Positions 1-57,216 of a stretch of DNA of 57,216 nucleotides are shown here, one piece after another. Source of the DNA: Gammaproteobacteria bacterium (GTDB lineage Bacteria > Pseudomonadota > Gammaproteobacteria > Steroidobacterales > GCA-2729495); NCBI GenBank assembly GCA_021773815.1, contig JAJFJS010000106.1, positions 1 to 57,216 on the forward strand. The letters are read 5' to 3'. Made by a program: the position numbers and the translations under genes. Each line of letters opens with the position of its first letter. Positions within the stretch are counted from its first letter, which is position 1. Under the pieces are notes generated by a model. The model did no database searches and was not told the DNA's origin. It saw nothing but the letters and a program-made list of their open reading frames with translations.

Positions 1-2
1 CG

Positions 3-743
3 GGCGCGCGGACGGGTTGGCTGCACTTCGTCGAATTCGATACGCCCGGCGCGGCGGTCCGGCGTGATGCGGCCGTCACGGATCTGGGCCCGAAAAACCT
101 CGATGTTAACTGCCGCGACATGCCGGACAGGCACGCCGAACTGCATTCCGCCGGCTATTCGTTTCGTTCGGTGATCAGCGAATACGCCGTCGATGACATC
201 CGGGCGCGCGAGGTCCAGATGCCGGCGCACGATGACGTCAATGTCGTGCTCATCGAGATTCTGAGCGACGGATTCGATATTGAATTCTCGCCACGAGGCT
301 ACGGCGCCGTGACGTCCTTCGTTGTCATCGTGCCCGATACCGCGACCGAATCGGTTTTTTATCAAACGGCGTTCGGTCTCGATGAACTGATGCACCATCG
401 TATCGCCGGCGCCGGCATTGAGCGCGCCGTCGGCCTGCCGCCGGGCACGACGCTCGACATGCGTTTGCTGGGGCGGGATGAACACCTGTTCGGCCGTGTC
501 GAATTGATTAATTACGAAGGACTCACCGGCGGCGATCGGTTCGCCGCGGCCAGGCCGCCGGCCTGCGGCATCCTGCAGGCCGGGTTTGCCGTGGGGTCGG
601 TGATGGCGTTCACGCGCCGTGCCGCGGCCGCCGGCTTCGATGTCGTTACCACCGAGGGTGTTGACACGATTTTCGGTACCGGGGATGTGGCCACGCTGCG
701 TTCGCCGGCGGGCCTGCGCATCGACGTTTATAGTCGACGATAA
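3..743 (+). CDS. VOC (glyoxalase/bleomycin-resistance) superfamily protein, 5'-truncated by the window edge
   Basis: The open frame runs from the first bases of the window, with codons starting at base 3, to a TAA at 741-743, so the true start lies upstream; an internal ATG at 120 is unlikely to be it. The visible part shows two repeats typical of vicinal oxygen chelate proteins: a first module ending near EILSDGFDIEF and a second opening with TSFVVIVPDTATESVFYQTA, followed by LRSPAGLRIDVYSRR at the C-terminus. VOC proteins are metal-dependent lyases, isomerases or dioxygenases; the substrate cannot be read from the sequence. The gene converges on the amine oxidase gene to its right, with 75 bases between them. 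Family assignment is fairly secure, function is open. Confidence 0.7.
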   Translation, partial: GARTGWLHFVEFDTPGAAVRRDAAVTDLGPKNLDVNCRDMPDRHAELHSAGYSFRSVISEYAVDDIRAREVQMPAHDDVNVVLIEILSDGFDIEFSPRGYGAVTSFVVIVPDTATESVFYQTAFGLDELMHHRIAGAGIERAVGLPPGTTLDMRLLGRDEHLFGRVELINYEGLTGGDRFAAARPPACGILQAGFAVGSVMAFTRRAAAAGFDVVTTEGVDTIFGTGDVATLRSPAGLRIDVYSRR

Positions 744-818
744 ACGCTGCTGGCGGGCGACGCTTCCCGGTGATGCCTGATCGTCCGGTGCGGCGGGTCG
801 TCGGTGTTTGCGTTCGGC

Positions 819-2258
819 TCAGCTTCGCAGCAGAATTTCCAACGCGGCGCGCTCGCCGGATTCCATGGCGCCTTCCATGCCCATCATCATCACGGCCGTG
901 TGTACGCCGGCGAAATGAATGCGACCGTGAACCTGCGCGGTGATGTTCCCAAAGCGAGTGATGTTGCCGGGTGCACGATAGGCATTGCCACCCATCAGCC
1001 AGGGATGGCGGCTCCAGTTGACCACGCCGGTCGGTTCGATCCGGCCGACAGTGCTCGGCCGCAGCGCCTGCAGATCCGCCTGCGCCTGACGCATGATGTC
1101 GGCATCGTCCATCGTCCGCCATCGTGCATTGTTCGGCCCGTCCTTGAAGACCCACAGGTAATGACCTTCGTCTGCGTGATAGCGCAGCACCCAGCCGGAC
1201 ATCGTGTCGCTCCACAGGCCCGCCGGCAGGCCGTCGACATCCCAGTACGGTTCCTTGACGTGGAAGAACACCGACGTGGCGTGGCCCTGCGGTGTCTCGC
1301 GGAAGGCTTCGGCCTGGAGTGCGGGTAATGCGGGGTCGAATCGAATGTTGCGCGTCATGGTCAACGGCAGCGTGCAGACGGCGTGCGCTGCACGGAACGT
1401 TGCGCCCGAGCGATCGGTGATCTCGACGCGGTTTTTGTCGGTACGCACGCCGACGACCTCGGTGCCGAAACGAATCTCGCGATTGAGCAGACCCGCCATG
1501 CCTTCCGGCAACCGGCTCATGCCGGCCTTGATGCGGGACAGGCCCTGGACGCCACCGCCATTCTTCTCAAACCGGTTGCCGCGCAGTTTCCACAACGCCG
1601 AGACGCCGTTCAGGTTATCGGCCGGCGATTGCGCGGCGATCAGGCGTAGCGCCTCGTCGCTGGCGCCCTGGTTGCGCAGGTAGTCGCCGAGCGGGATGTC
1701 GTATTGCTGCGCGTCCGCGTCGAGCCAGCTGGACAGGTCGCGTAGCGGGGACTCGGCGGGCATGAAGATCGGTGTCAGTGCAATCGGCAATGCGTTGCGC
1801 TCGGCGCCGACAAGGTGATTCTGCGCTGCGCCGGGCCAGTCGGCCATCCGGATGCTCTGGCCGTCGATGTGCATCGCCATGCGCAGATCGGCGATCTCGA
1901 GCCACTTTACGGTGTCCAGTGCCCCGAGCCGGCCGATCATGTTCCAGACACGGGCATAGTCGGAACCGATTTCCGAACCGCCGGCCTCCGGGTGCCCGGG
2001 AATATCATCGCGGGTAAACACGCGTCCGCCGGCACGTCGGCTCGCTTCGAGCACCAGCACGTCGAGTCCGGCGTCCTGCAGATCGATGGCGGCTTGCAGG
2101 CCGGACAGACCTGCGCCGATGACGATCACGTCGGCATCCAGCGCGGCGGTGCTGCAGGCCGACAGGTTCAGCGCCGGCGCCACGGTCAGGCCCGCGACTG
2201 TTTTGCCGATATTCCGTAGCGCCTGTCGGCGGGTTATTTTCTGACCTGGTTTTGTCAT
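819..2258 (-). CDS. Tat-exported flavin amine oxidase family lipoprotein
   Basis: This 479-residue protein opens with a Tat-like signal (TRRQALRNIGKT, about residues 9-20) followed by a lipobox-like LSAC with the candidate lipidated cysteine at about residue 35. The dinucleotide-binding motif VIVIGAGLSGLQAA follows at about 44-57, then EASRRAGGRVFT, as in amine oxidases, phytoene desaturases and HemY-type protoporphyrinogen oxidases. The C-terminal FAD motif is around GRIHFAGVHTAVMMMGMEGAMESG. It would act folded in the periplasm as an FAD oxidase or dehydrogenase on an amine or a cyclic substrate. It is divergent from the split-barrel/ApbE/MATE operon across a 376-base gap. The superfamily is clear; the substrate is not, and a HemY-like role is only suggested by the neighbourhood. 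Confidence 0.8.
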   Translation of the reverse strand: MTKPGQKITRRQALRNIGKTVAGLTVAPALNLSACSTAALDADVIVIGAGLSGLQAAIDLQDAGLDVLVLEASRRAGGRVFTRDDIPGHPEAGGSEIGSDYARVWNMIGRLGALDTVKWLEIADLRMAMHIDGQSIRMADWPGAAQNHLVGAERNALPIALTPIFMPAESPLRDLSSWLDADAQQYDIPLGDYLRNQGASDEALRLIAAQSPADNLNGVSALWKLRGNRFEKNGGGVQGLSRIKAGMSRLPEGMAGLLNREIRFGTEVVGVRTDKNRVEITDRSGATFRAAHAVCTLPLTMTRNIRFDPALPALQAEAFRETPQGHATSVFFHVKEPYWDVDGLPAGLWSDTMSGWVLRYHADEGHYLWVFKDGPNNARWRTMDDADIMRQAQADLQALRPSTVGRIEPTGVVNWSRHPWLMGGNAYRAPGNITRFGNITAQVHGRIHFAGVHTAVMMMGMEGAMESGERAALEILLRS

Positions 2259-2471
2259 GGGTTCGGCTCTCTGGATGGCTGGATTTTCAAGGGCATTATC
2301 GGGATACTGGCTACGTTGTTCATCGTCGGGGCGGGGTCCGCCGTCAGTGCTCTCGGTCCGTCAGAAATTCGGCGAACGTCGGCCTCGTTGGCCGCGCGCC
2401 GCGCAAAGCGTGCGCCGGTGCGCTCAGTCACACCTTATATATTCGGCGCATCGCTATAGGTTAACTCGTAT

Positions 2472-2495
2472 TGACATCATATACATATGATGTCA
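2472..2495. promoter_or_regulatory. Palindromic operator-like site upstream of the split-barrel/apbE operon
   Basis: Two perfect 9-base arms, TGACATCAT (2472-2480) and ATGATGTCA (2487-2495), are separated by 6 bases. A TTGACA hexamer (2471-2476) that could be a -35 element overlaps the left arm. The spacing and part of each arm resemble the 8-6-8 palindromes at 12510, 12590, 23761, 29700 and 31285, so it may belong to the same regulator, though the match is looser. I saw nothing else in the 376-base gap 2259-2634 between the divergent genes. Confidence 0.6.
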
Positions 2496-2634
2496 GCATT
2501 TTATGCTAGCATTGATCGTACGGAAGATCGAGAGCCGGAAGTGCGGGCGACGCTTCCGAATTCTGGATAAGGTTGTGCCGGCCGCATTGTGCAGGCCTGC
2601 ACGCCGATATTGCTTGTCATTGGAGTCTTTAGAA

Positions 2635-3393
2635 ATGGTTAACAAAGCGGTTTTATCTCTCTCGTCGGCGCTCGGATGCGCCGCGGTTGTCTTCCTGTCG
2701 ATCGGTTGCGCGGGCGCGGCTGACAAGCCGGAGGGCCGCAATGTCGGCGCCGGCGAGATGGGTGTTGAGGCCGTCGTATTCGATGCCCAGCCGATCAAGT
2801 CCGATGAGATCAAGGGCAAGGGACATATGAAGTACCAGCGCGGCATGGTCTGCGCCGAGTGCCACCATGTCACTTTCGATCTGTCGACCACGGCGACGAA
2901 GCAGTTCACCAACAACTTTCCGCAGTTGAGCAACGACGAGATCTGGGAAAAGATCTCGGCATTTCTGCCGGGTCGCGAGCGTTTTGCATTAACGACGTCC
3001 TATAACGGCGAGCCGACGGCGACCACCGTGGACATGGTCCTCGATAAAGAAGAAAAGGTGCTGTTCGTCGTATCCGAGAAGGGTACCGAGAAGCTGCTGC
3101 ATATCCGCAAGAATCCGAACATCAGCGCGGTGCGCTTCCATGGCTGGACTGTGGCGGACGGCGGTAAGAAGGAATGGCGCAGTACCCAGATCAAGGGTAC
3201 CGCAGAGATCATCGAGTACACGGATCCGCGATTCGATGCGGCGCTAACCAAATACAACCTGGTCCGCGTCACGAAGGAGCGTGCTCACCTGCGTTTCGAC
3301 CTGATTCGGATCACGCCGACGCAGATCTACTACTTCGATACGGAGCTCGGTGCAGGCGAAGATTCCGTCTACCAGCTCTGGAAGCGAGATTAG
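2635..3393 (+). CDS. Exported split-barrel (PNPOx-like) protein with a CxxCH haem-c motif
   Basis: The start is taken at the ATG at 2635, which has GGAG 9 bases upstream and is followed by a signal peptide (hydrophobic to about residue 28, with a possible lipobox LSIGC). Residues 73-77 read CAECH, the CxxCH pattern of covalent haem c attachment. From about residue 100 to the end the sequence is a pyridoxamine-phosphate-oxidase-type split barrel (EIWEKISAFLPGRERFALTT, then a TVDMVLD strand and a KNPNISAVRF segment), a fold that binds FMN, F420 or haem. It would therefore be a periplasmic redox protein. apbE follows 67 bases later and MATE after that, so the three are probably one operon. Family call is good; haem attachment is a prediction from the motif. 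Confidence 0.7.
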   Translation: MVNKAVLSLSSALGCAAVVFLSIGCAGAADKPEGRNVGAGEMGVEAVVFDAQPIKSDEIKGKGHMKYQRGMVCAECHHVTFDLSTTATKQFTNNFPQLSNDEIWEKISAFLPGRERFALTTSYNGEPTATTVDMVLDKEEKVLFVVSEKGTEKLLHIRKNPNISAVRFHGWTVADGGKKEWRSTQIKGTAEIIEYTDPRFDAALTKYNLVRVTKERAHLRFDLIRITPTQIYYFDTELGAGEDSVYQLWKRD

Positions 3394-3460
3394 GCGACAC
3401 GCGCCTGGTGGCCGGGAATGGATGCCCGGCCCCCGGGAGCGTTTCGGCGCCATAAAGAAG

Positions 3461-4444
3461 ATGGCTGCCTTCCCGTGCAGATTTCGCCTCGGCCTGCTGC
3501 TCTTGGTCGTGCTGGCTGTTTCCCCGGTTCGGGCGGACTGGTTTCAGGCGGGCCAGGACAAGATGGGTACGCGCATCTTTGTCAGGTTATGGCACGAGGA
3601 CGGGGTCCGGGCGCAGCAGCTGCTGGCCGATGCCATGGCCGAAGTCGACCGGATCGAGGCCGCAATGAGTACCTATCGGGTGGACTCGGAGATTTCCCGG
3701 GTCAACCGCGCGGCCGGCGAAGGCTGGGTTCCCGTCAGCCGGGAGCTATTTGACCTGATCGGGCAGGCACTCGAACTGTCGAGCCGCACCGGCGGCGCTT
3801 TCGATATCACCTACGACAGCCTCGGACAGCTGTACGATTTCAAGCGGCGAGCGCGGCCCTCGACCGACCAGGTCGAAGCGGGCCTGTCGGCGATCGATTA
3901 TCGTCATGTGCAACTCGACGCGGATGCAGTCGCGATACGTTTCTTGCACCCGGATGTGCGAATCAATCTGGGCGGGATTGCAAAAGGTTACGCCGTCGAA
4001 TCGGTTATTCGCCGGTTACGGGATGCCGGCATCAGCCATGCGCTCGCCAATGCCGGTGGTGATACGCGGGTGCTGGGTGACCGTCGCGACGGTCCGTGGG
4101 TCGTCGGCGTGCGGGAGCCGGACGATGAAATGCAATTCGTGACCAAAGTGGCGCTCAACGACGAGGCGGTTTCGACGTCGGGTGACTATGAACAGTTTTT
4201 CGTCGAAGACGGCGTTCGGTATCATCATATTCTCAACCCTTCGACCGGTCGGTCGGCCGGCGCGGTTCGCAGCGTAACGGTGATCGGGCCGGATGCCACG
4301 ATGACGGACGGTCTGTCGACCAGTGTGTTCGTTATGGGCTCCGCGGCGGGGATCGGGTTGGTCGAATCGTTGCCCGGCTATGAGGTCGTCGTTATCGACC
4401 GGGACGGTGAGATGCGTTCAACTGCGGGCGTCCGTTTTCATTGA
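3461..4444 (+). CDS. apbE: FAD:protein FMN transferase (ApbE family)
   Basis: ApbE covalently attaches FMN to a threonine of exported flavoproteins. From the ATG at 3461 the protein is 327 residues with an N-terminal signal (FRLGLLLLVVLAVSPVRA). Family motifs appear in order: GGAFDITYDSLGQLYDF, INLGGIAKGYAVE, ANAGGDTRVLG, HHILNPSTGRSAG and the Mg-binding TMTDGLSTSVFVMG near the C-terminus. An alternative ATG at 3422 would add 13 residues before the signal; the ribosome site is weak for both. It lies 67 bases after the CxxCH split-barrel gene, but I saw no FMN_bind-type acceptor protein in the window, so its target is unknown. Confidence 0.9.
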   Translation: MAAFPCRFRLGLLLLVVLAVSPVRADWFQAGQDKMGTRIFVRLWHEDGVRAQQLLADAMAEVDRIEAAMSTYRVDSEISRVNRAAGEGWVPVSRELFDLIGQALELSSRTGGAFDITYDSLGQLYDFKRRARPSTDQVEAGLSAIDYRHVQLDADAVAIRFLHPDVRINLGGIAKGYAVESVIRRLRDAGISHALANAGGDTRVLGDRRDGPWVVGVREPDDEMQFVTKVALNDEAVSTSGDYEQFFVEDGVRYHHILNPSTGRSAGAVRSVTVIGPDATMTDGLSTSVFVMGSAAGIGLVESLPGYEVVVIDRDGEMRSTAGVRFH

Positions 4445-4555
4445 TCGGTTCCGTTATGCGCCGCGCGCACATCACGATCAGCCGTATTCCTGCGGAATCG
4501 GGGGGCGGTCTTCGGTTATGGCCGGCTGGTGAGATTTCCGGGCCAGGGGGGGGTG

Positions 4556-5944
4556 ATGTCATCGAAGCAATCGACAAGTGCTAACCGCCCGCGCCTGACG
4601 CAGGGGCCGGAAGGGCGGGCCATTCGCTCCCTGATGTATCCCACGCTGCTGGGCATGATCGCGATGGTGTCCTATAACATTGCCGATACCTTTTTCGTCG
4701 GTCAGCTCGGGGCGGCGGAATTGGCGGCCATCAGTTTTACGTTCCCCGTCGTCTTCTTTGTCGGTTCGGTCACGGTCGGCCTCGGCCACGGTACCTCCGC
4801 GGTGTGTGCCCGCCTGTTCGGCGAAGAAAACATCTCCGACGTGGGCCGGGTGGCGCTGCATGCAATCCTGCTTGGCGTCGCTACCGGGCTGGTGCTGCTC
4901 GTCGTCGGGCTGACGACAATCGACCCGTTGTTTCGACTGCTCGGCGCCGACGATGTGACGCTGGAGATCATCCGTCGCTATATGCGGATTTATTACTACG
5001 GTGGCGTCTTCATGGTCGTGCCGATGATCATCAATCCTGTTCTGCGTGCTGCCGGTGACGCCCGGACGCCGGCCATCATCATGTCGACAGCCGCGATCTT
5101 GAAGATCGGGCTGGACCCGATCCTGATTTTCGGACTGTTGGGCGCCCCGCGTCTGGGCGTCGAAGGCGCCGCGATCGCAAGTGTTCTGGCAAATATCGGG
5201 ACGATGATCGCATGCCTGTTGGTGATCTGGCTTCGCGATCACCTGATCGACTTTCGATCCCTGTCGCTGGGTCTGTTGACCGATTCCTGGCGCCGGATTC
5301 TGCATGTGGGCCTGCCGTCCATCGCGAGCACCGTCATCGGTCCGCTGACAACGGCATTCATCACGAACCAGGTCGCGCAATTCGGTCAGGAAGCCGTGGC
5401 CGGATATGGCGTCGCATCGCGTATCGAGAGCCTGGCGTCACTCGTCCTGATGGCGCTCAGCGTGGCCATTACGCCGTTCGTCGGGCAGAATTTTGGCGCC
5501 GGTCGTGCCGATCGTGTCGATGCCGGTGTCCGCTGGGCGCAGCGATTCTGCCTTGTCTATGGCGCAATCGTTGCCGCAGTGCTCGCCCTGTCGGGCGCCG
5601 CTATTGCCGGGGCGTTCACGGACAGCGAAGTGGCGATTCACACCGCATCTCTGCATATGCGTATCGTGCCGCTCAGTTATCTGACGCTCGGGATTGCGAT
5701 GACGGCGACCAGTTCGTTCAACGCGGTCGGCAGACCGATGCTGGGAATGTTCATTTCAATGACGCGAACGATACTCGTCTATGCGCCGCTGGCGTTTCTG
5801 CTTGCCAGGAGTTTCGGATTGGTCGGCGTTTTCGCCGCCGCCTGCGCGGCGAATGTCGTGGCCGGAGTTTTTGGTTTCGAGTTGCTGAGAAGGGTCGTTG
5901 CCGGCTTGCACAGGGTAGAGAATCGCGTCGGCCTGCATCGATGA
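4556..5944 (+). CDS. MATE family multidrug/metabolite efflux protein
   Basis: A 462-residue polytopic membrane protein with about 12 hydrophobic segments, in two halves each opening with the MATE pattern (LMYPTLLGMIAMVSYNIADT in the first, ILHVGLPSIASTVIGPLTT in the second). The start is the ATG at 4556 because an AGGGGGG run lies just upstream; an in-frame upstream ATG at 4529 lacks one. MATE proteins use a Na+ or H+ gradient to expel cationic or aromatic compounds. It follows apbE by 111 bases and is followed by the GntR regulator, so it may export the product or an intermediate of the cluster; that is inference. Confidence 0.9.
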   Translation: MSSKQSTSANRPRLTQGPEGRAIRSLMYPTLLGMIAMVSYNIADTFFVGQLGAAELAAISFTFPVVFFVGSVTVGLGHGTSAVCARLFGEENISDVGRVALHAILLGVATGLVLLVVGLTTIDPLFRLLGADDVTLEIIRRYMRIYYYGGVFMVVPMIINPVLRAAGDARTPAIIMSTAAILKIGLDPILIFGLLGAPRLGVEGAAIASVLANIGTMIACLLVIWLRDHLIDFRSLSLGLLTDSWRRILHVGLPSIASTVIGPLTTAFITNQVAQFGQEAVAGYGVASRIESLASLVLMALSVAITPFVGQNFGAGRADRVDAGVRWAQRFCLVYGAIVAAVLALSGAAIAGAFTDSEVAIHTASLHMRIVPLSYLTLGIAMTATSSFNAVGRPMLGMFISMTRTILVYAPLAFLLARSFGLVGVFAAACAANVVAGVFGFELLRRVVAGLHRVENRVGLHR

Positions 5945-6041
5945 GCGAAGTTCGGACATGGGGGCCGGCCGCATCCAACTTTGCGATCTGTCGACTATGC
6001 TACGATACGACCGTTAATGGTCCAGATCCGGGTACGGCGCC

Positions 6042-6821
6042 GTGAATGATAATGCTGATCCGCGTACGCGCTCGCCTCGCTACGTGCGCGTGTACACAGC
6101 CTTGCGCGAGTGGATTAATGTCGGCAAGTATTCGCCCGGCGACAAGATTGCGTCCGAAGAAGAGATCGGGCAGATGTTCGGCGTCTCAAGAATAACGACG
6201 CGCAAAGCGATCGATTTACTGGTCGATGATGACCTGGTCTTCCGGATGCACGGCAAGGGGACGTATGTCTCCGAAAACGTTCGGCAGCGCGTCGGCCTCG
6301 ATAATGTCAACAAGCGAATACGTGCCGCGCGGCGTCGCGCCCTGCACAGCAAAATCACCGACGTCGACATAGCCGTCATCCGGTCGGATCCGCGCACCAG
6401 CCTGGATCTGAAGTTGAGTGCAGAAGCCGACGTATTGCGCGTCTCCTATGTCAGGGTATTCAGCGGCGAACCGGTCGGGTATATGGAATCTTTTATTCCC
6501 GCCCGGCTCGGGTTGACGATCGAGCCGGCGGAGCTGAGTGGGGACACGCCGTTGAGCGTGCTGGAGAAGCATGGCGTCAAGGTGGCGCATGCGATTCAGC
6601 TGACGAGCGCGACGCTTGCCGACTCACGATTGGCCGGATTGCTGAAGACACTGGTCGGGAGTCCGTTGATACGAATCAAACACATCGTGATGGACGCGAA
6701 TGACAAGCCGGTAGAGCGTTTTATCGCTTACTTCCGAGCCGATCAGTATGAGCATCCGATGATTCTGGATAAACCCGAGGAGATCGCTCTCGTCCACGGT
6801 CTGCTGCCGTCGCGACGCTAG
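6042..6821 (+). CDS. GntR-family transcriptional regulator, HutC type (UTRA effector domain)
   Basis: The GTG-initiated 259-residue protein has an N-terminal GntR winged helix (RVYTALREWINVGKYSPGDK, then SEEEIGQMFGVSRITTRKAI, with the wing at FRMHGKGTYVSE), followed from about residue 90 by a UTRA small-ligand domain (RVSYVRVFSGEPVGYMESF). HutC-type regulators usually repress until a pathway metabolite binds UTRA. It is the only regulator inside the tetrapyrrole cluster, so it is the natural candidate to bind the shared 8-6-8 palindromes; a link to those sites is inferred. No copy of the site was found directly upstream of this gene. Confidence 0.9.
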   Translation: MNDNADPRTRSPRYVRVYTALREWINVGKYSPGDKIASEEEIGQMFGVSRITTRKAIDLLVDDDLVFRMHGKGTYVSENVRQRVGLDNVNKRIRAARRRALHSKITDVDIAVIRSDPRTSLDLKLSAEADVLRVSYVRVFSGEPVGYMESFIPARLGLTIEPAELSGDTPLSVLEKHGVKVAHAIQLTSATLADSRLAGLLKTLVGSPLIRIKHIVMDANDKPVERFIAYFRADQYEHPMILDKPEEIALVHGLLPSRR

Positions 6822-6854
6822 CCCGAAAAGAATTGGCTGCTAGTTCGGGTTTTT
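6822..6854 (+). terminator. Rho-independent terminator between convergent gntR and korB
   Basis: Arms CCCGAA (6822-6827) and TTCGGG (6844-6849) flank a 16-base loop and are followed by TTTTT on the plus strand. The site overlaps the last codons of the convergent korB. The stem is only 6 pairs, so strength is uncertain. Confidence 0.5.
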
Positions 6855-7880
6855 GTTGTCCGGAGTGACCGTCCACGTGTCGCCGGTATTTACGTAGCGG
6901 CCAAAGTCCCCGACGCCGAGATGCTGTTTGGCCGTTTCGACCTGCTCGCGCAGCAACTCATCATAGACCGGTCTTTCGATGCTCCTGAACACGCCGAGGG
7001 GTACCGGGAAGTCCTGCTCGTTGAGCTGCGCCAGGATCTGGATAATGCCGGGTTTTTGCGATGCTTCGTTAAACACCATCAGCCTTTCATCGGGGTGTTC
7101 GGCGAGATTGACGATTTCCGGTGTGCCCCGGCGCAGGCTGACGGCTCGATCCCGGTTCTTGCCGAAGATCAGCGGCTTGCCGTGTTCCAGGTACAGGGAT
7201 CGGTCGTCACGGACGGATGCGGCCGTGAAGGAGTCGAATGCACCGTCGTTGAACACATTGCAGTTCTGCAATATCTCGACGAACGCCGTGCCGCGATGGC
7301 GTGCAGCGCGCAGCAGGATATCCTGCAGACGCCGGGTGTCGGTCGCCACGGCCCGGGCGATGAAGGTGGCTTCCGATGTAATTGCAAGCGAGAGCGGGTT
7401 GATCGGCTGCTCGATCGTGCCCATCGGACTGGACTTCGTGCGCTTGCCCTGTTGCGAGGTCGGCGAATACTGGCCCTTGGTCAACCCGTAGATTCGATTG
7501 TTGAACAGCAGGATTTTCAGATTCACGTTGCGGCGCAGGCAGTGAACGAGGTGATTCGTGCCGATGCTCAACCCGTCGCCGTCGCCGGTCACGACCCATA
7601 CCTGCAGTTCCGGCCGGGCGAGTTGCAGGCCGGTGGCAACGGTTGTCGCCCGGCCGTGAATGGTGTGAAAACCGAAGGTATTCATGTAGTAGGGGAATCG
7701 ACTGGAGCAGCCGATGCCCGACACGAAGACGATATTCTCGCGCGGGATCTCCATTTCCTCGCAGATCTTCGGCATAACCCGCTGCATCTGCGCGAGGACC
7801 GCGTAATCGCCGCAGCCCGGGCACCAGCGGACCTCGGTGTCCGGCGTAAAGTCCTGCCTAGTGAGTGCGATGTTCGACAT
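6840..7880 (-). CDS. korB: 2-oxoacid:ferredoxin oxidoreductase, beta (TPP-binding) subunit
   Basis: The start is the ATG at 7880 (MSNIALTRQDF), inside the last 23 bases of the alpha gene, implying translational coupling. The 346-residue protein has WCPGCGDYAVL near residue 20 (iron-sulfur cysteines), GIGCSSRFPYYMNTFGFHT, and the thiamine-diphosphate/Mg motif GDGDGLSIGTNHLVH followed by NNRIYGLTKGQYSPTS. This pattern matches the two-subunit 2-oxoglutarate (or related 2-oxoacid) ferredoxin oxidoreductases, which make an acyl-CoA and reduced ferredoxin. With the ferredoxin gene at 14000 it could supply low-potential electrons to the cluster. The substrate cannot be fixed; 2-oxoglutarate is most likely from overall resemblance. 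Confidence 0.88.
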   Translation of the reverse strand: MSNIALTRQDFTPDTEVRWCPGCGDYAVLAQMQRVMPKICEEMEIPRENIVFVSGIGCSSRFPYYMNTFGFHTIHGRATTVATGLQLARPELQVWVVTGDGDGLSIGTNHLVHCLRRNVNLKILLFNNRIYGLTKGQYSPTSQQGKRTKSSPMGTIEQPINPLSLAITSEATFIARAVATDTRRLQDILLRAARHRGTAFVEILQNCNVFNDGAFDSFTAASVRDDRSLYLEHGKPLIFGKNRDRAVSLRRGTPEIVNLAEHPDERLMVFNEASQKPGIIQILAQLNEQDFPVPLGVFRSIERPVYDELLREQVETAKQHLGVGDFGRYVNTGDTWTVTPDNKNPN

Positions 7881-9822
7881 CAGTGTAATCCTGGCGGTTG
7901 GTATCGTTGTCGGATTGCGCGTTCGGTGCGCCGACGAGTTCGGCAATGCGTTGCTCGATCTCGCGCATGTGCAGCGGCTGGCCGCTGATCTTCTGCAGAC
8001 CTACGGCATCGACGAGAAACTCGGCGCGCACGATCATCCGCAGTTGGCCCGAGTTCAGTTCCGGGATCAGCACGCGGCGGTAGCGATGCAAGACATCACC
8101 GAGATTGGCCGGCAGGGGATTGAGATAGCGAAGATGCGCGGCCGCAACCGACAGGCCCCGGGCTCTGGCGTTTCTGGTTGCGTGGTGAATGGCGCCGTAG
8201 GTGCTGCCCCATCCGAGTACGAGCAATTCGCCGTTTTCCGGACCGTCGACTTCGATCGGCGCTATGTCATCGGCAATCCGGCGGATCTTGTCGCGGCGAA
8301 GATCGACCATGCGCTGATGGTTTGCAGAATCGTAGCTGACGTCACCGGTGACATCCTGTTTCTCGATGCCGCCGATCCGGTGCTCCAGGCCGGGGGTTCC
8401 GGGAATGGCCCAGGGTCTGGCCAGTGTATCCGGGTTCCGTCCGTAGGGCTTGAATGTGTCTGGATCGGTCGGGAAGGTGACGTCGATGGCGGGCAGGTCG
8501 GAGAGCTCCGGAATGCGCCAGGGCTCCGAGCCGTTTGCGATATAGCCGTCAGATAAGACGAAAACGGGCGTCATGTAGCGGATTGCCAGTCGCCAGGCTT
8601 CGAGTGCGATCGGGAAACAGTCGGCAGGACTTTGCGGTGCGAGCACCACGACCGGTGATTCTCCGTTCCTGCCGTACATCGCCTGCAGCAGGTCTGACTG
8701 CTCGGTCTTGGTTGGCAGCCCTGTCGACGGGCCGCCACGCTGAACGTTGATGATGACGACCGGCAGTTCGGTCATGACTGCGAGTCCGATCGCTTCGGAC
8801 TTCAGCGCGACGCCGGGGCCGCTCGTGCCCGTCAGGCCCAGCGAGCCGCCGTATGCGGCGCCGATCGCCATGCCGATGGCGGCGATCTCGTCCTCGGCCT
8901 GGACCGTCAGGATGCCGAAATGTCGAAACCGGGACAATTCGTGCAGGATGTCACTCGCCGGCGTTATCGGGTAGGACGCGTAGATTAGCGGCCGGCCGGA
9001 AACCGTCGCGGCGGCGAGAAACCCGAGCGCCGTTGCCTCGTTGCCGGTGACGCGCCGGTAGGTGCCGGCCGGCAGTGCGCTTCTGCCGATTCGGCAGCGG
9101 CTGGCGAACAGCTCGATCGTGTCCGCGTAGTTGAAACCGGCCCGCAGCGCCAGTTTGTTCGCCTCGATCAAGACATCATATTTTTCCGGTTCCGTGGCGC
9201 TGCGTTTCTTTTTATCGAACATGGCGTCGATCTGCTTGAGCAGGCCGTCCATCGGGCGATCGTATATCCAGGCCACCATGCCGAGCGTGAACATGTTCTT
9301 GCACAGAGAGGCCTGCTTCTTGCCGAGACCGAGTTCCCGGACCGCTTCGAGCGTCAGCGTTGAGATCGGGACCGGAAATACCTGGAACTCCGATAGCGTG
9401 CCATCTTCGCGCGGGTCGTTCTGCAGTTTTGCTTTCGCCAGGCCGATCTTGTCGAACGCATCCTCATTCAGGATGATGATGCCGCCGGGCGCCAGTTCGT
9501 GTTTATGCACGGCGACGGCGGCGGGATTGAGTGCCACCAGTACCTCGGGTCGATCGCCGGGCGTGTGAATTTCACCGGAACTGAAATTCAGCTGAAAGCT
9601 GCTGACGCCTGCGCGGGTGCCCGCGGGCGCCCGTATTTCCGCCGGGTAGTCCGGAAGCGTGCTGACGTCATGTCCGAACGCGGCCGAATCCTGTGTGAAC
9701 AACGAACCCGTCACCTGGATGCCGTCGCCCGAGTCGCCGGCGAAGCGAATGATGACGCTGTCGAGGTCTTGAGTCAGCGAGCGCTGTTGTTCCGCGCCTG
9801 ACTCATGCGGATTATTGGACAT
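7858..9822 (-). CDS. korA: 2-oxoacid:ferredoxin oxidoreductase, fused gamma-alpha subunit
   Basis: A 654-residue protein in which the gamma domain comes first (VIIRFAGDSGDGIQVTGSLF near residue 25), followed from about residue 220 by the alpha domain with YPITPASDILHELS and TGTSGPGVALKSEAIGLA, typical of the large subunit of two-subunit oxidoreductases. The start is set at ATG 9822, which has GGAAAG 9 bases upstream; a longer form to 9855 lacks support. The stop overlaps the beta subunit start. A strong palindrome lies at 9857-9884, immediately upstream on this strand, so the operon is probably regulated together with other parts of the cluster. Confidence 0.9.
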   Translation of the reverse strand: MSNNPHESGAEQQRSLTQDLDSVIIRFAGDSGDGIQVTGSLFTQDSAAFGHDVSTLPDYPAEIRAPAGTRAGVSSFQLNFSSGEIHTPGDRPEVLVALNPAAVAVHKHELAPGGIIILNEDAFDKIGLAKAKLQNDPREDGTLSEFQVFPVPISTLTLEAVRELGLGKKQASLCKNMFTLGMVAWIYDRPMDGLLKQIDAMFDKKKRSATEPEKYDVLIEANKLALRAGFNYADTIELFASRCRIGRSALPAGTYRRVTGNEATALGFLAAATVSGRPLIYASYPITPASDILHELSRFRHFGILTVQAEDEIAAIGMAIGAAYGGSLGLTGTSGPGVALKSEAIGLAVMTELPVVIINVQRGGPSTGLPTKTEQSDLLQAMYGRNGESPVVVLAPQSPADCFPIALEAWRLAIRYMTPVFVLSDGYIANGSEPWRIPELSDLPAIDVTFPTDPDTFKPYGRNPDTLARPWAIPGTPGLEHRIGGIEKQDVTGDVSYDSANHQRMVDLRRDKIRRIADDIAPIEVDGPENGELLVLGWGSTYGAIHHATRNARARGLSVAAAHLRYLNPLPANLGDVLHRYRRVLIPELNSGQLRMIVRAEFLVDAVGLQKISGQPLHMREIEQRIAELVGAPNAQSDNDTNRQDYTDVEHRTH

Positions 9823-9856
9823 AATCTTTATCTTTCCAAAGCGGATCGCTGCCAAG

Positions 9857-9884
9857 TTGTAATGTTAGCATGATAACATTACAA
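9857..9884 (-). promoter_or_regulatory. Palindromic operator/promoter region of the korAB operon
   Basis: Perfect 11-base arms TTGTAATGTTA and TAACATTACAA with a 6-base spacer lie 35 bases upstream of the korA start. On the minus strand TTGTAA and TACAAC are 17 bases apart and could be the -35 and -10, both inside the palindrome, so a bound protein would block the promoter. The arm TTGTAATG is shared with the sites at 23761 and 29700, but the half-site register differs by one base from the 8-6-8 form. Confidence 0.65.
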
Positions 9885-9887
9885 GAA

Positions 9888-9912
9888 CAAAAAGCCCGGC
9901 CGCAAACCGGGC
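9888..9912 (-). terminator. Rho-independent terminator on the minus strand, upstream of the korAB promoter
   Basis: GCCCGG (9894-9899) pairs with CCGGGC (9907-9912); read on the minus strand the hairpin is followed by TTTTTG. It lies upstream of, not within, the korAB transcript, and no gene is annotated to its right on the minus strand. It may end a short transcript starting at the palindrome 10006-10036, or insulate korAB. Confidence 0.6.
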
Positions 9913-10005
9913 CGAGTGTTCGTGCCTTGCGATATAACGGTTACGCGACATGGTTGGCGTTCTCCGTGGCGCTGATACGGGGTCGGTCGCGGGCTTTACC
10001 GGGCA

Positions 10006-10036
10006 TTGTCATATGGTTATTATAACCATATGACAA
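10006..10036. promoter_or_regulatory. 31-bp perfect palindrome, candidate bidirectional promoter/operator
   Basis: Arms TTGTCATATGGTTAT and ATAACCATATGACAA around a single central T make a perfect 31-base palindrome. Because of the symmetry, TTGTCA-17-TATGAC reads as a sigma70-like promoter on both strands. On the plus strand it would drive the epimerase gene at 10083; on the minus strand it would start a transcript of roughly 110 bases ending at the terminator 9888-9912. Confidence 0.6.
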
Positions 10037-10082
10037 CTATTGAGTGCGGTCCACCCTTTGGGCGCGAATCTGCCGATCTACC

Positions 10083-10970
10083 ATGAATAAAAACGTGCTG
10101 ATTATCGGCTGCGGCTATACCGGGCTGCGACTGGCGACCCGTTTGATTGAACGGGGCTGCCGGGTCACGGGCACGGCGCGCAGCGATGCCCGTATCGCGG
10201 CGATGCAGGCAGCGGGCGTCGAGCCGGTGACCGGCGCACTGGACGATGCAGCGACCCTGCGTCGGCTGGTCGCATCGCAGCCGGCCGCGGTGGTGTATTT
10301 CGTTCCGCCGCCGAGGAGCGGCGTGGATCCGTTGCCGGACATCGTGCAGGCATTTCGGCCGCTGGGCCTGGAGGCCTTTATCTTTACCAGCACGACCTCC
10401 GTTTACGGTGATCACAAGGGGGGGTGGGTCGACGAGACGACGTCGGTCACGGCCGACACGTCGAACGACCCGGCGCGGATATGGGCCGAGCGACTGGTGT
10501 TGGATGCGGGGACGAACTACGGAATGCCCATGCGTATCTGCCGGATCAGCGGCATTTACGGGCCGGGCCGGACGTTGCGGCCGCTATTGCAGAGTGGTCG
10601 ATACGCATTGATCAAGGGCCGTGACACCTGGGTCGGCCGGATTCATGTCGATGACCTGGTCACGGGCCTCATCGCGACCTGGCAGTGCGGGGAGAACGGA
10701 CAGGTTTACAACATGGTCGACCAGTGTCCGCATCTGGCCTCTGAATTCGCGAACCTGGCCGCGGATCTGAACCACCTGCCGCGTCCCGAGTGGATCAGTG
10801 AAGATACGGCCAGGCAGCGGTACAGCGACGACGAATTTTATCGCAAGGTGTCGAACAAGCGGATTCGCTGCGCACGCCTGATCAATGATCTCGGTGTCCA
10901 CCTGCAGTATCCGAGTTACCGGGAAGGGTTGCCGGCCTCGGTGGCCGAGGATTGCGCCAGCGCAGCGTGA
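10083..10970 (+). CDS. NAD(P)-dependent epimerase/dehydratase (extended SDR, YeeZ-like)
   Basis: The start is taken at ATG 10083 so that the Rossmann motif VLIIGCGYTGLRLATRLI falls at residues 4-21; a longer frame from 10044 has no ribosome site. The 295-residue protein continues with FTSTTSVYGDHKGGWVDE (active-site region), RICRISGIYGPGRT and RIHVDDLV, the pattern of extended short-chain dehydrogenases acting on nucleotide sugars or related compounds. The catalytic Y-x3-K is not in its classical form, as in many YeeZ-type members. It stands alone on the plus strand between korAB and the hemD operon, behind a strong palindrome. Substrate unknown. Confidence 0.8.
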   Translation: MNKNVLIIGCGYTGLRLATRLIERGCRVTGTARSDARIAAMQAAGVEPVTGALDDAATLRRLVASQPAAVVYFVPPPRSGVDPLPDIVQAFRPLGLEAFIFTSTTSVYGDHKGGWVDETTSVTADTSNDPARIWAERLVLDAGTNYGMPMRICRISGIYGPGRTLRPLLQSGRYALIKGRDTWVGRIHVDDLVTGLIATWQCGENGQVYNMVDQCPHLASEFANLAADLNHLPRPEWISEDTARQRYSDDEFYRKVSNKRIRCARLINDLGVHLQYPSYREGLPASVAEDCASAA

Positions 10971-11066
10971 CGCACCCGTGCCTGCCGCCGCATTGTCGGG
11001 TGGGCAGGGTTCGCCGTGCGATTGCTTCGGGTGTCGGCACGGATGGTGGATGCCGGTCTGCCGGGG

Positions 11067-11891
11067 TCAGGATCTGAAGTGGTTCTCCATGGCCTCGATG
11101 TAGCCCTCGAAGACCGAGTAGTTGTCTGCCACGACATCGACGCGCAGATCGCGTTGCCTGGCGCCGTTGGCGGTTACGGGTCCATAGCAGGCGATCGTGC
11201 GCTGATTCAGGATGTCGCGTCGTTCTCCCAGCAAGTGCAGCAGGCCGTCGATTTCTCCGACGCTGGTGAACGCGATCAGGTCCGGGACGTCGTCGAGAAT
11301 CATCTGTAATTCCGGTTCGAGTCCGCCTGTCATTCGCCGTGTCGCATACGCGGGTACGCGGTGGACATCCATTCCCAAGGCCTGCAGCCCATCAACAAAG
11401 TCGGGAATGACCGACGGCTCGTCCATACCGTAGACCTCGGGCACCGGCAGCAGGATCCTGCTGCCGTTCTCGCCGCGGCGTTCGAGTTCCTCGATGACGC
11501 CGCGTGTACTCGCGGCCGGCGGCAGCAGATCGACGGCAACGCCCTGAGCTTCCAGCGCCTTGCCGTCATTGCCCAGCGCGCTGACGCGGGTTCCGGACAG
11601 GACGCTCTTGTCCAGACCCAGCGCGTCGAGCCGGTTGAAGAATGCCTCGATGCCATTGCGGCTCGTGAAAGAGATCCAGTCATAATCGGCGAGGTGGCCG
11701 ATGGCTTCGTCGAACTTGGCATAGTCCTGCATCGGTTCGATGACGATCGTTGGCATCCAGATCGGCAGCGCGCCGTGCTGCACCAGCAGGCCGGCGAGCT
11801 TGCGCGCATAGTTCCGCGGCGCGCAGAACAGGATGCGTTTGCCGAACAGCGGTAGGTCGCTGCGCGCGATCAGTGTCTTTTCATTGTCCAT
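11067..11891 (-). CDS. hemD: Uroporphyrinogen-III synthase-like protein (HemD family)
   Basis: HemD closes hydroxymethylbilane to uroporphyrinogen III with inversion of ring D. The 274-residue protein has the two-lobed pattern of the family: an N-terminal LFCAPRNYARKLAGLLVQHG (like the usual start of HemD, where a valine-threonine-arginine is common), YDWISFTSRNGIEAFF, VSALGNDGKALEAQG, ILLPVP, and in the second half DLIAFTSVGEIDGLLHLL and IACYGPVTANGARQRDL. A GGAAGGA ribosome site precedes the ATG at 11891, and the start overlaps the upstream flavoprotein gene by 11 bases. The typical hemC partner is absent, so this looks like an accessory copy serving the nearby hemE paralogues. Confidence 0.85.
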   Translation of the reverse strand: MDNEKTLIARSDLPLFGKRILFCAPRNYARKLAGLLVQHGALPIWMPTIVIEPMQDYAKFDEAIGHLADYDWISFTSRNGIEAFFNRLDALGLDKSVLSGTRVSALGNDGKALEAQGVAVDLLPPAASTRGVIEELERRGENGSRILLPVPEVYGMDEPSVIPDFVDGLQALGMDVHRVPAYATRRMTGGLEPELQMILDDVPDLIAFTSVGEIDGLLHLLGERRDILNQRTIACYGPVTANGARQRDLRVDVVADNYSVFEGYIEAMENHFRS

Positions 11892-12462
11892 CTTCGGTCC
11901 TTCCCGAGTCGTCGGTCTTCTCTGACCAGGTTTGCAGTACGCCGTAGCCTTCGCGCATCAGCGCCAGGTCCCGGAACTCGATTTTCTCGGGTCGTATACG
12001 GATGATCGTCGTCCGGCGCGGCTCCTCGTCGGGCATGCCCATCGCCCGGCGGTACTTGCGCCAGTCATAGACCTGCAAAGCGTCGGTGTATTCCTCCGGA
12101 CGTTCATCGTAGCGCAGCAGTTCCGCGTACCCGGTTAATTGCACGCCCACGATAGCGTGCCAATCCGTCCAATCGGTATACGGAGCGCTATAGATGCCGA
12201 CGCTGACGCGCGGGTTAGCCTCGATATTCGGTACCTTCGTGCCGCGTGAGGCGGCGATGAAAATCGTCAGGCCGTCGGCGTAGTACTCGATCGGTGTGGC
12301 GCGCGGTTCATCATTCCGGCAAGTGGCCAGCACACAAATATTGCAGCGCCGCAAGAATGCGGCGATTCGGCATTCCATATCGGTTCGCGACAGTTGGGTC
12401 GTCAGTCCGGAGGTGCGTAGTCGTCCGAACTCCGTCAGCTGCGTGGCAGGGTCTTTCATCAT
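11881..12462 (-). CDS. Pyridoxamine-5'-phosphate-oxidase-related split-barrel protein
   Basis: A 193-residue cytoplasmic protein with a single flavin-reductase-like split barrel: NICVLATCRNDEPRATPIEY (first strands, about residues 41-60), the cofactor phosphate-binding region ASRGTKVPNIEANPRVSVGI, and VQLTGYAELL. Members bind FMN, F420 or haem and reduce or cleave small substrates; the HugZ/HutZ haem-degrading enzymes share the fold. It is the first gene of a two-gene operon with hemD, overlapping it by 11 bases. Its promoter carries an operator-like palindrome at 12510-12531. A role in tetrapyrrole metabolism follows from this context only. Confidence 0.8.
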   Translation of the reverse strand: MMKDPATQLTEFGRLRTSGLTTQLSRTDMECRIAAFLRRCNICVLATCRNDEPRATPIEYYADGLTIFIAASRGTKVPNIEANPRVSVGIYSAPYTDWTDWHAIVGVQLTGYAELLRYDERPEEYTDALQVYDWRKYRRAMGMPDEEPRRTTIIRIRPEKIEFRDLALMREGYGVLQTWSEKTDDSGRTEDGQ

Positions 12463-12509
12463 CTGGTTTGTTCCGAGGCGGCCCGTGGCGGCGGGCAGGG
12501 TGATACTAA

Positions 12510-12544
12510 CTTGTTATCCTAATATAATGACTATGTTGACTCAA
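12510..12544 (-). promoter_or_regulatory. Promoter with overlapping operator for the split-barrel/hemD operon
   Basis: On the minus strand TTGAGT (12539-12544) and TAGGAT (12516-12521) are 17 bases apart and fit a sigma70 promoter. The palindrome CTTGTTAT-N6-ATAATGAC at 12510-12531 covers the -10. The same 8-6-8 pattern recurs 58 bases downstream over the promoter that reads the other way, so each divergent unit appears to have its own operator. Confidence 0.65.
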
Positions 12545-12589
12545 TGCGGGCGCCGTTGCTGGGGTACCGGGGCGTCGGCAACTGATCTT

Positions 12590-12619
12590 CTTGTTATCTT
12601 GTTATAACGACAATATAAT
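12590..12619 (+). promoter_or_regulatory. Promoter with overlapping operator for the reductase/ferredoxin/hemE operon
   Basis: TTGTTA (12591-12596) and a perfect TATAAT (12614-12619) are 17 bases apart, 33 bases upstream of the GTG start at 12652. The operator-like palindrome CTTGTTAT-N6-ATAACGAC occupies 12590-12611, over the -35 and the spacer, which suits repression. It matches the sites at 12510 and 23761 closely. Confidence 0.75.
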
Positions 12620-12651
12620 CGATTTTTCCAGCGGATATCGGAGATAGCGGC

Positions 12652-13965
12652 GTGACCTATGACCTGATCATAGTCGGTGCGGGCCCCGGAGGCGCCATGG
12701 CGGCGCGCAAGGCAGCCCGTGACGGCTTGAAAGTGCTGATCCTCGAGAAGAACAAGGAAATCGGCACGATTACGCGGTTTTGCAGTCGGCTGCTCCGGCT
12801 CGGCAGCGGCGGATTCTCGTCCGACAAGCCGGTAACCGATATCAAGATGGACCGGGCGACCTGTACGATCGAAGTCGGCCCCCCCGGCGAGCATGTCGTG
12901 CATATGAACACGCTGCCGGCCGATGCATCCTTTGCTTATCGCGGCGAACTGGCCCCGTGTTTTAACGAGACCTGGATGTCGCCGGGTGGCGCCGGTTTCG
13001 ACCGGGATCCAAATGGCCGGCAGATCGAAGGTTTTGTCGTCGACAAAGAAGAACTGATCAGGGGCATGGTCGGCGATGCCGCAGGCGCCGGATGCGACAT
13101 CCGCCCCGGGACGAAATGCGTCGGTATCGAGGACACCGGTGATGGCGTTCGCGTCACCGTGAAATCGGAGCTCGGCGAGGAAGTCCTGCAGGCACGGCGC
13201 GCCATCGTCTCCGACGGTTCGTTCTCGCCGTTGCTCGATCAGATGGGGTTCAATGACGATCGGCCGAAAGGAATCGGTCGCATCAAGTTCATGAGCTATA
13301 TCCTTGACCGCTGTGACCCGCCATTCAAGGAAATGCGCCGATTGCGGTGCACCTATCCGTCATTGCACACGGGGTTCATCAATTCCGGCCCGTGGCCGCC
13401 GGGGCTCTGGGAGATCAGTTGTTCCGCGCCGGTCACCAATCCCGTGAAGCTACCCGATGTACTCAACGCATTCCTGGCAAACTCGGCGTTCAGTTATATG
13501 TTCGAGGGCGCGAAGATTGTCGGCAAACAGGCCTGCAATATGGATCTGCGGCCACCGGTCTGGGAAGCTGCGCGCGGCAACGTGATCTGCGTAGGCGACA
13601 ACGCCGCATTTGCCGAGACGGCGATCAAGGGTGCGATTGCTTGCGGGTATCGGGCGGCCGAAGCAACGTCGAAGGCGCTCGATGCCAAAGACGGTAACGG
13701 TTTCTATAACGAATACTGGACGCATGCATTCAATTTCTTCAGCCCGCAGTACAACAAGCGTAGCCGGCGGTTGCCGCCGATCCCGACCGTATTGACCGAC
13801 GGCGAGACCGATACGTTGTTCCGTTGGTTTACGGATCAGGAGATATACGGCGTCCCGGCCGATATCCTGCCGGATAACCGCGAGCGATTAGCGGCAGATT
13901 TGCCGGAGATTGCCGCAAAGTTTTTCGGCGGTGCCAAAAATACCGGCGACCGGCAAGCAGCATGA
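12652..13965 (+). CDS. Geranylgeranyl-reductase-family FAD flavoprotein, copy 1
   Basis: The GTG start at 12652 has GGAG 9 bases upstream. The 437-residue protein begins with the FAD motif YDLIIVGAGPGGAMAARKAA, then LILEKNKEIG, and has the late FAD motif GNVICVGDNAAFAETAIKGA around residue 305-325, as in geranylgeranyl reductases (ChlP/BchP and archaeal lipid reductases). These enzymes hydrogenate double bonds using reduced ferredoxin or NADPH. It heads an operon with a ferredoxin and two hemE paralogues. A paralogue lies at 22398-23705 beside hemE copy 3; both share CSRLLRLG and NMDLRPPV motifs. Whether the substrate is an isoprenoid or a tetrapyrrole is unknown. Confidence 0.85.
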   Translation: MTYDLIIVGAGPGGAMAARKAARDGLKVLILEKNKEIGTITRFCSRLLRLGSGGFSSDKPVTDIKMDRATCTIEVGPPGEHVVHMNTLPADASFAYRGELAPCFNETWMSPGGAGFDRDPNGRQIEGFVVDKEELIRGMVGDAAGAGCDIRPGTKCVGIEDTGDGVRVTVKSELGEEVLQARRAIVSDGSFSPLLDQMGFNDDRPKGIGRIKFMSYILDRCDPPFKEMRRLRCTYPSLHTGFINSGPWPPGLWEISCSAPVTNPVKLPDVLNAFLANSAFSYMFEGAKIVGKQACNMDLRPPVWEAARGNVICVGDNAAFAETAIKGAIACGYRAAEATSKALDAKDGNGFYNEYWTHAFNFFSPQYNKRSRRLPPIPTVLTDGETDTLFRWFTDQEIYGVPADILPDNRERLAADLPEIAAKFFGGAKNTGDRQAA

Positions 13966-13999
13966 AACAGGATAAGCGAGGAATCCGAAGGAGGTCACA

Positions 14000-14287
14000 A
14001 TGGCGTTGAGAATTACTGACGAATGTCTGAATTGCTATGCTTGTATTTCTGATTGCCCGAATGAGGCGATCAGTGAGGGTGACGCAATCCATGTCATCGA
14101 TCCTCAGCGCTGCACAGAGTGTGTCGGGTCTTATGACCGGCCGAGTTGTATCGAGGTTTGCCCCGTCGAGGAAGCGATCGAATGGGATCCGGAGCGCGTG
14201 GAGACGGCCGATATACTGACCGAGCGCTGGAAGGGTCTGCATCCCGGCGAGACGCCGACTTTGTTTGATAAAAAGGAAACCGCTTGA
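14000..14287 (+). CDS. YfhL-type 4Fe-4S dicluster ferredoxin
   Basis: A 95-residue protein with an excellent AAGGAGG ribosome site 5 bases before the ATG. Cysteine spacing is CLNCYACISDCP (first cluster) and CTECVGSYDRPSCIEVCP (second cluster, with the longer insertion between the second and third cysteines seen in YfhL/FdxN-type ferredoxins). It would carry low-potential electrons, plausibly from the korAB oxidoreductase to the flavoprotein encoded just upstream. Its TGA shares one base with the ATG of the next gene, hemE copy 1, so the two are translationally coupled. Confidence 0.92.
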   Translation: MALRITDECLNCYACISDCPNEAISEGDAIHVIDPQRCTECVGSYDRPSCIEVCPVEEAIEWDPERVETADILTERWKGLHPGETPTLFDKKETA

Positions 14288-15327
14288 TGAACGACACGTT
14301 CCTCAGGGCCTGCCGAGGCGAAAAGGTTGATTTCACGCCGGTCTGGCTGATGCGTCAGGCCGGACGCTACCTGCCCCAGTATCAGAAAGTGCTGGCCCGG
14401 TCGGATTTCCTGACGGCCTGCCGGACGCCGGAGATCGCCGCGGAGATTACGATACAGCCGGTTGACGTTCTCGGTGTCGATGCCGCGATTTTCTATTCGG
14501 ACATCACGACGACGGTCGTGCCGATGGGCATGGATTTGCATTACGAGGCGGGCAAGGGTCCGTCGTATTCGAATCCGGTGCGCACGGCTGCCGATGCCGA
14601 ACGACTGATCGTGCCGGATGATCCGGCCGAGGGTCTCGGTTTCGTCTATGAAGCGCAGCGAATCTGCGCGCGCGAGCTGGAAAACCGAGTGCCGCTGATC
14701 GGCTTTGCCGGTGCGCCGTTTACGGTCGCCGCTTATATGGTCGAGGGTGGTGGCAGCCATTCGTTCGTCAATTATCGGCGCATGGCGTTTGCCGATCCGG
14801 CCACGTATTCGACCCTGATGGACAAGGTTTCCCGCCATACGGCCAACTACCTGAGGGCGCAGGCCGCGGCCGGGGCGAATGCACTGATGCTGTTCGATTC
14901 GCACGCGGGTCTGCTCGGGCCGCAGGACTACGAGTCACTGAACCTGCCCTACGTCAAACGAATTATCGCGGATATCAAGGATACCGGGGTGCCGATCATC
15001 TATTTTGGTCTCGGTGCGCACGGTTCGCTCGGCGCTATCAGTGAATGCGGTGCGGATGTCATTGGCATCGACTACGGGTTGCATCTCGGCGAGGCGGTCA
15101 AAGAGCTGGGCTCCGGTGTTTCCGTTCAGGGAAATGTCGAACCGCATATATTTTTCCAGACGCGTCGTGAGATCGAACGGCGCGTCGTTGAGACGCTGGC
15201 CGGCGGCAAGGCCGCGCGAGGACATGTGTTCAATCTTGGCCACGGCGTACCGCAGCACTCGCCGGTTGATCAGGTCAGGGCGATGGTCGATATCGTTCAC
15301 GAGACGAGCCAGGCCCGGGCGGCCTGA
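14287..15327 (+). CDS. hemE: Uroporphyrinogen decarboxylase, copy 1 (all catalytic positions kept)
   Basis: HemE removes the four acetate carboxyls of uroporphyrinogen to give coproporphyrinogen. In this 346-residue protein the residues known from human UROD are all present: both arginines of LMRQAGRYLP (residues 23 and 27), the aspartate of YSDITT (72), the tyrosine of AAYMVEGG (150), the serine of FDSHAG and the histidine of NLGHGV. All three copies here share SDITTTVVPMG where typical HemE has SDIL-VPDAMG, so they form one distinct subfamily. The start overlaps the ferredoxin stop by one base. It is probably the fully active member of the set. Confidence 0.92.
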   Translation: MNDTFLRACRGEKVDFTPVWLMRQAGRYLPQYQKVLARSDFLTACRTPEIAAEITIQPVDVLGVDAAIFYSDITTTVVPMGMDLHYEAGKGPSYSNPVRTAADAERLIVPDDPAEGLGFVYEAQRICARELENRVPLIGFAGAPFTVAAYMVEGGGSHSFVNYRRMAFADPATYSTLMDKVSRHTANYLRAQAAAGANALMLFDSHAGLLGPQDYESLNLPYVKRIIADIKDTGVPIIYFGLGAHGSLGAISECGADVIGIDYGLHLGEAVKELGSGVSVQGNVEPHIFFQTRREIERRVVETLAGGKAARGHVFNLGHGVPQHSPVDQVRAMVDIVHETSQARAA

Positions 15328-15336
15328 GGTAGCCGC

Positions 15337-16395
15337 ATGCAGAACGCCGTTATAAACAACAAGATGAATGACACGTTCCTGAAAGCATGCAGAGGCGATG
15401 ATGTCGATTACACGCCAGTCTGGTTGATGCGCCAGGCCGGACCGTTTCTGTCGCGTTATCGCAAGGTGCTGGCAAAGGTCGATTTCCTGACGGCCTGTCG
15501 AACCCCGGAGATTGCCGCCGAGATTACGATTCAGCCCGTCGATGATCTCGGCGTCGATGCCGCCATTTTCTATTCGGACATTACGACGACGGTCGTGCCG
15601 ATGGGCATGGATTTGAGCTATGTGCCGGGTAAGGGCCCCGTCTATGCGAACCCGGTCCGCACACGGGAGGATGCCGACCGTCTGCGTGTTCCCGAAGATG
15701 TTGCCGACGGTCTGGGGTTCGTGTTTGCTGCCCAGCAAATCTGTGCGCGCGAACTGGCGAACAAAGTACCGCTGATCGGTTTTGCCGGTGCGCCGTTTAC
15801 CGTGGCGGCCTACATGATCGAGGGTGCCGCGAGCCATACGCATGTCAATACGCGGCGCATGGCATTCGGAGATCCGACAACGTTCGCTGTCCTGATGGAA
15901 AAAGTTACGCGCCAGACCACGAACTATCTACGGCGCCAGGCCGAAGCCGGCGCCAATGCGCTGATGTTGTTTGATTCAAATGCGGGCATGTTGGGTCCGC
16001 GGGACTACCGCGAGTTGAATTTGCCATACGTGAAGCGCATTCTCGCCGACTTGGCAAACACTGGCGTTCCGCTGATCTATTTTGGCCTCGGTCAGCACGA
16101 TACACTGGCCGAGATCGCGGCATGCGGCGCCGACATGATTGGCATCGATTTCCGCAAGGACCTGCGTAGCGCTGTTGAGCAACTCGGTCCGGCAGTGTCG
16201 GTACAGGGCAATATCGAGCCCTACGTCTTTTTCGAGACGCGCGAACGGATGGAGCGGCGAGTTGCCGAAACACTGTCCGGCGCGACTGGTGCCCGTGGCC
16301 ACGTTTTCAACCTCGGGCATGGTGTGCCCGCCGACGCGCCGGAAGCGCAGGTAAAGGCGCTGGTCGATGCCGTGCATCGGCAAAGCGCCCGGTAG
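15337..16395 (+). CDS. Uroporphyrinogen decarboxylase-like protein, copy 2 (second active-site arginine replaced)
   Basis: A 352-residue tandem paralogue of copy 1, starting 9 bases after it. The start is ATG 15337, which has GAGG 7-8 bases upstream; a homologous start at 15364 has none. In the substrate-carboxylate loop the family sequence MRQAGRYLP is changed to MRQAGPFLS (residues 31-39), so the arginine equivalent to human Arg41 is proline. The aspartate (YSDITT), tyrosine (AAYMIEG), serine (FDSNAG) and histidine (NLGHGV) are kept. It may bind a different carboxylate pattern, decarboxylate only some side chains, or act as a partner subunit, since UROD is a dimer. Enzyme activity is uncertain. 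Confidence 0.88.
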   Translation: MQNAVINNKMNDTFLKACRGDDVDYTPVWLMRQAGPFLSRYRKVLAKVDFLTACRTPEIAAEITIQPVDDLGVDAAIFYSDITTTVVPMGMDLSYVPGKGPVYANPVRTREDADRLRVPEDVADGLGFVFAAQQICARELANKVPLIGFAGAPFTVAAYMIEGAASHTHVNTRRMAFGDPTTFAVLMEKVTRQTTNYLRRQAEAGANALMLFDSNAGMLGPRDYRELNLPYVKRILADLANTGVPLIYFGLGQHDTLAEIAACGADMIGIDFRKDLRSAVEQLGPAVSVQGNIEPYVFFETRERMERRVAETLSGATGARGHVFNLGHGVPADAPEAQVKALVDAVHRQSAR

Positions 16396-16508
16396 CTCCA
16401 GCAAAGAATAAACCGGCCGACAAGGACCGGGTTCTCGAAAAGAACGACTCGATTGATCGTGCCCGGATACAAGCAGGGTGCGCGAATAAGAATAAGGGGG
16501 TATGAGCA

Positions 16509-18992
16509 GTGCAAAGGTCGCGAACCATTGTCGGTGTCATCTTTTTAATGATTGCCGCCACTACCACGCTGCTGAGCAGCGCGCGCGCGCGGGCCGATGA
16601 GGCGTCGGCTGCGCCGGTGCCGGACCGGGCGAGAACATCTCGTGGTCTCGAAGAGATCATCGTAACGACGAGGAAAAAATCCGAAGACCTGCAAACGGTG
16701 CCGCTGTCTATTGCGACGCTCGGCGTCGAGGAAATGCAGAATCGCGGTATCGAGACGCTCGACGACCTGGCGGCGCAGACCCCGGGCCTGGAGTTTGCCA
16801 GCACCGGCAACGTGGCCGGCACCCGGCCGATCATCCGCGGCCTGTCCCAGCAAACGCGGGTCGGTGATGAAACGAACGTCGCCAGTTTTATCGACGGCGT
16901 GTATTCGCCGGGTTTCTCCGGGTCGACGCTGCTGTTTGACGCCCTGGAGCGCATCGAGGTTGTGCGCGGCCCGCAAAGCGCGGCGTATGGGCGCAACAGC
17001 TTCGCGGGCGCCATTAACTATGTATCGAGCAAGCCCGGTGATGAGTTTGACTTCGGCGTGCGTTCGACGCTGGGGACGGATGAGAAGAGTTCATTGTCCG
17101 GATATGTCAGCGGGCCCGTTATCGGGCCGGTTCTCGCGGCGCGCCTCGACGCTGCCTATCGCGATACCGGCGGTACACTGATTAACCAGGAAAATGGCAA
17201 GCCGTTGTCCAGCAGCGAGACGAAGTTTGTACGCCTCTCGTTGCGATCTGAACTCGAGTGGGTACTGATCGATGCCGCGGTGAACTGGAACGATGACGAT
17301 TTTTCTCCGCCGGCACGCACGCAAATCGCCGATACTGATCCGCGGCGCGTCGGCAAGCCGCCCGGCGGTGGCAACCCGTTCGAGATCGGGTCGGCCCTGT
17401 TGCAGGGTCTGCCATCACCGCGCATCGGCAGGCTGGCACAGGGAGAGATTACTGACGTTGCCGACCAGTTCTTCTTCGATCCCCGCGCAGGCGGTGAACG
17501 CGAAGGAATTCTCTACTCGCTGAATTTCGATTTCGATCTCGGCGACTTCAATCTCGAACTGTTATCCGGTTACTCGGAAAGAGAACTGACATCGATTTCC
17601 GATGTCGATCAGACGCCGCTCGGAACGACGTATGCGAGTGGCCTGGCGTCATCCTTTCCTAACGGGCCGATCACGGTGCAGGGCGTCACGGGCTCGCGCG
17701 AAGATCGAGATCAATTCAGTCAGGACGTGCAGCTGAGTTTCGACGGCGACGGGCCGTTCAACTGGAGCGTCGGCGGCTACTACAGCAATGAGAACTTCCG
17801 GGATCAGCGTATCCGCTCGGGGACGCCGGCGCTGGAATATGTTTCAGGCGATTGTCCTGCCGAGTTGTTTGGTACGCCGCCGCCGACGGAGTGCCTCGTG
17901 GTCGCGGCAATTCCGCAGATGAGCATCGACCTGGATGCGGATCTCGAGAACACGTTCTATTCTGTCTACGGCGCCTTCGAGTGGCTGTTTTTCGAGACGT
18001 GGGCATTGAACGTCGAGGGACGCTATACGTGGGAGGAGAAGAGCGCCGTGCAGCTGGCCGACAATTACCCCTCCAACCGGTTGCCCGTCGGCGATCTCGG
18101 CACGCAACGTTTCAATTACTTCACGCCGCGTATCAACCTGTCGAATCAGGTGACGGACGATTTGCTGCTCTACGGGCTGGTGGCCAAGGGCATCAAGTCG
18201 GGCGGATTTAATTCCAACGCATCGTTGGTTTTTGAGCAGACCTACCAGACCGAATCGAACTGGACGTTCGAGCTCGGTGGCAAGTGGACATTCTGGGACG
18301 ATCGGGCGCGCCTGAATATTGCGGCCTACTGGATCGAGTGGAATGACCAGCAGATCACGACCTTTGCCCAGGAACTCGAAAACGGCATCCTCGTGCGCAG
18401 CATCGATCCGATCGTCGACAATATCGGCGCATCGCAGATCAGGGGGTTCGAGACGGAGATTGTCGTCGTGCCCGCGGACTGGCTGTCACTGAATCTGGGT
18501 TATTCCTATAACGATGGCGAATACGAGGATGCGGTCTTCAACACGTCGGCCGGTTATGCCGACTGCCTCGATATCGGCGTGATCGAATGCGTTTTCGATC
18601 CGGCCGAGAATGCATTCGTCAGCACGGGCCGGGCCGACGGGAATCAGCTGCAAAACACGTCGAAGCATCAATTCAATATCGGCGTCGAGGTGCAGCAGCC
18701 GATCGGTATCGGCGAGTGGGACGCATTTTTCCGTACCGACTTTGCATACCGCTCTAAGCGCTATGTCGATGCATTTCAGGTCGGCTGGGTACCCAGTCGC
18801 GAGACGGTCAACCTTCGTCTGGGTATCAGGAATCCGCAATGGAATGTGGAGAGTTTCTGCGAAAATCTGACGGACGATGACACGCCGACGACCGGATTTC
18901 CGCCGCGGGATTTCCTCGGCGTGCCGCGTTATATGACGACCAATCGCACCGGACGCATCTGCGGGATGACGGCCGGCTTCCGGTTCAAATAG
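16509..18992 (+). CDS. TonB-dependent outer-membrane receptor
   Basis: An 827-residue receptor starting at a GTG with AAGGGGG about 8 bases upstream, then a signal peptide (about 25-30 residues). A TonB box-like EEIIVTTRK precedes a plug domain (PLSIATLGVEEMQNRGIETL, TPGLEFAS, RPIIRGLSQ, VASFIDGVY, LERIEVVRGPQSAAYGRNSF AGAINY region), and the rest is a beta barrel ending in GMTAGFRFK rather than a terminal phenylalanine. Such receptors import siderophores, haem, corrinoids or sugars. It follows the hemE pair by 113 bases on the same strand and precedes an exported repeat protein by 10 bases, so uptake of a tetrapyrrole or its metal complex is an attractive but unproven guess. No FRAP/NPNL haem-receptor signature was recognised. 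Confidence 0.9.
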   Translation: MQRSRTIVGVIFLMIAATTTLLSSARARADEASAAPVPDRARTSRGLEEIIVTTRKKSEDLQTVPLSIATLGVEEMQNRGIETLDDLAAQTPGLEFASTGNVAGTRPIIRGLSQQTRVGDETNVASFIDGVYSPGFSGSTLLFDALERIEVVRGPQSAAYGRNSFAGAINYVSSKPGDEFDFGVRSTLGTDEKSSLSGYVSGPVIGPVLAARLDAAYRDTGGTLINQENGKPLSSSETKFVRLSLRSELEWVLIDAAVNWNDDDFSPPARTQIADTDPRRVGKPPGGGNPFEIGSALLQGLPSPRIGRLAQGEITDVADQFFFDPRAGGEREGILYSLNFDFDLGDFNLELLSGYSERELTSISDVDQTPLGTTYASGLASSFPNGPITVQGVTGSREDRDQFSQDVQLSFDGDGPFNWSVGGYYSNENFRDQRIRSGTPALEYVSGDCPAELFGTPPPTECLVVAAIPQMSIDLDADLENTFYSVYGAFEWLFFETWALNVEGRYTWEEKSAVQLADNYPSNRLPVGDLGTQRFNYFTPRINLSNQVTDDLLLYGLVAKGIKSGGFNSNASLVFEQTYQTESNWTFELGGKWTFWDDRARLNIAAYWIEWNDQQITTFAQELENGILVRSIDPIVDNIGASQIRGFETEIVVVPADWLSLNLGYSYNDGEYEDAVFNTSAGYADCLDIGVIECVFDPAENAFVSTGRADGNQLQNTSKHQFNIGVEVQQPIGIGEWDAFFRTDFAYRSKRYVDAFQVGWVPSRETVNLRLGIRNPQWNVESFCENLTDDDTPTTGFPPRDFLGVPRYMTTNRTGRICGMTAGFRFK

Positions 18993-19002
18993 GGTTCGCG
19001 CC

Positions 19003-21276
19003 ATGTATCAGATAAAAACAAGAGTAAATTGCGGCCGGTTGCAGATGGCCCTCGTCGTGTTGTGCGCGATGGGTTGGGCCAGTCCCGGCACAGGCGCCCA
19101 GAAGCAGATCGATATTTCCGGTGCAGGCCGCGTCGCCGATTCAAACTGCCCGTCGCCGGTGGCGATCTTCAACCAGGACGACTGCGCGTACGATGCTTCG
19201 AGTCCGCTCGGGGGGGGTGGCATCGTCACCCTGCAGTGGATCGGCCCGTTGTTCAGTGCCGGTTACTACGCGCCGGGTACGGCGCCGGGACCGGATGTCG
19301 ATGACGGCATCGAGCCGGTGCCCGGTGACGGGAAAACGCCGCCGCCGGTGACCGGTACGATTCAGATAGACGATCAGGACACCGCGACCGGCACCGACGA
19401 TACGATTGCCGGCGCGCTGGTCATCGGTCCGAGCGTGCGGAACTTCGGCGCCGGATCCGACGGCACCGGTGAGGAGACCTGGACCAGCCGGACGATCAAT
19501 TTCACGGCTGTCACGGTCGACAGCGCCGTATCTAACGGTGACGGCGGGTTCGACTACCTCATCGGTGACCAGGGTTTGCCGGCGCCGCTCGTCGACATCG
19601 CGACCGGCACGGACTTCTGGCCCAGCGAGGACGGGCCGGACTCGGATTCCAACCCGACGATCGGTGACTACTGGGCTGCCGCGGGGCCCGTGGGCATCGC
19701 GACATTCGAAGCTAACCCGAGTCTCGGCACGACCGGCACGACATCGGCCGTCGGCTACAGCTGCAACGATGTCGTCGACGGCGTCGGCGGGGCCGACAGC
19801 GCCTGTGATGGCACGAGCCTGCTTGGTGACGGCGTTTCGGTTGGCAATCTGGACTTCGAGAATATTCTGCTCGCGCTGTCCACGAACGCGGATGGCCATG
19901 TCACGTCGGCAAAACTATTGTGGGTACAGGAAGTCAAGATCTTTTTCTTTCTGCCCGGGGCCGACAGCTGGATTGCCGGCGTCATCGATTTTACGGGCAC
20001 CTGCAATAATTGTTCGGTGCCGGCCGACGCCGTCGACGATACTTATAGCGTCGATCGAAACTCCATCGACAATGTGCTGAGCATCGGTGCGAACGATGTC
20101 GGCTTCACAACACCGGCATCGGTCGTCATCAGTACATTGCCGGATCAGGGCGGCGCGTCCGTCGTGCAGAATTCGCCCGGAAATCCGACGAACATTTCAG
20201 TGAATTATACGCCGCTGGCCGGTTTCTCCGGCACCGAGACCTTCGGGTACACGATGGCTGACGGCGTGAATTCGCGAACCGCGACGGTTACCGTGCTGGT
20301 GACGACACTGGGCGTCAATGACGACCTCGGTGCCACGCGTCTCAATGTGCCGATCAGTATCGCGATCGGCGCCAACGACCAGGGATTCGTCGATCCGACC
20401 ACGGCAACGATCTCGCTGGCGCCCGACCAGGGCGGGACGGCGGTGATTCAGAACTCTCCCGGCGCACCCGCTGCGATCAGCGTTGACTACACGCCGATTG
20501 CACCGCTTGGCACGCCGACCTATATCGAGCGATTCGGCTATACCCTCAACGACGGCATCACGACCGGCGCCGCGACGGTGGCGGTCACGGTTCGCAATGC
20601 CGTGCCGAGCGCGCCCGACCTGTCCGTGACCACGGGTGAGGCTGAGCCGCTGGATATCGCCCCCATCGGGGCCGGCGCGGATCCCGGCGACGGTCCGACG
20701 AGCGTCACGGTTGCCGCACAACCGGTCAACGGCAGTGTCACCGTTGCGAACAATGTGCTGACCTATACGCCGACGGGCTTCTTTATCGGTGCGGATTCCT
20801 TCGACTACGCGGTGCAGGACGTCGATACGGAGTCGGCGACGGGCACGGTAGACATTACAGTCGGCCCGGCTGCGGTGCCGGTTGCGCAGAACGACAAGAG
20901 CAACGTCGTCGAGGGCCAGTCGGTGCAGATTAACGTGACCGCAAACGATGTTGCCGGCAGCGGCGCGCTCGCGGACCACGTGGTCGCCATTGTTATGCAG
21001 CCGGCGGGCGGATCCGTGGCCGTCGGGGCGGGCAATATCGTGACGTACAGCGCGCCGGTTGACGGTGCGGGCGGCGATTCGTTCCAGTACACGCTCGAAG
21101 ACCAGAATGGCGATGTGTCCGCACCGGCAACCGTCGAGGTCGGCATTGCCGCCGATCGACAGCCGCAGATTCCCGGATCGGTCAGCGCCGCAACGGGACC
21201 CTGGAGTCTTGTGCTACTGATCGGCGCGTTGCTGCCGGCGCGACGCGCGTGGCGCCGGCGACGAACCGTTCACTGA
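19003..21276 (+). CDS. Large exported protein with tandem cadherin-like/Ig-like repeats and a C-terminal sorting-type tail
   Basis: This 757-residue protein starts 10 bases after the receptor gene. It has a signal peptide to about residue 30, a roughly 300-residue N-terminal region rich in aspartate and glycine, then at least three repeats of about 100 residues with the pattern NDxGF ... QGGxxVxQNSPG ... VxYTPxxxFSGTETFGYTxxDG, as in tandem Big/cadherin-like domains. The C-terminus is TGPWSL, a hydrophobic stretch (LVLLIGALL) and an arginine cluster (RRAWRRRR), the layout of PEP-CTERM-like sorting tails, though I could not match a named class. It is probably surface-exposed and may cooperate with the receptor. 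Function unknown. Confidence 0.75.
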   Translation: MYQIKTRVNCGRLQMALVVLCAMGWASPGTGAQKQIDISGAGRVADSNCPSPVAIFNQDDCAYDASSPLGGGGIVTLQWIGPLFSAGYYAPGTAPGPDVDDGIEPVPGDGKTPPPVTGTIQIDDQDTATGTDDTIAGALVIGPSVRNFGAGSDGTGEETWTSRTINFTAVTVDSAVSNGDGGFDYLIGDQGLPAPLVDIATGTDFWPSEDGPDSDSNPTIGDYWAAAGPVGIATFEANPSLGTTGTTSAVGYSCNDVVDGVGGADSACDGTSLLGDGVSVGNLDFENILLALSTNADGHVTSAKLLWVQEVKIFFFLPGADSWIAGVIDFTGTCNNCSVPADAVDDTYSVDRNSIDNVLSIGANDVGFTTPASVVISTLPDQGGASVVQNSPGNPTNISVNYTPLAGFSGTETFGYTMADGVNSRTATVTVLVTTLGVNDDLGATRLNVPISIAIGANDQGFVDPTTATISLAPDQGGTAVIQNSPGAPAAISVDYTPIAPLGTPTYIERFGYTLNDGITTGAATVAVTVRNAVPSAPDLSVTTGEAEPLDIAPIGAGADPGDGPTSVTVAAQPVNGSVTVANNVLTYTPTGFFIGADSFDYAVQDVDTESATGTVDITVGPAAVPVAQNDKSNVVEGQSVQINVTANDVAGSGALADHVVAIVMQPAGGSVAVGAGNIVTYSAPVDGAGGDSFQYTLEDQNGDVSAPATVEVGIAADRQPQIPGSVSAATGPWSLVLLIGALLPARRAWRRRRTVH

Positions 21277-21296
21277 TCGAGCGGGTTTCGGCGGCG

Positions 21297-22328
21297 TCAG
21301 GCGACGCCGTGTGCATGCACGGCGTCGACCATCGCTTTGACGTGGTCGACGGGTGTGCCGGGCATGACGCCATGGCCGAGATTGAAGACATGGCCGCGTG
21401 CGGCCTTGCCCTGAAGCAGAGTCTCGCGCACGCGTTGCTCGATTTCGGTGGCTGATTGAAACAGCACGAACGGATCGAGGTTGCCCTGCACGGACACGCC
21501 GTTGCCGAGTTTCTTGATGGCGGTATCGAGGCGCAAGCCGTAATCGATACTGATGACGTCGGCGCCGCAATTCCCGAGTTTTGCCAGTGATCCGTGTGCG
21601 CCGAGTCCGAAATAGATCAGCGGCACGCCGGTGTCAGCGAGTTCGGCGCACAGTCGCTCGATATACGGCAGGTTCAGCTGGTCGAAATCCTGCGGGCTCA
21701 GAATGCCGGCAAACGAATCGAACAACATCAGCGCCTGGGCGCCGGCATGCGCCTGCGCTCGCAGGTAGTTTGTCGTGTGTGCCGTAATCTTGTCCATCAG
21801 CTGCAGGAATGCCGGCCGGTCGCCGAAAATCATTCGGCGCAGCCTGGCGTAGTCGCGGCTCATGGCGCCTTCGACCATAAAGGAGGCCATCGCCAGCGGG
21901 GCGCCGGCAAATCCGATCAGCGGCACCCGGTTGGCAAGTTCACCGGCGCAAATTCGGATCGCGTCATAGACGAAATCCAGCCCGTCATCGTCCGGATCCG
22001 GCACGCGCAGGCGATCGATGTCGGCCCGCGAGGTGATCGGGTGCGGGTAATACGGGCCGGTGCGATCGGAGTATTCGAGTTCGAGGCCCATCGGTACGAC
22101 GGTCGTCGTGATATCCGAGAAAATAATGGCGGCATCCACGCCCAGAATATCGACCGGTTGAATCGTGACCGCGGCAGCCAACTCCGGTGTGCGGCACATA
22201 GTCAGGAAATCCGTTTTTGAATGGATTGCCATGAACTCGGGCAGGTAACGACCCGCCTGGCGTTTCAGCCATACAGGTGTGAAATCGACGGGTTCTCCGC
22301 GGCAGGCGCGCAGGAAATTGTCATTCAT
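21297..22328 (-). CDS. Uroporphyrinogen decarboxylase-like protein, copy 3 (active-site tyrosine to phenylalanine)
   Basis: A 343-residue third HemE paralogue on the opposite strand. Both arginines of LKRQAGRYLP (residues 23 and 27), the aspartate of FSDITT (72), the serine of FDSFAG and the histidine of NLGHGV are kept, but the position of the conserved tyrosine (human Tyr164) is phenylalanine in ASFMVEG (residue 150). It shares SDITTTVVPMG with the other two copies, so all three arose from one subfamily. It lies 69 bases downstream of the second flavoprotein gene in an apparent two-gene operon, mirroring the flavoprotein-ferredoxin-hemE order on the other side. The tyrosine loss suggests changed rate or substrate, not necessarily inactivity. 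Confidence 0.9.
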   Translation of the reverse strand: MNDNFLRACRGEPVDFTPVWLKRQAGRYLPEFMAIHSKTDFLTMCRTPELAAAVTIQPVDILGVDAAIIFSDITTTVVPMGLELEYSDRTGPYYPHPITSRADIDRLRVPDPDDDGLDFVYDAIRICAGELANRVPLIGFAGAPLAMASFMVEGAMSRDYARLRRMIFGDRPAFLQLMDKITAHTTNYLRAQAHAGAQALMLFDSFAGILSPQDFDQLNLPYIERLCAELADTGVPLIYFGLGAHGSLAKLGNCGADVISIDYGLRLDTAIKKLGNGVSVQGNLDPFVLFQSATEIEQRVRETLLQGKAARGHVFNLGHGVMPGTPVDHVKAMVDAVHAHGVA

Positions 22329-22397
22329 ATCCGGCTCGTTGTGGTTATGTGCTGGGGCGGGCAGGTGATCATGTATGTCCGTGCCGGACGTGCCGCG

Positions 22398-23705
22398 CTA
22401 AGCGGCCCGGCTGTCCTGGCGTTTCGGCGGCGCCGCGAAGATCTTTCGGGCGATGTTCGGCAGGTCGGTGGTCAGTTCCGCCCGGTTGGCGGACAGGCAA
22501 TCGTCCGGCACGCCCGAGATATGGTTGTCCTCGGTCCAGGCGATCAGCGTGTCGGTCTCCGCATCGGTCAAAACCGACGGCAGCGACTTGATCTGCTTGG
22601 TGTTGCGCCGGTACTCGGGACTGAAGTAATTAACCGCGTGCAGCCAGAAATCGTTATAGGCGAAATTTCCGTCGCCGCCCGCCAGGGCCGTCACCGTTGA
22701 CTTCGCTGCGGTGTAGCCGAAGCCGATGGCGCCCTTGATCGCCGCCTCCGCATAGGCCGCGTTGTCACCGACGCAGATGACATTCCCGCGTGCCGGTTCG
22801 CGGACCGGCGGTCGCAGGTCCATGTTGCAGCCGATGCGGCTGATCGACTTGGTATTGGCGAACCAATCGGCAAACGGCGATTCGGTCATGACCTTATGCA
22901 GTATGTCGGGCAAGTGCACCGAGCTGCCGGCGACCGTCGATGCGCCCAGCTGAAATTTTCCCGGTGGCCACTGACCGAGCGTGACATAGCCATTGTGAAG
23001 CGAAGGCAGGCACAGCTTGATTCGATGCCGATCCAGTATCGGCGCATCGACGCGGTCAAGGATCAGCGTCAGGAACTTCAGTCGGAACCGTGCTTCGGGC
23101 CGCCCCTCGTCAAAGCCCAGCTGCGCGAGCAGCGGTGAGAAAGAGCCGTCCGCGACGATCGCGCGTCGCGCGCGGACTGTTTCCTTGCCGGTGCCGGACT
23201 TCAGCGTTGCAACGACGCCGTCCGGGCCGTCTTCGATCGCGATGCAGCGCGTACCGACGCGCAGTTCGCAGCCCGCTTCACAGGCCTCCCGGACGAGGCC
23301 CTGTAAAAGCACATCCTTGTCGACGACAAAACCGGTGATTTGCAGATCGTCCGGGTCCCGACTAAGGCGATGCCCGGATGGCGACAGCCACGAATCGTTG
23401 AAGCAGGGGCCCCAGGTGCCCGAATACTCGATCTCGGCATCGGCCGGCAGCGTCTTCGGCCGTATGATCGAATGATCCTTGTCGATCTCGATGGAGACGG
23501 TCACGCGCCGGCTCTCGATGTCGGTCGGTACCTTGTCGGTACCGAATCCGCCGCGACCAAGTCGCAGCAACCGGCTGCACAGGCGCCGCGCCATGATTTC
23601 CTTGTTTTTCTCGACCAGCAGGACCTTGAGTCCGTCGCGGGCCGCCGTGCGAGCCGCCATGCTGCCACCGGGTCCGGCGCCGATGATGATCAGGTCATAG
23701 TGCAA
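22398..23705 (-). CDS. Geranylgeranyl-reductase-family FAD flavoprotein, copy 2
   Basis: A 435-residue paralogue of the protein at 12652-13965, with a TTG start at 23705 preceded by GGAG. It has YDLIIIGAGPGGSMAARTAA at the N-terminus, LLVEKNKEIM, CSRLLRLGRGGFG, and GNVICVGDNAAYAEAAIKGA around residue 305-325. The two copies align along their whole length in motif order, down to short polar tails ending in alanine-alanine. It precedes hemE copy 3 in the same operon and is divergent from the ABC substrate-binding protein gene. Each flavoprotein thus has its own hemE partner, which argues that they act on related substrates. Confidence 0.85.
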   Translation of the reverse strand: MHYDLIIIGAGPGGSMAARTAARDGLKVLLVEKNKEIMARRLCSRLLRLGRGGFGTDKVPTDIESRRVTVSIEIDKDHSIIRPKTLPADAEIEYSGTWGPCFNDSWLSPSGHRLSRDPDDLQITGFVVDKDVLLQGLVREACEAGCELRVGTRCIAIEDGPDGVVATLKSGTGKETVRARRAIVADGSFSPLLAQLGFDEGRPEARFRLKFLTLILDRVDAPILDRHRIKLCLPSLHNGYVTLGQWPPGKFQLGASTVAGSSVHLPDILHKVMTESPFADWFANTKSISRIGCNMDLRPPVREPARGNVICVGDNAAYAEAAIKGAIGFGYTAAKSTVTALAGGDGNFAYNDFWLHAVNYFSPEYRRNTKQIKSLPSVLTDAETDTLIAWTEDNHISGVPDDCLSANRAELTTDLPNIARKIFAAPPKRQDSRAA

Positions 23706-23760
23706 AACGGTGTTTCTCCGTGGCGGTCCCCGCCGGTCGATCGAATTGGCAGGTTGACTT

Positions 23761-23782
23761 GTTGTAATGCTAACATAACGAC
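23761..23782. promoter_or_regulatory. Operator-like palindrome between the copy-2 flavoprotein and the ABC substrate-binding protein
   Basis: GTTGTAAT-N6-ATAACGAC lies 56 bases upstream of the flavoprotein start on the minus strand and 166 bases before the binding-protein gene on the plus strand. The right arm is identical to that of the site at 12590-12611. A clear -10/-35 pair could not be assigned on either strand. Confidence 0.65.
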
Positions 23783-23947
23783 CAATAGGCTGCGAGCGTC
23801 AGGCGGCAGAACCGTGATGCAGATCGTCCCGGCGACTGGTCTTGGTGATTCGTGGTGTCCTGGCGTACGGATTTACAGTCGCCGCCGACATCAGGTTGCG
23901 GCCGTTGTTATGATCGCGCGTCCGGCGCAATTGTAGGAGGTTCTGAC

Positions 23948-25549
23948 ATGCGTGTCCCCATCGGGTCCAGTCGCGGATTTCGCGCCTGGGCGTTCTGCGT
24001 CGCGCTCGCGTGCATCATCGTGGCAGGCGTCGTGCAGGCCGGCGATAAGACGGCGTTGCGTCGCGGAACCCAGGCGGAACTCCGCTCCCTTGATCCGCAA
24101 GTGGTCATTGGCAATTCGGCCGGCGCGATGATGTACGACCTGTTCGAAGGTCTGGTAACGGTCAGCGCCGACGGGCAGTTGCTGCCGGGGGCCGCCGAAT
24201 CCTGGACGGTGACGGATGGCGGACGCACCTATGTGTTCCGGATTCGCGAAGGGTTGCGCTGGTCCGATGGCGCGACGCTCGACGCGCGGGACTTCGTTTA
24301 TTCTCTGCAACGGATCGTCGATCCGAAAAATGCCTTACGCGGCGCCGGGGCTATCTTCCCGATACGCAATGCAACGGCCATCACGCGAGGCGAGAAACCG
24401 GCCACCGAACTGGGTGTGCGGGCCATTGACCCGTTGACGCTGGAAATTTCTCTGGATAACCCCGCGCCGTTCTTTATCGACATGCTGGCATCGTTTGCTG
24501 CATGTCCCGTGCCCCGACATGCGATCGAGCGATATGGCGCGCAGTGGAGCATGCCGGGCAATATGGTGACCAGCGGCGCCTACGTGCTCGAGGAGTGGAT
24601 CTCCAACACCCATTACAAACTCGTCAAGAACCCCTGGTTTCGTGATGTCGACAACGTGCGAATCGACGAGGTGTATTACTACCCGCTACTCGACAAGGAA
24701 ACCGCCGTGCAGCGGTTTCGGGCCGGTGAACTCGATATCACGCTGGACGTTCCTCCCAATCGCCTCGATTGGTTCAAGAAGAACATGCCCACCGAAACGA
24801 AGAACTATCCGGCGCTGGGCGTCAGGTACCTGGTCGTCAACACGGAACGACCGCCGCTCGATGACGTCCGGATTCGTCGGGCGCTGTCGATCTCGATCAA
24901 CCGTGAAGTGATCGCCGAAAAGATTCTCCGCGACGGCAGCCTGCCGGTGACCAATATTGTTCCGGCTGCGTTGCCGGAGTACGGTCCGAATCCGGCACCG
25001 TTTGCGGAGCAGCCCTACGAGCAGCGGCTGGCGGAGGCGAATCGTCTCGTGGCCGAGGCAGGATTCGGCGCCGAGCGACCGCTGCGATTTACGATGGAGA
25101 TCCTGCCGGGGGAAGGGCCCCGACGCGTCGCCGTGGCATTGCAGGCGATGTGGCGCGCCCTCGGCGCGGAAGTCACGATTGTCAATATCGGCACGAAGGG
25201 GCACCAGAAAGCGTTGGCCACCGGCGACTTCGGCCTGTCCTGGTATACGTACTTCGTGCCGTTCTCCGACGCCACTGCATTCCTGTTGCTGCTGGAGTCA
25301 GACAGCAACCGCAATTATTCGAAATACCACAACACCGAGTTTGACGCGATGCTGACGGCGGCGAACGATATCGCCGATCCGGCCGAACGGATCGCGTTCT
25401 TGCGGCGCGCCGAGCAACTGGCGCTCGCGGACTTCCCGCTGATCCCGCTGTTTACTCCGATGCGTGTATACCTGATCAATCAGAGAGTCCACGGTTGGAT
25501 CAACCATACTGAGCCGCACCTGGCGCGCCACCTGTCTGTCGTCGACTAG
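23948..25549 (+). CDS. ABC transporter substrate-binding protein, Opp/Dpp (SBP family 5)
   Basis: The start is ATG 23948 with AGGAGG 7 bases upstream, giving a 533-residue protein with a clear signal peptide ending near VVQAG. Family-5 features: LRRGTQAELRSLDPQV, MMYDLFEGLVTVSADGQLLPGAAESW, YVFRIREGLRWSDGATLDARDFVYS and RIRRALSISINREVIAE. Family 5 proteins bind oligopeptides, nickel complexes, haem or 5-aminolevulinate. The gene is convergent with the ATPase and permease genes at 25794-29582 and divergent from the copy-2 flavoprotein, with an 8-6-8 operator-like site in the gap. Given the context, a tetrapyrrole precursor or haem-type ligand is a reasonable guess beside the default of peptides. 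Confidence 0.9.
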   Translation: MRVPIGSSRGFRAWAFCVALACIIVAGVVQAGDKTALRRGTQAELRSLDPQVVIGNSAGAMMYDLFEGLVTVSADGQLLPGAAESWTVTDGGRTYVFRIREGLRWSDGATLDARDFVYSLQRIVDPKNALRGAGAIFPIRNATAITRGEKPATELGVRAIDPLTLEISLDNPAPFFIDMLASFAACPVPRHAIERYGAQWSMPGNMVTSGAYVLEEWISNTHYKLVKNPWFRDVDNVRIDEVYYYPLLDKETAVQRFRAGELDITLDVPPNRLDWFKKNMPTETKNYPALGVRYLVVNTERPPLDDVRIRRALSISINREVIAEKILRDGSLPVTNIVPAALPEYGPNPAPFAEQPYEQRLAEANRLVAEAGFGAERPLRFTMEILPGEGPRRVAVALQAMWRALGAEVTIVNIGTKGHQKALATGDFGLSWYTYFVPFSDATAFLLLLESDSNRNYSKYHNTEFDAMLTAANDIADPAERIAFLRRAEQLALADFPLIPLFTPMRVYLINQRVHGWINHTEPHLARHLSVVD

Positions 25550-25793
25550 CCGCTGGTGGAAAAAGTATCAGGTGAGTTCGCCCTAACGGCACTTTCTTCG
25601 GGCGCAAGACAAGGCAAGAGCGGCCAAAAAAAGCGCAGTGTACACGCCAATACATGAGCCCTCGTCGCATCGGCAAGAGTGAGCCATTCTTCATGCCGGA
25701 TCGTACCGCCTGCGTGTCTTTCAACCAGTTGCTGGCGTGAGGGCGGTTGGGCACTGCGCAACACGAAGAGGTCTGTCGGCGATGCGATTCTGA

Positions 25794-26810
25794 TCAGCGG
25801 TCGGTGGCGCCGGCGGATTGGCTATCAGTCTCGTCGCGATAGTGACAGGCGGCCTCGTGTGACGTTGTAATCGGCTGCAGAGTCGGCGCCTCTCGCTGGC
25901 ATCTGGGCGTCATCCGCGGGCAACGTGTATGAAAAACGCAGCCGCCCGGCGGCTCCAGCGGCGACGGTACCTCGCCGGACAGGATGATGCGGTCGGGTCG
26001 TTTTGCGCCGGGTGCGGCGGCCGGGATCGCGCTCATCAGTGCGCGCGTATATGGGTGCCTGGCATCGTTAAACAATTCATCACGACTCGCGATCTCGACC
26101 AGTCGCCCGAGGTACATCACGACGATGCGCTCACACATCAGGCGGACCACGGACAGATCATGGCTGATGAACAAAAATGCCGTGCCCGAGTCCCGTTGCA
26201 GCTGCTTCAATAACGTGATGACCTGGGCCTGCGTGGATACGTCCAGAGCGCTGACCGGTTCGTCGCAGATCACCAGTTTCGGTTTAAGAATCATGGCCCG
26301 TGCGATGCCGACGCGCTGACACTGCCCGCCGCTGAATTCGTGCGGATAGCGATTGATCAGGTCCGGTTCGAGGCCGACTCCGACCATCATTTCCCTGACG
26401 GCCGCGGCCCGTTCGTCCGGCGGCATTTTCGGTCGGAACACCCGCAACGGCTCGCCGATAATATTGCCGATCGTCATGCGCGGGTTCAGGCTCGACAGCG
26501 GATCCTGAAAGATGATCTGCAACTCCTGCCTTTTGCTGTTCATCTCCCGCCGGCTCAGGTCGCCGAGGTTCTCGCCGTTCCAGATGACGCGGCCGGATGT
26601 CGGCCGGATCAGCTGCAGAATCGCGCGTGACAGCGTCGACTTGCCGCAGCCGGATTCACCGACGATGCCGAGCGTTTCACCCTCGCGCACCGTCAGGCTG
26701 ATGTCTTCGACAGCCCGTAAAACCTGAGTTGCCGAGCCACGTAAAGCACGCGGCTGGCGGACCGGGAAATGGACCGCGAGACGCTCGACGTTCAGGATAA
26801 TCGGCTTCAT
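25794..26810 (-). CDS. Oligopeptide/dipeptide-type ABC transporter ATPase (OppF/DppF-like)
   Basis: A 338-residue ATPase with Walker [15 protein letters not shown], signature [15 protein letters not shown], Walker [13 protein letters not shown] and the C-terminal oligopeptide-transporter extension ([14 protein letters not shown], then a cysteine-containing segment [12 protein letters not shown] that in this family can hold an iron-sulfur site). The start at 26810 overlaps the stop of the upstream ATPase as ATGA. It is the last gene of the four-gene transporter operon. Confidence 0.92.
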
Positions 26811-27778
26811 GACTGCCCGTTCCGGAAGCAGGCCGACAGGTGCGCGTCGAACGCGGGCATCAGCGGCGGACGTTCCGTGCGGCAGCGAGCCATCACCTGT
26901 GTGCATCGATCGGCGAATGAACAACCGGCGGGGAGATGCTGCAGGTCGGGTGGGCGTCCGGGAATCAGCGGCAGCCCGGCGTCCGGGTCAGAATCGAGTC
27001 GCGGCGTCGCGCGGAGCAGGGCCTGCGTATACGGATGCTGGGGGCGGTCGAAGATATCGGCAACATTGCCCGACTCGACCATGCGCCCCGCGTACATGAC
27101 GATGACGCGATCACACAACTCGGCCGCGACGCCAAAATCATGGGTAATCATGATGATGGCCGTGTCGGTGTGCCGTTTCAGGCCGGCCATGAACTCGAGG
27201 ATCTGGGCCTGTATCGTGATGTCGAGGGCGGTCGTCGGTTCATCGGCAATTATCAGGTCCGGTTTGCAGGCCAGCGCCAGCGCAATCATCACGCGCTGAC
27301 GCATGCCGCCCGATAATTCGTGCGGATACATGCCGAAGCGTCGTTTCGGCTGCGGGAATTGCAGGATGTCGAGGACCTCGAGTGCGCGCGCCCGGGCCTG
27401 GGCGTTATTCATGCCCTTGTGCTCGACCAGCGCCTCGCACAGTTGTTCGCCGATACGCATGAAGGGCGTCAGTCCCGCCATCGAATCCTGAAAGACCATG
27501 CCGATCGAATCGCCGCGTATTCGGTCCATCGCCTTGCGCGGCGCATTGAGGATTTCCTGGCCGCGAAACCGGACGCTGCCGGTCGCGGCGCCATTGCGTG
27601 GCAGCAGGCCCATCAGCGCCATGCAACTCTGTGTCTTGCCCGATCCCGATTCGCCGACGATGCCGACGCACTCGCCTCGCCCGACCGAAAAACTCAGGCT
27701 CTCGACCGCGTGCAGGCTGCCGCCCTTGATGTTAAACCGGACGCTGAGTTCCTCGCATTTGAGCAGCGGTGCCGTCAT
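26807..27778 (-). CDS. Oligopeptide/dipeptide-type ABC transporter ATPase (OppD/DppD-like)
   Basis: A 323-residue ATPase with Walker [15 protein letters not shown], signature [16 protein letters not shown], Walker [13 protein letters not shown] and a C-terminal [14 protein letters not shown] extension ending in the cysteine-bearing [13 protein letters not shown] segment. The Walker A lysine is followed by threonine, as usual. Its start at 27778 overlaps the preceding permease stop as ATGA, and its stop overlaps the next ATPase start in the same way, so the operon is tightly coupled. Confidence 0.92.
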
Positions 27779-28662
27779 CGGTCTTTCGGGTCCAGCGCGT
27801 CGCGCAGCCCGTCGCCGATGAAGTTGAAACAGAACATCGTCACGGTCAGGAAGGCCGACGGAATCAGCAGGAGCCACGGGCCGGCTTCGATCTCGTTGGT
27901 GCCCTGTGAGATCAGGCGCCCCCAGCTGGTGTAGGGTTCCTGTACGCCCAGGCCGAGAAAACTCAGGTAACTCTCGACGAGGATGTTGATCGGGATCAGC
28001 AGCGTTACGTAGACGATGACGGGGCCGAGGACGTTCGGAATGATATAGCGCGTCAGGATGGCCAGCTGGGACAGGCCCATGGCACGCGCTGCTTCAACAT
28101 AGTCCTTCTCGCGAATCGATAGTGTCTGGCCGCGGACGATGCGTGCCATCGTCAACCATTCGACGGCGCCGATGCTGATGAAGACCAGGATGAAGTTATT
28201 GCCGAACACGCTGATCAGGATGATGATCAAGAACAGCGCGGGAACCGCGTACAGGATGTCGACCATGCGCATCATGACGGTGCCGATGCGGCCGCCGAGA
28301 AAACCCGCGACGGCTCCGTACAACACGCCGATCGACAGGGCGACCAGCGTCGTCAGAATGCCGATGGTCAGCGAGATGCGCGCACCGTAGAACACCCGTG
28401 CAAACATGTCGCGCCCGTTGACGTCCGTGCCGAACCAGTGATGATTTTCCAGTGACGGTGCGACCAGCATCCGGTCCCAGTACACCTCATCGAGGGCATG
28501 CGGTCCCCAGATCGGTACGATGATCGCCAAAACAAGGATCGTCAGCATGATCCCGGTACTGATCATCGCGGCCCGGTTGGCGACAAAGCGGTCGGCCGCG
28601 TCCCGCCACAGCGATCGGCCGGCCGGTGGCGTTTCGGATGTCATGGTGCCGAGTGTGCTCAC
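27775..28662 (-). CDS. ABC transporter permease (OppC/DppC-like)
   Basis: A 295-residue membrane protein with about six hydrophobic segments, the N-terminal OppC-type extension (SLWRDAADRFVANRAAMIST), the HHWFGTDVNGRDMFARVFYG motif of DppC proteins, and the EAA loop EAARAMGLSQLAILTRYIIP that contacts an ATPase. The GTG start at 28662 overlaps the DppB-like stop in a GTGA arrangement. Confidence 0.92.
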   Translation of the reverse strand: MSTLGTMTSETPPAGRSLWRDAADRFVANRAAMISTGIMLTILVLAIIVPIWGPHALDEVYWDRMLVAPSLENHHWFGTDVNGRDMFARVFYGARISLTIGILTTLVALSIGVLYGAVAGFLGGRIGTVMMRMVDILYAVPALFLIIILISVFGNNFILVFISIGAVEWLTMARIVRGQTLSIREKDYVEAARAMGLSQLAILTRYIIPNVLGPVIVYVTLLIPINILVESYLSFLGLGVQEPYTSWGRLISQGTNEIEAGPWLLLIPSAFLTVTMFCFNFIGDGLRDALDPKDR

Positions 28663-29582
28663 TTCTGTCGAATCCTCGGATCCAGAAAGCCGTAGAGCAC
28701 ATCGGCCACCAGGTTGAGCATGACGATAAATACGGCATAGACGATCACGATGCCCATGACGACGGGGTAGTCGCGGTCGATTGCGCTATCGACAAAAGCA
28801 CGCCCGATGCCCGGCAGGCCGAAAATCTTCTCGATGATGACCGAGCCGGTCATGACCGTGGCAATCGCCGGACCAAGGTAGCTGACGACGGGAATGAAGA
28901 CGGGGCGCAGGACGTGCCGCAGGATAACCTTGTGCTCCGGCATGCCCTTCGCGCGCGCCGTCCGGACGAAATCCATGTGCAGCGCTTCGAGCATCGCGCC
29001 GCGGGTGATGCGGGCGATGGCGGCGACCTTTGGAATGGCCAGTGTCGTAACCGGCAGAATCAGATTCTGAATTTGCCCGCCGTTCCAGCCCGAGATCGGC
29101 AGCCAGGCAAGATACAGGCCAAACACGAGGATCAGCAGCGGTGCGGTCACGAAGGTCGGCACCGCGACACCGGTCATCGCCGCGGCCATGACCGCGTAGT
29201 CCACCGCGGTATTCTGTCGCAACGCTGCGATGATGCCGCACAGCAGCCCGATCGACAGGCCGATGGCCATCGCGCTCAGGCCGACCGTGATGCTGACCGG
29301 CAAACCGGTCGCGATAATCTGATTCACGGTGAGTTCCCGGTATACAAGCGAGGGTCCGAGATCGCCGCGTAACAGGTTGGACAGGTAGTGCACAAACTGT
29401 TGCCAGATCGGGTCGTCGAGATGATAGGCGGCGCGCAGGTTGTTCAGCACCTCGGGATCGAGATCCGGCAGATCATCGAACGGTCCGCCCGGCGCCGCGT
29501 GCATCAGCACGAACGTCAATACGATGATCACGAAGATCGTCGGTACGGCAAACAACACGCGCCGCACTACAAAACTGAACAT
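28659..29582 (-). CDS. ABC transporter permease (OppB/DppB-like)
   Basis: A 307-residue membrane protein opening with FVVRRVLFAVPTIFVIIVLTF and APGGPFD, typical of DppB, with the EAA loop RTARAKGMPEHKVILRHVLRP. The start at ATG 29582 has GAGGG about 12 bases upstream. It is the first gene of the permease/ATPase operon, whose probable promoter overlaps the palindrome at 29700-29721. Confidence 0.92.
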   Translation of the reverse strand: MFSFVVRRVLFAVPTIFVIIVLTFVLMHAAPGGPFDDLPDLDPEVLNNLRAAYHLDDPIWQQFVHYLSNLLRGDLGPSLVYRELTVNQIIATGLPVSITVGLSAMAIGLSIGLLCGIIAALRQNTAVDYAVMAAAMTGVAVPTFVTAPLLILVFGLYLAWLPISGWNGGQIQNLILPVTTLAIPKVAAIARITRGAMLEALHMDFVRTARAKGMPEHKVILRHVLRPVFIPVVSYLGPAIATVMTGSVIIEKIFGLPGIGRAFVDSAIDRDYPVVMGIVIVYAVFIVMLNLVADVLYGFLDPRIRQK

Positions 29583-29699
29583 TCTCGGCAAACCCTCGCC
29601 GCGGTCGCGCCGCGACCGCCTGTTATCCGGCAGCGACCGACACGGGACATGTCGATGGCGCCACGGGTCGGGGATCAATGTCTGATCCACGAAGTTTAT

Positions 29700-29721
29700 A
29701 TGTTTATAATGACATTACAAG
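29700..29721 (-). promoter_or_regulatory. Operator-like palindrome upstream of the ABC permease operon
   Basis: Read on the minus strand, CTTGTAAT-N6-ATAAACAT lies 118 bases before the DppB-like start. The left arm matches the shared consensus; the right arm keeps 5 of 8 bases. TTGTAA within it and TAAACT 16 bases downstream could form the promoter. It also lies 76 bases beyond the end of the MFS gene. Confidence 0.5.
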
Positions 29722-29797
29722 TTTGGTCCGCGGCGGACCTGCTGCCAGCGGGCAATATACCCCGCAGGTTGCGGTAAGTGGAGTGGACCCGCTGCGC

Positions 29798-31081
29798 CTA
29801 TGCGGGCGGCCGGGCGCCGGTATCGGCATCCCCGTCGCCGTGGGCGGCGACATCGGCGGCGGTCAGGGCCCGGGCGAGCCGCGGGCGCCCGGCCCAGACG
29901 ATCATGGCCGCCGCACCCATGATCACGGCGCCGTACAGAAACGGAAGTGTCAATCCGAATGCCTCGGTCCACACGCCCATCGCGAAGGCGCCGAGCGCCG
30001 GTCCGCCGCGGTCGAGCAGGGCCCAGAAACTCATGACGCGGCCGCGCATCGACGGGGCCGCCGCCATTTGCGTGAGCGTCTGACCGGCCACATAGGACAG
30101 TGTGGTCGCGGCGCTGTAGAGCCCGATGATCACCATCGCGATGATCATGTCGGTCGTCATGCAGAATCCGATAATCATGAGTGCGGACAGCAGGGCGCCG
30201 GCGCACAATGACGTCGTCAGTCCCGCGGCCGTCTTGCGCCGTGCCATCCACAGTCCGCCAAGCAGGCTGCCGCAACCTGCGGACGATGTCAGCAATGCCA
30301 GGCCTTCGGGACCCCGGCCCAATACGAGGTCGGAGAAGGCTGCGAAGAACTGGCTGATCGACCCGATCGTCAGCACGCGCAGCAGAAAGAAGCCGAACAG
30401 CACGATGATTCCCGAATGGTGCAGAACATACGTCATGCCCTCGCGGATCGCGAAAACAGCGCCGCGGCGCTGAGATATCGCCGTTCCATCCTGCGGCGGC
30501 AGCCGCAACAGGCTTACGGCGACCAGTAACGCCATAAAGCTGATGGCATTGATCAAGAATGCCCAGCCGATATCGCCGAAAGCAATGATGATGCCGGCGA
30601 TCGCCGGGCCGATGAATCGGGCGACGCTGAACGTGATGGAACCAAAGGCAATCGCCGTCGGCAGGTCCCGATCGCGGACGAGGTCCGGCGTCATGGCCAT
30701 GCGGGCAGGCTGGCTCAGCGCCAGGAAGCCCGAGATCGAGGCTTTTGCGGCAAACAGCCAGACAATCGTCAGCATGTCGAATTCGTACAGGGCAAAAAGC
30801 GCGAGCGTGAGCACGCAGGCACAGGACTGCGCAATGAGCACGACTCTGCGGCGCTCATACCGGTCGGCGAGCACACCCGCCCAGGGCGTCACGATCAGGG
30901 TCGGCAGCAACTGTGCCATCGCCATGATCCCGAGCCAGAATGTCGACTCCGTCAGTTCCCAGGTCAGCCACGCGATCGTGACGATCTGAATCCACGTGCC
31001 GATCAGCGACAGGATATTGCCGCCGATGAAGATGGCGAAATTTCGATTCGAAAAGAGGCTGGTCAGTGAGGCCGGCAACAT
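29798..31081 (-). CDS. MFS transporter of the EntS/MFS_3 type
   Basis: A protein of about 427 residues with about 12 hydrophobic segments. The N-terminus FSNRNFAIFIGGNILSLIGTWIQ and the loop WAGVLADRYERRRVVLIAQ (the A-motif between helices 2 and 3) match the MFS_3 family of exporters, which includes the enterobactin exporter EntS. The start at ATG 31081 is preferred by homology; a GTG at 31132 would add 17 residues, and neither has a good ribosome site. It is divergent from the RND operon, and an operator-like site lies in that gap, so it may be part of the same regulon as an exporter. Confidence 0.85.
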   Translation of the reverse strand: MLPASLTSLFSNRNFAIFIGGNILSLIGTWIQIVTIAWLTWELTESTFWLGIMAMAQLLPTLIVTPWAGVLADRYERRRVVLIAQSCACVLTLALFALYEFDMLTIVWLFAAKASISGFLALSQPARMAMTPDLVRDRDLPTAIAFGSITFSVARFIGPAIAGIIIAFGDIGWAFLINAISFMALLVAVSLLRLPPQDGTAISQRRGAVFAIREGMTYVLHHSGIIVLFGFFLLRVLTIGSISQFFAAFSDLVLGRGPEGLALLTSSAGCGSLLGGLWMARRKTAAGLTTSLCAGALLSALMIIGFCMTTDMIIAMVIIGLYSAATTLSYVAGQTLTQMAAAPSMRGRVMSFWALLDRGGPALGAFAMGVWTEAFGLTLPFLYGAVIMGAAAMIVWAGRPRLARALTAADVAAHGDGDADTGARPPA

Positions 31082-31284
31082 CGTCGATCGGCCGGCAACG
31101 GCGGACGAAAAAGGGTCTGGCGCGCCCGGCACTCGGTTGTTGTCATCGTGTTGCCCATCGTCCTGGTGACGCGCGATCGCGGCGATGGCGTTGATCGCCG
31201 TCCGGATACAGCGGGCCAGGCACCCTTGTTCATATGCCTTTGCGGGCAGGAAAGTGATTGATAAATATCGGCTCTCATCCTACA

Positions 31285-31306
31285 CTCATCATAATGTACT
31301 AACAAC
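31285..31306. promoter_or_regulatory. Operator-like palindrome between the MFS and RND genes
   Basis: Read on the minus strand, GTTGTTAG-N6-ATGATGAG keeps 7 of 8 and about 6 of 8 bases of the shared arms STTGTWAT and ATAAYGAC with the same 6-base spacer. It sits in the 313-base divergent gap (31082-31394), 89 bases before the RND adaptor gene. I saw nothing else in this gap. Confidence 0.45.
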
Positions 31307-31394
31307 ATACAATACGACGGATCGACCGGCGGGCATGATCTTCGGTGATCATCCCTTGATTTCACGACCGTGATCCTTTATTGCCGAACAGATA

Positions 31395-32513
31395 ATGTCC
31401 GTGAGCAAACACCCGCTGTTGATTCTGTCGCTGATCGCCGCCGTGGCGGTCGGCGCCGTCACGATCAACAAAATCCTCGGCGACCAGTCGACGGCGCCCC
31501 GCCGCCCCGCGGCGCTGCTCCGGGTCGTGGTCGAACCGGCCCGGCTGCTGCCGTACCAGGATTCGATCGAGGCGAACGGCACGGCGCGTGCTATCGAGTC
31601 GGTGGAATTGATGTCGACCGTGACCGAGACGGTCCGGGCGGTGCACTTTACCGACGGCATGACGGTTCGACAGGGCGATGTGCTGATCGAACTGACGAGC
31701 GCTGAGGAAAGCGCCGTGCTTGCCGAAGCCCGAGCGGCGCTGGCCGAGGCACGCCGGAAATTCGAACGCAATAAAAACCTGGTCGCCAAAGGCGATATTG
31801 CCGAGTCGGTTGTCGATCAGGCGAAGGCGGATCTGGAATCCGCCGAAGCGCGGGTCGAAGGTATGCTGGCGCGTCTCGACGACCGGGTGATTCGTGCACC
31901 GTTTTCAGGCGTGCTGGGTTTTCGGCAGGTGTCGCCGGGTACGCTCATGTCGGGCAATACGGTGATCACGACGCTCGATGATATCAGCACGATCATCGTG
32001 GACTTCTCCGTCCCCGAGGCGTTCCTCGCCGGCCTGCGCATCGGTCAAAGTATCGATGCCAGGAGTCCCGCCTATCCGGACAGGGGATTTGCCGGCAGTG
32101 TGACCACGATTCGTTCGCGCATCGATCCGGTGACGCGAGCCGCCACGGTGCGGGCGGCGCTCGACAATGAAGAGCGTTTGTTGCGACCGGGCATGCTGCT
32201 GGCGATCGAACTGATCGAGCGGCGCGGTGAATCGCTGTTCGTGCCAGAGGAGTCGTTGGTGTCGATCCGGGATCGCCGGTTCGTATTTTACGTCGACGAT
32301 ACATCGGCGGCCCGGCAGGTCGAGGTGCAAACGGGCCGGAGGCAGCGCGGCTTCGTCGAAGTGGTCGAGGGTCTGCAACCCGGGGATCGGGTCATCACCC
32401 GCGGTACGACACGAGTTCGTGACGGTATGACGGTCAGCCTGGGCGACAACGATGCGTCGGGTGCGAATCGGCTGGCCCGGGACCGGGCGGCCGGTGGCGC
32501 GGCGGCCAGGTAG
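31395..32513 (+). CDS. RND efflux periplasmic adaptor (membrane fusion protein)
   Basis: A 372-residue protein with an N-terminal membrane anchor or signal (LLILSLIAAVAVGAVTI), a barrel-sandwich half (GTARAIESVELMSTVTETV and DGMTVRQGDVLIEL), an alpha-hairpin with coiled-coil heptads (residues about 105-155), the second lipoyl half (VIRAPFSGVLGFRQVSPGTL), and a C-terminal membrane-proximal domain. It links the inner-membrane pump encoded 42 bases downstream to an outer-membrane channel, which is not encoded here. Confidence 0.9.
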   Translation: MSVSKHPLLILSLIAAVAVGAVTINKILGDQSTAPRRPAALLRVVVEPARLLPYQDSIEANGTARAIESVELMSTVTETVRAVHFTDGMTVRQGDVLIELTSAEESAVLAEARAALAEARRKFERNKNLVAKGDIAESVVDQAKADLESAEARVEGMLARLDDRVIRAPFSGVLGFRQVSPGTLMSGNTVITTLDDISTIIVDFSVPEAFLAGLRIGQSIDARSPAYPDRGFAGSVTTIRSRIDPVTRAATVRAALDNEERLLRPGMLLAIELIERRGESLFVPEESLVSIRDRRFVFYVDDTSAARQVEVQTGRRQRGFVEVVEGLQPGDRVITRGTTRVRDGMTVSLGDNDASGANRLARDRAAGGAAAR

Positions 32514-32555
32514 GCAACCGCGTGCCATGGCAATCGGCCGCATGATCATCCGCTG

Positions 32556-35500
32556 ATGCTGATATCTGACCTGTCTGTCCGGCGTCCGGTGCTTGCCATC
32601 GTGATCAGCCTGTTGCTGATCGTTTTCGGATTGATGTCGTGGTTTCGTTTGCCGCTGAGTGAGTTCCCCGATGTCAACGCGCCGGTCCTGTCGGTCAGAA
32701 CGCAATATCCGGGTGCGTCGCCCGATATCATCGAGAGCAAGATCACCCAGCTGGTCGAGAACCGGATCAGCGGCATCGAGGGCGTCAAGACCATCGAGTC
32801 ATCGAGCAGGGAAGGCCTGTCGATCGTGACGATTGAACTGGATCCCGATCGTGATATCGATGCGGCGGCCAATGATATTCGCGAGAACCTGTCGCAGGTG
32901 GCCGGCAAGTTTCCGCGCGAGGCCGATGCGCCCGCGATCCAGAAATCCGGATTTATTGCGTCCCCCATACTGCGTATTACGATTCTCAGCGATCGATTGG
33001 ACCGCATGCAGATCACCGACTATGTCGATCGGTACCTGGTGGACGAGTTCACGACGATCGACGGCGTTGCGCAAGTGACGCTGAACGGGGCACGTCGCGC
33101 AGCGATGCGGATCTGGCTGGATCCGGCCGCCGTTGCCGCCCGCTGGCTGTCGGTCGCCGGCATTCTGTCCGACCTGCAGACCGAAACCGCCGAGTATCCC
33201 GCCGGCCGTATTGAATCGGCGCAGCGCGAACTTGCCGTGCGGGTCGCGCCGTCGTTCCGGACGCCCGAAGACTTCGCGCAGTTAATTATCGGTCAGGGCG
33301 TCGACGGTCACCTGATCCGGCTCGGTGAGGTTGCCCGGATCGAGGTCGCGCCCGAGGATGTCCGCAACGAGAATCGCTCGAACCGGCAGAGCGCGGTGGC
33401 GATCGGTATATCCAAGCAGGCGCGGGCCAACACGCTGACCGTGGCGCGCCAGGTTAAGGCCCGGCTGGGGCGCATTCGCGAGTCGCTGCCCGAAGGTACG
33501 GAAATGCTCGTGACGATGGATGATTCGGCGTTCATCGAAGAGGCGATCGAGCAGGTCTACAAGACACTGTTGCTGGCGATGCTGCTGGTCATCGCGGTGA
33601 TCTATGTATTTCTCGGCAATTGGCGCGCGTTGCTGATGCCGGCCGTCACCGTACCGATCTCACTGATGGCGTCGTTCATCGTGCTGATGGCGCTGGGGTA
33701 CTCGGTCAACCTGATTACGCTGCTCGCGCTGGTCCTGTCGATCGGTCTCGTCGTCGACGACTCGATTGTTGTCCTCGAGAACGTGCATCGTCGCATCGAG
33801 TCTGGCGAGCCGCCGCTGCTCGCGGCATTCAATGGGTCGCGGCAAGTGTACTTCGCCGTCATCAGCACGACGCTGGTGCTGATCGCGGTCTTTGCACCGA
33901 TCATGTTTATCGGTGGCCAGATCGGGGGCATGTTCAGTGAGTTGGCCGCGACCATCTCCGCGGCCGTGGCGTTTTCAAGTCTCGTGGCGCTGACGCTGAC
34001 CCCCGCGCTGTGTTCGAGGTTATTGCGCAAGAGCGAGGGTGGCCACACTTTCCGGGGGCGTGTCGACCGGGTGTTTGCCTATCTGCAGGAGGCCTACCGA
34101 ACGTCGCTGCGCGGTTGTTTGCGTCACTCGAAGCCGGTCTTCATCGGCATGGCCGCGCTGGTCGCCGTGACCTGGTGGTTTTTCGACAGCCTGCCGCAGG
34201 AGTACATCCCGAAAGAGGATCGCGGCATGTTTTTCGTCTTCGTTCGCGGCCCCGAGGGTGCGAGTCTCGAATACACGGACGGGGAGGTGAAGAAGATCGA
34301 GGAGATCCTGATGCCGCTGGTGGAATCCGGTGAGGCGGTCCGGATCGGCTCGCGCATTCCGAGCTGGGGAGGAACCAGCAATGTGTCTGGCGCGGTGATC
34401 GTCGTATCAATGGCGCACTGGGATCTGCGCCGGCGCTCGACGCAGGAGGTGCTGCGCAGCGTGTTCCCCAGGCTAAGGGCGATTCCGGGTGTCAGCGCCA
34501 TCGCGATCCAGCCCACGGGTTTTGATTTCAGCGGTTCGGGCAACGAGGTCGAATTCGTGCTCGGCGGCACGTCTTACGAAGAGCTGGCGCGCTGGCGAGA
34601 CATCATCCTCGCGGCTGCGGCGGATAATCCGATGCTGATGAACGTTGACGCCGACTATCGTGAGACCAGCCCGAGGCTGATGATCGATATCGACAAGGAT
34701 CGTGCCGGCGACCTGGGGGTCTCGGTCGACGATATCGGCCGAACGCTGGAAACGATGCTGAACTCGCGGCGCGTGACGACGTATCGGGACCGGGGCGAGC
34801 AATACGACGTCATTGTGCAGGCCGAGCCGGCGGCGCGTGAAACGCCCAGAGATATCTACCGCATCAATGTTCGCTCGCAGACGTCGGGGCAATTGATCCC
34901 TCTGTCGAATTTTGTCAGTTTCCGGGAAAGTGCGGGGCCGGGTGAGTTGAATCGCTATAACCGGCTGCGGGCGATTACGATTTCCGCGACCCCGGCGCCA
35001 GGTTACTCGATCGGTGAGAGTCTGGCCTTCCTCGAGCGTATTGTGCTCGAGCAGCTGCCCGAGCATGCCGTGATCGACTACAAGGGTGAGTCGCTGAAGC
35101 TCAAGGAAGCCGGTCAGTCGATGGTGTGGTCGTTCGGTTTTGCATTGCTGATTGTTTTTCTGCTGCTGGCGGCGCAGTTCGAGAGTTTCATGCAGCCGGT
35201 TGTCATCATGCTGACCGTGCCGCTGGCAGTGTTCGGCGGCATGCTCGGACTCTATCTGACCGACGGCACGCTCAATATCTACAGCCAGATCGGTATCGTC
35301 ATGCTGATCGGAATCGCGACGAAGAACGGCATTCTGATCGTCGAGTTCGCCAACCAGTTGCGTGATGCGGGCAGCGACTTCGAAGCGGCGGTCATCGAGG
35401 CCTCGAGTGTGCGTCTGCGCCCGATCCTGATGACCGGTCTCTCGACGGCATGCGGATCAATTCCGCTGGTCGTGGCGACTGGGGCCGGGGCCGCCGGCCG

Positions 35501-35672
35501 GTATTCTCTGGGGGTCGTCGTTTTTGCCGGCGTCCTGTTCGCCACGCTGCTCACGCTGTTCGTCGTGCCCGTACTCTATTTTTCATTGTGTCGCCGCACG
35601 CGGTCGCCGGGCCATGTCGCGACGGAACTCGAACGGCTTGCCGGCACCTCGGAAACAGGCCGCGATCGTTAG
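32556..35672 (+). CDS. RND efflux pump, HAE1/AcrB-type inner-membrane permease
   Basis: A 1038-residue transporter with the family's twelve-helix layout: one helix near the N-terminus (LAIVISLLLIVFGLMSWFRLPLSEFPDV), two large periplasmic loops, and the helix-4 proton-relay motif LSIGLVVDDSIVVLENVHRR with the paired aspartates. The helix-10 to -11 region reads TKNGILIVEFANQL, with the lysine that completes the relay. It would expel amphipathic compounds. It is followed after 15 bases by the flavodoxin/split-barrel fusion gene, so export and redox chemistry may be co-expressed. Confidence 0.92.
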   Translation: MLISDLSVRRPVLAIVISLLLIVFGLMSWFRLPLSEFPDVNAPVLSVRTQYPGASPDIIESKITQLVENRISGIEGVKTIESSSREGLSIVTIELDPDRDIDAAANDIRENLSQVAGKFPREADAPAIQKSGFIASPILRITILSDRLDRMQITDYVDRYLVDEFTTIDGVAQVTLNGARRAAMRIWLDPAAVAARWLSVAGILSDLQTETAEYPAGRIESAQRELAVRVAPSFRTPEDFAQLIIGQGVDGHLIRLGEVARIEVAPEDVRNENRSNRQSAVAIGISKQARANTLTVARQVKARLGRIRESLPEGTEMLVTMDDSAFIEEAIEQVYKTLLLAMLLVIAVIYVFLGNWRALLMPAVTVPISLMASFIVLMALGYSVNLITLLALVLSIGLVVDDSIVVLENVHRRIESGEPPLLAAFNGSRQVYFAVISTTLVLIAVFAPIMFIGGQIGGMFSELAATISAAVAFSSLVALTLTPALCSRLLRKSEGGHTFRGRVDRVFAYLQEAYRTSLRGCLRHSKPVFIGMAALVAVTWWFFDSLPQEYIPKEDRGMFFVFVRGPEGASLEYTDGEVKKIEEILMPLVESGEAVRIGSRIPSWGGTSNVSGAVIVVSMAHWDLRRRSTQEVLRSVFPRLRAIPGVSAIAIQPTGFDFSGSGNEVEFVLGGTSYEELARWRDIILAAAADNPMLMNVDADYRETSPRLMIDIDKDRAGDLGVSVDDIGRTLETMLNSRRVTTYRDRGEQYDVIVQAEPAARETPRDIYRINVRSQTSGQLIPLSNFVSFRESAGPGELNRYNRLRAITISATPAPGYSIGESLAFLERIVLEQLPEHAVIDYKGESLKLKEAGQSMVWSFGFALLIVFLLLAAQFESFMQPVVIMLTVPLAVFGGMLGLYLTDGTLNIYSQIGIVMLIGIATKNGILIVEFANQLRDAGSDFEAAVIEASSVRLRPILMTGLSTACGSIPLVVATGAGAAGRYSLGVVVFAGVLFATLLTLFVVPVLYFSLCRRTRSPGHVATELERLAGTSETGRDR

Positions 35673-35687
35673 AGGAGATACCCAAGC

Positions 35688-36614
35688 ATGACCGCTCCTG
35701 AACCGAGCCCGCTGGGCAAATCGACGCCGGTCAACCCGCGGGTTGCATTGATTTACGGGGTCGGGGATCAGAACCGACTGGCGGAGATCCAGGGCCTGCT
35801 GCAGGTCATGGGCGCGGGTCGGTATTTTGCCGTCGATGAATTCGATTCGGTCGATCCGGATCAATACAATTTTTACGTCATCGGCGCATCCGTCATCGAT
35901 GGCGAGCCGGATGCGGGAGTTGCCGGCTTCGTGGCGCAAAACCGTGACTGGTTGTGCACCAAACGTGTCGCGCTGATCGCATTCTGTCGACCCGGGCAAC
36001 AGCCTGGCGCGGCGCTCGAGGGCCTGCGGGACATGCTCGGCGATGCGATCCTCGCTACCGAGACGCTGTGCACCGATCCGCAGACGCCGGACCGGAAGGC
36101 GATTGTTGACGTCGGTGCCCGTTTGCACCGGCTCAAAGAAGACGGCGGCAGCAAGCTGGCGCCGGCGGAAATCCGCGAGATCGTCGACGCCTTTCTGCGC
36201 CGCCGCAAGCACTGCGTATTGTCGACGGGATACGGCGTCAACGTGCGTGGCACGTCCGTCAGCTATACGTATCACGACGGACATGTCTACATCATGTGTG
36301 AAGGCGCGGGAAAATTTCAGAACATCCTGCTGAACGACCGGGTCTGCGTCGCGATGTTTGCGCCGCCGAGTACGAAAAGCAAAGTTGCCGGCGTGCAGCT
36401 CACCGGCAGGGTTCGGATCTTTCATCCCGACACCGAGGAATACCAGCGCATCTCCGCGATCCGGGACCGCGATTGCGAGCGCCTCCGCGGCCTGCCGTTC
36501 ATTCTCTGGGCGCTGGACATCACGGTGGAGCAGGCCGAATTCTGGTGGGGCGATCTGACGGCGCGGGGTGTGGCGCCGAAACAATCGGTTCGTTTCGACG
36601 AGCAGAATAATTAA
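35688..36614 (+). CDS. Flavodoxin/HemG-like domain fused to a PNPOx-like split barrel
   Basis: A 308-residue two-domain protein. Residues about 18-130 look flavodoxin-like and closest to HemG, the flavodoxin-type protoporphyrinogen oxidase: an initial VALIYGVGDQNRLAEIQGLL strand-helix and YNFYVIGASVIDG, which parallels the YDxxVIGASIRYG of HemG. Residues about 160-300 are a split-barrel flavin-binding domain (KHCVLSTGYGVNVRGTSVSY, GKFQNILLNDRVCVAMF, GVQLTGRVRIFHP). The start has GAGGAG 11 bases upstream, overlapping the pump gene's stop. The stop codon TAA lies inside an inserted repeat copy (36609-36634), so the original C-terminus may have been different. Function is inferred as electron transfer or oxidation, perhaps on a tetrapyrrole. 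Confidence 0.75.
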   Translation: MTAPEPSPLGKSTPVNPRVALIYGVGDQNRLAEIQGLLQVMGAGRYFAVDEFDSVDPDQYNFYVIGASVIDGEPDAGVAGFVAQNRDWLCTKRVALIAFCRPGQQPGAALEGLRDMLGDAILATETLCTDPQTPDRKAIVDVGARLHRLKEDGGSKLAPAEIREIVDAFLRRRKHCVLSTGYGVNVRGTSVSYTYHDGHVYIMCEGAGKFQNILLNDRVCVAMFAPPSTKSKVAGVQLTGRVRIFHPDTEEYQRISAIRDRDCERLRGLPFILWALDITVEQAEFWWGDLTARGVAPKQSVRFDEQNN

Positions 36615-36737
36615 GGGGACAGTTTACTTGTCTCCAGTGAAGTTTCTGAATTAAGGGGACAGTTTACTTATCTCCGGTGAAGATCCTGCAGGTGATTCAT
36701 GTGACTTGTGAGAGACAAGTAAACTGTCCCCTTAATT
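36609..36737. repeat. REP/MITE-like element: two direct copies and one inverted copy of a 26-base repeat
   Basis: A 26-base unit beginning AATTAAGGGGACAG and ending CTTGTCTC occurs at 36609-36634, again with two mismatches at 36649-36674, and as an exact reverse complement at 36712-36737. The outer copies can form a long hairpin of about 129 bases. GGGGACAG-type ends are common in repeat elements associated with REP-type (Y1) transposases, but no transposase is present. The left copy overlaps the end of the upstream gene and supplies its stop codon. Confidence 0.75.
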
Positions 36738-36891
36738 CTGCATCGGAATACGGTCCACTTGATGCCAGTCCGAATTTCTCCGTGTCCGTCAAACGACGGT
36801 ACTTTTGACCGCTAAGCCCACAACGACGTCGTGCATAATCGGCCGTTGATCAACGGGAATACGTAAGTCACGGTTCCGACGGAGAGAGATC

Positions 36892-37902
36892 ATGCACATC
36901 GAAATCATGCTGGAGCCGGATCGCACGCCGGACGAGATTGCTGAACTTGCGGTTCTCGCCGAGCAGGCCGGCATAACCGGACTGTGGGTGCAGAATTACG
37001 CCTCCTGCCGCGACCCGATCGTCAGCCTGGTGCCCGCGTGCCTGGCGACTTCCCGGATCAAGCTCGGTGTGGCCGTCGTCAGCGCTTACGAGATGCATCC
37101 GACCAAGCTGGCGAACCAGATGCTGACGCTTAATGAGTTCTGCGGCGGGCGCGCGGCGCTGGTTGTCGGTGGCGGCGGCGAGTGGCTGGTGCGCCTGGGC
37201 ATCCAGCCAGAGCGACGCGTGCGGATGGTCAAAGAGAGCCTGGAGATGATCAAGGGCGCCCGTCCCGATCGTGCGTTCAGCTACGAGGGTGAACTCTTCC
37301 AGATCCACGGTCACCAGCCGGCTTATGCAACCGACACGCCGCCGTTGATCTATACCGGCGCCAACCGGGAACAGATGCTCCGGGTTACGGCGCCGCTGGC
37401 CGACGGCGTGATGATGAGCGACATGCCGCATCCGCGTATCGACGAGGCCGTGGCGCAGATTCGCGCGGCGCTTACGGCGGCGGATCAACCCGCCGACGGG
37501 TACCGCATCAACAATATCTGGGCCTGGCACATCAAGCCGGACGCCGAACGGGGAATTCGCGAAGCGCGACGTGAGGTGTTGCTCAGGGGATTGCTCGAGC
37601 GATGGTACCTGGCGTCGTTCATGAGCCCCGACGACTGCGATTTCATCGTCGAGCACAAGGCCGCGTTCTACAAGGCCTATCACGGCAGACACGACAAGAT
37701 CGAGGGTGTGCCCGACCGACTGGTGCAGTCGTTGCTGGATAACCTGACGATCACCGGTGATCTGTCGGCGCTGGATGAGAAGCTCGATGCATTACGGGCG
37801 TTTGCGACGGCCGGCGTCAACGAACTCGCATTCCGCCTGCACGACGATCCGGATGAGGCTATCGCTATCATCGGCGAGCATGTCGTGCCGGCCTTTCAAT
37901 AG
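36892..37902 (+). CDS. LLM-class (luciferase-like) flavin-dependent oxidoreductase
   Basis: A 336-residue TIM-barrel protein with a good ribosome site (GGAGAGAG before ATG 36892). Family features are PDEIAELAVLAEQAGITGLW at the N-terminus, ATSRIKLGVAVVSAYEMHPT, LNEFCGGRAALVVGGGGEWL, and PPLIYTGANREQMLRVTAPLADG. Members use FMNH2 or F420 and oxidise or monooxygenate small molecules; methylene-H4MPT reductase-like proteins look similar. It stands alone after the repeat element, without a visible flavin reductase partner. Confidence 0.85.
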   Translation: MHIEIMLEPDRTPDEIAELAVLAEQAGITGLWVQNYASCRDPIVSLVPACLATSRIKLGVAVVSAYEMHPTKLANQMLTLNEFCGGRAALVVGGGGEWLVRLGIQPERRVRMVKESLEMIKGARPDRAFSYEGELFQIHGHQPAYATDTPPLIYTGANREQMLRVTAPLADGVMMSDMPHPRIDEAVAQIRAALTAADQPADGYRINNIWAWHIKPDAERGIREARREVLLRGLLERWYLASFMSPDDCDFIVEHKAAFYKAYHGRHDKIEGVPDRLVQSLLDNLTITGDLSALDEKLDALRAFATAGVNELAFRLHDDPDEAIAIIGEHVVPAFQ

Positions 37903-38020
37903 ACACATCAGACGTCGAATCAGGCGGCGGGTGCGGCCGCCGAGCCGCCCGGGTGTTGCCGGTGGCTCATCCGCTGCAGCGGGTGAGGCGACTTGTGTTG
38001 TCGTGCCGACGGCCGGATCG

Positions 38021-38043
38021 AAATTGGTGTCTGACACCATTTT
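38021..38043. repeat. Short hairpin repeat, REP-like, possible terminator
   Basis: TGGTGTC (38025-38031), a single T and GACACCA (38033-38039) form a perfect stem with AAAT to the left and TTTTC to the right. This TGTCTGACACC core is a very common dispersed repeat in gammaproteobacterial genomes. It could also terminate the LLM gene ending at 37902. The rest of the gap 37903-38105 shows nothing else. Confidence 0.55.
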
Positions 38044-38105
38044 CGGAAAAATGTGAACCATTCCCCGTAACGCTTGCCCGCTCAATCGAGTGCCGGGTCG
38101 AGACC

Positions 38106-38915
38106 CTACAGGACGGACTGCCACCGACCCGAATGATCGCGCCGCATCGTGCTGCGATACTCATAGAGATCCGGCCGATACAGGCTTTCCATCGCCAGCG
38201 CCGGCGAGTCCTGCTCGTCAAAGAAGACGGTGCCGATCAGAATCAGCGGGGTGCCTACCGGAACGTTCAGTAACGGTGATGTCGTCTCGTCGGCGACCGT
38301 TGCACTGATGCGTTGTTCGGCGCGCTCCATCGACACGCCACTCGATTCCAGCGCGACCGGTGGCGCCATCGTCTTGAGTGAGCGGCGATCCAGGTTGGCG
38401 GAGTGTTCGGACAGAAAATAGGCCGTCATCAGCGTGAAGGGTTCGCCGCGCACGCTGCGCGCCCGGATCAGGCGCAGGACCTGCGTGTCCAGAGGCCTGG
38501 CTTCATCCGCGGTGGGTTGGGCAAGCCGTTCGGCGATATGCCCGGGCGCCTCGATCATGTCGATCGACAGCGTCTTCATGCGGGCCTTGCTGTCGACCCG
38601 GGGCCCCGTTTCGAGCAGGCCGCCGATGTTGTAGCGATCCCGGAACTCGATTGGCTGCGGGACGGGAAAGCTGCCGATGCCACAGCGCTTGGTAATAAAA
38701 CCGTCCAGTTCCAGGTTGGCCAGCGCCTTGCGGATCGTCACGCGCGATACGCCAAATTCCTGCGCGAGCTGGTTCTCGCCCGGCAGCGGCTGGTCCATGT
38801 CCAGTGCGCCGTCGCGGATCTTCTGGCGCAGCGCCACATACACCTGATGGTATAGCGGCGTTACGGTGCGTTCATCGCCGCCGATCCGGCGGCGCCCGAA
38901 CTGGTCTTTACTCAT
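38106..38915 (-). CDS. GntR/HutC-family transcriptional regulator (UTRA domain), divergent from the Rieske gene
   Basis: The start is set at ATG 38915, which has AGGA 8 bases upstream; a longer frame to 38981 would begin inside the operator and is unlikely. The 269-residue protein has a winged helix (VYVALRQKIRDGALDMDQPL, then ENQLAQEFGVSRVTIRKALA and the wing TKRCGIGSFPV), followed by a UTRA domain (VLRLIRARSVRGEPFTLMTAYF). It probably represses both itself and the Rieske oxygenase gene through the palindrome at 38972-38993. The ligand is likely the oxygenase substrate or product. Confidence 0.9.
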   Translation of the reverse strand: MSKDQFGRRRIGGDERTVTPLYHQVYVALRQKIRDGALDMDQPLPGENQLAQEFGVSRVTIRKALANLELDGFITKRCGIGSFPVPQPIEFRDRYNIGGLLETGPRVDSKARMKTLSIDMIEAPGHIAERLAQPTADEARPLDTQVLRLIRARSVRGEPFTLMTAYFLSEHSANLDRRSLKTMAPPVALESSGVSMERAEQRISATVADETTSPLLNVPVGTPLILIGTVFFDEQDSPALAMESLYRPDLYEYRSTMRRDHSGRWQSVL

Positions 38916-38971
38916 CACGGATCCTGTGTCACGTCCATTGCGGTTATCACGTATTTTAGCGCCTCGACCGG

Positions 38972-38993
38972 CCTGTATCATTAATAATACAGG
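38972..38993. promoter_or_regulatory. Operator-like palindrome between the GntR regulator and the Rieske gene
   Basis: CCTGTAT (38972-38978) and ATACAGG (38987-38993) flank 8 bases; TGTAT/ATACA cores are typical of GntR-type operators. It lies 20 bases before the Rieske start and 56 bases before the regulator start, so autoregulation and control of the oxygenase are likely. It does not match the 8-6-8 sites of the left cluster. Confidence 0.65.
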
Positions 38994-39013
38994 TTAATTC
39001 CAAGGAGAGACTC

Positions 39014-40123
39014 ATGCTTATCAATTTCTGGTATGCCGCGGCGTACAGCGAAGCGGTCACGGCGGACAAGCCGCTGAAGGTCAAGATGCTCGGTCAGCAT
39101 TTTGCCCTGTACCGCGATTCGAAAGGGGTCGCCCGTTGCGTTAGCGATATTTGTATCCACCGCAGTGCGTCGCTGGCCGGCGGCAAGATCAAGGGCGATT
39201 GCATCGAGTGCCCGTATCACGGCTGGCAGTTCAACGGCGACGGCGCCTGTACCAAGATCCCGTCGCTGGGTATCGACGGCAAGCCGCCGGCGCGCGCCAA
39301 GATCGATGCGTACCCGGTTGAGGAACGCTACGGGCTGGTGCACGTATTTCTCGGCGACCTGCCCGCGGAAGAGCGGCCGCCGATCATGGAGATCCCGGAA
39401 TGGGACCAGGAAGGCTGGCGCTGCATTCATCTTGAATATGACTGGAAAACGAACTGGGAACGTTCGGTCGAGGCGGGCCTTGACCCGGCGCATGCCGAGT
39501 TTGTGCACACGGGCATGAAGTTTGCCGGTTCAGACGAGGAATACATCATTCCTGAGTTAACTGTTGAACGGACTGAGTGGGGCGCGCAACAGAGTTTCGA
39601 TATCAAGACGATTGCGGCGCGCGGCGATCTGGAACACGTCAAACCCGAGGCCGCGCAGGTGACGGCCTTCGCATCGTTCCACGGACCGACGTGCACGGAA
39701 ACCCGGCTGACCCTCGCGCCCGGGCAGATCGTTATCCAGTACATGTTCGAGACGCCGATCGACGAGTTTCATATTAAGAAGCACCTGGTCAGCGCCCGCA
39801 CGGTCAACCTCGACCCCGGTTTCGATAAGCCGACGAACCAGATGAACCTGTTCGTTGCGGAGGAGGACCGGGTCATCATCGAAGAGGTAGATCCGGCGAT
39901 ATACCCCGAGTCGAATACCAAAGAATTGCTGGTGCCGGCCGACAAGCAGATCGCGATCTACCGCGAGATGATTGCCGAATGGGAAGCGCGCGGCTGGCGT
40001 ATCGATACGCGCCAGGTGGCGGCGGATCGTGGCCGCATCGGCTATGCCATTCCGTGCCCGGCACGCCGTACGCAGGCGAACTGGACGCTGGATTCGACGC
40101 CGATGCTGCCCGGCAAGGAGTAA
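39014..40123 (+). CDS. Rieske non-haem iron oxygenase, alpha subunit
   Basis: A 369-residue protein with AAGGAG 6 bases before the ATG. The Rieske cluster ligands are C47-x-H49 (DICIHR) and C66-x2-H69 (CPYHGW). The mononuclear iron site is D157, H160 and H165 in EAGLDPAHAEFVHTG. Layout and the CPYHGWQFNGDGACTKIPS stretch resemble the group containing pheophorbide a oxygenase, vanillate demethylase and phthalate-type oxygenases, which use a separate reductase; none is encoded nearby. The expression switch is probably the divergent GntR regulator. The substrate is unknown; a macrocyclic substrate is only suggested by the window's theme. Confidence 0.88.
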   Translation: MLINFWYAAAYSEAVTADKPLKVKMLGQHFALYRDSKGVARCVSDICIHRSASLAGGKIKGDCIECPYHGWQFNGDGACTKIPSLGIDGKPPARAKIDAYPVEERYGLVHVFLGDLPAEERPPIMEIPEWDQEGWRCIHLEYDWKTNWERSVEAGLDPAHAEFVHTGMKFAGSDEEYIIPELTVERTEWGAQQSFDIKTIAARGDLEHVKPEAAQVTAFASFHGPTCTETRLTLAPGQIVIQYMFETPIDEFHIKKHLVSARTVNLDPGFDKPTNQMNLFVAEEDRVIIEEVDPAIYPESNTKELLVPADKQIAIYREMIAEWEARGWRIDTRQVAADRGRIGYAIPCPARRTQANWTLDSTPMLPGKE

Positions 40124-40330
40124 ACCCGGCCCGGCTCGGCGGCCCGGCACGTTCCGGGCCGCCGATCGATTCGTTCTGCGCACGCGGGTGCTGCGGGTGG
40201 CGCCTGATCAGGCGGGTCGAGTGGTTATCTGCCCGGCATTTGCGCGCAGTGGAAGGGTTCAGCGATGAACCGCAGTGTTGTCTGCTACATCGCGTGGCGA
40301 ACTCGACCGGGGATCGAACGGGCAAAAGAA

Positions 40331-40379
40331 AAAGGGTCGAATCGCTTGATGCACCGTGCGGTGCCGGACGATTCGACCC
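40331..40379 (-). terminator. Rho-independent terminator of the exported chelatase-fold gene
   Basis: GGGTCGAATCG (40334-40344) pairs perfectly with CGATTCGACCC (40369-40379), with an inner hairpin GCACC/GGTGC. On the minus strand the stem is followed by TTTTTCTTTT. It lies 119 bases past the stop of the minus-strand gene at 40498. The remainder of the 374-base gap 40124-40497 shows no gene. Confidence 0.75.
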
Positions 40380-40497
40380 TCCTTCCCGGCGTATACCGCT
40401 CTCCGTCGGATACGCCGCACTATTCAGGTCAGAACGACAAGGTCAGACCCGCACCGAGGCAGTAGATTCCACGTCGGCGTGAGTCTTACCTGATTGT

Positions 40498-42300
40498 CTA
40501 GCGTACCTGCTGCCAGACTTTTCGTGCGATATAGGCGCCGGCCAGCGGATTGTCGCTCGGCGGCTCCCACATGGCCCACGTACCGGTGTACTGAGACTGC
40601 ACCGGCGCATCGGCATCGACCGGTCCCTGTGCCGGGTCATAACCGAGATGTCCGAACTCGGACACGGCATAGGCCAGGTGCGGATCCAGCGCGCTGATCG
40701 GCTTGGTTGCCAGTGACTGCCGCTCGGGCGGGTAGGGTTGTGCGGTAGCCGGGCAACCACCCATCGCGAAACAGCAAGGCTCCGTGACCGAGTCGTCCAG
40801 ACTGCCCGGCAGGCGGCACTGCGTGTCCGCCCAGTTGCCCCAGTAGTCGGCGAACGGATGGCCGACGGCAGGATACGTGTCGTAGTCCTTGTCGTTCCAG
40901 TACAGCCAGTTCTTGTAGCCGACTTCCTTGGCGATCTGATTGGGTATCTCGACGAGACTCAGGACAGCATCGGAGAAGATCTGCGGGAATGCGATCACGA
41001 TGTGCTTGATGCCGCGATCCTTGAGTATCTCCAGCGCATCCCAATACAGGTGGCCGTCGAGTCCGTCGGGCAGAACCGCGTCGGTCTCATACAGGTAGGC
41101 TTCGCCAAGACTCTCGCCGCGCATCGCCCGGGTGCGTTCCAGCTGCGAAAACGTCGGCGGCGCCGGGATGATGTTCGGGTTGACATCCTTGCGGCCCAGC
41201 CAGGCGCCGAGGATGTTCTGCTCCTGCAGTCCCGGGAAGCGGATCTGCAGCGCATCGCGGATCTGCTCGTTCAGGATCAGCGTGTCGTCGATTTTCGGAT
41301 CGAAGAATTGCTGATCGGCACGGACATGATGGTTCATCAGGACGACGGCCTGCTCGGAGTAGGGTATATCCGCGCGCATCGTGGCGTTCACGCCCTGGAC
41401 GTACAGCCAGGCCAGCAGCGGATCCTCGACGAACGGGTTCGGCCGGCCCGCCAGTGGCACGGCGGAATCGAGCGTCGGTGCGCCCAGCGAAGCGGTCCAG
41501 CCCGCCGGTTCGACCGGGTAGGATTCCGTCATCAGGTCGGTGGGATCATTGACCCATTCGATCGTGATATCGGTGCCGTTGGCGGCGTTGTAGGCGTCGA
41601 CAACGGTGCGTGTTGCCGAGAGCTGATCGAAGGTCTTGAAGAACCGTACGCCGGTGGTTGTCGTGTCGACTATCACCAGTCGATCGATGTCATTGGTCAG
41701 CATGCGTTCTACCGCGCCGTCGACATTGAAGCGCTCCGGATCGCAACCCGGCCACGGACCACCGTCCATGAAGCTGCCGCAGTAGGTCAGCGGTGCGCCG
41801 CCGGTCACCTGCGGATTATAGATGCCCCGCGGGTTTGGCAGATCGGCCGGGTCATCGCTGATCCAGCTCATGCGGTCCGTGATGAATTGGACATCGTTCT
41901 TGTTAAACAGGTTGTGCCAGAAGGCGATGACATTGAGCGTGTTCGTCATGTCTTCGAGCTGCGCGTCGGTGATCGCATCGTAGGGGTCAGTGCCGCCGAT
42001 TCGTGCGTACTCGAAGTCGTACTTCATTGACTGTGCCTGGCCCGATTCCTCAAACAGCATGAACGGCCAGAAACCGGGGTTCCAGATTACGTTCCTGTAG
42101 ACGAAGGAATTGGGATCGTAGGAAAAGATTTGCGCGGCCGAGTCCCAGGATGCCTGTGGCCCCCAGGTTGCTGCGCCGCCGTGGACGGCATAGAGCACGC
42201 CAATGCGTTCGGTTTTGCCTTTGCCGCCGGCCTGCGCCCATCCCGAGGCGGTCAGAACCAGGCTAAGCAGGCCCAGCTTGAGTAGTTTGATGACTGACAT
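40498..42300 (-). CDS. Exported protein with a probable ferrochelatase-like fold, metal-site residues altered
   Basis: A 600-residue protein with an AAGGGGAG ribosome site and a signal peptide (LLKLGLLSLVLTASGWAQA). After it, RIGVLYAVHGGA (residues 32-43) resembles the first strand of chelatases, DRLVIVDTTTTG (206-217) the middle region, and the last third follows ferrochelatase order: AVVLMNHHV (318-326, where ferrochelatases have the catalytic histidine), an ILNEQIRDALQIRF helix, LDGHLYWDALEILKDRGIKH, and IAFPQIFSDAVLSLVEI (436-452). In ferrochelatase the last motif is SDHxETLYE; here the histidine and first glutamate are alanine and leucine. It may bind rather than metallate a tetrapyrrole in the periplasm. 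Fold assignment by eye only; the alternative is an unrelated exported protein of unknown function. Confidence 0.5.
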   Translation of the reverse strand: MSVIKLLKLGLLSLVLTASGWAQAGGKGKTERIGVLYAVHGGAATWGPQASWDSAAQIFSYDPNSFVYRNVIWNPGFWPFMLFEESGQAQSMKYDFEYARIGGTDPYDAITDAQLEDMTNTLNVIAFWHNLFNKNDVQFITDRMSWISDDPADLPNPRGIYNPQVTGGAPLTYCGSFMDGGPWPGCDPERFNVDGAVERMLTNDIDRLVIVDTTTTGVRFFKTFDQLSATRTVVDAYNAANGTDITIEWVNDPTDLMTESYPVEPAGWTASLGAPTLDSAVPLAGRPNPFVEDPLLAWLYVQGVNATMRADIPYSEQAVVLMNHHVRADQQFFDPKIDDTLILNEQIRDALQIRFPGLQEQNILGAWLGRKDVNPNIIPAPPTFSQLERTRAMRGESLGEAYLYETDAVLPDGLDGHLYWDALEILKDRGIKHIVIAFPQIFSDAVLSLVEIPNQIAKEVGYKNWLYWNDKDYDTYPAVGHPFADYWGNWADTQCRLPGSLDDSVTEPCCFAMGGCPATAQPYPPERQSLATKPISALDPHLAYAVSEFGHLGYDPAQGPVDADAPVQSQYTGTWAMWEPPSDNPLAGAYIARKVWQQVR

Positions 42301-42627
42301 GGATTCGTTCTCCCCTTAATAAATTTGCATTGCAGACGATCGAGTGGCGTTTCAAGCGGTCAAAATTTCACGGCTTCCGATCGCCGGACCGGTACTTCCA
42401 TACGTTCAACATAATCTGAACCGGTCTGATGTATCGCAGATGCAGGCAGGCTGTTGCTTGCGACGCGCCTGATGCACTCCGACAGGTCACTATTCGCACC
42501 CGAGCCGAGGACAGGCAAGGCAAAAGTCATGGGGCGGCGGGATATGTCTCGGTGTGCGCGCCGTGCCGGGTAGGGGCGGCATGAAATCCCGTTCACGTGA
42601 CATGAAATAGCACATCTGCGATGATGT
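42301..42627. other. Divergent intergenic region, no gene
   Basis: This 327-base stretch separates the exported chelatase-fold gene (minus) from the LytTR regulator gene (plus) and must hold both promoters. An ACGTTCA element near 42402 resembles half of a LytTR-binding repeat, but the second copy at the expected spacing was not found. Confidence 0.3.
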
Positions 42628-43632
42628 TTGCCGGTTGAAAAACAGAACAAAGACAAGGTGGTGCCGTTGAAATCACCGCGGCTTCCCAATCAGGTTGATT
42701 ACCTGGCGTTCTACGTCGCCATCCCGGTCCTGTTCGGCATCTGGGCTACGCCGTACATCGTGCCGCCGACCGACGTGCTCGATTTCGGTGAGCCGTTCAT
42801 CTATGTCTACGTCTGTTTCCGGGCGTTTTCCGCATGGTTGATTATTGACCTGGCCTGTCGCTGTATCGGCCATTCCGGCGCCCGGTTTCGATTCCCGTTG
42901 TGGTTAATTTTTCTGATCGGCTTCGTCGTCGCGTGCGGACCCATCATGCTGTTTGCATACGTCGCCACTGAGGTGTTTCGTCTGCGGAATCCGAACATCG
43001 CCGAATTTATCGGCCATAAGTATCTCGGCTGGAATCTCAACTACTTCTGGACCGTCTTCAAGTACGCCGGGCCTGGTTTGGTGGCCTGGTTCATCGCGGC
43101 CTACGGCTACATGAAGTTGTTCAATGTCCGGTTGTTCAGCTATGCGCCCGACCGATCAGAGGAAGATGTGCAACAGGATGATGCGCGGCAATCTGCGTCG
43201 GATCCTGACTCGGCGGCCACGGCGTTGAGTGCGTCGCTCGACCCGCTATCCGACACCGCGCCGGATGCGGTACCGAGCTTTCTGCTGAATAGCCGCTTGC
43301 CCGAAACCGCGTGCGTCTATGCGATCAAGGCCGAAGAGCACTACATTCGGATATGGACGGAAGGCGGCACGGACCTGTTGCGCCACCGGTTCAAGGATGC
43401 CGTCAATGAGATGCGGTATGCCGGCGGGCTGCAGGTGCACCGGTCCTGGTGGGTCAGGCTATCGGCCGTTGCTGAATTCCGTGCCAAGGGCAGGGCGATG
43501 GAACTGACCATCGATGCGCTGGATCTGCAGGTGCCGGTCAGCCTGTCTTATAAGCAGGCATTGCTGAATGCCCTTGAAGAGCGGGGCATGGTTGACGAGG
43601 CGGAAGACGCTGACGGTCGACTGCTGGTCTAG
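42628..43632 (+). CDS. Membrane-bound LytTR-domain transcriptional regulator
   Basis: About 334 residues. Four hydrophobic segments lie in the first 170 residues (for example YLAFYVAIPVLFGIWATPYI and PLWLIFLIGFVVACGPIMLF), followed by an acidic linker and a C-terminal LytTR DNA-binding domain from about residue 225 (ACVYAIKAEEHYIRIWTEGG, LQVHRSWWVRLSAVAEF, VPVSLSYKQALLNAL). Membrane-tethered LytTR proteins control their targets in response to signals at the membrane. The TTG at 42628 is the longest start; internal GTG codons near 42658-42661 are alternatives, so the N-terminus is uncertain. Its target may be the divergent exported gene. Confidence 0.8.
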   Translation: MPVEKQNKDKVVPLKSPRLPNQVDYLAFYVAIPVLFGIWATPYIVPPTDVLDFGEPFIYVYVCFRAFSAWLIIDLACRCIGHSGARFRFPLWLIFLIGFVVACGPIMLFAYVATEVFRLRNPNIAEFIGHKYLGWNLNYFWTVFKYAGPGLVAWFIAAYGYMKLFNVRLFSYAPDRSEEDVQQDDARQSASDPDSAATALSASLDPLSDTAPDAVPSFLLNSRLPETACVYAIKAEEHYIRIWTEGGTDLLRHRFKDAVNEMRYAGGLQVHRSWWVRLSAVAEFRAKGRAMELTIDALDLQVPVSLSYKQALLNALEERGMVDEAEDADGRLLV

Positions 43633-43686
43633 GGTCTGTTGCGACAGCCGCCGGGTGGCGGGAGAGTTCGCGACCGGATCTGCTTC

Positions 43687-45066
43687 TCAGCATTCGGTGA
43701 TGCTGACCGCCAGCCCGCCCAGGGACGTTTCCTTATATTTCTCGGACATCTCCAGGCCGGTCTGTTTCATGGCAGCGATGCAGCTGTCCAGCGGCATAAA
43801 GTGTTGACCGGAACCCCGTATCGCCAAAGATGCGGCCGTGTAGGCCTTGATGGCGCCGAAACCGTTGCGCTCGATGCACGGCACCTGGACCAGGCCACCG
43901 ACCGGGTCGCAGGTCATGCCGAGATGATGTTCGAGCGCGATTTCTGCCGCGTTTTCGATTTGCGCAGGCGTACCGCCGCGAGCCGCACACAGGCCCGCCG
44001 CGGCCATCGACGCGGCAGAACCCACTTCGCCCTGGCAGCCGACCTCGGCGCCGGAAATCGAACTGCGATACTTGATGATGCTGCCGATCGCGCTGGCCGT
44101 GAGCAGAAAGATCCGCACCTGTTCTATCGTGCCGCCCTCATGATGGATCAGGTAATAGAGGATGGCCGGTATGACACCAGCCGCGCCGTTGGTCGGCGCC
44201 GTGACGACCATATGGCCGGCGGCGTTCTCTTCGTTGACGGCCATCGCATAGGCGCACAGCCAGTCGTTCACGCTGACATTGTTGTCGGCCTGGTGCAGTT
44301 GTTCCGATAGCGATTTCGCGCGCCGTAACAGGTTGAGCCCGCCCGGCAAAGAACCCTCGGCGGCCAATCCGTTCCGCACGCAGGTCTGCATCGCCTGCCA
44401 GAGTGCGTCGAGCCCCTGATCCAGCGTCTGCCCGGATATAAATGTCAGTTCGTTGGCCCGTTTCATCGCTGCGATGGATAGACCGGTGGCGGCGGACATG
44501 GTCAGCATGGACTTGCCCGAATCGAAATCATGCGGAACGGTGATATCGGGCGCAATGCCGAGCGGTGCGATCAATTCACTGATTTCGGCAAGCGTCTTGA
44601 TGAACCCGCCGCCGATCGAGAAATAGGTTTCTGACAGCAGGACTTGCCCGGCGTCATCTTGCCACTCGAATATCATGCCGTTCGGATGTTCCGGCAGGCG
44701 AGCACCCCGATCGAAGATAATATCTTCGTCGGCAGAAAACCCGACCGTCAGTGCAGCATCGATGAACAGAGTGGTTGCCGTGCCGAGATCCGCAACCAGC
44801 GCGTCCACGTCGCGCTCGGCCAGATCCTCAGGCGTGTGGCCATGCAGGCCCAGCAGCACGGCACGGTCCGTGCCGTGGCCCTTGCCGGTTGCCGCCAGCG
44901 ATCCCTTGAGCGTGCAGCGAATGCGGGTGTGCCCACGGTGCTGCTGTGACTTGATGGTTTGTCTGGTTCGCGCGAGAAAGTCTCTGGCGGCCGCCATCGG
45001 TCCCATCGTATGTGAGCTCGACGGTCCGATACCGATCTTGAGCAGTTCCAGGACGCTGATGAACAT
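43687..45066 (-). CDS. sdaA: L-serine ammonia-lyase (iron-sulfur dependent, single-chain)
   Basis: SdaA deaminates L-serine to pyruvate and ammonia with a 4Fe-4S cluster. The 459-residue protein matches the single-chain bacterial form: [23 protein letters not shown] at the N-terminus, GPSSSHT substrate loop, GGGFI and, in the C-terminal half, [38 protein letters not shown] and [18 protein letters not shown] with the cluster cysteines. It is a housekeeping gene and marks ordinary chromosome. It converges on the LytTR gene with 54 bases between. Confidence 0.95.
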
Positions 45067-45181
45067 CGCAGGTTTCGAGTGTCCCCGGGATTAACCGGCC
45101 AAATCAGACAAGTGGCTTCGGGTCCGTGCAGGCAATGACCGCGCGGCGGGCTCGACAGGTTCGCAACAAATCATTTGCGTG

Positions 45182-45613
45182 TCAGGCGGGTTTGAGCAGC
45201 ATCATCGAATACGTTACCAGCAGCAGCAGGAAATGGCCGATATGCAGCACCACCTGCATTCCCGACTTGATCTCGCTACCGCCGACCGAGACAACCTGGC
45301 GCTTCGGTTTCGTGACGCGTTTGAGCATGGTCAGATAAAACACCATGATCAGCAGGCTCAACCAGAGCCAGAGCTCCGACAGCGGCCAGTCGGCCATGAA
45401 CATCGCGATGATGCCGGTCAGGGCCACAAAGCCGGCGGTGATGGTTTCGATCAGCCCGACTGAATTGGCTCTGCTCAGCAGCTTGGCATTGGCCGGGTCG
45501 GCGGCCGGCTTGACCGCGATCATCACGGCCAGCAGGACCGATGTCAGCGCCAACGTCAGCAGCAGGATGGCGGTACCGGTGTGACTCAGGGTGATGATTT
45601 GATAGAAATTCAC
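45182..45613 (-). CDS. Small four-helix membrane protein of unknown function
   Basis: A 143-residue protein with a GTG start (AAGG about 9 bases upstream) and four hydrophobic segments: near residues 10-33, 55-72, 78-95 and 120-140, with a basic loop MLKRVTKPKRQ after the third. The N-terminus HTGTAILLLTLALTSVLLAVMIAV carries an early histidine. I do not recognise a named family; small proteins of this type are common beside metabolic genes. It stands alone, 115 bases upstream of sdaA on the same strand. Confidence 0.7.
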   Translation of the reverse strand: MNFYQIITLSHTGTAILLLTLALTSVLLAVMIAVKPAADPANAKLLSRANSVGLIETITAGFVALTGIIAMFMADWPLSELWLWLSLLIMVFYLTMLKRVTKPKRQVVSVGGSEIKSGMQVVLHIGHFLLLLVTYSMMLLKPA

Positions 45614-46130
45614 GACAACGAACCTTTTGTTCCTGCAACCAGCCGACAGTCCCCGTCACGGACCGGGCGTGGTCAACGTTATGCGTATTACATTGATCAA
45701 TAGAAAGCGACGAGTCCGGATCCGGCTGTCCAATCGGACGGCGAATCCATCCTGATCCGGCGATGCCGGCATCCGCTCCCTTCGCTTTCGTCGGGGATTA
45801 TACGGTGTGGCAGCCACCGCATGTACCGCTCGGGGTGCACGTTATTGGTGGGCATCCGTTTTCTCCGGCCAACGGATGGCGGCTGCGGACCGAGCGGAGC
45901 TGCGGCAGGGGATCGTCGATGGACTTGCCGGCGCACCAAGAGGTTGAGGCGTCGCCGGCTCGTCGGGCCCACGGGCTGGCGGATTGCGGGCTGCATCCGG
46001 TATTGATGAATCGACCGTGGCCGCCGGGCCTGACTCTATAATAAGTGCAGCCCGCGAGGGGGCGGGGCGAGTACGGGGCCGCCGTCAGAGGCGTGTTGCA
46101 TTTGTCAGGTTGCATAGACCGGGAGGATGG
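45614..46130. other. 517-base stretch with no convincing gene
   Basis: Several high-GC open frames exist on both strands but lack ribosome sites and read as low-complexity proline/arginine-rich sequence. An AT-rich patch near 45680-45710 may hold promoters for the small membrane protein gene. No repeat or RNA structure stood out. Confidence 0.4.
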
Positions 46131-46604
46131 GTGATCCGCATCTCAGCGATGATTTTACTGGCGATTGCTGTGTTGCTATCGAGCGGCTGCGGCGATCCGG
46201 CGGGTGCGCCGTGCGAGATCACCGATAGCGGCTTTACGGCCCGGCATGATTGCCGGAGTAAATGCCTGTCGCGCTGGACCGTGTACTGTTCGGATGAAGC
46301 GAAAATCATGCCGAAAATGTGTGCCGGGCGTGAGGGCTGCGCGCCGGGCAGTTGTCCGGCGGGCCAGTTCTGTTATCACTTCGATGACCCGTTCAATGAG
46401 GTCAGCTACTGTTTACCGGAAAACGTGTGCGGCGAGCCTCCCGATGTCGCCGGTATCAAACTATGGGAGCATCGCTCTCTGGAGCGTGCCGCTGCGATGC
46501 GGGCACGCTACGACCGGATTCGACCGGGGAAGGAAAGCACTCTTGAAGCCGGCTCAACATCTGCTGTCGGCACGGCGCAGCCGCGCGTGCCGGCCGGACG
46601 TTAA
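46131..46604 (+). CDS. Cysteine-rich predicted lipoprotein
   Basis: The GTG at 46131, with GGGAGG 5 bases upstream, gives a 157-residue protein whose first 20 residues form a lipoprotein signal with lipobox LSSGC. The mature part has about ten further cysteines in close pairs (CEITDSGFTARHDCRSKC, CSDEAKIMPKMC, CAPGSCPAGQFC, CLPENVC), suggesting disulfides. No family was recognised. Another lipoprotein gene follows after about 50 bases, and the two may be co-transcribed. Confidence 0.75.
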   Translation: MIRISAMILLAIAVLLSSGCGDPAGAPCEITDSGFTARHDCRSKCLSRWTVYCSDEAKIMPKMCAGREGCAPGSCPAGQFCYHFDDPFNEVSYCLPENVCGEPPDVAGIKLWEHRSLERAAAMRARYDRIRPGKESTLEAGSTSAVGTAQPRVPAGR

Positions 46605-46657
46605 TTCGAAATGCCAACCCGGGTATCGAAACCCGAAGACCGACAGAGGAGATGATG

Positions 46658-47179
46658 ATGCGAATCGTGATCGGGCCTGTTTTCGTTTTGCTCATTGCCA
46701 CACTGGTATCTGCCTGCGGTGGCGATGACACCAGCGAGGCACGTGAAGCGGAGATGGAAGAGTACGCGAGATCCTACGGCGTGGATGTCGATGTCGAGAT
46801 CGATGAATCGACCGGTGAAGAAAGCGTAGTCATCAACCAGGGTATCGGCGCAATGGCCGGACAGGTCGGGACCAATCTGCGGGTACCGGCCGGATTTCCC
46901 GATGATATCGTGCTGTTTCCGGGTATGAAGATCCATTCCTCAAGCGGGATTCCCCAGGGTCACACGCTGCAAGGTACGGTTGAGGGCTCGTCCGAAGATG
47001 TTGCCGAATTCTACCGGGAAGGCATGGCCAAGAAAGGCTGGCAGACAGAAGGCCCCGGGATGCAATCGCCCGCAATGCATTCGCTGCAATTCAAGAAGGA
47101 CAATCGACAGACGAACATCAGCGTCATGCCGAACGGCGAGCGCAGCACCGTGCAGATCATGACGATGAAGACCGGTTGA
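46658..47179 (+). CDS. Predicted lipoprotein of unknown function
   Basis: Three ATG codons lie in tandem at 46652, 46655 and 46658; the last is best spaced from the GAGGAG ribosome site. The 173-residue product has a lipoprotein signal with lipobox VSAC, an acidic linker, and a conserved-looking globular part (NLRVPAGFPDDIVLFPGMKI, then SSEDVAEFYREGMAKKGWQ and RSTVQIMTMKTG). The DVAEFYREGMAKKGW pattern resembles small periplasmic domains of unknown function found in many proteobacteria. It is the last gene before the tRNA fragment and island. Confidence 0.8.
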   Translation: MRIVIGPVFVLLIATLVSACGGDDTSEAREAEMEEYARSYGVDVDVEIDESTGEESVVINQGIGAMAGQVGTNLRVPAGFPDDIVLFPGMKIHSSSGIPQGHTLQGTVEGSSEDVAEFYREGMAKKGWQTEGPGMQSPAMHSLQFKKDNRQTNISVMPNGERSTVQIMTMKTG

Positions 47180-47238
47180 TCGGGATAGCGAGGATTGCAG
47201 CGGGCGCTGCTATCGATCGGAGTACACCTGAGAAATAT

Positions 47239-47283
47239 TGGCGCGCCCGGAGAGATTCGAACTCCCGACCTTCTGGTTCGTAG
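47239..47283 (-). tRNA. 3' fragment of a tRNA-Arg(ACG) gene, attachment-site remnant
   Basis: Read on the minus strand, the sequence begins in an anticodon loop CTACGAA (anticodon ACG), continues with the anticodon 3' strand CCAGA, variable loop, T arm GGGAG-TTCGAAT-CTCTC, acceptor CGGGCGC, discriminator G and CCA. The 5' half is absent: the bases to the right run into TTTTTTT instead of the matching stem. This is the pattern left when an element integrates into a tRNA 3' end. The intact gene should lie at the other end of the island, outside the window. Confidence 0.85.
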
Positions 47284-47474
47284 TTTTTTTCTGATCCATT
47301 CCCCTACATTGTTTGTTATTCATCTACGTTAAGAAACCTTTACATTAGAATCACTTGAGCATAATTTCGGCCTCAACAGGTTCACCGCGATTAACGCATA
47401 TTTCGCTAATCGGGTGCATATAGGTTGCATCAGTTGATCTGACTCGATCCGCTGGTGCCCCAGTGGAAAGGTCG

Positions 47475-48740
47475 ATGAAAAGCAATCGGTTTCGATTTAC
47501 CAAGGCATGGTTGAATGCCTTATTGGTGCCGCCGGGAGTCCGGCAACGCTTCTATTATGATGAAGCAGCGCATGGGCTATGCGTCAGCGTTACCCAGTCG
47601 GGGACCAAAGCATTCTATGTGCTGCGGAAATTCAAAGGCCGCACTGAGCGCGTGCATGTCGGTCGATACCCAGCGACAACAATTGCCCAGGCCCGCAAGC
47701 GAGCGGGCCAGATCAACAGCCAGTTCGATGCGGGACACAATGCCAACGAGATCAAGCGCCGCGAGCGCGGTGAACTGACGCTCGAGGATCTCTATGCGGA
47801 ATACATGAAAAGACATGCCTATGTGCATAATCGGCGGCCGGATTTGCCCGAGTATAACTACCGGTTATACCTTTCACATTGGGCCAAGCGGCGCCTATCG
47901 ATGATTAGCAAACTCGACGTTCAGCGCTGGCACGCCCGAACGGGGGCCGAACGCGGCGAGCGCACGGCGAATAATGCTCTGAGCCTGCTACGCGCCATAT
48001 ACAACCGCGCAATTGATTGGGATCTTTTTACCGGCATCAATCCTGCCACGGGGGTCAGACAGTTCAAGAATCGATCTCGGGACCGGTTCCTGCTGCCTGA
48101 TGAACTTAAGCGCTTTCTCGATGCCCTCAGGGAGGAGTCGAACCACACGATTCGTGATTTCATTTTGCTGTTGCTGCTGACAGGTGCGCGCAAGACCAAT
48201 GCCCTTACCATGCGCTGGAAGGATCTTAATCTCGACAGCGGTGTGTGGACGATCCCGGATACCAAGAACGGTGAGCCGCTTGTTCTGCCGCTCTCACCGC
48301 AGGCACTCACAGTTTTGCAGCAACGGGCCGCCAGAATGTCCGTGAAGTCGGAAAAAATCGTACCTATCGACAAGACTATAGGTGCCAGCATTGGAGGCCA
48401 TGACAGGCTTTTCCTTGAATCTGAATATGTATTTCCGGGAACTGGTAAATCCGGCCATCTGCAGGATCCCAAAAAGCGTTGGAAGGCTTTACTTCAGAGA
48501 GCAAACATTCAGAATTTTCGCATGCACGATTTAAGGCGTACGCATGGGAGCTATATGGCTGCAGCGGGGGTAAGTGCCCTAGTGATCGGGCGAGCCTTGG
48601 GACATAAAGATATTGCGACCACGGCCATTTATGCGCGCATCGATCTTGAGCCTGTTCGTATAGCTGCCGATCAGGCGGCTCGTATAATGCTTCAGGATAT
48701 GGAAGTATCGCTATTCACGCCCCAAGAAATACAGAAATAA
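47475..48740 (+). CDS. int: Tyrosine-type integrase (P4/prophage-like site-specific recombinase)
   Basis: A 421-residue protein. The N-terminal DUF4102-type domain is FYYDEAAHGLCVSVTQSGTK and YVLRKFKGRTERVHVGRYP, then an arm/core-binding domain, then the catalytic part with the arginine of LTGARKTNALTMRWKDLNL, the HDLRRTHGSY box (H-x-x-R), GHKD, and the nucleophile tyrosine in TTAIYARID. The start is ATG 47475 (purine-rich GGAAAGG just upstream); a GTG at 47463 would add 4 residues. It lies on the 5' side of the tRNA fragment, that is, at the end with the displaced fragment. It should catalyse insertion and excision at tRNA-Arg. Confidence 0.93.
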   Translation: MKSNRFRFTKAWLNALLVPPGVRQRFYYDEAAHGLCVSVTQSGTKAFYVLRKFKGRTERVHVGRYPATTIAQARKRAGQINSQFDAGHNANEIKRRERGELTLEDLYAEYMKRHAYVHNRRPDLPEYNYRLYLSHWAKRRLSMISKLDVQRWHARTGAERGERTANNALSLLRAIYNRAIDWDLFTGINPATGVRQFKNRSRDRFLLPDELKRFLDALREESNHTIRDFILLLLLTGARKTNALTMRWKDLNLDSGVWTIPDTKNGEPLVLPLSPQALTVLQQRAARMSVKSEKIVPIDKTIGASIGGHDRLFLESEYVFPGTGKSGHLQDPKKRWKALLQRANIQNFRMHDLRRTHGSYMAAAGVSALVIGRALGHKDIATTAIYARIDLEPVRIAADQAARIMLQDMEVSLFTPQEIQK

Positions 48741-48745
48741 AATCT

Positions 48746-49423
48746 ATGTCAGAGCAACCAGACAACCGGCTTCTTGAAGCATTTACTGAGTTCAAGAGAG
48801 TTACAGAAGAGAATGCGCTGAAAGCATCGACGGATCCGCGAAATTTGCCTGGTCATCCGGCATATGGCTATTGGTGTCTTGATTACATGCTAAGGCGGGA
48901 TATCTGGGAAATCTCGGAGGCCATTAGCCTGTTTATGGGATGCCTTCCATTTCGTCCGCTAACGGTTTCCTATCAAGATGATCTGAACCGTAAAGCGAAT
49001 CATCTGTTATCTACGATGAAGGCCTGTCAGGGCGAATCACTGACGATTCTGAATCCCGAGGATCCACCCAAGAAGTGGCGAGTGCGAGCAATCGATGTGC
49101 TCAATTGGGCGGTAGAAAAGTGCCTAGATCTACCAGATGAAATATCGAATTATCTGAAGCCAGCGAATCCCGAATCTCAACGGGACCAGACTGGTGGTTA
49201 TTCCACTCCGCTAATGGAGGCCGTTTTTACGGTGGTTGAGCAATTCTGGAGTACCTACGACCCGGATGAACCTGCGACGGCGCCAAAGCAGGCAGAAATC
49301 TTGGAATGGTTGTTGGCGAATCTTGATCTGTCCAAGACACAAGCCCGCGCAGTTGATCAAATTGCACGCGCACCAGAACGCAGAAAAGGCGGGCAAACCA
49401 AGATCATTGATACGCGCCAATAA
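48746..49423 (+). CDS. Unknown island protein downstream of the integrase
   Basis: A 225-residue soluble protein starting 5 bases after the integrase stop, so probably translated from the same message. It has the aromatic-rich HPAYGYWCLDYMLRRDIWEISEAISLFMGC and DVLNWAVEKCLDLPDEIS stretches, and a lysine-rich tail RRKGGQTKIIDTRQ. Proteins of this length often follow P4-type integrases in islands; the C-terminal third (KQAEILEWLLANLDLSKTQA) suggests a helical DNA-binding segment. No named family was recognised. Confidence 0.7.
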   Translation: MSEQPDNRLLEAFTEFKRVTEENALKASTDPRNLPGHPAYGYWCLDYMLRRDIWEISEAISLFMGCLPFRPLTVSYQDDLNRKANHLLSTMKACQGESLTILNPEDPPKKWRVRAIDVLNWAVEKCLDLPDEISNYLKPANPESQRDQTGGYSTPLMEAVFTVVEQFWSTYDPDEPATAPKQAEILEWLLANLDLSKTQARAVDQIARAPERRKGGQTKIIDTRQ

Positions 49424-49563
49424 AAGGTAATAAAAACAATTAAATAGCATCATAAATCATTGGGGCGCTTCACCTGCCCGTTACCCATCGCGGGTTCACA
49501 AGCATATCCGGGTGCGTTTCCCTTGTTTGCAGAAACTATTCTGATGAATGAGGGAATGCCCCG

Positions 49564-49767
49564 ATGCAAGACAAGCTATTACACCCCGGCCAAGTGGCTG
49601 AAGCGCTCGGTGTTTCACCACAGACTCTCGCGGTCTGGCGCTGCGAAAACCGTTATGACCTGCCTTACGTGAAAGTTGGGCGACTCGTTCGATATCGCGA
49701 CCGCGATGTTGATGCGTTCATCGAGAGCCGGACGCGCCTGCTGAAAACGCAAACCAATCGACTCTGA
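49564..49767 (+). CDS. AlpA/excisionase-like helix-turn-helix protein
   Basis: A 67-residue protein with the HTH_17 pattern: LLHPGQVAEALGVSPQTLAVWR, then LPYVKVGRLVRYRDRDVDAFIES. Such small MerR-like proteins act as excisionase or transcription activator beside a tyrosine integrase. GAGGGAA lies upstream of the ATG. The 140-base gap before it shows no gene. Confidence 0.85.
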   Translation: MQDKLLHPGQVAEALGVSPQTLAVWRCENRYDLPYVKVGRLVRYRDRDVDAFIESRTRLLKTQTNRL

Positions 49768-49793
49768 CAATCGCGTACGAGCGATCTAGGCGA

Positions 49794-51554
49794 ATGTACC
49801 AGGACGGCCTTATGGGTGAATCTCTAGCTCAAAACTCTCGACCTCTCGTGCCACATAGCGGGTCTCGCGCTCTCCTGGATGCCCGTCTTGCGACCATTGA
49901 TATCGCGGGACTGCATCGACGTGTCCGCGATCGTATCTTGCCGATCTACCCGCCAACCCTGCAAAGCGCACTGAAAAGCGAATACCTGGATATCGCCGGT
50001 CTGACCCGAACTCGGATTCCCGGTGCGCCTCACTGGCACCATGATTCCTGGGCGCGAGCTAACCTCAATCTGCATGATCGTAACCGGCAACTTAAAGCCG
50101 GTCGCTTTGCTTTGGCTGACCAGCCCCAGGAAGTACGCGCCAAAGCAGCTCGCTGCGCCCGAATCTGCCGGGGGCTGACACGCAAGCGTGATCATCAGGC
50201 TGCCTATGCAGCAGCAAGCAAGTTTGCGATCTCCCAGAATATCAAGCCTCCCGCACCAGCCGGACCGACTCGATCAGTTCACGGCTGCCTCTTGCGGTTG
50301 ACCGACGATAGATGGTGGCGTCGCGTTCTCAAGCGAGCCGTTTACAAGGCCTCAGAGGAAGTCGAACGCGATCTGGGGCTGGTACAGGCCCAGGCTGGCT
50401 TGTATTCCTCCGATGACGCTGTTAACCGCCGCCTGGCTGACCGGGAACGCTCGCACAACCTGCTGCAGGAAACCTATGCCGTTAATGAGTTGGGTGAATC
50501 ATTTAGCCTGGCAGAACTGGCCGAATTGTCGGTTAGTAACCCGGTAATCCGGCGCACGGAGTTGATGGTTCGCCTGCGGGGCTTTGAAGAATACGGCGAA
50601 AAGCACGGCCACATCGGGGAGTTTTTCACGCTGACATTGCCCAGTCGCTTTCACGCCTTTCGCCGCTCGGGCCAGAGGAATCCACGTTATGAGGGCCGAA
50701 ATCCCGGTGATGGGCAAGCCTGGCTAAATTCCGTTTGGGCCCGCATTCGCGCCAGACTTCATCGGCTCGGTATTCCGATCTATGGCGTTCGCGTTGCCGA
50801 ACCTCATCATGACGGCACACCGCATTGGCACATGCTGTTGTATTTTGACGGTTCACATCAGGCAACCATCCATCAGGTGTTTCGCCAATATCTGTTGGCA
50901 GAATCCCCGGATGAGCCTGGGGCGCTGGAACATCGCCTTAAGATCATTGCTATCGATCCGGAGAAAGGCAGCGCTACCGGCTACTTTGCCAAGTACATCT
51001 CGAAAAATATCGATGGCCATAAAGTCGGGCAAGATTTCGAGGATCATAAATTTGGGCGCGATGCTGCCGAAACCTCGGTGCGCGTCGAGGCTTGGGCCTC
51101 GCTTTGGCGAATCCGTCAATTTCAACAGATCGGCGGGCCGCCGGTCGGTGTATGGCGCGAATTGCGCCGCTTAAAGGCCCCGACGGGTGAACGCTTCGAG
51201 CCTGCTCGCCAGGCCGCCGATCAGGGCGACTGGTGCGCTTTTATGGAGGCCATGGGGGGTATCTCGGTTCTGTGCCGGGACCGGCCGATACGAATTCTGA
51301 AGGTTTGGAGTGAACTGCCCGGGACTTATGGCGATCCGGTCGGTTTCGTAATAGACGGAATTGAAAGCGGTCCGGAAAGTATTTCGACGCGGCTCGTGGA
51401 ATGGAAAATTTTGTGGGGGTCCGATGTCGTGCCCTCTCGGACCTGTGTCAATAACTGTACGGGTGGTCATCACTCAGATATTGATTTTCGCGGCCAATCA
51501 CCCCCGGAACTCGGCCGGACGGGCAATTCCGTTGGGTATGAGATGCGAAATTGA
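49794..51554 (+). CDS. Phage P2 gpA-like replication initiation endonuclease (HUH superfamily)
   Basis: A 586-residue protein. The HUH metal motif is in PHHDGTPHWHMLLYF (around residue 340), and the catalytic tyrosines are in GYFAKYISKNIDGHK (around 400), the pair used by P2 gpA-type proteins in rolling-circle replication. A long N-terminal region (residues 1-250) carries the charged helices of this family, and the C-terminal 150 residues are less conserved. The presence of gpA without phage structural genes suggests an element that replicates after excision, such as a satellite or mobilisable island. A start at ATG 49812 is possible. Confidence 0.85.
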   Translation: MYQDGLMGESLAQNSRPLVPHSGSRALLDARLATIDIAGLHRRVRDRILPIYPPTLQSALKSEYLDIAGLTRTRIPGAPHWHHDSWARANLNLHDRNRQLKAGRFALADQPQEVRAKAARCARICRGLTRKRDHQAAYAAASKFAISQNIKPPAPAGPTRSVHGCLLRLTDDRWWRRVLKRAVYKASEEVERDLGLVQAQAGLYSSDDAVNRRLADRERSHNLLQETYAVNELGESFSLAELAELSVSNPVIRRTELMVRLRGFEEYGEKHGHIGEFFTLTLPSRFHAFRRSGQRNPRYEGRNPGDGQAWLNSVWARIRARLHRLGIPIYGVRVAEPHHDGTPHWHMLLYFDGSHQATIHQVFRQYLLAESPDEPGALEHRLKIIAIDPEKGSATGYFAKYISKNIDGHKVGQDFEDHKFGRDAAETSVRVEAWASLWRIRQFQQIGGPPVGVWRELRRLKAPTGERFEPARQAADQGDWCAFMEAMGGISVLCRDRPIRILKVWSELPGTYGDPVGFVIDGIESGPESISTRLVEWKILWGSDVVPSRTCVNNCTGGHHSDIDFRGQSPPELGRTGNSVGYEMRN

Positions 51555-51601
51555 CTAAAGAGAAGCCAGAAATCCAGCCGGGATCCGGGTTGGCGCAACC
51601 A

Positions 51602-51659
51602 GTTATGCCATGGCATTACAGTGGCATAACAACGCCTACGCGGTGTGTTATGCCATGGC
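51602..51659. repeat. Three copies of a GTTATGCCA box (two direct, one inverted)
   Basis: GTTATGCCA at 51602-51610, its reverse complement TGGCATAAC at 51622-51630, and GTTATGCCATGGC at 51647-51659. The copies lie between the gpA-like gene and the XRE regulator start (51721), so they may be operators for that regulator or iterons at a replication origin. Confidence 0.65.
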
Positions 51660-51720
51660 CGAAAACCGGTTCGGCCCCGGTCAATCCCGGGTATTTCCGC
51701 CCTATTCGAGCGATAAGACA

Positions 51721-52125
51721 ATGATCACACCCGAACAATCCAGGGCAACCCGGGCGCGCCTGGGCCTGTCGCAGCGACACACAGCCGAGCAGGCCGCCGT
51801 GCCTCGCAGCTATCTCAATCAGTTCGAGCGGGGGCGCTGGATACCGACGGACGAATTCTCGGCCAAACTTTTGGCTTTCTACGTAGATCAAGGCTTGCCC
51901 GATCCTGCCACCTTGGATGCTCCGGATGATGATTCGCTGGATAACTCATCCACCTTTTCTGCAGATGTCTCGGCTTCGCCTCCAGTGGTGCGATCTCAAT
52001 GGGCGGCTGTTTCCAAGGCCGCGCTGGTGGTGGGCGCAGTCGGCGGCATCCTGATAGCCTCAGGGAATGTCCCGGCGGCGCTGGCATTACTCCGGCGCGT
52101 GCGAGAGGGGCGGCAGCGGATCTAA
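51721..52125 (+). CDS. XRE-family regulator with a C-terminal hydrophobic segment
   Basis: The start is placed at ATG 51721 because a longer frame from 51610 would run through the repeat boxes. The 134-residue protein has an XRE helix-turn-helix near the N-terminus (QSRATRARLGLSQRHTAEQA, AVPRSYLNQFERGRWIPTDE), an acidic linker, and a glycine/alanine-rich hydrophobic segment (AALVVGAVGGILIASG) that may anchor it in the membrane, followed by a basic end (RRVREGRQRI). It probably regulates itself or the upstream replication gene through the GTTATGCCA boxes. Confidence 0.75.
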   Translation: MITPEQSRATRARLGLSQRHTAEQAAVPRSYLNQFERGRWIPTDEFSAKLLAFYVDQGLPDPATLDAPDDDSLDNSSTFSADVSASPPVVRSQWAAVSKAALVVGAVGGILIASGNVPAALALLRRVREGRQRI

Positions 52126-52205
52126 ATAAAAATCGCGCCGGGCTGCAAATTGATCTTTTTTGTTGTCATGCAACATGTTAAGTTCTACTGATGAATGCCC
52201 AGTTT

Positions 52206-52306
52206 TTCAACCAACTGCCGGCGCAGGCAGTAAAAATAAAAAACAAGGGCTGTCCGCTGCTCTGCCAGAACAGCGGCTAAGCTCTAGAACCAGCGGTTAG
52301 TCGGCA
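52206..52306. repeat. Possible degenerate attC-like palindrome before the first cassette gene
   Basis: CAACCAACTGCCGG near the left end and CCAGCGGTTAGTCG near the right end are imperfect complements (10 of 14), and GCGGTTAG resembles the GTTRRRY core. CCGCTG/CAGCGG arms (52254-52259 and 52271-52276) form an inner stem. The match is weaker than at the later sites and could be a plain terminator-like structure. The rest of 52126-52370 holds no gene. Confidence 0.35.
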
Positions 52307-52370
52307 AATCAGTATATGCACACTAAGCCGCAGTAGTCTGAGGTATCAATCGAATTTGGGGATTTGGAGT

Positions 52371-53024
52371 ATGGCCGCAGGAAAGACCAAAGAACCGCCG
52401 CCCAGTTCGGACGGGGTTCGAAGAAATGTGCTGAGCTGGTTTTTTTTGCTCAACAAGAAGGGCGGCGCAGCACGGGGAATGCAAGACCTTTGCAAAGGCA
52501 TTAAAGACGAGTTCGGCTACAAAGCACCTCTTGTTAAGGAGCATCTCACTTTCCTTTGCGACCTCGACTACGTAAAAAAAGAAACGGTTATGACCAAAGT
52601 AAAAACTGGGCAAACCGAGCGTGAGCAGGCGAAATCTACGTATCGTATCGGGGCGAAGGGAATAGAGTTTATGGAGGGGAAGTCTGCATTTTCTGACAAA
52701 GATCGATATCCTGGTATCAACATAACTGCGACTGGCTCAACCGTTGTGCTCGGTGATGGAAACGTAGTCAATTCTAACAATAGGGAAACCTATGATGAAC
52801 TGGGCAAGCTATTGCATGCAATAGCCGATTCGTTGGAGCTAAATGATGCTTCTAAGCTCGAAGCCTCTGTAAACGTCGAAACAATTCGGGATCAGCTAGC
52901 TCTCAACCAACCGAATCAAACAATTATCGAAGCCGCTTGGCAGGCGGCTAGCAAACTGTGCACTACGGCTACTCTTGTGGAATACGTAACACGCATTGCG
53001 CCAATGATCGGGGGCCTGTTCTAG
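52371..53024 (+). CDS. Unknown winged-helix-like protein with a GDGN strand motif (cassette 1)
   Basis: The start is ATG 52371, preceded by purine-rich sequence; an upstream TTG at 52356 is less likely. The 217-residue protein opens with a helical segment resembling a winged helix (NVLSWFFLLNKKGG, then ARGMQDLCKGIKDEFGYKAP and VKEHLTFLCDLDYVKKE), followed by a beta strand region ITATGSTVVLGDGNVVNSN (around residue 125), a pattern I have seen in several bacterial conflict-type proteins, then helices. Function is unknown; anti-phage or regulatory roles are only possible. Lower GC than the chromosome. Confidence 0.6.
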   Translation: MAAGKTKEPPPSSDGVRRNVLSWFFLLNKKGGAARGMQDLCKGIKDEFGYKAPLVKEHLTFLCDLDYVKKETVMTKVKTGQTEREQAKSTYRIGAKGIEFMEGKSAFSDKDRYPGINITATGSTVVLGDGNVVNSNNRETYDELGKLLHAIADSLELNDASKLEASVNVETIRDQLALNQPNQTIIEAAWQAASKLCTTATLVEYVTRIAPMIGGLF

Positions 53025-53030
53025 TATGCT

Positions 53031-53146
53031 GCCTAATCAGTGTGGGCAGTTCGCTCGCTGCGCGAGCCGGATGGTTGACCCGTCTGCGCTCTTGCTTTGC
53101 AGCAAGGCCACGGCCGCGTCAAATGCCGCTGCCACAAGCGTTATGG
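53031..53146. repeat. attC-like site after cassette gene 1
   Basis: The left end GCCTAATCAGTGTGGGCAG and right end CTGCCACAAGCGTTATGGG are imperfect inverted complements, and the right end holds a GCGTTATG core like that of chromosomal integron attC sites. The length, about 115 bases, and internal partial stems fit attC. It lies directly after the stop of cassette gene 1 and before the ribosome site of the next gene. Confidence 0.6.
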
Positions 53147-53161
53147 GGCGGGGAGGCTTTC

Positions 53162-53521
53162 GTGACTCTTTTTAAGTTGATAACCCTTTTCCTACTATTT
53201 ACACCGGGCTTAAGTTTCGCAGATGAATTCTACTGTACCTATATCGGCGGTGTTGCTCGAGACATCGATAAACTGAATTCAACTGTTCAACCGGGATTTG
53301 ATGGCCAACCCTGTAGGAAAGGCGATGCTCTTGAGATCCTGACTTATGATGCAGCGGGGTTTAATCGCGAGTGGATGTATCTGGCAAGCGAAATTGCACA
53401 ATTATGCGACCTTGAGTTTCCTGTAACGATCATTGGTCCTATCGATGAGGGCAATCTGGAATCGGGTTCTGTTAGGGCCGTGTGTGTTTTTGTGGGCGAA
53501 ATACGGGAGCTACGGCGGTAA
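53162..53521 (+). CDS. Small exported protein (cassette 2)
   Basis: The GTG at 53162 has GGGAGG 5 bases upstream. The 119-residue protein has a signal peptide (FKLITLFLLFTPGLSFA), and a short mature part with cysteines near both ends (DEFYCTYIGGVARD, AQLCDLEF and VRAVCVF). No family was recognised. Its stop lies 1 base before the next attC-like site. Confidence 0.7.
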   Translation: MTLFKLITLFLLFTPGLSFADEFYCTYIGGVARDIDKLNSTVQPGFDGQPCRKGDALEILTYDAAGFNREWMYLASEIAQLCDLEFPVTIIGPIDEGNLESGSVRAVCVFVGEIRELRR

Positions 53522-53522
53522 T

Positions 53523-53620
53523 GCCCCATAACCATCACCGGCCGCGGACATTTGAGCCGTCAGCGGCTTCGGCGCCGCAAAACGCCTGTCGCTTCAAATG
53601 CCCCTGGTGTGGGCGTTATG
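53523..53620. repeat. attC-like site after cassette gene 2
   Basis: The clearest attC-like structure here: CCCATAACCATCACC at the left and GGTGTGGGCGTTATG at the right are imperfect complements, and an inner pair CATTTGA/TCAAATG supports the stem, total about 98 bases. The CATAAC/GTTATG ends are exact complements. The next gene's most upstream plausible ATG lies inside the right end. Confidence 0.7.
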
Positions 53621-54295
53621 ACGCATCTTCAAACGCCGTCTGTGGCCCAGAAACTCGCGCGAGTAGTGATCAATAGCATGTTCGGAAAAAGTAAACGAGA
53701 AATTTTGGAGCTCAAGGCCCGGCTTGAGTCGCTTGAGGAAGATCTCGACAACGCCAAAAAACAGATATCTGAGCTTCAACAAAATCTGAGTAAACGGACG
53801 TCGATAAGGGAGCTTAAGGAAAAGAACCTCGACGGAAAGTTCAAGGAAGGAATAGGCGGATATTTTGCAAGCTTAGTCAATCTCGAGAAGGAAGATATAG
53901 CAAGTACTTTCGATGCATCTGACAAAAGCGCAGCTGAAGCAGTGCGAATGATGGATCCTATTAGGCGGGGGTTTTCTGAGCTTCGACAGGGAATCCCTGC
54001 CGGTTACGAAGTAGAGCTAGGTGGAGGTGGGCCAGGCCATGCTGAGTCCTTCGCCTATAGAAGCATTAGGGGCTATATATTTGCAGAGCCTGAGCGAGGC
54101 GGCTACAAATGCTCGTGCACCCACAGCGGTCCACCTGAATCATGGACGACAGAGAAATTTCTAGAAGCGCCGGAAACTGTGCTGCAGTTTGTAGCGAAGG
54201 AATTAGCAAGAGAAATTGGTCTCGAAGAAGTATTGCAGTCCATGCCAAAAGAAGGGTGGAGGCGTTACCTAAAAGATGGCGAGGGACGGCAGTGA
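53618..54295 (+). CDS. Unknown coiled-coil protein (cassette 3)
   Basis: A protein of about 225 residues from ATG 53618; ATG 53678 (MFGKSKREIL) is an alternative that avoids the attC right end. A coiled coil (EILELKARLESLEEDLDNAK and on) occupies roughly residues 24-55. The rest is a soluble domain with GYEVELGGGGPGHAES, a CSC pair (GGYKCSCTHSG) and the helical LQFVAKELAREIGLEEVLQS. No family was recognised. GC is lower than in the chromosome, and attC-like sites lie on both sides. Confidence 0.65.
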   Translation: MTHLQTPSVAQKLARVVINSMFGKSKREILELKARLESLEEDLDNAKKQISELQQNLSKRTSIRELKEKNLDGKFKEGIGGYFASLVNLEKEDIASTFDASDKSAAEAVRMMDPIRRGFSELRQGIPAGYEVELGGGGPGHAESFAYRSIRGYIFAEPERGGYKCSCTHSGPPESWTTEKFLEAPETVLQFVAKELAREIGLEEVLQSMPKEGWRRYLKDGEGRQ

Positions 54296-54340
54296 GTGGA
54301 TCGGCTGCTAGATGTCTTGGATTTCGTTTGGGGCGCAATG

Positions 54341-54400
54341 CGCCATAACCAGCAGGCAGCGGACATTTGATACAAGCCATATGCTCGCTGGCGTTGGATG
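54341..54400. repeat. attC-like site after cassette gene 3
   Basis: Short form, about 60 bases: CCAGCAGGCA on the left pairs with TGCTCGCTGG on the right (8 of 10), and the outer CCATAAC pairs with GTTGGATGG in part. The right end GTTGGAT fits the GTTRRRY core consensus. The CAGCGGACATTTGA segment is shared with the previous site. Confidence 0.6.
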
Positions 54401-54490
54401 GCTTAATCGCCGTAGATTTTGACGCTATTCTTTTGCTAAAAAATAGTTGGAAAATTTTTGCTCAAAGTGAATTATGGATATTGGAGTTTT

Positions 54491-55198
54491 GTGAAGAGTT
54501 CTAGTTCAAAGATCGCCCGAGACGCTGCCAAATGGGCGCTGTGGATTGTGCCTATATCTGCGATTATTAACCTGAATTTTCTCAACAAGTTCGGACTGGG
54601 AGAGTATGTCGCCCGGTTTTTGCTGATCTCGATAGGGTACGGAGCAATATTTTTCATTGCCGCATGGGGTTTCATTGCAGTGAGGAAAAATTTAATGGAG
54701 CCAGGTCTTAGAGCCTCGCTAACGCAAAAGGTTGCGAAAGCTGCCGAGACGTTTCTGGGTGATGATAACTCGGTGAAAGACGCTGACTCCGAGCTTTTTG
54801 CTGCCGCTCATGCCGAGTTAGGTACGGATCAATTGAAAAGTGGATTGTGGGCAAAAGCATTAGTGTTAGCCAATGCAGATGAGAAGAAACAACAAGTTCA
54901 GTATATAAAGCTTCGCGTGCGTGAAATGCACGAGGATCAGCTAAGGGATCGGAAAGAAGGGGAAATATGGGCTGCGGCGGAAAAATTACAACGAGAGAGG
55001 ATAGAAGCAGAAGAGAAGGAAAGGCGTCGATGTGAATCGATAGCTAAACAAGCCGCTGAGGAAGAAGCGGTGCGGCAGGAGCGTTTGCGGCAACAAAGTG
55101 AATATTGGAACCCGGGTAGATCGGCAGTGGCCATCCTGATGATTGTCGCGTTGCTAGCATTTCTTATTTTTATATCTGGAGGTCCAATTGGCCCGTAA
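54491..55198 (+). CDS. Membrane-anchored coiled-coil protein (cassette 4)
   Basis: The start is placed at GTG 54491, with GGAG 4 bases upstream; a TTG at 54458 would add 11 residues. The 235-residue protein has two N-terminal membrane segments (about residues 14-32 and 45-65), then the helical AAHAELGTDQLKSGLWAKAL and YIKLRVREM motif seen in many small bacterial membrane proteins, a long charged coiled coil (about 140-205), and a final membrane segment (AVAILMIVALLAFLIFI). Function unknown. Confidence 0.7.
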   Translation: MKSSSSKIARDAAKWALWIVPISAIINLNFLNKFGLGEYVARFLLISIGYGAIFFIAAWGFIAVRKNLMEPGLRASLTQKVAKAAETFLGDDNSVKDADSELFAAAHAELGTDQLKSGLWAKALVLANADEKKQQVQYIKLRVREMHEDQLRDRKEGEIWAAAEKLQRERIEAEEKERRRCESIAKQAAEEEAVRQERLRQQSEYWNPGRSAVAILMIVALLAFLIFISGGPIGP

Positions 55199-55229
55199 CC
55201 AGCAGCGGCAGATCACTGGGGTCATCTGA
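55190..55229. repeat. Half attC-like sequence after cassette gene 4
   Basis: GGCCCGTAACCAGCAGCGG has the left-end pattern of the other sites, but the complementary right end is absent; a small CAGAT/ATCTG stem follows instead. It looks like a site truncated when the AT-rich gene to its right arrived. Confidence 0.4.
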
Positions 55230-55260
55230 ACGTAAATAAATAGTAATTAAGTCTGAGCGA

Positions 55261-56796
55261 ATGAGCTACATAAGAGAACACTGGAAAGGAGAATTAACGC
55301 TTGCCCAATCATTTTGGGTAAATATGTTTCTACTGAGTTTTGGTTTTCGATTGCTTGATACGTTCCTTTTCCAATGGACACCTCCGCCTGAAAGTCTGCA
55401 AATATGGGTGGGATTGGCCTTAATTTATTTGTTTGCTGCCTTGTTCTTAGTTTATCCATGGCAAATTGTAGGGACTTGGCGCAGTAGCCAAAGACATGAA
55501 GAGGAAACAAATAAAAAAGGTTGGTCGAGAGTAGTAAGAGTTTTAATTATTTTCGGACTGTTTGGCACTGTCGGTAATTTGTTAGTACTCGCTCCAACAC
55601 TTAAAGAGATGATGAAAATCATTTATTTTAATGAAGGCGTGAGCGAATACGAGCTGAGCTTAGATTTAGAAAATAATTTAATCATTCTCAATGGTGCTAT
55701 AGGCTTTGGTGTATCACGTGATTTAGATGAGTTGCTTCAGGCAAATCCAGAGATAAAAGGGATAGTATTAAATAGTTTTGGAGGAAGGCTTGCTGAAGGT
55801 GATGCATTAGGTTCGCTGATTAAAGAATATAGGCTTGATACTTATTCATCTGAACAATGTCTGTCGGCTTGTACAGTTGCATTTATTCATGGCAAGACGC
55901 GAAGTATAACCAGAAATGCAAATCTTGGATTTCATTCATATCAAAATGTAGAAGATTTTATTCTGTCGTCAGAAATTAGTAGACAGCAAGATATTCATGC
56001 AAAGTTGTTTATAGAAAATGGCGTATCGACAGAATTTGTATCGAAAATGTTTGACGCAGAATTTGATGATATGTGGTACCCCTCGCAAGATGTTTTATTA
56101 ACTGCGGGAGTTATCGATGGAGTGATTCAAGATTCGCAAATTCGAAGAAAAAATGATATTTCATCTAAGGATAGGCTTTCCACAGAATCTGCAGAAGAAA
56201 TGGTTGCAGAAATACCTGGTATTCATGCCATAAAAATTTATGAACCAGAAATTTATGAAGAATTAATGGCCAGAATGATCAAAGCTTTGAATGAAGGGGG
56301 CTCATCTCTCGAAATTCAAAATATGGGTAGTGAGGCCATGCAAAATAGCGTGGGGCAAAAATTACATTTAGTATCAGATAATTTATTAACAAGGGTAAAT
56401 AATGTAAATAAAGAAATTTTACGTAGCCTGAGTCAAGCCGATCCATTTTTATGTCTTAAGCATTTATATTCAGCGGAATATGGCTCATTAAATTACTCGA
56501 GATATTTAAGCCATAAACAGCTAATGTCATTGAACGAAGTTTTAGCGCAAATTTTTGAAGAGAGTTATCAGTCGGTTGCTCCGGTAATTAATATAAAACA
56601 GGCAGAAATGGACCTTGAATTGGTGTTTGACGTAATGGGAGAACTTATTAGTTATTTTGATCCTTCAGGTCTTGCAAACCGTGAAGAATATTCGAAATTT
56701 TGTTTAGCAAGTATTCGATTTATTGAAGCAACTGAAGGATTAGGGCAACAGCGCACAGGAAATATGTATCGATATTTATACAGCCTTCCTGAGTAA
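55261..56796 (+). CDS. Membrane-anchored ClpP-class (COG3904-like) serine protease/hydrolase-fold protein
   Basis: A 511-residue, very AT-rich gene. Three membrane segments lie in the first 120 residues. The central domain follows the ClpP/SDH pattern: IKGIVLNSFGGRLAEGDALG (oxyanion glycines), the putative nucleophile serine in CLSACTVAFIHG, and a histidine in LGFHSYQ, as in the COG3904 predicted periplasmic proteins. The C-terminal 220 residues are helical and unrecognised. It may process or sense proteins at the membrane. It does not end in an attC-like site and its base composition differs even from the preceding cassettes, so it probably arrived separately. Confidence 0.7.
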   Translation: MSYIREHWKGELTLAQSFWVNMFLLSFGFRLLDTFLFQWTPPPESLQIWVGLALIYLFAALFLVYPWQIVGTWRSSQRHEEETNKKGWSRVVRVLIIFGLFGTVGNLLVLAPTLKEMMKIIYFNEGVSEYELSLDLENNLIILNGAIGFGVSRDLDELLQANPEIKGIVLNSFGGRLAEGDALGSLIKEYRLDTYSSEQCLSACTVAFIHGKTRSITRNANLGFHSYQNVEDFILSSEISRQQDIHAKLFIENGVSTEFVSKMFDAEFDDMWYPSQDVLLTAGVIDGVIQDSQIRRKNDISSKDRLSTESAEEMVAEIPGIHAIKIYEPEIYEELMARMIKALNEGGSSLEIQNMGSEAMQNSVGQKLHLVSDNLLTRVNNVNKEILRSLSQADPFLCLKHLYSAEYGSLNYSRYLSHKQLMSLNEVLAQIFEESYQSVAPVINIKQAEMDLELVFDVMGELISYFDPSGLANREEYSKFCLASIRFIEATEGLGQQRTGNMYRYLYSLPE

Positions 56797-57104
56797 ACAC
56801 TTAAATTAATAGAAAATTATGCCCAAAGAAAAGAGGTCAATTTAAAGCAAAAATTTAATTGCAGGCAGGTCAAAGGACTGAACCGCTTCAGGAAGAACGG
56901 GGCAGTTCGCAGGTCCAGTTGCGCAGATTCTCTGCGGATTGATCGATTTTCCTGAATTTAACAGTGAAAAATTCCAGGCTAAAAAATCAACTTTTATGGT
57001 TGCATACTGGCTGCATCAGGGTTGGCAAACCATGGGATCAGTTTGCCGAATCGATGTAAAATATTGATGAATAACATGTGGTTATCGACAGATAGCTTAC
57101 AGAA
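56797..57104. other. 308-base intergenic stretch between the ClpP-like gene and the IS end
   Basis: AT-rich to mixed sequence without a convincing gene; a small minus-strand frame across 56994-57200 overlaps the IS start and has no ribosome site. No attC-like end was found here. Confidence 0.4.
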
Positions 57105-57216
57105 TGTTCCGGACACATGGTTTACACATGACGGCATTTGGGGGAGATCCCGGATGCCCTGGAAAGAGTGTAAACCAATGGATGAGAGACTCCGTTTCAT
57201 AGCCAGGCTCCTCGAG
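57105..57216 (+). mobile_element. Left end of an IS481-type insertion sequence, cut by the window edge
   Basis: The element seems to begin TGTTCCGGACACATGGTTTACAC near 57105 (first 20 bases considered as the terminal repeat), 49 bases before the transposase start. The right end lies outside the window, so the repeat cannot be confirmed. Confidence 0.6.
57154..57216 (+). CDS. IS481-type transposase, N-terminal 21 residues only
   Basis: GGGGGAGA lies upstream of ATG 57154. The 21 visible codons read MPWKECKPMDERLRFIARLL plus one more residue, the characteristic start of IS481-family transposases (MPWKEx-PMDxRLxFI). The gene continues beyond the window. Too little is present to judge whether it is intact. 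Confidence 0.7.
   Translation, partial: MPWKECKPMDERLRFIARLLE

Follow-up and report, generated by a model that had tools for sequence, protein, structure and literature searches.

The locus described here raises the question of what a ferrochelatase-like protein would do outside the cytoplasm. Ferrochelatase is the enzyme that places iron in haem. The gene lies in a 57,216-nucleotide stretch of contig JAJFJS010000106.1 from a gammaproteobacterial genome (GCA_021773815.1), and this whole stretch is referred to as the window. The original prediction, made from the sequence alone, described an exported 600-residue protein with a ferrochelatase-like order of motifs but without metal-insertion residues, and proposed a periplasmic tetrapyrrole-binding protein or a chelatase with new chemistry. 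The protein and its relatives are called family A in the following, and the coordinates of the relevant features are collected in Table 1.

Table 1. Features of the window, with residue numbers of the window protein and conservation among 38 aligned family A members.
Feature	Position	Strand	Remarks
HemD	11067-11891	-	
HemE	14284-15327	+	over NCBIfam hemE cut-off
HemE	15337-16395	+	over NCBIfam hemE cut-off
HemE	21297-22328	-	over NCBIfam hemE cut-off
Luciferase-like (LLM) oxidoreductase	36892..37902	+	Pfam; context only
Rieske/VanA-type oxygenase, tail-to-tail neighbour	39014..40123	+	Pfam; context only
Exported ferrochelatase-fold protein (family A), predicted	40498..42300	minus	ATG start, 600 aa
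Cysteine cluster C495, C509, C510, C516, C-terminal part	40753..40818	minus	each 38/38
E451, acidic, one helical turn past the lost Glu (= HemH E300)	40948..40950	minus	38/38
L447, at the catalytic Glu position (human E343)	40960..40962	minus	Leu 37/38, Trp 1
H324, just after strand 317-323; catalytic His position (human H263)	41329..41331	minus	38/38
H40, within VHGG, where strand 31-42 ends; human M76 position	42181..42183	minus	38/38
Putative signal peptide, about residues 1-25 (MSVIKLLKLGLLSLVLTASGWAQAG)	42226..42300	minus	by eye
LytTR-type regulator	42628..43632	+	Pfam LytTR 2.3e-11; divergent from the family A gene, 327 bp apart

Coding evidence, export and predicted fold

The open reading frame was borne out exactly as predicted. 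It is genuinely coding, as judged by the differences at codon positions 1/2/3 from its closest relatives L011 and L012 (68-69% identity), which amounted to 139/105/278 and 141/104/264, respectively, and by matches in 34 of the 99 genomes of our panel (the host, itself a carrier, and 98 relatives; 16 families). Searches of the window protein gave a single chance match in Pfam (E 3), no family in NCBIfam and no sequence relative in the PDB by phmmer, and the PDB searched with the family A profile also returned a single chance match (E 2). Against the ferrochelatase profile PF00762, the window protein had no match at E<=10, and the other family A protein of the host scored 9.7 bits, with the Pfam cut-off at 27 bits. 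The profile search suggested in the original prediction therefore did not reach the family cut-off, but it did return sub-cut-off matches of PF00762 to the N-terminal part of five family A members (G051, G095, G064, G096 and G018; E 4.4e-4 to 9e-3, 14.7-19.7 bits). We regard these matches as an independent sign of the ferrochelatase fold, short of membership in the PF00762 family.

The claim of export agrees with the N-terminus of the window protein, where a signal is evident by eye, and with alignment A1, which comprises 38 family A members and contains 81 invariant columns (L022, with the same score and length as L021, was omitted). A strongly hydrophobic N-terminal stretch was found in 37 of the 38 members, the exception being L001 (score 0.92), whose start was possibly chosen too late, and a simple lipobox pattern was matched by 12 of the 38. 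Judged by eye from these N-termini, family A is predicted to be periplasmic and lipid-anchored in some relatives, which departs from the cytoplasmic or matrix-facing location typical of ferrochelatase.

The structure prediction and fold comparison that had been proposed yielded a confident AlphaFold2 model of the window protein, built with alignment A1 (pLDDT 92.2, pTM 0.90), which contains both Rossmann-like domains of the class II chelatase superfamily (ferrochelatase/CbiK/SirB type). The refutation test set with the original prediction was thus decided for that prediction. Foldseek returned 44 matches in the PDB at E<=0.001, every one of them a ferrochelatase or CpfC, followed by a solute-binding protein at E 6.1e-3. 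The best agreement in VIA-align was found with Listeria CpfC (LmCpfC; Z 27.5, rmsd 2.5 Å, 297/308 residues), human ferrochelatase chains reached Z 24.0-25.9, and SirB, periplasmic CbiK (2xvx) and FetB (9b86) followed at 16.5, 16.0 and 15.8. The first unrelated protein had a Z of 10.3, in a list that barely tests other folds because chelatases occupy places 1-48. At the level of the model, we consider it settled that the window protein has the whole ferrochelatase fold, and the ferrochelatase-like motif order noticed at the outset is real. A protein of CbiK/FetB type was rejected on the Z values (15.8-16.0 vs 27.5 for HemH-type enzymes).

Active-site residues and invariant cysteines

The assignment of H324 to the catalytic histidine position is based on the preceding strand of the model and on a downstream DP motif. 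The invariant D334-P335 after H324 parallels the invariant D226-P227 after HemH H215, with a spacing of H-x(9)-DP in family A vs H-x(10)-DP in HemH, and HemH H215 and E296 align with human H263 and E343. The predicted NHH at this position was confirmed, with the histidine unchanged throughout A1. For the second motif, a local profile alignment of low significance (E 0.085) sets family A residues 421-457 on HemH 270-306, in which FSDAVLSLVE aligns gaplessly to SADCLETLEE, L447 falls on E296 and E451 on E300. From this gapless alignment, the human H341 and E343 positions would correspond to A445 and L447, the former being Ser in 37 of the 38 A1 members. The original reading, in which FSDAVLSLVE takes the place of SDHxETLYE and both His and Glu are lost, is upheld by these counts within the limits of the weak mapping. 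In the HemH comparison set, the catalytic Glu and E300 are each present in 29 of 29 sequences. Since a Glu of the proton-abstraction network appears to be replaced by Leu, normal iron insertion is unlikely.

At the human M76 position, the register is given by LNHGGP in the human M76H chain, TNLGTP in HemH and AVHGGA in the window protein, and the N-terminal profile alignment of A1 vs HemH behind it is weak as well (E 0.022, probability 2.2). The human M76 position corresponds to B. subtilis Y13. According to a study of human ferrochelatase, M76 is located opposite H263, and all H263 variants studied were inactive (PMC9133952). The same study describes the M76 position as variable among true ferrochelatases and tolerant of change (PMC9133952), so H40 need not be special.

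Overall, the residue mapping is weak, as it depends on these two profile alignments and on motif order. Within it, the claim that the protein has no metal-insertion residues is correct for Glu343 (Leu) and His341 (Ser/Ala), but it goes too far for the remaining site, where H324 and E451 are invariant and H40 would occupy the M76 position. Measured against ferrochelatase, family A thus appears to retain the catalytic His and to lack the catalytic Glu. Q440, I441 and H433 are likewise conserved in 38/38 members. Plain HemH was rejected as an identity on account of the PF00762 score, the changed Glu position and the predicted export.

Together with C174 and C186, also found in 38/38 sequences, the cysteine cluster in the C-terminal part brings the number of invariant cysteines in A1 to six, and family A is enlarged by insertions that carry them. 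Disulphides in the cluster are likely, and they are likelier than a [2Fe-2S] centre in the six cysteines because the protein is predicted to be exported. In [2Fe-2S] ferrochelatases, the cluster is bound by four cysteines.

Distribution, haem synthesis and neighbouring genes

The 34 carriers are limited to three families of the panel, f1 (24/40), f13 (5/5) and f14 (5/5). A draw of 398 genomes across the phylum contained no carrier besides the host (1/398), and plasmid records gave no match. Eight further relatives were found in MAGs assigned to Alphaproteobacteria (2), Rhodospirillaceae (4), Gammaproteobacteria (1) and Proteobacteria (1); the haem-gene counts cover the 99-genome panel. The search comprised HemB, HemC, HemF, HemN and HemH of the ordinary pathway. 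HemH was counted above 150 bits and HemN over its cut-off, whereas the limit for HemF was E<=1e-10, which admits three weak matches (G007, G047 and G060). Coproporphyrinogen oxidase was mostly missing from the carriers, as HemF or over-cut-off HemN was found in 1/34 of them vs 43/65 non-carriers (HemF 0/34 and HemN 1/34 among carriers), and HemH was found in 9/34 vs 45/65, a contrast that Fisher values overstate because only three lineages are involved and descent confounds the comparison. Long HemH matches were distributed as 4/40 in f1, 5/5 in f13 and 0/5 in f14. Within f1, HemH was present in 4/24 carriers and 0/16 non-carriers, which is no significant link to family A (p 0.14). Neither HemB nor HemC was detected in the host or in any of the ten f13/f14 genomes, but f1 genomes had HemB in 35/40 and HemC in 32/40.

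In the host genome (98.95% complete), HemB, HemC, HemF and HemN had no match at E<=1e-10 and PF00762 had none over the cut-off, in an assembly of 149 contigs that may have gaps; another haem route, such as Ahb or HemQ, may also exist in the host. HemD and three HemE genes were detected; all three HemE lie within the window and are the only URO-D matches in the genome. The tetrapyrrole theme ascribed to the window is therefore real, but these genes lie 18-29 kb from the family A gene. The HemE/HemD region also contains two flavoproteins that resemble geranylgeranyl reductase, together with a TonB receptor. Near the contig end, two phage-related genes (47463-48740 and 49794-51554) encode an integrase and a replication gene A protein, and they probably belong to an integrated element.

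The operon survey comprised 40 family A loci from 38 genomes or records with DNA around the whole gene and omitted the matches in G037, G039, G065 and G096 as well as short fragments in G003 and G027; flanks were 1.5 kb or less in 11 of the 40, and the loci from named MAGs come from one pattern scan and do not form a complete set. The next same-strand downstream gene encoded a HiPIP in 6/40 loci from five genera (G005, G009, G010, G011, G015 and G025), a DUF1838 protein in 9/40 (the eight surveyed f13/f14 genomes and the MAG locus L006) and an LLM oxidoreductase in 2/40 (G019 and G030), with an LLM gene nearby in 5/40. These names are Pfam assignments. Each of the six HiPIPs, and each of the six DUF1838 proteins inspected, begins with what looks by eye like a twin-arginine leader, so both partners look exported. 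Neither a HiPIP nor a DUF1838 gene was found beside the window copy. HiPIPs usually have high potentials and would therefore be poorly suited as haem reductants. DUF1838 had no relative among solved structures by sequence, with one match at E 0.26; examples of its genes are located at 5290-6150 in L006, 10534-11394 in L060 and about 3186-4016 in L033.

Beside the window copy itself, the divergent arrangement with a LytTR-type gene recurs in the two closest family A orthologues, where LytTR-related ORFs were recognised by ORF clustering (L046 and L047; 28% identical in L047). A Rieske gene was found near family A in 6/40 loci, on the opposite strand in four of these six. Since the host genome contains 13 Rieske matches, chance alone would place some of them close to family A, and the association is only suggestive.

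As judged by eye for export, the host encodes six exported chelatase-like proteins, namely two of family A, three of a second family (family B) and one CbiX-like lipoprotein. Family B (L040-L042 and L095) occurs in 23/99 genomes including the host, and its members have about 500 residues, an N-terminal hydrophobic helix and apparently a membrane anchor. NCBIfam gave no name for the two members scanned, and the family B model, like that of family A, has the ferrochelatase fold (pLDDT 90.4, Z 24.4 over 317 residues, 3.4 Å). An S-x-H-G-M motif is present in 28/28 sequences and D409, also 28/28, lies by eye at the catalytic Glu position. The profile comparison of families A and B is weak (E 0.0037, probability 8.9). 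Of the 40 loci, only that of G005 has family B beside family A, with the family B gene upstream on the same strand. Two of the host copies stand in tandem and are followed by an LLM gene (family B coordinates L041 904-2412, L042 556-2079 and L040 1285-2778, on contigs C35 and C96). The CbiX-like lipoprotein, with an NHGSE motif, directly follows a membrane protein that gave weak matches of NosR, RnfG and NapH type (L043, 49-1257 and 1309-2271, contig C138), and it may be a further case of an exported chelatase paired with a redox protein.

Possible roles and comparison with known systems

Taking fold, residues and export together, the original proposal of a periplasmic tetrapyrrole-binding protein or a chelatase with new chemistry still fits best. 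Within it, we give roughly even chances to the reading that family A works in the periplasm as a (de)chelatase or a binder of metallo-tetrapyrroles with an H324/H40 site, serving the acquisition or processing of haem or porphyrin. The cleft of the ferrochelatase fold would hold a metallo-tetrapyrrole between H324 and H40, one histidine to each face, so that its metal could be gripped from either side. Speculatively, the metal of an externally acquired tetrapyrrole might then be removed, exchanged or carried, possibly with help from the HiPIP or DUF1838 partner whose gene is adjacent in relatives. Lineages whose ordinary haem pathway is incomplete might in this way acquire or process haem or porphyrin. 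In its boldest form, this proposal pictures a ferrochelatase turned outward and reversed, a periplasmic de-chelatase that grips the metal of imported haem or another metalloporphyrin between two His and releases or swaps it with the aid of HiPIP or DUF1838, in a lineage that would have abandoned ordinary haem synthesis and has six exported chelatase-like proteins in its place; we put this version forward tentatively and consider it rather doubtful.

Among the alternatives, a non-catalytic periplasmic carrier or sensor of tetrapyrroles, i.e., a haemophore-like pseudo-chelatase using the cleft for binding only, is possible but would not be our first expectation. The loss of the Glu343/His341 network with retention of the His, the export and the lipoboxes would all suit it, and the human E343K variant is described as an inactive enzyme that co-purifies with protoporphyrin (PMC9133952). 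However, the 81 invariant columns, many of them charged (K93, D212, R219, K222, R389, R391, R394, E396 and E451), suggest a function beyond passive binding, as does the operon with a redox protein in 6/40 loci. An exported chelatase that inserts a non-iron metal, or uses another tetrapyrrole, by two-histidine chemistry seems unlikely, as FetB and CbiK, with about 260 residues, agree with the model much more poorly than enzymes of HemH type do (Z 15.8-16.0 vs 27.5). In its favour, FetB and periplasmic CbiK both appear in the fold list, and FetB is said in a review to insert Mn into protoporphyrin (PMC13402209). Tetrapyrrole catabolism, in which, for instance, pigments derived from chlorophyll or haem would lose their Mg or Fe ahead of ring opening by oxygenases, is the least probable reading, since the nearby Rieske (6/40) and LLM genes (5/40, directly downstream in two) and the LLM gene after the host family B pair speak for it, but four of the six Rieske genes lie on the opposite strand and the 13 Rieske matches of the host make some proximity a matter of chance.

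The reading as a periplasmic binder or (de)chelatase would matter beyond this locus. To our knowledge, the proteins that handle the pigment outside the cytoplasm in haem-dependent bacteria are mostly unknown. Several aquatic bacteria are reported to depend on haem. The host shows no ordinary ferrochelatase, and family A may reveal how bacteria of this kind deal with haem or related pigments from outside the cell. An exported family with a swapped active site, found in operons with other apparently exported proteins, offers a concrete protein to test, and it may serve as a natural experiment that separates the ferrochelatase residues needed for insertion from those needed for binding or release of the metal.

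Phrase searches of the open-licence PMC literature for an exported or periplasmic ferrochelatase or chelatase, and for 'ferrochelatase-like' together with periplasm and signal peptide, found none. We regard family A as an exported, rewired protein of predicted ferrochelatase-type chelatase fold. With HemH/CpfC (PF00762) it shares the predicted fold, the motif order, the His at the catalytic position and the acidic residue one turn past the Glu. In contrast to HemH/CpfC, family A is predicted to be exported, is about twice as long, has six invariant Cys and shows about 15% identity in structural alignment; it carries Leu at Glu343, Ser/Ala at His341 and His at the M76 position, and it stays under the PF00762 cut-off.

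Closer in location is CbiK of Desulfovibrio vulgaris, a periplasmic cobalt chelatase. Judging from the title of PDB entry 2xvx, it is an exported class II chelatase like family A; however, it is a 262-residue protein of CbiK type with a far lower match (Z 16.0) than HemH-type enzymes. FetB of Porphyromonas gingivalis is an exported lipoprotein (IhtB), CbiK-like and about 260 residues long. It shares the class II chelatase fold with family A (9b86, Z 15.8), and in a review it is linked to porphyrin handling and described as making MnPPIX (PMC13402209). Periplasmic CbiK and FetB thus provide precedent for exported chelatase-fold proteins. HmuS of Bacteroidota, a haem de-chelatase in haem acquisition, is a Class I protein of CobN/ChlH type and only a functional parallel. 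The haem that it holds by Met79/His254 has to be reduced before porphyrin release, and a second site, with His-carboxylate pairs, is proposed for metal removal. The authors see no evolutionary or structural relationship of HmuS to ferrochelatases, yet find its head and neck domains distantly alike to them (PMC12583661). FetB and HmuS make metal-tetrapyrrole chemistry outside ordinary synthesis plausible.
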